Source: Candidatus Auribacterota bacterium
Lineage (GTDB): Bacteria > Auribacterota > JAFGBW01
Length of the DNA stretch: 21,445 bases
Direction: 5' to 3'
Assembly: GCA_016932965.1 (NCBI GenBank)
Contig: JAFGBW010000023.1
Coordinates: 1 to 21,445 of the forward strand
The notes beneath the pieces are model-generated. The model was not told the DNA's origin. It saw only the letters and a program-made list of their open reading frames with translations, and searched no databases. Both the position numbers and the translations under genes were made by a program. Shown here piece after piece: positions 1 to 21,445 of this stretch (position 1 is the stretch's first letter; the number at the start of each line of letters is the position of its first letter).

Positions 1-129
1 ATGATCACTTTGGAAGACGCGATGATAGAACGCATTCAGGCAGGTGACATCAATGTGATCGAAGCCATGGAACACGCCCCGGACCCCGGTCAGTTCAAAA
101 AAGTATTGACTTCACGCGGGATACTCTGA
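1..129 (+). CDS. PilT-like type IV pilus retraction ATPase, C-terminal fragment
   Basis: Only the last 42 codons of this gene lie in the window; the reading frame is already open at base 1 and ends with TGA at 127-129. The peptide contains ITLEDAMIERIQAGDINVIE followed by an APDPGQFKKVL stretch. This is the typical tail of PilT/PilU ATPases, a TLEDAL-type helix followed by a '(D/N)PEEFKRLL' helix. PilT-family proteins are cytoplasmic hexameric ATPases that drive pilus retraction, which agrees with the prepilin genes nearby. The ATG at base 1 is most likely an internal methionine, because the catalytic domain must lie upstream. None of the Walker or Asp/His-box motifs can be inspected, so retraction ATPase versus a relative (PilB/GspE) rests on the tail alone. 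Confidence 0.7.
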   Translation: MITLEDAMIERIQAGDINVIEAMEHAPDPGQFKKVLTSRGIL

Positions 130-165
130 TCCGGATAAAGATACCCGGATTTCTGATCTTTTTTA
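129..165 (+). terminator. Candidate intrinsic terminator after pilT-like gene
   Basis: A 6-bp perfect stem, ATCCGG at 129-134 with CCGGAT at 145-150, has a 10-nt loop and overlaps the stop codon. A T-rich stretch follows, with TTTTTT at 159-164. An alternative stem AAAGAT/ATCTTT (137-142/156-161) runs directly into the T tract. The gap between the GC stem and the T run is longer than ideal. Confidence 0.5.
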
Positions 166-378
166 TCTGCTGAAGGCATGAATCATTCTTCCTTCCATTC
201 GTATTATTCGTTATTTTTCGTAAGTCATCTTCCCACATTCAAATACATTCAGGACGATAGCTCAGCTAAATCCGCTCAGTCCGGTTGTTCATCCTTTGTT
301 TATTAAAAAAGCAAGAATATAACCGTTCTGAATTACACATGTTCTCTTCTCCCCCATTCCGTATGATTTGAACGATCA

Positions 379-421
379 GATTAAATACCACTGGTAGAGC
401 CGGTGGTTTACCGGATTAAAT
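379..421. repeat. Dyad/palindrome with 5-nt centre, flanked by 8-bp direct repeats
   Basis: CCACTGG (388-394) pairs with CCGGTGG (400-406) across a 5-nt centre (395-399), with one G-T wobble. Outer TAAA (382-385) can pair with TTTA (407-410) around a 2-nt bulge. GATTAAAT occurs on both sides, at 379-386 and 414-421, leaving 27 bases between. Two readings are possible: a binding site for a dimeric regulator about 200 bp upstream of the sigma-54-like promoter, or a small REP-like palindromic insertion with a target duplication. The structure is visible; the role is inferred. Confidence 0.5.
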
Positions 422-541
422 TATTCACATCAGCATGACCTGTCTTCAGTGGCAGAAAAGTAACTTTCAATTTTATTTTTTTGTAAATATTAAACCTGTG
501 ATCAAAAAATCCCCCTTTTGAATATTTTCTAACTTCCGCGA

Positions 542-569
542 TTGCAAAAAGTTAGGAATATCATATAAG
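542..569 (+). promoter_or_regulatory. Candidate sigma-70-type promoter
   Basis: TTGCAA at 542-547 and TATAAG at 564-569 are separated by 16 bases (4/6 and 5/6 matches to consensus). A further TATAAT sits at 609-614 without a good -35. In AT-rich DNA such matches can arise by chance. Confidence 0.35.
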
Positions 570-578
570 CCTGAACAA

Positions 579-595
579 CTGGTATATCAGTTGCT
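579..595 (+). promoter_or_regulatory. Candidate sigma-54 (-24/-12) promoter
   Basis: The 17-mer CTGGTATATCAGTTGCT keeps the defining GG and GC dinucleotides of sigma-54 promoters with exactly 10 bases between them. It matches the YTGG and TTGCW blocks of the consensus, but the central CACG is replaced by TATA. Transcription would begin near 606, giving a leader of about 100 nt before the ATG at 706. A sigma-54-dependent activator is encoded about 4.5 kb downstream on the same strand. Confidence 0.5.
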
Positions 596-693
596 TTTCC
601 TGCTAAAATATAATGAGACCACCTATCCTTAAAAAGCAGATTGAACAGAACAATAGCTGAACAAAAAAAATGAATGATGAATTTAATCATATA

Positions 694-700
694 AAAGGAG
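694..700 (+). promoter_or_regulatory. Ribosome binding site fixing the start at 706
   Basis: AAAGGAG with a 5-base spacer to ATG 706. This chooses 706 over the ATG at 670, which has no such site. Confidence 0.75.
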
Positions 701-705
701 AAACC

Positions 706-1923
706 ATGAAAACAATGATCCATCACTTTATTTTACTCGGCGTTATGCTGATCCTGGGGATGCATCCTTATATTTTGGATGCCGAACAGGCCGCGTCCAT
801 TACTTCTATGGCTCCTGACCAGGCCAATCTGGTCAATCCGGAAGAGGACAAGGACAAGTTACTCAAAGAGGCACTGAAGCAGAAAGAGAATATTCAAGCT
901 TCAACGGCGGATTACAATCGGACCATGATTCTGAAAAAAGCTTTGGAAAATGAAAAGATAAAACAGGAAGAAATGGAATTTCTAACCGCCGTCCTGGAAC
1001 AGCAGGAAAATTCTTCTTCTTTATCAAGGATTTCAAAAGAAACCATTCAGGCCATTATCAATGTCCTGAAAAATGAAACAGATCATCTCCGGGCAATCAT
1101 TCGTGATATTTTCCCGGAAACGTCCAAGGGAGAAAAGCCGCTTTTGACTTTTCTTCAGGAAACCCTCGGAATGGATGAATCACAGAGTAAAGCTGCTGCA
1201 AAAGAATTGAGAAGAGGCAACCCCTCTGATGAATTCATGGAGAAAAATTTATTATGGCTCATCCAAAAATCCGTGGAAACCAATCATTCCTTTTCCTGCG
1301 TGACCATTTCAACCAAACCGGACGATGCTTTGAATCAGAATCAGGGCATCACATTCAATTTAAATGACGACAATCATTCCTCCATTTCCCTCCTTTTTGC
1401 ACCTGAGAACCAACAGTTGATTGGGGTCCAGAAAAAATCCGATCAGGGAGTCACGATCGAAAAAATTGCGGATGATGTGTCGTCTGAATCTTCGATAAAT
1501 ACGGCTGCAATACAGGACAGCGTCAATCAAGACAGCACTCAAATGTTACCGGAGTCAATCAGGCAGTTACAGGCAGAACTGCAGGAGTTGTTCGGCTCTG
1601 CCTATTCCATTACAGTGGTACAGCTTCCAAGCATTACATTGCTTGGAGCGCCGTCATTTTTTGAGTTCACAGTAACCTCCTTAGCTGAAGAAACAGAACC
1701 AGGCGCTTTGAAGGTAATTTCTTTTAATGTAAAATTACCTGTTGCGGAGGCTATTCCTGGAATACCCTCTTTGATTCCGGGAAGCATCCGTGTCCAATAC
1801 GCAGGTCTAACGACCCAGCCGTCCGGAAAGATGCTGTATGAAGGCCTGCCCCAAATGGTTCCTTCAACGGTTCCGCTGCGTCCGGAAGAGATCCTTTCCC
1901 TGATGAAACAAATCAAAATCTAA
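706..1923 (+). CDS. Exported protein of unknown function, first part of a frameshifted two-repeat protein
   Basis: I recognise no family. The start at 706 is chosen because AAAGGAG at 694-700 sits 5 bases upstream and the protein then begins with a clear signal peptide (charged start, hydrophobic core at about residues 8-24, likely cleavage after ILDA near residue 27). The in-frame ATG at 670 would bury this signal. Residues about 45-180 are charged and helical; about 185-265 look beta-rich. From residue 281 runs a domain with landmarks QAELQELFG, GSIRVQY, QPSGKMLYEGLPQM and LMKQIKI. The same domain recurs in the next reading frame (1979-2515). This frame stops at TAA 1921-1923, inside the domain relative to the second copy, so the product is probably truncated. 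Merging both frames gives about 602 residues. Probably periplasmic or secreted. Confidence 0.75.
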   Translation: MKTMIHHFILLGVMLILGMHPYILDAEQAASITSMAPDQANLVNPEEDKDKLLKEALKQKENIQASTADYNRTMILKKALENEKIKQEEMEFLTAVLEQQENSSSLSRISKETIQAIINVLKNETDHLRAIIRDIFPETSKGEKPLLTFLQETLGMDESQSKAAAKELRRGNPSDEFMEKNLLWLIQKSVETNHSFSCVTISTKPDDALNQNQGITFNLNDDNHSSISLLFAPENQQLIGVQKKSDQGVTIEKIADDVSSESSINTAAIQDSVNQDSTQMLPESIRQLQAELQELFGSAYSITVVQLPSITLLGAPSFFEFTVTSLAEETEPGALKVISFNVKLPVAEAIPGIPSLIPGSIRVQYAGLTTQPSGKMLYEGLPQMVPSTVPLRPEEILSLMKQIKI

Positions 1924-2512
1924 AGACGTCTCCAGTTCAGGAGATGTCCGGTATCTGTGGAAGAATCACTACTGGCGCATGTATAAGGACAGTGACGGTA
2001 AAGTGAGGGTGGAAAGAGACACTTTACCGGCGGCAAGCCGGGACTATCAGGAGAAACTGGCTGAACTTTTTGGAGACAAATATTCCATCTCAGTGGAAGA
2101 TCTGATGGACATAGCCATGGTGGGACAGCCTGACCACTTTAAATTTAAGATTACGAACAATACTGAAAAAGTTGACAGGGGATATTTGAGAGAAATCAGC
2201 TTCAATATGAGCATACTGGATGCAAAACCAGTTGTTCTTCCTGAAACGATCCGCGTTCAATATGAATCCATTAAAATTCAACCAAGCGGACTGATGCTTT
2301 ATAAAGGACTTCCTCAGATGCTCAATACTTCTACTTCGTTCAGTCCGGAACAAACTTTACTGTTGATGACACAAATCAGGGTATATTCGGTTCAAAGAAA
2401 TAGAACCATTGATTATTCATGGAAAGATCAAAACGGTAAATTGAGTTTCTGGAGAATGGTGATGGACGCTCGTGAAAATGTGAAGGTCTACAGAACAAGA
2501 GTTATATACCAA
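1546..2512 (+). repeat. Tandem intragenic duplication of a ~160-residue domain
   Basis: Copy 1 covers 1546-2023 and copy 2 covers 2024-2512 (about 159 and 163 codons after removing one base). Shared landmarks in order: LP at the start, LxELFG, YSI, FxFxVT/FKIT, ISFN, IRVQY, QPSG, MLY-GLPQM, LMxQI, WK, WRM, and a D..KV.V.R tail. The copies are diverged in sequence, so the duplication is not recent. Confidence 0.75.
1913..1925 (+). other. Frameshift site (one extra base) between the two domain copies
   Basis: Reading continues in the next frame after QIK if one base is skipped here: one A of the AAAA run at 1915-1918, or the T at 1921 (ATC T AAA GAC). After skipping it, copy 1 aligns without gaps to copy 2 from LMxQI through the shared WK, 18 residues in each. 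The frame upstream of 1979 is open back to this point. I see no SD-like stimulator directly upstream such as the one in prfB, so a mutation or sequencing indel is more likely than programmed frameshifting. Confidence 0.7.
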
Positions 2513-2515
2513 TAA
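1979..2515 (+). CDS. Second part of the frameshifted exported protein (domain copy 2)
   Basis: This 178-codon frame encodes the second copy of the domain seen at the end of the 706 gene (LAELFG, ISFN, IRVQY, QPSGLMLYKGLPQM, LMTQIRV), followed by a tail with SWKDQNGKLSFWRM and KVYRTRV. The ATG at 1979 is unlikely to be a true start. It has no ribosome binding site at the right distance, no signal peptide follows, and the frame is open upstream into sequence matching the missing end of copy 1 (YLWKNHYWRM). I therefore read it as the 3' part of one gene broken by a single-base shift near 1921. Cellular location would be that of the joined protein. Function unknown. Confidence 0.6.
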   Translation: MYKDSDGKVRVERDTLPAASRDYQEKLAELFGDKYSISVEDLMDIAMVGQPDHFKFKITNNTEKVDRGYLREISFNMSILDAKPVVLPETIRVQYESIKIQPSGLMLYKGLPQMLNTSTSFSPEQTLLLMTQIRVYSVQRNRTIDYSWKDQNGKLSFWRMVMDARENVKVYRTRVIYQ

Positions 2516-2537
2516 TACGTCTGGATAACACAATCCT

Positions 2538-2570
2538 AAGTGGTCCGGAAAAAGTCACTTTTGGTTTTTT
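2538..2570 (+). terminator. Weak candidate terminator
   Basis: AAGTG (2538-2542) and CACTT (2556-2560) form a 5-bp stem with a 13-nt loop, followed by TTGGTTTTTT. The stem is short and AT-rich. The same T-rich stretch overlaps a weak promoter, TTGGTT (2561-2566) with TATATT (2584-2589), 17 apart, which could serve the pilin gene at 2618. Confidence 0.35.
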
Positions 2571-2617
2571 ATTCGTGCTTTATTATATTAAACCAGATAA
2601 AATAGGGGAGGGTAACA

Positions 2618-3232
2618 ATGAACCAAAAAAGCCAAGCATTCACCCTGGTTGAGATACTGGTGGTCATCGGTATCATTTTTATCTTAACGAGTCTGGTTAC
2701 CTGGGGTATTCAAAAAGCCTCACGATATGCAAAAAATCTGCAATGCCTGAAAAATCTCAAAGAATTGCATCTCAATACTCTTCTTTATTTTCAGGATAAC
2801 CAGCAATTACCGGAGTCCTCTTTTTTCAGCACAGTATTACCCCAGGATAAAGCAGCCTTGATCCGATGCCCTTCTATATCCGCCTCGGCAAATCAGGAAG
2901 CAGGGCAACGAGATCGCTCTATTTATGTTATTTTTCAACCCTTCATAACGTATGTAAACTCCTCAAAAAAATTCATTCTTGAAAACGGGAATCACGGCAT
3001 CATTTTTTGTTGTGATCCTACTATCAAACCTCATTCGGATTTTTCCAATGGAATTCTCGATTCAGGCCAATGCGTCCAACTGATCGCTTCAACTGCCGGA
3101 AGTGTTCCCGGGGTGGGAGGGATGCTGCTACCTTTGAAACACTCTTCTGACCTTGAGGATAGATTCATGGTCGGACTTCAAACAAAAAAGGATAAATATT
3201 GGACCATTTTAAGTCCCACTATCCAACCATAA
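2618..3232 (+). CDS. Prepilin-type N-terminal cleavage/methylation protein (pilin-like)
   Basis: The N-terminus carries a class III signal: a short basic leader, then QAFTLVEILVVIGI with the cleavage point before F and glutamate at +5. A single hydrophobic helix (about residues 8-30) follows. Such proteins are processed by PilD and assembled into type IV pili or type II secretion pseudopili through that helix. The C-terminal region (about 40-204) resembles the DUF1559/H-X9-type pilins only loosely. It has a CLKNLKELH segment typical of pilin-like proteins and six cysteines, but none of the GspG calcium-site motifs seen in the pilins at 16.5-17.7 kb. The start is supported by GGGGAGGG about 5 bases upstream. 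The gene lies 13 bases before the sensor kinase, probably in the same transcript. Exact role (minor pilin or pseudopilin) is not resolved. Confidence 0.85.
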   Translation: MNQKSQAFTLVEILVVIGIIFILTSLVTWGIQKASRYAKNLQCLKNLKELHLNTLLYFQDNQQLPESSFFSTVLPQDKAALIRCPSISASANQEAGQRDRSIYVIFQPFITYVNSSKKFILENGNHGIIFCCDPTIKPHSDFSNGILDSGQCVQLIASTAGSVPGVGGMLLPLKHSSDLEDRFMVGLQTKKDKYWTILSPTIQP

Positions 3233-3245
3233 AATTGAACTCTGG

Positions 3246-5147
3246 ATGCCGATATTGAACAAAAAAATAGCCCTGAATCCCCTTCTCTTGTCTCTTCTAT
3301 TGGTTGTATTTTCTTATTCATTGAATGATCTTTTTCCTTTTTTTAATCGTCTCAGTCTTAAATTCAGCGACTACTCACGTAATTTCGCCTATTTGAGCGG
3401 CCTCAAGCCTTCCATTGGAAAAGAGGCTGTTTTTATCATGATTGACCAGAAAACGCTTGATGAATTCGGCACACGCTTTCCTTTTCCCAGGAAATGGATT
3501 GCGGAAATATTAGAGAAAATTGCCCAAGCCAATCCCCGTCTTCTTGCCATGGATTTGACCTTTGGCGGAAATTCAGAGAATAAGGAAGAGGATATCCTGC
3601 TGGCGCAGGCAATTAAAAAGTTAAATAAAAAGACCGTACTGTTTACTTATATTGATGAAAATATGGCGATTAGCCCCCTGTTACAGGAGGCATATGAAGC
3701 GGCATCAGGCATAGGAATCATCAATCTGATTCATGATCCTGACGGGATTATCCGGTCAGCTCTTCCCTATTATATTGATCCCAAAACCGGGAAAATTGTT
3801 TTTTGCGCTGAGTCCTTGCTGGCGCTGAGATATCACGATTTGCCTCTCTCGGATATTGCACAGGACAGGTCAAAAAATGCTCTTATTTTCAAAACAAAAA
3901 ATTCGCCTCTTAAGCCGGCCTATTTTGATTCGAAATTCAGGCTGGAATATAAAGAATACTTCAGAACTCAGGATCTTCAATCTATTTCTTTTTGTGATGT
4001 TTACCAAGGCCGATATGATATGAATCTGCTGGAAAATAAAATCGTGTTTATAGGCAATCAGACCCTTATTCAGCATGATTTTCATCTGACTCCGTCAGGA
4101 GTGCAGGCAGGGATAAACATAGTTTATAATATTTTTCTGACTTTTATTAACGGCAGTTTTCCAAGACCCATGCCTTATGGTTTAAGCTGGATTGGGATGG
4201 TCATTTTAGTCTGGTCAGGATTAGCGGTGCTTTTTTCATTTACTCACGGAAAGAATCTTCTGGCTGTTTTTCCTATCCTCCTATTGATGTGGATAACAGA
4301 TTATATTTTTTTCAGGTTGAACATCACATGGAACGGTTTTTTACCTGTTTTCTGCATCGCTTCAGCAGCGCTTGTCAGGGAAGGATGGTTTTATTATGAG
4401 ACCTGGATAGATAATCTTAAGATAAAAAATAAATTAAAAGAAACACAGAAGGAAATCCTCTTATCCCAAAAACTGGCTAACGTAGGAAAAATAGCCGCTC
4501 AAATCGCCCATGAATTAAAAAATCCTCTTGGAAATCTGATCAACATGAAACTTTGGTTCAGGCAGTATATCCCTGCAGAGCATCCGGCCAATGAATGTAT
4601 TGAAGCACTGGATAAAGAGGCGCAGCGAATGCTGAAGCTGTCTCAACAGATGCTTCAGTTTTCAAGACCGGCAAATGAAAACTATAAAGCTGCGGATATT
4701 CATGATCTGATCAAGGATACGTTGGGATTTCTAAAAGGGTCACTTGACAAGAAAAAAATCCAGTTAAAAACCTCTTTTTCTCCGGCCAGGGCATTTTTGC
4801 GGGGTAATGCGGATCAATTAAAACAGGTTTTCTTGAATCTGATCATGAATGCCATGGATGCCATGGAAGACGGTGGTGAGTTAACCATTGAAACAAAGGT
4901 AGTGAATAGTATTATTGAAATCCGGATTTCGGATACCGGGATGGGAATATCCAAGGAAAATTTGGAAAAAATCTTTGACCTATTTTTCACAACCAAAGGG
5001 GAAAAAGGGTCCGGCTTGGGATTGAGTATCTGTCATGATATCATCAAGAAACATAACGGACGGATTCTGGCAGAGAGTGAAGAAGGAAAAGGTTCAACTT
5101 TCCTTCTTATCTTTCCTTTAGGAAAAACGGAGAAAAATCATGAGTAA
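3246..5147 (+). CDS. CHASE2-domain membrane sensor histidine kinase
   Basis: The 633-residue protein begins with a membrane segment (about 10-28). It continues with an extracytoplasmic CHASE2 sensor domain (about 35-305; VFIMIDQKTLDEFG, PRKWIAEIL, AMDLTFGG, DPDGIIRSALPYY, KIVFIGNQT) and then three closely spaced membrane helices (about 313-335, 338-358, 364-380). This is the usual CHASE2 layout. A coiled linker leads to the HisKA helix with phospho-acceptor His422 in AHELKNPLGN, followed by HATPase_c: N-box NLIMNAMDAM (531-540), G1 DTGMG (563-567), F-box FDLFFTTK and G2 GEKGSGLGLS (585-594). All catalytic motifs are intact. The gene overlaps the response-regulator start by 8 bases, so the two form a cognate pair. 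The signal sensed by CHASE2 is generally unknown. The start has only a weak ribosome site; coupling to the upstream pilin gene is likely. Confidence 0.93.
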   Translation: MPILNKKIALNPLLLSLLLVVFSYSLNDLFPFFNRLSLKFSDYSRNFAYLSGLKPSIGKEAVFIMIDQKTLDEFGTRFPFPRKWIAEILEKIAQANPRLLAMDLTFGGNSENKEEDILLAQAIKKLNKKTVLFTYIDENMAISPLLQEAYEAASGIGIINLIHDPDGIIRSALPYYIDPKTGKIVFCAESLLALRYHDLPLSDIAQDRSKNALIFKTKNSPLKPAYFDSKFRLEYKEYFRTQDLQSISFCDVYQGRYDMNLLENKIVFIGNQTLIQHDFHLTPSGVQAGINIVYNIFLTFINGSFPRPMPYGLSWIGMVILVWSGLAVLFSFTHGKNLLAVFPILLLMWITDYIFFRLNITWNGFLPVFCIASAALVREGWFYYETWIDNLKIKNKLKETQKEILLSQKLANVGKIAAQIAHELKNPLGNLINMKLWFRQYIPAEHPANECIEALDKEAQRMLKLSQQMLQFSRPANENYKAADIHDLIKDTLGFLKGSLDKKKIQLKTSFSPARAFLRGNADQLKQVFLNLIMNAMDAMEDGGELTIETKVVNSIIEIRISDTGMGISKENLEKIFDLFFTTKGEKGSGLGLSICHDIIKKHNGRILAESEEGKGSTFLLIFPLGKTEKNHE

Positions 5148-6486
5148 ATTGCTCCTGGTGGATGATGATGAGACTTTTCTGAAAATCACTGTCAGTTTTT
5201 TGAATCAAAACGGGTGGGAAGTTGAAACAGCGGAAAATGCAAAAGATTTTTTCATGAAACTGGATCCGGAAGAAATTTCTTCGGTCCTCGTGGATTTGCA
5301 ACTACGGAATGAATCAGGAATTGATATCATCAAGGGCGTGCGTCTTCAGCATCCGTATATACCGATCATGATGTGCACGGCCCACGGAACCATTGAAACA
5401 GCCGTTCATGCTATGAAACTCGGCGCTCTGGATTATATTTTAAAACCGATCAATTATGATGAACTTCTCATCAAATTGAACCGGATAGAGGGGGAGAGAT
5501 TAAGAAACTCAGAATTAAAAGAATTACAATCCCGTTTCAAGTTGCGCCAGACATTTGACGATCTCATAACCCAAAACCCCGAAATGAAAAAAATCATAAC
5601 GCTGTGCCGTTCGATCCTTCACACCGATACGACTATTCTAATACAGGGAGAAACCGGCACAGGGAAAGAAATATTAGCCAAAGCTATTCATTTTGAAAGT
5701 GAGCGGAGGATGAAACCTTTCGTAGTGGTTAATTGTGCCGCCATACCGGAAAACCTCATTGAAAGCGAGCTGTTCGGTCATGAGAAAGGCGCATTCACTG
5801 ACGCTTTGTGCAGAAAAAAGGGAAAATTTGAAGCCGCCGCTGATGGGACTCTTTTTCTGGATGAAATCGGAGAACTCCCTTTGAAATTACAGAAGAAGAT
5901 TCTACGGGTGCTTCAAGAGCAGGAGTTTGAAAGAATCGGCTCAACACGCACGCTCAAATCCCGCTGCAGAATCATTGCCGCAACAAATCGTGATTTAAAA
6001 AACATGGTGAATGCTGGCAGATTCAGAGAAGACCTCTACTATCGTTTAAAAGTCTTTCCCGTTTTTGTGCCTCCGCTCAAAGAAAGAAAAGAGGATATTC
6101 CTCTTCTCATTGATTTTTTTATGAAAAAATATTGCGTTAAATATAACCGGAACACTTTAAAGGTCTCTTCTTCCTTTATAACCGCTGTTCAAAATACGGA
6201 TTTGCCGGGAAATGTACGGGAATTGGAACATTTGGTTGAAAAAAACATCATCCTGTCCTCAGGGACAAAATTGGAATTTCATTCCGATTCCTCCTTTCAG
6301 CCGGACTATGCACACGAAGAAATCGAAGACAGCTACAAAGATTTTATCAGAAAAAAGGAAAGGATTTATTTTTCAGCCATCCTCAAGCGCTTCCATGGGG
6401 ATACGGAGAAAGCCGCTGAATTTGCCAAAATATCACGAAAAACAGTCTATGATAAAATAAATAATCTGGACTTGAAAACTCAGTAA
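5140..6486 (+). CDS. NtrC-family sigma-54-dependent response regulator
   Basis: Three domains are visible in 448 residues. The receiver (1-115) has the acidic pocket DDDE (8-11), phospho-acceptor Asp52, Thr80 and Lys102. The AAA+ domain (about 140-370) has Walker A GETGTGKE (170-177), Walker B LFLDEIGE (238-245), and the arginine-finger region RFREDLYYRL. A Fis-type helix-turn-helix closes the protein (about 405-445, EKAAEFAKISRKTVYDKIN). The sigma-54 contact loop reads GAFTDA (217-222) instead of the more common GAFTGA; this position varies in natural members, so the protein is probably still an activator. When phosphorylated by the CHASE2 kinase it should bind dyad sites upstream of sigma-54 promoters. 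The candidate site at 579-595 is the only promoter of that type I found here. Proximity to pilT and pilins makes a PilR-like role possible. Confidence 0.93.
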   Translation: MSKLLLVDDDETFLKITVSFLNQNGWEVETAENAKDFFMKLDPEEISSVLVDLQLRNESGIDIIKGVRLQHPYIPIMMCTAHGTIETAVHAMKLGALDYILKPINYDELLIKLNRIEGERLRNSELKELQSRFKLRQTFDDLITQNPEMKKIITLCRSILHTDTTILIQGETGTGKEILAKAIHFESERRMKPFVVVNCAAIPENLIESELFGHEKGAFTDALCRKKGKFEAAADGTLFLDEIGELPLKLQKKILRVLQEQEFERIGSTRTLKSRCRIIAATNRDLKNMVNAGRFREDLYYRLKVFPVFVPPLKERKEDIPLLIDFFMKKYCVKYNRNTLKVSSSFITAVQNTDLPGNVRELEHLVEKNIILSSGTKLEFHSDSSFQPDYAHEEIEDSYKDFIRKKERIYFSAILKRFHGDTEKAAEFAKISRKTVYDKINNLDLKTQ

Positions 6487-6506
6487 ATACGCTTGGCTTC
6501 AAAATC

Positions 6507-7331
6507 TCATTTCTTAGGTTCCAGGAAGAGCTCCTTCTTTTCAAAATCGATCTTAAAAATAAAATGCTCGAAAAAAGCCATTCCCAATAGTCCCGGATTG
6601 TTGCCAAAAGCCGTCTCCAGGACAAATCCGGGAATATTATTTACTACATTCCCTCCCACATCCACTGAATCAAAAAAAGTTTTCCTGGCCCATACCGTCT
6701 GTCCGTTGGCCAGGTGCACATGATAACGTTCCCTTCTCAAAGGCAAATGAAGGGTCTGGGCCAAAGACGGGGAAATGAGCATGTGGGAGCAGCCGGTATC
6801 CAGAAGAAAGGGAATCTTGATTTTTTTATTGATGGAAACATCCACGAACAGGCTTTTTCCTATCTGGGTCAGCCTGATCTTTTTTGATGAGCTTTTTAAC
6901 GCACTTCTTAATCGGGAAAGCCGCTCTTCCATTTCCGCGGCGATGGCTTCCATCTCAGCCATGACTATTTTTGTGAGACACGTTCCTCCAAAAGTGATCG
7001 CCTGGCGTGAATGATACAGGGCCTGTTCCATATCTGTTTTTGAATCATCCCCGTAATAGATCAGATGGTGATAATATTTCCTCGCGTTTTCAACATAATC
7101 GTCTACTTTACTCTTCAGAGCAAGCTCCTGATTTTTTAGCTCTTCCTTAGAAGGCGGCCGGACTTCTTTTCCGCATTGCAGGCAGTAACGGTCCTCTTTT
7201 TCATTTAAAAACCCGCAGCTGCTGCACTTTTCTTTTTCTGCTGAAAGAAAAAAAGATAATGAAATAAAAATGAAAAGCAGGACGGCCGGTTTAAAAATAA
7301 CGGAAAACCCTTTTTTTGGTCCCCGTTTCAT
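6507..7331 (-). CDS. Exported zinc-ribbon, retropepsin-like aspartyl protease
   Basis: A basic N-terminus and hydrophobic helix (about residues 11-30) form a signal peptide or anchor. A zinc ribbon follows immediately, with CSSC (36-39) and CLQC (50-53). Residues 60-150 are helical. The C-terminal part (about 150-274) resembles single-domain retropepsin-like proteases (clan AA): the catalytic LLDTGCS (176-182, Asp178), a flap-like HVHLANGQTV segment, and the closing pattern GLLGMAFFEHFIFKID. These enzymes act as dimers. A periplasmic location is inferred from the leader. The ATG overlaps the TGA of rfaE1 (ATGA), so translation is coupled. The substrate is unknown, and neighbourhood suggests envelope biogenesis only by association. 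A zinc ribbon placed outside the cytoplasm is unusual. Confidence 0.8.
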   Translation of the reverse strand: MKRGPKKGFSVIFKPAVLLFIFISLSFFLSAEKEKCSSCGFLNEKEDRYCLQCGKEVRPPSKEELKNQELALKSKVDDYVENARKYYHHLIYYGDDSKTDMEQALYHSRQAITFGGTCLTKIVMAEMEAIAAEMEERLSRLRSALKSSSKKIRLTQIGKSLFVDVSINKKIKIPFLLDTGCSHMLISPSLAQTLHLPLRRERYHVHLANGQTVWARKTFFDSVDVGGNVVNNIPGFVLETAFGNNPGLLGMAFFEHFIFKIDFEKKELFLEPKK

Positions 7332-8335
7332 TTTGGGATGGACAGGGAGGCTTCAATTTCAGGAATAGTGACTACAGCGGTGCCCAGTTTTCCCACCACA
7401 ATCCCCGCCGCTATGTTGGAGAGAAAAGCCGCTTCAAAGGGTTTGGCCCCTGCGACAGCAGATGCGGTAAAAACACTGATGACCGTGTCACCTGCCCCGG
7501 AAACATCATACACTTCCCTGGCAGCAGCCTGGATCTGATAAGGAGAAAAATCCCTCGAGAACAAGCCCATCCCTTTTTCGCCTAACGTGACCAAAAGATG
7601 ATCCACACCAAGAGCTTCCCTTAATTGCCCGCCGTTTTCCGGCATGGCGCCAATGCCGTGCGTTTTCGCAAGATAGCTTGCTTCCTGCAGATTGGGTGTG
7701 CAAAGCGACACCCCCTTGAAATTCAGGTCATGTCCGATTTTCGGGTCAAAGGAACAAAAAATCCCTTTCTGTCTGCATAAACGAACCGCCTCATCCAGAA
7801 CAGCCTGCGTCATCAATCCTTTTCCATAATCTTCCAGGACCACCGCGTCATGAAGAGGGATGAGTTTCCTTAAATGTTTTATAACCAGGTTTTCGGTTTT
7901 AACATCTAAATCCTGGGGTTGTTCCCAGTCCACTCTCACTACCTGCTGGCTATGAGCGATGATCCTTGTTTTTTTAGTTGTGATCCTGTCCGGTAAGGAC
8001 AGGATTCCATGGGTATATATTTTTTTCTGGCGCAGAAGATGGATCAGTTCTTTACTGTTTGAATCCTGGCCGGTTATTCCGACAAGACCGACTTCTGCTC
8101 CCAGAGAAATCAGGTTGTGTGCAACGTTGGCGGACCCTCCAGGCATTTTTGATTCAGACGCTACCTGGACGACAGGCACAGGAGCCTCAGGGGAAATGCG
8201 GTCCACCTTGCCCCAGATAAAATGATCCACCATCACATCTCCGACGACCAGTATCCGGATGTCGGGGATTCGCCGCAAAATTTTTTTTAAACTGGATGGA
8301 ATCACTTTCATGATAAAATGGATATTCGCGTTCAC
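7328..8335 (-). CDS. rfaE1: D-glycero-beta-D-manno-heptose-7-phosphate kinase (RfaE1/HldE kinase domain)
   Basis: A PfkB/ribokinase-fold sugar kinase matching the N-terminal half of E. coli HldE: VVGDVMVDHFIWGKVDRISP near residue 30, APVPVV, the PGGSANVAHNL substrate segment, VLEDYGKG, and the catalytic signature VSGAGDTVISVF near residue 280. It phosphorylates heptose-7-phosphate at C1 in the ADP-heptose pathway for LPS inner core. At about 335 residues it lacks the cytidylyltransferase domain, as in organisms with separate RfaE1 and RfaE2; no RfaE2 is visible here. The start is uncertain: GTG at 8335, or ATG at 8311 eight codons later, neither with a clear ribosome site. It is read from a promoter at the end of asnB and coupled to the protease gene. 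Confidence 0.92.
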   Translation of the reverse strand: MNANIHFIMKVIPSSLKKILRRIPDIRILVVGDVMVDHFIWGKVDRISPEAPVPVVQVASESKMPGGSANVAHNLISLGAEVGLVGITGQDSNSKELIHLLRQKKIYTHGILSLPDRITTKKTRIIAHSQQVVRVDWEQPQDLDVKTENLVIKHLRKLIPLHDAVVLEDYGKGLMTQAVLDEAVRLCRQKGIFCSFDPKIGHDLNFKGVSLCTPNLQEASYLAKTHGIGAMPENGGQLREALGVDHLLVTLGEKGMGLFSRDFSPYQIQAAAREVYDVSGAGDTVISVFTASAVAGAKPFEAAFLSNIAAGIVVGKLGTAVVTIPEIEASLSIPK

Positions 8336-8402
8336 TATATTAAAAACAGGACAAAAAAAAACAATTTTTTAATCAATAACAATCAGAAAGGCCGGACGTT
8401 TT

Positions 8403-8432
8403 ATTATACCGGATCGTCATCTCCAGTTTGAA
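8403..8432 (-). promoter_or_regulatory. Promoter for rfaE1-protease unit, within the end of asnB
   Basis: On the minus strand TTCAAA (8427-8432) and a perfect TATAAT (8403-8408) are 18 bases apart. The -35 lies in the last codons of asnB. The predicted start of transcription is near 8396, giving a 60-85 nt leader before rfaE1. Confidence 0.55.
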
Positions 8433-10288
8433 GACCACAATTGAAACATCAAGAGCGACCAGAGTCTTTTCCGGTGATCCCTCTTTCCGGAAAAATGTTC
8501 CGACAGGTATTGTTTAACAACTCCCGCCTGGAAAAGCCCTTGCGAGCGGAGTGTTCTTTCATCCAGATATTCTTCGCAAAGATCACGGAACGCTCCTTTG
8601 AGCCAGACTCCAATGGGTATAGCAAAGCCCTGTTTGGGCCGGTGCAGAATAGAATGCGGCAGCTCATGTTCAAATGCTTTTTTGAGAAGATATTTGGCGG
8701 TCAGTCCTTTCAGCTTCAGATGATTCGGCATGGAGTTGACAAGTTGGACATATTCAAAATCCAGATAGGGATTCCTCACTTCCAGAGAATTGGCCATGGA
8801 GGCCCGGTCCACTTTCACCAGGATGTCCTCAGGCAGGTAATATTTCATGTACAGTTTCTGCAACCGGTTGAACCAGTTTAAATCCCGGTTCGTTTCCCAG
8901 AAATCCATGATTTCCCTGCAAAAGGACGGACGGGTACCTTGAGCCGTACCCATGAGACGATTCATCTCATCGATACCAAAGGAGCCAAACCAGATAAAAT
9001 GTTTCAATGGGGGCGGCCAGTTGGCTGCTGAAATATATTTTTCGATAACAAATTGGCTGCCGCGGTATGCGCTCGAAGCGGGAAGGATTTTTATCAGATG
9101 TCTCAATAAACCGCCTATCCAGGGGTCCAACCCCTGAAAAAAAGACGCCCATTTTTGAAAACTGAAGGAGGGATACCCTGCGAATAATTCATCTCCGCCG
9201 TCTCCTCCCAACACAAACGTCGCATTCTGACGCGCCAGGCGGGATAAAAAATAAGTGGGAATCAGTGAAGGATCAGCCAAAGGTTCATCTATGACATGGC
9301 TGATCGGGATCATGAGTTCTCTGGCTTTGTTTTCTGTCAGAATGTCTATGTATTTATCCGCTTTATGCCCATGGATGACATCCTGGACATAAGGGGATTC
9401 ATCAAATCCGGTTTCAGTAAAGGAAATGGTGAAAATGTTGATGGGTTGTGAGACCGTCTTTGTGAGTATTTTAAAAAGAATGCTGGAATCCGTTCCTCCG
9501 CTCAAAAACAAGCCAAATGGGACATCCCCTGCCAGCCTTTTTTTCACGGATTGGAAAAGGGAGTCCCGTAATTGTTCCTGCCACTCTTCTTCCGTTATGC
9601 CCGGAACAATCGAAAACGTCAAATCCCAGTATGAATAAACCTTCAGACTGCCGTTTTGATAAGTCAACGCATGGCCCGGAGGCAGCTTATAGATATCGTT
9701 GAAGATAGTTCGGGGAGCCGGGACATAATCGAAACAGAGATACTCTTGTAACGCATCCTGATTGAGCGATCTGTTCACGCCGGGAAACGACAAAACCGCT
9801 TTTAACTCGGAACCGAAAATAAGGCATCCTTTTCTCTCATGGTAATACAGAGGTTTTAATCCCAGACGGTCCCTGGCGCCGAAAAGACAGTCATTTTTTT
9901 TATCGTAAATCATGAAGGCAAACATGCCGTTTAAAAAGGACAAACAATCCCGGCCGTAAGCCTGATACATTTTAAAAAGGACTTCCGTGTCCGAATGAGT
10001 CTTGAACGAATAACCTGCCTGAATCAATTTCTGTCTCAGCTCCGGATAATTGTATATTTCGCCGTTATAAACCATCGAGAGAAGTCCGTCTTCAGAGACA
10101 ATCGGCTGAGCTCCGCCTTCCAGATCAATGATTTTTAGACGAGTGTGTCCCAATGCAACCGGAGAAAGGACAAAGGTCCCCTGACTGTCAGGACCCCGGT
10201 GTTTTAAACAGTTGATCATCCTCTTCAGGATTTCCTGCGCTTGTTCCGGTTCTAATTGACGCGAATAATACCCGCAAATGCCGCACAT
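8417..10288 (-). CDS. asnB: Asparagine synthase (glutamine-hydrolysing)
   Basis: A full-length two-domain enzyme of 623 residues. The N-terminal glutaminase has catalytic Cys2 (MCGICG) and RGPDSQG, HTRLKIID, YNGEIYN and SDTE motifs. The C-terminal synthetase has the ATP-pyrophosphatase loop SGGTDSS (263-269), GGDGGDELF (361-369) and a late VDRASMANSLEVRNPYLD block. It makes asparagine from aspartate, glutamine and ATP, releasing AMP. AAAGGGG upstream of the ATG supports the start. Family members of this length are often found in polysaccharide clusters, where some amidate sugar or other carboxyl groups; here two GT-C membrane proteins lie directly upstream and a heptose kinase downstream. Sequence alone does not decide between amino-acid synthesis and glycan amidation. 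Confidence 0.94.
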   Translation of the reverse strand: MCGICGYYSRQLEPEQAQEILKRMINCLKHRGPDSQGTFVLSPVALGHTRLKIIDLEGGAQPIVSEDGLLSMVYNGEIYNYPELRQKLIQAGYSFKTHSDTEVLFKMYQAYGRDCLSFLNGMFAFMIYDKKNDCLFGARDRLGLKPLYYHERKGCLIFGSELKAVLSFPGVNRSLNQDALQEYLCFDYVPAPRTIFNDIYKLPPGHALTYQNGSLKVYSYWDLTFSIVPGITEEEWQEQLRDSLFQSVKKRLAGDVPFGLFLSGGTDSSILFKILTKTVSQPINIFTISFTETGFDESPYVQDVIHGHKADKYIDILTENKARELMIPISHVIDEPLADPSLIPTYFLSRLARQNATFVLGGDGGDELFAGYPSFSFQKWASFFQGLDPWIGGLLRHLIKILPASSAYRGSQFVIEKYISAANWPPPLKHFIWFGSFGIDEMNRLMGTAQGTRPSFCREIMDFWETNRDLNWFNRLQKLYMKYYLPEDILVKVDRASMANSLEVRNPYLDFEYVQLVNSMPNHLKLKGLTAKYLLKKAFEHELPHSILHRPKQGFAIPIGVWLKGAFRDLCEEYLDERTLRSQGLFQAGVVKQYLSEHFSGKRDHRKRLWSLLMFQLWSSNWR

Positions 10289-10315
10289 GGATGCCCCTTT
10301 ATATTCCTGGAAAAA

Positions 10316-11764
10316 TCATTTCTCGTCGGATTTTAACGCTAAAAATATCAGCCACAATGTCGCTGGCCATAATTGAAGGACAAGCCGTTTCCAGGATGTA
10401 AAAATATGCCATCCTAGCGGAAACGGAGAAACAATCAATATGATCATATACACGATAAACATCATGCCGATCGTCATGGCCGAGAGACAATAATAACGGG
10501 ATCTCAGCCTGGAAGCGTCGATTCCCCACATCCCCATTGTCAGGATCAATAACGGGATATAACCTCTTCCCCATTCCAGAAAAGTCGACATAACTGTCCT
10601 GAAAACCAGGCTGTATCGCTCCCACGAACAAAATTTCTGCATGAGTATTTCAGGATTCTGATTCACCATGGGATTGGATGGGGCATATCTGATTTTAAAA
10701 TATAAGATGACCAAACCGACCGGCAATGTTCCGGCCAGCCAATTCATGATTTCCGTCTTATTTCCCCGCCTTTTATTCTCTTGTACTAAGAAAAATACTC
10801 CCAGAGTTGTCAAAACCAGAAACAGCATGCCTTCATTTTTAGCCCAGGCTGCACAGGCTGCCATCCAGCCTCCCAGAAGAAAGAGAAAATGCTGACGATA
10901 AGTATCAGCCATGAAAAGAAGAACCAGACTCGCCAAAATGAGATAACTCAGAAAAATGTCCGCACACTGCGCAGGAGCACGATCCATGAAGTAGGGGGTC
11001 GATAAAAGCATGATGGAAGCCAGGGAAGCCCATAACCGGTTTTTTACCAGCGCAAGGGATGAATACAACAGAAGAACCGACAAAACCGGGAACAAAAGTG
11101 ACGCACCCTGGGGAATCCAGGTTCCATCCTGAGGGGATCCCAGCCATAATCTGGCAATAAAGCCAGGCAATAAAAGGGGATAGTCGAGATGAAAATCTTT
11201 GAGAAGAAACAGATTTTCCCATTCCGAGGGTATCCTGGACATGAAGCGGGCATGAAGATTCCAGGTGGCCCATGCGTCCACATCCCCATGGGGCTGTATC
11301 AAAGCAAGACGGAAAATGATCCAGATAAAATAGAAAAATAATATCAGCCAAATCGCCGGGATCACCGCATCAAACCAGCGGAAATCCGTCCGCTCAAGCT
11401 GCATGAATGACTTGTCAGAAGTTTGAGGTTTTCTGAAATGAATCCAGGCCAGGATTCCTGTGCAGAGGATTTCAATAATTAAACACCAGTGCACATGTGT
11501 CTTCGCACAGAAAAGCAGCATCGTATATAAAATGGACGAAAAGGATATCCCGGCTCCAAGAGCAATACAGAATTTAAAAATACATTTTTCAAGCCGGAAC
11601 ATGGCCTCATGGAAATTCCGGCAAATACAAATCCATGACGATTCATTCTGCTTGTCTCTTGCAGGATGAGAAGAGATCAAAACCGGAACAACCATAAAAC
11701 GGGATACAAAGAGGTACCCCATCACATAGATAACCAATAACGAGAAAAGAAGGGACAAGATCAT
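10316..11764 (-). CDS. Polytopic membrane protein, GT-C/GT39-like glycosyltransferase
   Basis: About 482 residues with roughly ten hydrophobic helices. The start at 11764 is favoured over an in-frame ATG at 11821 because GGGAGGGG lies just upstream and the ATG overlaps the preceding TGA (ATGA). A first large loop carries GDVDAWATWNLHARF (160-174), an acidic pair like the catalytic Asp/Glu site of lipid-linked-sugar transferases of the GT-C fold. Later come the LLPGF and PYFMDRAPAQCADIFLSYL segments seen in GT39-type proteins. Such enzymes move a sugar from a polyprenyl phosphate to an acceptor on the outer face of the membrane. The specific donor and acceptor cannot be read. It is cotranscribed with the small protein at 11761, the larger GT-C gene upstream, and asnB downstream. 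Confidence 0.75.
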   Translation of the reverse strand: MILSLLFSLLVIYVMGYLFVSRFMVVPVLISSHPARDKQNESSWICICRNFHEAMFRLEKCIFKFCIALGAGISFSSILYTMLLFCAKTHVHWCLIIEILCTGILAWIHFRKPQTSDKSFMQLERTDFRWFDAVIPAIWLILFFYFIWIIFRLALIQPHGDVDAWATWNLHARFMSRIPSEWENLFLLKDFHLDYPLLLPGFIARLWLGSPQDGTWIPQGASLLFPVLSVLLLYSSLALVKNRLWASLASIMLLSTPYFMDRAPAQCADIFLSYLILASLVLLFMADTYRQHFLFLLGGWMAACAAWAKNEGMLFLVLTTLGVFFLVQENKRRGNKTEIMNWLAGTLPVGLVILYFKIRYAPSNPMVNQNPEILMQKFCSWERYSLVFRTVMSTFLEWGRGYIPLLILTMGMWGIDASRLRSRYYCLSAMTIGMMFIVYMIILIVSPFPLGWHIFTSWKRLVLQLWPATLWLIFLALKSDEK

Positions 11765-12195
11765 GAGGCCCCTCCCTTTTTTTGGAAAAGATTCAATCCA
11801 TCCTTGCTTCTGAAGACCCATTCCCAGTTGTGAAGGTCCGGGAACATGCCGGATGATTCCTGCAAATCAAAATCATCTATGATCAATAAAGGATTGGCTT
11901 TTTGTGTCTTTAAAACATGAGGCGCAAGGCTGTACTGGGCCAGATAATACCGCATCAATAGCAATAAGGGGGGGTCCTTTTTGGACGGATCGTACATCAA
12001 TTGATATCCGACTGTCTTGTGCCCGGCTAGAAAAGGTCTTAAAACCTGGTACCGCTGGTCCAGCAAGAGGACTTTTTTCCCAGCAGAAGAAAGTGATCCA
12101 TGGCCCGCGTGCTGAGACAATCCGAAAGAAACCAGATTATACAGGGAAAGCACAAGGATCAAAACAGATAAGATTGCCTGTTTATAGTTGAGCAT
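11761..12195 (-). CDS. Small single-span protein of the glycan cluster, function unknown
   Basis: 144 residues with one N-terminal hydrophobic helix (about 7-27) and a soluble remainder that should face the periplasm. I do not recognise a domain. The body contains KKVLLLDQRYQVLRPFLAGH, VGYQLMYD and LLLMRYYLAQYSLAPHVL. That YYLAQYALAP-like stretch is seen next to membrane glycosyltransferases in other genomes, as far as I recall. A GGGGGA ribosome site precedes the ATG at 12195. Its stop overlaps the start of the downstream GT-C gene (ATGA), and it begins 19 bases after the upstream GT-C gene, so all three are surely one unit. A role as accessory subunit is inference. Confidence 0.7.
   Translation of the reverse strand: MLNYKQAILSVLILVLSLYNLVSFGLSQHAGHGSLSSAGKKVLLLDQRYQVLRPFLAGHKTVGYQLMYDPSKKDPPLLLLMRYYLAQYSLAPHVLKTQKANPLLIIDDFDLQESSGMFPDLHNWEWVFRSKDGLNLFQKKGGAS
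11767..11774 (-). promoter_or_regulatory. Ribosome binding site fixing the start at 11764
   Basis: GGGAGGGG on the minus strand just before ATG 11764, lying within the end of the upstream gene. It supports the shorter form of the membrane protein and coupled translation. Confidence 0.7.
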
Positions 12196-12213
12196 TCATT
12201 ATCCCCCATTTTG

Positions 12214-14058
12214 TTATTTTTTCAAGGCATCTGATCCCGGAACTGAAATCCATTCTGTTTTAAGGTCCGCCACTATAAAGGATGAGGATTGTAAAACCTG
12301 CACAGGGAAATCATCAAAAGAAAGAGTGATTTCCTTATTGGCCGGAAAGGAAACATACCCAATGATATGGATTTTGTCTTTCAGAAAAAATGACCATTCA
12401 CCGGATAATCCTTTGGATGAGAATAGGACCGTGCCTTTTTCTTGGGTCCTCAACCTCACAAAAGAACGATCCTCTTCGGCTTCAAAAAGAATTTCCCTGT
12501 TGTCCGCTTCTCCGGATGACAGGGAATCCCCGATTTTATGAAAATGCCGTAAATACAATTCTCCCACCATCAATGGCTGATTAGGAAAGAACCTGTCACA
12601 CGATGAATAATTCCGGTCATAAGGATTGATCACCACTTTATCATGTTCTTTCATGAATCGGGTGATGCCGGGAAAAACCGGCGTTCGGGGGTATCGCCCC
12701 TGATAAGGGATGCGTTGAATTTTTGTGTTCAGAAAGAAAGACAGATGGGTCGAATACAAATGAAATAAATAATAAAAATCATCCCCGGAAAACAATTGAT
12801 ACCGGCGCGGATGAAAGGGGTAAAAAACCGATTCAGGATACCAAAATATTTGTTGTTTTGGGTCATCAGTTTTCAACTTGTCAGTCAATTGACGAATATA
12901 GGTAGTGAAAAAAAAGGGGTCCTGAAACTGCCTCCATTCATGCATGACAGGCATTAATAAAAATCCAAGAAACACTGAGGAAAGCAGAAAAAGGCAGATT
13001 TTGTTTTTAAATAATATAAACCGGTTCTGATAACGGGCATAACCATCCCGCAGAAATGACAGGGAGAAATAATAAAAAGCGGGAAAGACAGGAAGGAGAT
13101 AGCGAGGTTCTTTATGAGGGGCCAGGCAAACGGTTATCCCGTAATAGGCCAGATAGGCCATAAAAAAAACATCGGTTTTATTTTTCCGGATGAGGGCGTG
13201 ATACAAACCCATGGGAATCAAAGCCATCATCAGCCAACCATTTGCATAAAAGACCGTTGAAAGGTATTCCAGGCAGGATTCAGCCTTTTCCGCATGAATG
13301 CCGTGAACAAACAACAAATCATGAGTGATGTTTTTCAGGATCGTAACAAATGGAAAATGAAATACCCGCTCAATCAAAACATAGAGAAAAACACCGGTCA
13401 GAATGAGCGGAATAAACAAGGAGCCCCATTCCGCAGGATGGGTATTTTTTTTAAAAATGATTTTCCGATAAATAAAATAAATCGTCAGGAACAGGGGGGT
13501 TAAAAGAAAACAAAACCGGGTCAAGGAGGCCATGAAGAAGAAAAATCCCCAAAGAAAAGCGGCCGTCCATCGGTTGGACGAATTTTCATTCATGAGAAAC
13601 ACAAGCATGCCGGTCATCAGAAACAAAAGAGCCGGGATATCCGTATTCACGAAAGAAGAATAATAAAAATAGATTCTATTGGTTCCTAAAAGACATGCGC
13701 CCCAAAGCGCCCACGTTTTAGATTTAAAAATTTCCAGAAATATCAAAAACAGGACCATCAGACACAGGACGGAAAGCAGCCATGAAAACAAGTGGGGAAT
13801 TCTCAAAGGGGTCCCCTCCTTTTTATCCGCGTTCTCAATATGAGGCAGAACCCATGATAAAAGAAGTGGGATTCCAGGGGGACGTGTGAAGGAATACAGC
13901 CAGGGGCCTTGTCCCTTATGTTCGATTGATCGGGCGCAAATTAAATAATCCAGGCCGTCAAAATGTTCCGTTTCCAGATTCCATGCCAGAAAAAAGCTCA
14001 TACTCAGAATCCAGGCGATGGCAAAAACCGGTAATAGGTATCGGATGATCTTTTCCAT
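12214..14058 (-). CDS. GT-C membrane glycosyltransferase (GT39/GT22-like, HKEPR motif)
   Basis: 614 residues. The N-terminal 380 hold about ten membrane helices, and residues about 385-614 form a soluble, beta-rich tail expected outside the cytoplasm. The first outer loop has HFDGLDYLICARSI (32-45), with the acidic residues (Asp34, Asp37) expected of the GT-C catalytic site. Residues 315-319 read HKEPR followed by YLLPVFP, the conserved HKExR(F/Y) motif of ALG9/PIG-B-type and ArnT-like enzymes. These transfer sugars from polyprenyl-phosphate donors. It is the first gene of the cluster, preceded by a candidate promoter that overlaps the cheX promoter. The ribosome site (CCGGAG) is rather far from the ATG. 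The C-terminal domain is unidentified; in related proteins such tails bind acceptor or carbohydrate. Confidence 0.8.
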   Translation of the reverse strand: MEKIIRYLLPVFAIAWILSMSFFLAWNLETEHFDGLDYLICARSIEHKGQGPWLYSFTRPPGIPLLLSWVLPHIENADKKEGTPLRIPHLFSWLLSVLCLMVLFLIFLEIFKSKTWALWGACLLGTNRIYFYYSSFVNTDIPALLFLMTGMLVFLMNENSSNRWTAAFLWGFFFFMASLTRFCFLLTPLFLTIYFIYRKIIFKKNTHPAEWGSLFIPLILTGVFLYVLIERVFHFPFVTILKNITHDLLFVHGIHAEKAESCLEYLSTVFYANGWLMMALIPMGLYHALIRKNKTDVFFMAYLAYYGITVCLAPHKEPRYLLPVFPAFYYFSLSFLRDGYARYQNRFILFKNKICLFLLSSVFLGFLLMPVMHEWRQFQDPFFFTTYIRQLTDKLKTDDPKQQIFWYPESVFYPFHPRRYQLFSGDDFYYLFHLYSTHLSFFLNTKIQRIPYQGRYPRTPVFPGITRFMKEHDKVVINPYDRNYSSCDRFFPNQPLMVGELYLRHFHKIGDSLSSGEADNREILFEAEEDRSFVRLRTQEKGTVLFSSKGLSGEWSFFLKDKIHIIGYVSFPANKEITLSFDDFPVQVLQSSSFIVADLKTEWISVPGSDALKK

Positions 14059-14097
14059 CTGCGCCGTTAACTCCGGTTTCAGGATAAAAAAACATTT

Positions 14098-14126
14098 TTC
14101 AAACGGGCTAAAAATCTTTATATAAT
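14098..14126 (+). promoter_or_regulatory. Promoter for cheX
   Basis: TTCAAA (14098-14103) and a perfect TATAAT (14121-14126) are 17 bases apart, directed toward cheX. The leader would be about 35 nt. AAGGA at 14156-14160 is the ribosome site. Confidence 0.6.
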
Positions 14127-14146
14127 AATAAAAAAAGGAATGTCAG
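14117..14146 (-). promoter_or_regulatory. Promoter for the glycan cluster, overlapping the cheX promoter
   Basis: On the minus strand CTGACA (14141-14146) and TATAAA (14117-14122) are 18 bases apart. The -10 box overlaps the -10 box of the oppositely directed cheX promoter. Confidence 0.5.
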
Positions 14147-14167
14147 GTCTTTAAAAAGGATTTCTAC

Positions 14168-14650
14168 ATGCTTAATGTCGAGTTCATCAATCCCTTTATT
14201 CAAGCCACAGTCAATATATTCAAAACCATGGTTTTCATGGAGATCCACAGAGAGAAACCTTATATCAAGAAAATAGGGCAACCCAAAGCTGATATTTCCG
14301 GAACCATTGGCCTTGCCGGAAAAGCCAACGGCGTCATCGCCGTTACGTTCGCGAAGGAGGTGGCATGCAAAATCACTTCCAGCATGCTCAATGAGAAGTA
14401 CACTGAAATGAACGACACGGTCAAAGACAGCATAGGTGAAATAGCCAATATGATCGCGGGCGGCGCCAAAGGCATTTTATCCGAAAAAGGTCTGAACTTT
14501 AAAATTGCGCTCCCTTCCGTCATTGTGGGAGCGGATCACACGATTTCCTTTCCGCCAGGGGTGCCGTGCATGGTGATCCCCTTCAACATCCAGAATATGG
14601 AAAAACCCTTCCATGTTGAAGTCTGCCTGAAAACCGAAGAAGAATTATAG
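14168..14650 (+). CDS. cheX: CheX-like chemotaxis phosphatase (CheC/CheX/FliY family)
   Basis: 160 residues matching the CheX layout: an N-terminal helix (NPFIQATVNIFKTM), strands around ISGTIGLAGKANGVIAVTF, and the catalytic helix with E-x2-N, here Glu91 and Asn94 in GEIANMIAGGAKG. This site removes the phosphoryl group from CheY-type response regulators. CheX usually has a single E-x2-N motif and acts as a dimer, which fits. It is transcribed alone between a divergent glycan cluster and rho. No other chemotaxis gene is in the window, so its partner regulator is unknown; it might act on receivers that control pilus-based motility. The start is supported by AAGGA seven bases upstream. Confidence 0.85.
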   Translation: MLNVEFINPFIQATVNIFKTMVFMEIHREKPYIKKIGQPKADISGTIGLAGKANGVIAVTFAKEVACKITSSMLNEKYTEMNDTVKDSIGEIANMIAGGAKGILSEKGLNFKIALPSVIVGADHTISFPPGVPCMVIPFNIQNMEKPFHVEVCLKTEEEL

Positions 14651-14710
14651 TCTCCCCCCAAACTGAAGCCGTTTAATTCACATATTATTTTTTAAATATT
14701 TTTTTTATTC

Positions 14711-14739
14711 TTGACACAACTCATGCTTCCAGATAGAGA
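14711..14739 (+). promoter_or_regulatory. Candidate promoter for the rho leader
   Basis: A perfect TTGACA at 14711-14716 is followed after 17 bases by a poor -10 (TAGAGA, 14734-14739). A better TATAAA at 14753-14758 has no matching -35. The match is uneven but the site sits directly before the structured leader. Confidence 0.4.
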
Positions 14740-14783
14740 AAAGTCCGTTCTATATAAATACTATGAATCATCCGGACATGAAG

Positions 14784-14888
14784 CTTTCCGCAGGAAAATA
14801 GCGGGAACCTTCAACCATGAGGAATGAAGCCAAGGATGATGCCCGCTTAATCCCGTTGCAGGCAAATGGGTTTCCGCTCGCAGCGGGA
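14784..14888 (+). ncRNA. Candidate structured RNA leader of rho (no known family recognised)
   Basis: Four successive pairings are visible: TTTCC/GGAAA (14785-14789/14793-14797); an outer AGCGGG/CCCGCT (14800-14805/14842-14847) enclosing CTTCA/TGAAG (14809-14813/14825-14829); CCC+TTGC with GCAA+GGG (14852-14859/14862-14870); and TTCCGCT/AGCGGGA (14872-14878/14882-14888). It sits 78 bases before the rho start. I compared it mentally with common riboswitch and 4.5S RNA signatures and found no match. Whether it folds or acts is inferred. Confidence 0.4.
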
Positions 14889-14966
14889 CTCAAGTTGTAA
14901 CGCTTTGCTAGATGTAATTTGATTATATGCTAATAAATTATCATTTTTTTACTCCGATAGGACTGC

Positions 14967-16118
14967 ATGGTTTCTTCTGATTCAAATTCGATTTCAGGTA
15001 TTTTGGATGTCCATTCCAAAGGATTTGGGTTCGTAAGACAAAAATCCCATTTATACAGCGAATCCGATAATGATCCCTATGTTCCTCCTGAAATGATCAG
15101 ACGGATCCGGTTGAAATCAGGTTGTCTGATAGAAGGGGAACAGGGTGTGGGAAGAGAAGGCAAACCGGTCCTGTCCTTCATCTCCACCGTCAATGGATTG
15201 TCTCCGGATGCTTTTTCCAGGCTCCCTGCCTTTTCATCCCTGACCACCATATCTCCGGATGAAAAAATCCATCTGGAAACCAAAGGAGGCCCTTTGTCCA
15301 TGAGGATCATGGACCTTCTGGTCCCTCTTGGAAAAGGGTCACGTTCCCTGATTGTTTCACCTCCAAAAGCCGGAAAAACCACCATACTGAAAGAACTCGC
15401 CCATGCCGTTGCCGTCAACCATCCGGAAATCCAGATTTACGCTCTTTTAATCGACGAACGGCCTGAAGAAGTAACCGATATCCGGCGTTCCATCAAAGGA
15501 GAAGTTTTGGCTTCCAGCATGGATCAGAGCATCGGTAATCATGTCAGGCTCGCCAGGCTTGCCAGTGAAATGGTAAAAAGAAAAGTGGAAGCAGGTGAAA
15601 ATGTTTTTCTTCTCATCGATTCCATCACTCGCGTCTCCCGGGCATTCAACAATATGGAAGGTAATTCCGGCCGAACATTAAGCGGAGGCCTTGATTCCAG
15701 GGCCATGGAATTCCCGCGCTCTTTTTTCGGCTCAGCCAGAAAAATCGAACACAAGGGCAGCCTCACGATCATCGGCACAACCCTGGTTGAAACAGGGTCC
15801 CGCATGGACGAACTCATTTTCCAGGAATTCCAGGGAACCGGCAACCAGGAGGTCATCTTAAGCCGCAAGCTCGCCGACAAAAGAATATTCCCCGCCATCG
15901 ACATCATCCGCTCCAGGACACGGCGCGAAGAACTGATTCTTTCCCCGGATGACCTCGAGGCAGCGACACGCATCCGGAAGGGACTTTCAGGCTTGAATCC
16001 TGATGTCGCCATGGAAAGACTCATCGAAACCATCCAGAAATATGAAACCAATGCCGACTTCGTCCGCATGCTTTTAAACGCCAAAGTCTCCAAGTCCACT
16101 CCTATCAGGGAAGACTGA
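14967..16118 (+). CDS. rho: Transcription termination factor Rho, short form
   Basis: 383 residues, compared with about 419 in E. coli. The protein starts almost directly with the cold-shock-type RNA-binding fold (GILDVHSKGFGFVRQ, DPYVPPEMIRRIRLKSGCLIEG), so the usual N-terminal helical Rho_N domain is missing. The ATPase part is canonical: Walker A SPPKAGKTT near 130, LIDERPEEVTD(I)RRS with GEVLASS, Walker B LLIDSITR, the R-loop/secondary RNA site SGGLDSRAMEFPRSFFG, and GTGNQEVILSRKLADKRIFPAID. Rho is a hexameric RNA helicase that terminates transcription. A GATAGGA ribosome site lies about 5 bases before the ATG. It stands alone, with a structured leader upstream that could serve autoregulation, which is known for rho in other bacteria by attenuation. 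Two hairpins cover its end. Confidence 0.95.
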   Translation: MVSSDSNSISGILDVHSKGFGFVRQKSHLYSESDNDPYVPPEMIRRIRLKSGCLIEGEQGVGREGKPVLSFISTVNGLSPDAFSRLPAFSSLTTISPDEKIHLETKGGPLSMRIMDLLVPLGKGSRSLIVSPPKAGKTTILKELAHAVAVNHPEIQIYALLIDERPEEVTDIRRSIKGEVLASSMDQSIGNHVRLARLASEMVKRKVEAGENVFLLIDSITRVSRAFNNMEGNSGRTLSGGLDSRAMEFPRSFFGSARKIEHKGSLTIIGTTLVETGSRMDELIFQEFQGTGNQEVILSRKLADKRIFPAIDIIRSRTRREELILSPDDLEAATRIRKGLSGLNPDVAMERLIETIQKYETNADFVRMLLNAKVSKSTPIRED

Positions 16119-16141
16119 TAGGATGGAAACGGATTCCATCT
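16101..16141 (+). terminator. Tandem hairpins across the rho stop codon (no T tract)
   Basis: CCTATCAG (16101-16108) and CTGATAGG (16115-16122) form a perfect 8-bp stem with a 6-nt loop that includes the stop codon. GATGGAA (16122-16128) and TTCCATC (16134-16140) form a second perfect 7-bp stem with a 5-nt loop. No run of T follows, so this is not a classical intrinsic terminator; 3'-end protection or a recognition element is possible. Confidence 0.45.
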
Positions 16142-16227
16142 GCAGAAATATGCTGTAGCCTTCTATTTCATCCTCATTGCTGTCCAATATAAATTTTAAT
16201 AGAAATATAGGGTCACCACGACGTCAT

Positions 16228-16320
16228 GAGTGTTGAGTTATAAGTTAACAAATAAAATTCATTTAAACTCAACACCCTTAACTCTTTTTACCCTCCGTGC
16301 TCTTCGTATCCTTCGTGATG
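16228..16320. repeat. Repeat-like intergenic patch with 10-bp inverted repeat
   Basis: GTGTTGAGTT (16230-16239) recurs inverted as AACTCAACAC (16266-16275) with 26 bases between; TTAACTC follows at 16279-16285. A stretch with reiterated TCCGTG/TTCGT words follows (16293-16318). Such TTGAGTT and CTTCGTG word patches recur between genes in many environmental genomes. Copy number cannot be tested from one window. Confidence 0.4.
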
Positions 16321-16369
16321 ACATTTATTCTTTAAACGAGGTGATAATACTATCTTGTCTGTTAGCATC

Positions 16370-16398
16370 TTGATTTTGGATAAATAACTACTTATAAT
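16370..16398 (+). promoter_or_regulatory. Promoter for the pseudopilin operon
   Basis: TTGATT (16370-16375) and a perfect TATAAT (16393-16398) are 17 bases apart. Transcription would start near 16405, leaving a leader of about 125 nt before the pseudopilin start. Confidence 0.6.
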
Positions 16399-16480
16399 GA
16401 TTATTTTGGACATAAACGATTCATCCGGAAAACCAACGCCATGAAGCGGCTTTTCTCTTTCAATCAAAAGGCTGATGCAC

Positions 16481-16487
16481 AGGGAGG
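16481..16487 (+). promoter_or_regulatory. Ribosome binding site of the leader ORF
   Basis: AGGGAGG seven bases before ATG 16495. It is 43 bases before the pseudopilin ATG, too far to serve that gene directly. Confidence 0.55.
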
Positions 16488-16494
16488 CATTTTT

Positions 16495-16533
16495 ATGGAG
16501 TTTTTTTATAAAAATGTTATAATAAAATCATGA
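16495..16533 (+). CDS. Possible 12-codon leader ORF upstream of pseudopilin
   Basis: AGGGAGG (16481-16487) is the best ribosome site in this region and lies 7 bases before ATG 16495, which opens a frame of 12 codons (MEFFYKNVIIKS) ending in TGA at 16531-16533. That stop overlaps the pseudopilin ATG at 16530 as ATGA. The pseudopilin itself has no ribosome site. The arrangement suggests translational coupling or a regulatory leader peptide. The peptide itself has no recognisable function. Confidence 0.4.
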   Translation: MEFFYKNVIIKS

Positions 16534-17210
16534 GAATGGAAAAACAGGCTTTCACCTTGATCGAACTGCTGGTGGTCATCGGGATCATTCTCATCCTCAT
16601 AGGTCTGGTTGTCCCCCTGGCCGGATCCGCCATGAACAAAGCCAATATTGCCGCTGCCAAGGCCAATCTTGAAAAAATCGAAATAGCGGTGCGTAACTAT
16701 GAAGCCTCATTCGGGACCTACCCGCCGGATCTGAGCTGGCGTTTTCTCGGACAAAAGCTCTATTCCAGGAATTTCGGCATAGTCCTTCCTGTTCTTCATT
16801 TTGAAGATAAATGGAAATACAATACCGATGTGGACAGTGAAGGTTTTTCCCGGGCTGTTTACAAAGACCCCTGGGGCAATCCTTATCTCCTTTACTGGGT
16901 GGGAATAAACGACATCAATAAAAACCCGGGAATGACCAACACTTTTCCCAAAACCACCAGCGGCTCGAGTTATGCGGACTATGCTTATCAGTCTTTTCAG
17001 AGCCTGATCGCAAGCAACCGGTATTTGGCCAATAAAGGACTGCTCCATTATGTGCTGGCCATGGACAGTAACGGCAGTCCCATGCCGACTAAGCTGTCCA
17101 AGAGTTTTCTCCTTTGGTCCATGGGGCCTGACGGTGTTACCGGCACACCCGCGGATGATACTAATGATGATATTGGAAACTGGGGAACCACCAGAGGAAA
17201 AATGATGTGA
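16530..17210 (+). CDS. GspG-like major pseudopilin (type II secretion/type IV pilus)
   Basis: The class III leader MRMEKQA is followed by FTLIELLVVIGIILIL, with glutamate at +5 and cleavage before F, then a hydrophobic helix. The rest resembles the T2SSG domain: an N-terminal helix with ANLEKIEIAVRNYEASFGTYPP, the DPWGNPYLLYW block typical of GspG, and an acidic end MGPDGVTGTPADDTNDDIGNW that matches the calcium-binding loop of GspG. Such pseudopilins build the periplasmic piston of type II secretion. At 226 residues it is longer than classical GspG (about 140). Start is at 16530 or 16536; neither has its own ribosome site. Its last codons overlap the next pilin gene, so the two are coupled. 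The remaining secretion genes are not in the window. Confidence 0.88.
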   Translation: MRMEKQAFTLIELLVVIGIILILIGLVVPLAGSAMNKANIAAAKANLEKIEIAVRNYEASFGTYPPDLSWRFLGQKLYSRNFGIVLPVLHFEDKWKYNTDVDSEGFSRAVYKDPWGNPYLLYWVGINDINKNPGMTNTFPKTTSGSSYADYAYQSFQSLIASNRYLANKGLLHYVLAMDSNGSPMPTKLSKSFLLWSMGPDGVTGTPADDTNDDIGNWGTTRGKMM

Positions 17211-17731
17211 AAAAACAAGCTTTTACTCTCATTGAACTGCTCGTTGTGATCGGCATTTTGATCGTATTAATGGCTTTGATCAGCGGAGGCGGCGTTTTGG
17301 CCATGAAGAAATCCAAAATCCAAAAGGCCCAGACTGAAATCATGAACGTCCTGTCTGCCGTCAACATGTACCGCTCTGATATCGGTATCATGCCAAAAGA
17401 TGCCACATTAGACCGCCTGGGAAAATCACTCAGTAAATCCATGATCTTCGGCGTAACGGACTATTCGACCATTTTCGGCCCTTATTTCGAGTTCAAGGAA
17501 AATAACTCAAGAGATACCGGAAGCAACAGCAACAAGGAATTGATCGACCCGTGGGGAAATCCCTATCATTATTTTTATCCGGCTCAGCTGAATAAAACAC
17601 CTGCTCCAGCTGGTCTGCCGGCTACAGGCACCAGCAGCTATAAAACGCTTGATAATGGTTTCCCGATCGTCTTTTCAAACGGCCCGGACGGAAATATGTA
17701 CACGGACGACGATATCGGCACCTGGAAATAA
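17207..17731 (+). CDS. Second GspG-like pseudopilin
   Basis: 174 residues starting at GTG 17207, which overlaps the TGA of the upstream pseudopilin (GTGA); AGAGGA upstream serves as ribosome site. The leader MKKQA precedes FTLIELLVVIGILIVL with glutamate at +5. A KAQTEIMNVLSAVNMYRSDIG helix, the DPWGNPYHYFYP block and a terminal PDGNMYTDDDIGTW calcium-type loop place it with GspG-like pseudopilins. It is clearly a paralogue of the preceding gene, shorter in the central region. Two GspG-like genes in tandem suggest different subunits of one fibre or a recent duplication with divergence. It probably functions in the cell envelope after processing by the prepilin peptidase. Confidence 0.88.
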   Translation: MKKQAFTLIELLVVIGILIVLMALISGGGVLAMKKSKIQKAQTEIMNVLSAVNMYRSDIGIMPKDATLDRLGKSLSKSMIFGVTDYSTIFGPYFEFKENNSRDTGSNSNKELIDPWGNPYHYFYPAQLNKTPAPAGLPATGTSSYKTLDNGFPIVFSNGPDGNMYTDDDIGTWK

Positions 17732-17761
17732 ACCCCGCTTGGATGCTTCTTTCTGACTATC

Positions 17762-18355
17762 ATGAAACCGAAAGCCCCCTCTATTCTTCTTGTTTCCCAA
17801 TCTCCCAGGCGCAGGGAAATCCTGGAAACATTCGGTTTCCGCGTTCAGGTCCAAAACCCCCGTGCTTCAATCCCCGAAGTCAATCTGGGCGAAAACAAGA
17901 TGAACACCCCTGAAAAGGTAGTCTGTGAAAACGCAAAAAGAAAAGCCGGCTCCGTTTCAACTGCAGGGCATGACTGGGTCCTTTCATCCGACACCATCGT
18001 GGTATTGAACGGAAAGCAGTATGGAAAACCCCGGAACAAAAAAGAGGCCCTTCTTTTTTTAAGCGAATTATCCGGAAAAACGCACCAGGTTTTCAGCAGC
18101 TATTATTTAAGAAGAAAAAGCCAGAGCTGGACCGGCTATGACGTCAGTCATGTGACTTTTAAAAAACTCTCGAGATCCCAGATCCTGGATTACCTGAAAC
18201 AGGTAGAGGTCATGGACAAAGCCGGTGCCTATGCGATTCAAAACGGCGGGGAAAGAATCATTGCCGGTTTTCAAGGCTCCTTCTACACGATCATGGGGCT
18301 GCCCATAGAAAAGATCATTGCCAGGATAACCCCAAAAAAAATCATTAGACAATAA
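17762..18355 (+). CDS. maf: Maf-family nucleoside triphosphate pyrophosphatase
   Basis: 197 residues with the Maf signatures: the N-terminal SQSPRRREIL phosphate-binding motif (usual SxSPRR), SSDTIVVLNGKQYGKP (usual AADTxV) in the middle, and DKAGAYAIQ with GSFYTIMGLP near the C-terminus. Maf proteins hydrolyse non-canonical nucleotides (dTTP/UTP or modified bases, depending on subfamily) in the cytoplasm. They have been linked to house-cleaning and to septum arrest when overproduced. Length is normal. No ribosome site stands out before the ATG, 31 bases after the pseudopilin stop, so it may ride on that transcript. The subfamily cannot be fixed from sequence by eye. Confidence 0.9.
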   Translation: MKPKAPSILLVSQSPRRREILETFGFRVQVQNPRASIPEVNLGENKMNTPEKVVCENAKRKAGSVSTAGHDWVLSSDTIVVLNGKQYGKPRNKKEALLFLSELSGKTHQVFSSYYLRRKSQSWTGYDVSHVTFKKLSRSQILDYLKQVEVMDKAGAYAIQNGGERIIAGFQGSFYTIMGLPIEKIIARITPKKIIRQ

Positions 18356-18406
18356 AGAAGAATTCCTTTAGAGAAAAGAATAAATTCAAATAGGGAAGGA
18401 TTTTCT

Positions 18407-19180
18407 GTGAAGAAATTAATTTACTTCTTCATTGTTCTGGTGTTAGGGGTACTGGCTTTTTTTTATTACCAATTCGGCATCACCTCGTTATACGGCGTCA
18501 ACGGCCTGGGTAAAATTCCCGTTTCCTGCATGTATTGCCAATATAAAAACCGGTGGGATGACAAATACTGCTGGAAGTGCGGAAAACAGACCTATCCGCT
18601 GCAAAAATGCCCCTCATGCGGATACGAGAATGTGCTCACCGACACGTATTGTGTCCAATGCGCAAAAGAACTGCCTCCCCTGTCGTATCTGTTACAATTA
18701 AAAAGATGGATCATCAAAAAACGGGCAGGGATGTCCATAGCCGTTCAAAAACCTTTGTCCCAGGAAGACTCGCCTGTTGTCTCCTTTATCAGGACCCTGT
18801 TTAACCACGTCACTGAAAAACCGGAACCAAGTCGCGCCCCTGTTTCGTCTCGGGTTGAAAAAAAGCCGGCGGCACCTCCCAGGCAGGAGCTCATCACGAT
18901 TACCTGGAGGAAACCGGACAACAGCAAAAAACACAGCATTTACTTAAAAGCAGAAAATAAAAATCCGACAGGCGTCAATGTGGATATCCGTGTCGCGTTC
19001 TCCAATTTCTGGACTGGTTACAAGGATGAAACGACTGTCAGAATGAGTCTTCAGCCTAATTCTTTCCTTGAAAAGGAAGTCTATCTGCCTAGTTATTATG
19101 TCCCGAAACAAAAGGCTTCTTACGACTCAAATTATTCCGTGGATAAAACAGAGATCGTGACCTTTCAGCCCTGGGGATAA
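18407..19180 (+). CDS. Membrane-anchored double zinc-ribbon protein
   Basis: 257 residues beginning at GTG 18407 with an excellent AGGGAAGGA ribosome site six bases upstream. Two lysines and a hydrophobic helix (about 4-23) form a signal anchor. Two zinc ribbons follow: CMYC...CWKC (about 41-58) and CPSC...CVQC (about 69-86), the double-zinc-ribbon pattern. A basic, proline-rich linker leads to a C-terminal beta-rich domain (about 160-257; ITITWRKPD, KAENKNPTGVNVDIRVAFSN, SLQPNSFLEKEVYLP), which looks like an Ig/FxLYD-type fold. By the positive-inside rule the ribbons should be outside the cytoplasm. The function is unknown. It ends 4 bases from the convergent TPR gene. Compare the zinc ribbon in the aspartyl protease at 6.5-7.3 kb. 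Confidence 0.75.
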   Translation: MKKLIYFFIVLVLGVLAFFYYQFGITSLYGVNGLGKIPVSCMYCQYKNRWDDKYCWKCGKQTYPLQKCPSCGYENVLTDTYCVQCAKELPPLSYLLQLKRWIIKKRAGMSIAVQKPLSQEDSPVVSFIRTLFNHVTEKPEPSRAPVSSRVEKKPAAPPRQELITITWRKPDNSKKHSIYLKAENKNPTGVNVDIRVAFSNFWTGYKDETTVRMSLQPNSFLEKEVYLPSYYVPKQKASYDSNYSVDKTEIVTFQPWG

Positions 19181-19184
19181 AAAA

Positions 19185-21005
19185 TCATTCCCGTTTCCTG
19201 TCCATATCCTTTTTGATTTTTTCAGACTCCCGCTGGTAACTCCTTGCTATTTCCAGTGAAGCAAACTTGGCTGCTTTGGTATTAGGAAACTCTTTGATGA
19301 TTTGCAGAAAACACTCGCGGCCTTGAGAAAATTTATCCTGCAGGATAAGCATCCTCGCCCTCTGAAAACAGGCCTCCTCATAATATTCTGAGTCAGGATA
19401 GTTCTTTACAATCTCTCTATAGTATCCTTCGGCCTTCCCATACAGACGCAAATGAACCAGGCTGGAAGCCGCCCTGTAATAGGCTATCTGCGTTTCCTCA
19501 TTCTTTGGAAAATGTTCGATCACCTTTGCGTATAATTCCACGACTTTTTTATGCAATTCATCAGATGGTTTGTCCTGGTCCTCAAGCGCCTGATACATGA
19601 TATCCGCCGCTTTCATCATGGCCTTTAAAAGTGTTTCCACGGAAGGATATTCATCCGGAATGCTCATCAACAACTGGCCCGCTTCCCGGTATTTCTCCTC
19701 CTGAAGAAGCATTTCACCCTTTTCCAGTTTTTCCCTGGCTTTTAATATATAGGCCGGTGTTTGTCTTCTCTGGGCCTGTAAAATAAATAAAAACAAAAAT
19801 AAACCGGCCACCCCGGTTATGAAACCGGCAAAGGCCAGGCCCTTCCATTTAAATTGGGAGGAGGGTTCTCCTCCTGGCGGCTGAGTGAGAACGACTGTTT
19901 TACCTCCCGGCAGTTCCTCTGCCGTTTTCTGCCCGGAAACCGGGGACGGCATCTCTTGGGATGCTTTTTGAGTGGCAGGTGAAGTGAGCGGCATCGTTAC
20001 GGGGGGGGGAACAACCGACTGGGCAGCAATGGTGTCGCCGATCCTTTCGCTTTCAGCCAGGGCCCTGGAATCCATCTTATCCACTTCGGCAAGAACCGCC
20101 TCGAGTTCCTGTTCCCCTTTCACCGTGCCGGAGGAAGAAGGATCCTTTGCCGGTTTCTCGGTTTTGATTTCAACAGATGCAACCTCTGCACTGCCGGATT
20201 CTTTGACCTCCGCCGGAACAGACGATAGGTCTGGTCCGGATTTTTCCTGATTCGCTCCTGGACTATCCTCCTCCTGGCCGCTTGTCTGTTCGCTGTTTAA
20301 AAGCTTGGATAATTCCTCTTCACTCATTAATCTTCCCGGATCGTCCGGAGTTAAATCCTCTACCCTGACCTTTTCAGAATGCCCTTTTGATTCCTCTTTT
20401 CCCTCTGCTTCAGCAGATACCCCCCCCGTATCCTCGTCCGTCAATCCCAAAGCAGCCTTCTGTTCTTGTGTTAAAGACAGGTCCCCAAACGTTACTTTCT
20501 CGCTTTCTCCTGTTGAGAGAATCTTTTCCAGTTCTCCCTCTGGCAGAAGATCTTCGAGCTGTTCTCCATCGGTTCGAGGAGGATTTTCCTTATCTTTCGA
20601 TTCCAAAGGAACTTGATTGCCCTCTGAAGCAGATGAAGGCTTCAATCCCTTCTCACGGATATTTGTCTCACATTCTTCGAGGAGTTTTTTTGCCTCTTCA
20701 TTTGTAGGATCGACCTGCAACGCTTCACGGATCACTCTCCCGGCCTCGAAATAGTCTCCTGCCTGCATGAGCGAGACCGCCTGGTTGATGAGACGCTTGA
20801 TCTCCTCCACCTTCTTGTTGATGACCTCTATCAGCTGGGATTTCTTTTCAGCCAGGTCCTCGAGTTCCTTTTCTTTTTTTTCTATGACGTTGCTGGCTTT
20901 AAGAACAGAAGAAGAAACCTCTTCCATGTCCACTTTTTTTGAAGGAGAAGCGGATAAAGGTGGATTCGAAATTTTTTTTTCCAGATCCTCATCCTGGTCG
21001 GTCAT
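19185..21005 (-). CDS. TPR protein with a central membrane span
   Basis: 606 residues. The N-terminal part has a coiled coil (about 30-70) and a TPR-like pair (INQAVSLMQAGDYFEAGRVI, about 73-115). Residues 120-385 are acidic and low in complexity, probably disordered. One membrane helix (about 390-410, WKGLAFAGFITGVAGLFLFL) follows. The C-terminal part (415-606) holds further TPR units of the BamD/YbgF kind (EKGEMLLQEEKYREAGQLL, LYAKVIEHFPKNEETQIAYY, EGYYREIVKNYPDSEYYEEA, GRECFLQIIKEFPNTKAAK). The TPR array would be outside and the acidic part inside, or the reverse. The disordered part repeats an (E)LxxLL pattern: ELEKIL, ELSKLL, ELEAVL. TPR proteins mediate protein contacts; the partner is unknown. 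It shares a unit with the TPR gene to its right, 60 bases apart. Confidence 0.78.
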   Translation of the reverse strand: MTDQDEDLEKKISNPPLSASPSKKVDMEEVSSSVLKASNVIEKKEKELEDLAEKKSQLIEVINKKVEEIKRLINQAVSLMQAGDYFEAGRVIREALQVDPTNEEAKKLLEECETNIREKGLKPSSASEGNQVPLESKDKENPPRTDGEQLEDLLPEGELEKILSTGESEKVTFGDLSLTQEQKAALGLTDEDTGGVSAEAEGKEESKGHSEKVRVEDLTPDDPGRLMSEEELSKLLNSEQTSGQEEDSPGANQEKSGPDLSSVPAEVKESGSAEVASVEIKTEKPAKDPSSSGTVKGEQELEAVLAEVDKMDSRALAESERIGDTIAAQSVVPPPVTMPLTSPATQKASQEMPSPVSGQKTAEELPGGKTVVLTQPPGGEPSSQFKWKGLAFAGFITGVAGLFLFLFILQAQRRQTPAYILKAREKLEKGEMLLQEEKYREAGQLLMSIPDEYPSVETLLKAMMKAADIMYQALEDQDKPSDELHKKVVELYAKVIEHFPKNEETQIAYYRAASSLVHLRLYGKAEGYYREIVKNYPDSEYYEEACFQRARMLILQDKFSQGRECFLQIIKEFPNTKAAKFASLEIARSYQRESEKIKKDMDRKRE

Positions 21006-21065
21006 GACGCATTCCCCTGGTTAAAGTACATCGCCTTTATATACGGACTTCCTGATTCTGGAAAC

Positions 21066-21445
21066 TCACTTCTCATTTCCCAGCTCGTTCCACGTATCCA
21101 GCGCTTTCCTGAATTCTCCTTCCTGATAGAGCTGAAATCCGGTTCTCATTTTATTTTTCAATTGAATGAGACGCCCCTCCTCCTCCTCAATCCATCTAAG
21201 AACCCTGAATTTAGACTCTTCACAAGCTCGTATCTCCCTTAACCGGCCTTGAGCCAGGCAGATTCCCTCCTGAGCCTTTTTGTTGAACGGATCCAAATTC
21301 AGCACTTCATTCCATTTGCGTAAGGCCTCATCAATCTGATTACCCTTGAATAATGAATCCGCTTCCACGTTTGCTTTCTCCACCTTCTCCAGTCTTTCCT
21401 GTTTTTCCCTTTGCTCTCTCTGCTTCTCTTCGTAAATCCTTTTCA
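21066..21445 (-). CDS. TPR/coiled-coil protein, C-terminal fragment (runs off the window)
   Basis: The reading frame is open to the right edge, so the N-terminus lies outside; a GTG at 21383 is only an internal valine codon. The visible 126 residues begin with a Glu/Lys/Gln/Arg-rich helix (EKQREQREKQERLEK), followed by a TPR-like unit (ADSLFKGNQIDEALRKWNEV with LDPFNKKAQEGI), a charged helix, and a second unit (GFQLYQEGEFRKALDTWNEL) just before the stop. It lies upstream of the larger TPR gene on the same strand. The TPR units resemble N-terminal TPR units of that neighbour, suggesting related or partner proteins. Function unknown. Confidence 0.7.
   Translation of the reverse strand, partial: KRIYEEKQREQREKQERLEKVEKANVEADSLFKGNQIDEALRKWNEVLNLDPFNKKAQEGICLAQGRLREIRACEESKFRVLRWIEEEEGRLIQLKNKMRTGFQLYQEGEFRKALDTWNELGNEK

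Follow-up and report, generated by a model that had tools for sequence, protein, structure and literature searches.

Two open reading frames follow one another on the forward strand of a 21,445-nt contig of a Candidatus Auribacterota bacterium (hereafter the window, meaning the whole stretch of DNA that was analyzed): one runs from ATG 706 to 1923, the other from 1979 to 2515. They are the frames described in an initial annotation of this DNA, which had proposed that both belong to a single exported protein with two tandem copies of one domain, split by a one-base shift. The locus raises the question of whether it holds two genes, one gene whose reading frame is shifted in a regulated way or one gene that has been broken, and, in the last case, by what. 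The features on which the answer depends are the following.

696–700, forward strand: Shine–Dalgarno-like AGGAG, 5 nt upstream of ATG 706, read from the sequence
706–2515, forward strand: joined reading, the putative unbroken form of the gene, 602 residues
706–783, forward strand: signal-peptide-like N-terminus MKTMIHHFILLGVMLILGMHPYILDA, read from the sequence by eye, with export putative
784–1545, forward strand: N-terminal region, predicted mostly helical, with a possible helix and four strands at residues 175–253 (AlphaFold2, low confidence)
1546–1920, forward strand: main part of domain copy 1, in the frame of ATG 706, with 44% identity to copy 2
1907–1923, forward strand: zone of the frame switch, from the opening of the +1 frame at 1907 to the TAA (1921–1923) that closes the 706 frame
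1922–2023, forward strand: +1-frame tail of domain copy 1, spanning ATG 1979, recognized by its match to the copy 2 tail
1925–1948, forward strand: 9-bp hairpin GACGTCTCC-AGTTCA-GGAGATGTC, beginning 1 nt after the TAA (MFE -15.3 kcal/mol, z -2.5)
2018–2512 (stop at 2513–2515), forward strand: domain copy 2, complete, recognized by its similarity to copy 1 and modelled by AlphaFold2 (pLDDT 87, pTM 0.82)

A duplicated domain and a switch of reading frame

The main part of copy 1, which comprises the last 125 residues of the 706 ORF, shares its 44% identity with the stretch at 2024–2383 in the second frame. The local alignment of copy 1 with copy 2 scored 256, and 301 when the tail in the +1 frame was joined on, whereas none of 1000 shuffles exceeded 50, which bears out the earlier claim that the end of the 706 frame is homologous to the 1979 frame. 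Similarity of this order indicates that the two tandem copies arose through internal duplication. Their divergence (dN 0.49, dS 2.5) is saturated at synonymous sites and is therefore uninformative on recent selection.

The initial annotation had also placed the missing end of copy 1 in the other frame, at 1922–2023, and there it was found. The +1-frame tail of copy 1, VSSSGDVRYLWKNH-----YWRMYKDSDGKVRVER, aligns with VQRNRTIDYSWKDQNGKLSFWRMVMDARENVKVYR of copy 2 with a score that only 2 of 5000 shuffles reached. With the copy 2 tail alone as query, which provides a non-circular test of the +1-frame tail, the copy 1 tail came out first of all 660 stretches that run from stop to stop in the window (E 0.04). 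A match of 1913–2026 to profile A3 was discarded as circular, that profile including the very same stretch. The 18-residue ungapped match leading up to a shared WK, to which the annotation had drawn attention, exists in the sequence, but the part of the tail before ATG 1979 does not reach significance by itself (343 of 5000 shuffles); the evidence for the +1-frame tail is the whole tail, as aligned, continuing through ATG 1979 to about 2020.

The +1 frame opens at 1907 and that of ATG 706 terminates at 1921, which confines the switch to 1907–1923. The skipped base had been suggested near 1921, but the change of frame need not lie there and may be anywhere in this zone. The stretch is A-rich (1907–1924), with A runs of 3, 4 and 3. 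When codon usage was scored with the window's other genes as training set, frame 0 was favoured as far as about 1900 and the +1 frame thereafter, clearly so from about 1990, which locates the frame change at about 1900–1930. Downstream of the switch the +1 frame stays open for 197 codons, a length equalled in none of 20 000 dinucleotide-Markov sequences, and no further lesion was found in it, leaving a single break in the gene. Read across this break, the 602 residues have a signal-peptide-like start, followed by a helical stretch and then by the alpha/beta domain twice. The proposal of an exported protein that carries its domain twice in tandem and is split by a one-base shift is upheld in this respect by the homology of the copies and by the +1-frame tail, export being the putative part of it.

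Predicted fold, search for relatives and gene neighbourhood

An AlphaFold2 prediction for the joined protein, made without an alignment, was uninformative (pLDDT 35), and the first 190 residues were predicted as helical with low confidence. Copy 2 was modelled confidently when copy 1 was supplied as the only other row (pLDDT 87.1, pTM 0.82), in the predicted order of a helix, four to five strands, two helices and four strands. Both halves of the modelled domain have a helix packed on antiparallel strands, as do the small alpha plus four-strand domains of cystatin/PepSY-like proteins; such proteins of the YpeB/YpmB kind are also extracytoplasmic. When the predicted domain was compared with known structures by VIA-align, the best Z was 5.9, for 4r80 (70 residues), with 5.7 for 5boi, the C-terminal domain of YpeB (65 residues, 2.9 Å), and 4.5 for 2gu3, YpmB (61 residues, 3.4 Å), all of them values in the range of chance arrangements or unrelated folds. 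Foldseek with the predicted domain returned no match at E<=0.001 and none under E 0.07, and Pfam gave no PepSY match at E<=5. We regard a cystatin/PepSY-like fold for each domain half, as suggested by the model, as a lead only.

In the bacterium's own genome, the sole matches were the two copies themselves. Sequence and profile searches retrieved no homologue from sets of 59 and 384 relatives, nor did a search of 44 genomes of the phylum, two of which belong to the same order. The phylum search gave six weak matches besides the window (E 0.16–0.32, each of 36–45 residues), which were rejected: two, when read through, were glycosyltransferase-like ORFs by eye, and the others lay in short or unrelated frames. 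Phages, IMG/VR viral contigs and plasmids held no homologue, and no match was found in Pfam, NCBIfam, PHROGs, PADLOC or the PDB sequences. As far as these sets were searched, the putative exported two-domain protein appears to be an orphan known from one genome and, since no homologue was found, orthologues cannot decide the cause of the break. Rfam showed no match in 1–3300, and a promoter scan gave a signal about equal to that of shuffles.

Three neighbouring genes, all downstream and on the same strand as the orphan gene, were assigned from their Pfam domains.

2618–3232, forward strand: prepilin-like protein (N_methyl, PF07963, E 3.6e-5)
3246–5147, forward strand: CHASE2 sensor histidine kinase (CHASE2, HisKA, HATPase_c)
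5140–6486, forward strand: NtrC-type sigma-54 response regulator (Response_reg, Sigma54_activat)

The succession of a prepilin-like gene and a CHASE2 kinase occurs three times in the genome: in the window (2618–5147), on contig C195 (L097) and on contig C1 (L096), where the prepilin-like gene is reduced to a remnant. Matches to the kinase query in the two same-order genomes fell almost entirely in its catalytic half. As it draws on this neighbourhood, a role together with the sensor kinase is a guess, according to which the product would be an extracytoplasmic protein that may assist the CHASE2 kinase encoded 0.7 kb downstream, as a partner or as a ligand-binding accessory.

Next to the prepilin-like gene and the paralogous kinase on contig C195 lies a helical exported protein, divergent and of unassigned family. 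We do not claim it as a homologue of the orphan protein; any similarity is N-terminal and weak at best (score 60, 1 of 1000 shuffles), and hhalign gave a probability of 7%. Elsewhere in the window, 14967–16118 encodes a Rho of 383 aa without the usual N-terminal part, which passes one NCBIfam Rho model's cut-off but falls short of another's, and which is near the model for a short-form Rho paralogue too. The proteins encoded at 6507–7331 (reverse strand) and 18407–19180 (forward strand) have a signal-peptide- or membrane-anchor-like start with zinc-ribbon motifs directly after it, and one of the two carries a retropepsin-like aspartyl protease domain; extracytoplasmic zinc ribbons would be unusual.

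Explanations for the break

Were the two ORFs genuine genes, the first would encode an exported protein with one domain and the second a separate protein, cytoplasmic or translationally coupled, starting at ATG 1979. In both ORFs the frame is open and the codon usage resembles that of coding sequence, and ATG 1979, the earliest start codon of the +1 frame, is only 55 nt beyond the TAA. This codon, however, stands inside the copy 1 tail, which runs in the +1 frame before and across it; no nearby or well-spaced Shine–Dalgarno motif accompanies it in the sequence, and the ORF that it opens has no signal peptide, yet the homologous domain belongs to an exported protein. Because the homology crosses its only start and an export signal is absent, we consider a separate second gene very unlikely. 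Slippage of the A runs, either as phase variation, which the annotation had raised, or during transcription, could be sought in the A-rich stretch at 1907–1924, but the longest run there is 4 and no simple or tandem repeat was found near the site. Tracts known to slip are far longer than runs of at most 4 A. Phase variation at this short run is thus unsupported, and slippage of either sort seems extremely improbable.

Another suggestion of the annotation, that ribosomes are programmed to shift to the +1 frame at ATC TAA A, would yield two forms, a short one with a single domain and a long one with both. The sense of the shift fits, the 9-bp hairpin is located 3′ of the stop, and the organism apparently uses +1 frameshifting in its own prfB; here, as at a prfB-type site, an in-frame stop interrupts the gene and the continuation lies in the +1 frame. 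The elements of prfB sites are a Shine–Dalgarno-like run, a slippery CTTT and a weak TGA C stop context (PMC12421855). The organism's own prfB (L108, G000:C204, position 1506) has a canonical +1 site, GGGAGG TTT CTT TGA C, with every sequence element present, whereas all three are missing at the break: AAACAAATCAAAATCTAAAG occupies the place, 3 nt before the slippery codon, where prfB has its purine-rich element (GGGAGG), ATCT is found instead of a CTTT or TTTT run, and the stop context is TAA A rather than TGA C. The usual prfB signal thus exists in this genome, and the break site does not resemble it. Re-pairing of tRNA-Ile from AUC to UCU would also be poor. Conservation of recoding at the site cannot be shown, there being no orthologue in the 44 phylum genomes or the 384 relatives. 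As for the hairpin, an equally good fold arose in 1 of 200 shuffles and about six stems as strong occur in the window; to find one beside the break is uncommon, though it was spotted post hoc. A hairpin 1 nt past the stop would be unwound already once the stop is in the A site, and its position, too close to the TAA, does not suit a downstream recoding stimulator and makes it an oddity. We give programmed frameshifting at this site a very slim chance. A non-canonical, hairpin-assisted +1 recoding at the UAA, by which a one-domain and a two-domain exported protein tied to the CHASE2 kinase would be made, strikes us as exceedingly improbable.

The locus is very probably one gene for an exported product of about 600 residues, interrupted by a single small indel in 1907–1923 that is either an error or a recent mutation. 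Homology crosses the break into the other frame, and the downstream frame is open and coding-like; the strong hairpin at the break was counted against this reading. The unbroken gene, 706–2515, would encode the signal-peptide-like start, the helical stretch and both tandem alpha/beta domains in one frame, which the indel would break in the present assembly. As the searched sets hold no orthologue, it is from the internal duplication only that we infer the unbroken ancestral state.

The literature ascribes orphan, unclustered frame transitions mainly to overlap of genes, errors in sequencing or mutation by indels (PMC3711429), and regards many apparent pseudogenes as assembly errors, breaks of this type being commonly created that way (PMC11017572). 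The present case is like such orphan fs-genes and frame-broken singletons (PMC3711429; PMC11017572) in its single transition, its lack of relatives and its lack of a recoding motif; it differs from orphan fs-genes in that the internal duplication reveals the frame switch without orthologues, and in no other notable way. Of the four causes listed in the annotation, a sequencing indel and recent decay are the two left standing. We put the chance that the break is an assembly or sequencing error at about even. None of the 37 near-full-length ABC_tran domains of the genome contains an internal stop and none of the remaining genes of the window appears frame-broken, so that the assembly does not look error-prone, which speaks against an error and mildly for a real mutation; to a recent inactivating mutation we assign a probability somewhat short of even. 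If the break is real, the cell would make a 405-residue product missing the last strands of copy 1 and the whole of copy 2; lacking both a start signal and an export signal, the downstream part would not be made in useful form. The lesion being single rather than one of several, it would then be young.

The finding has little significance beyond the source genome, the protein family being new only as an orphan and the explanation of the break an ordinary one. Gene callers will give two wrong proteins at this locus. What the locus adds is an orphan, putatively exported protein whose duplicated domain could be modelled with confidence and whose gene adjoins a sensor-kinase cluster, together with a clean case in which a frame break is exposed by internal duplication alone and an orthologue is not needed.
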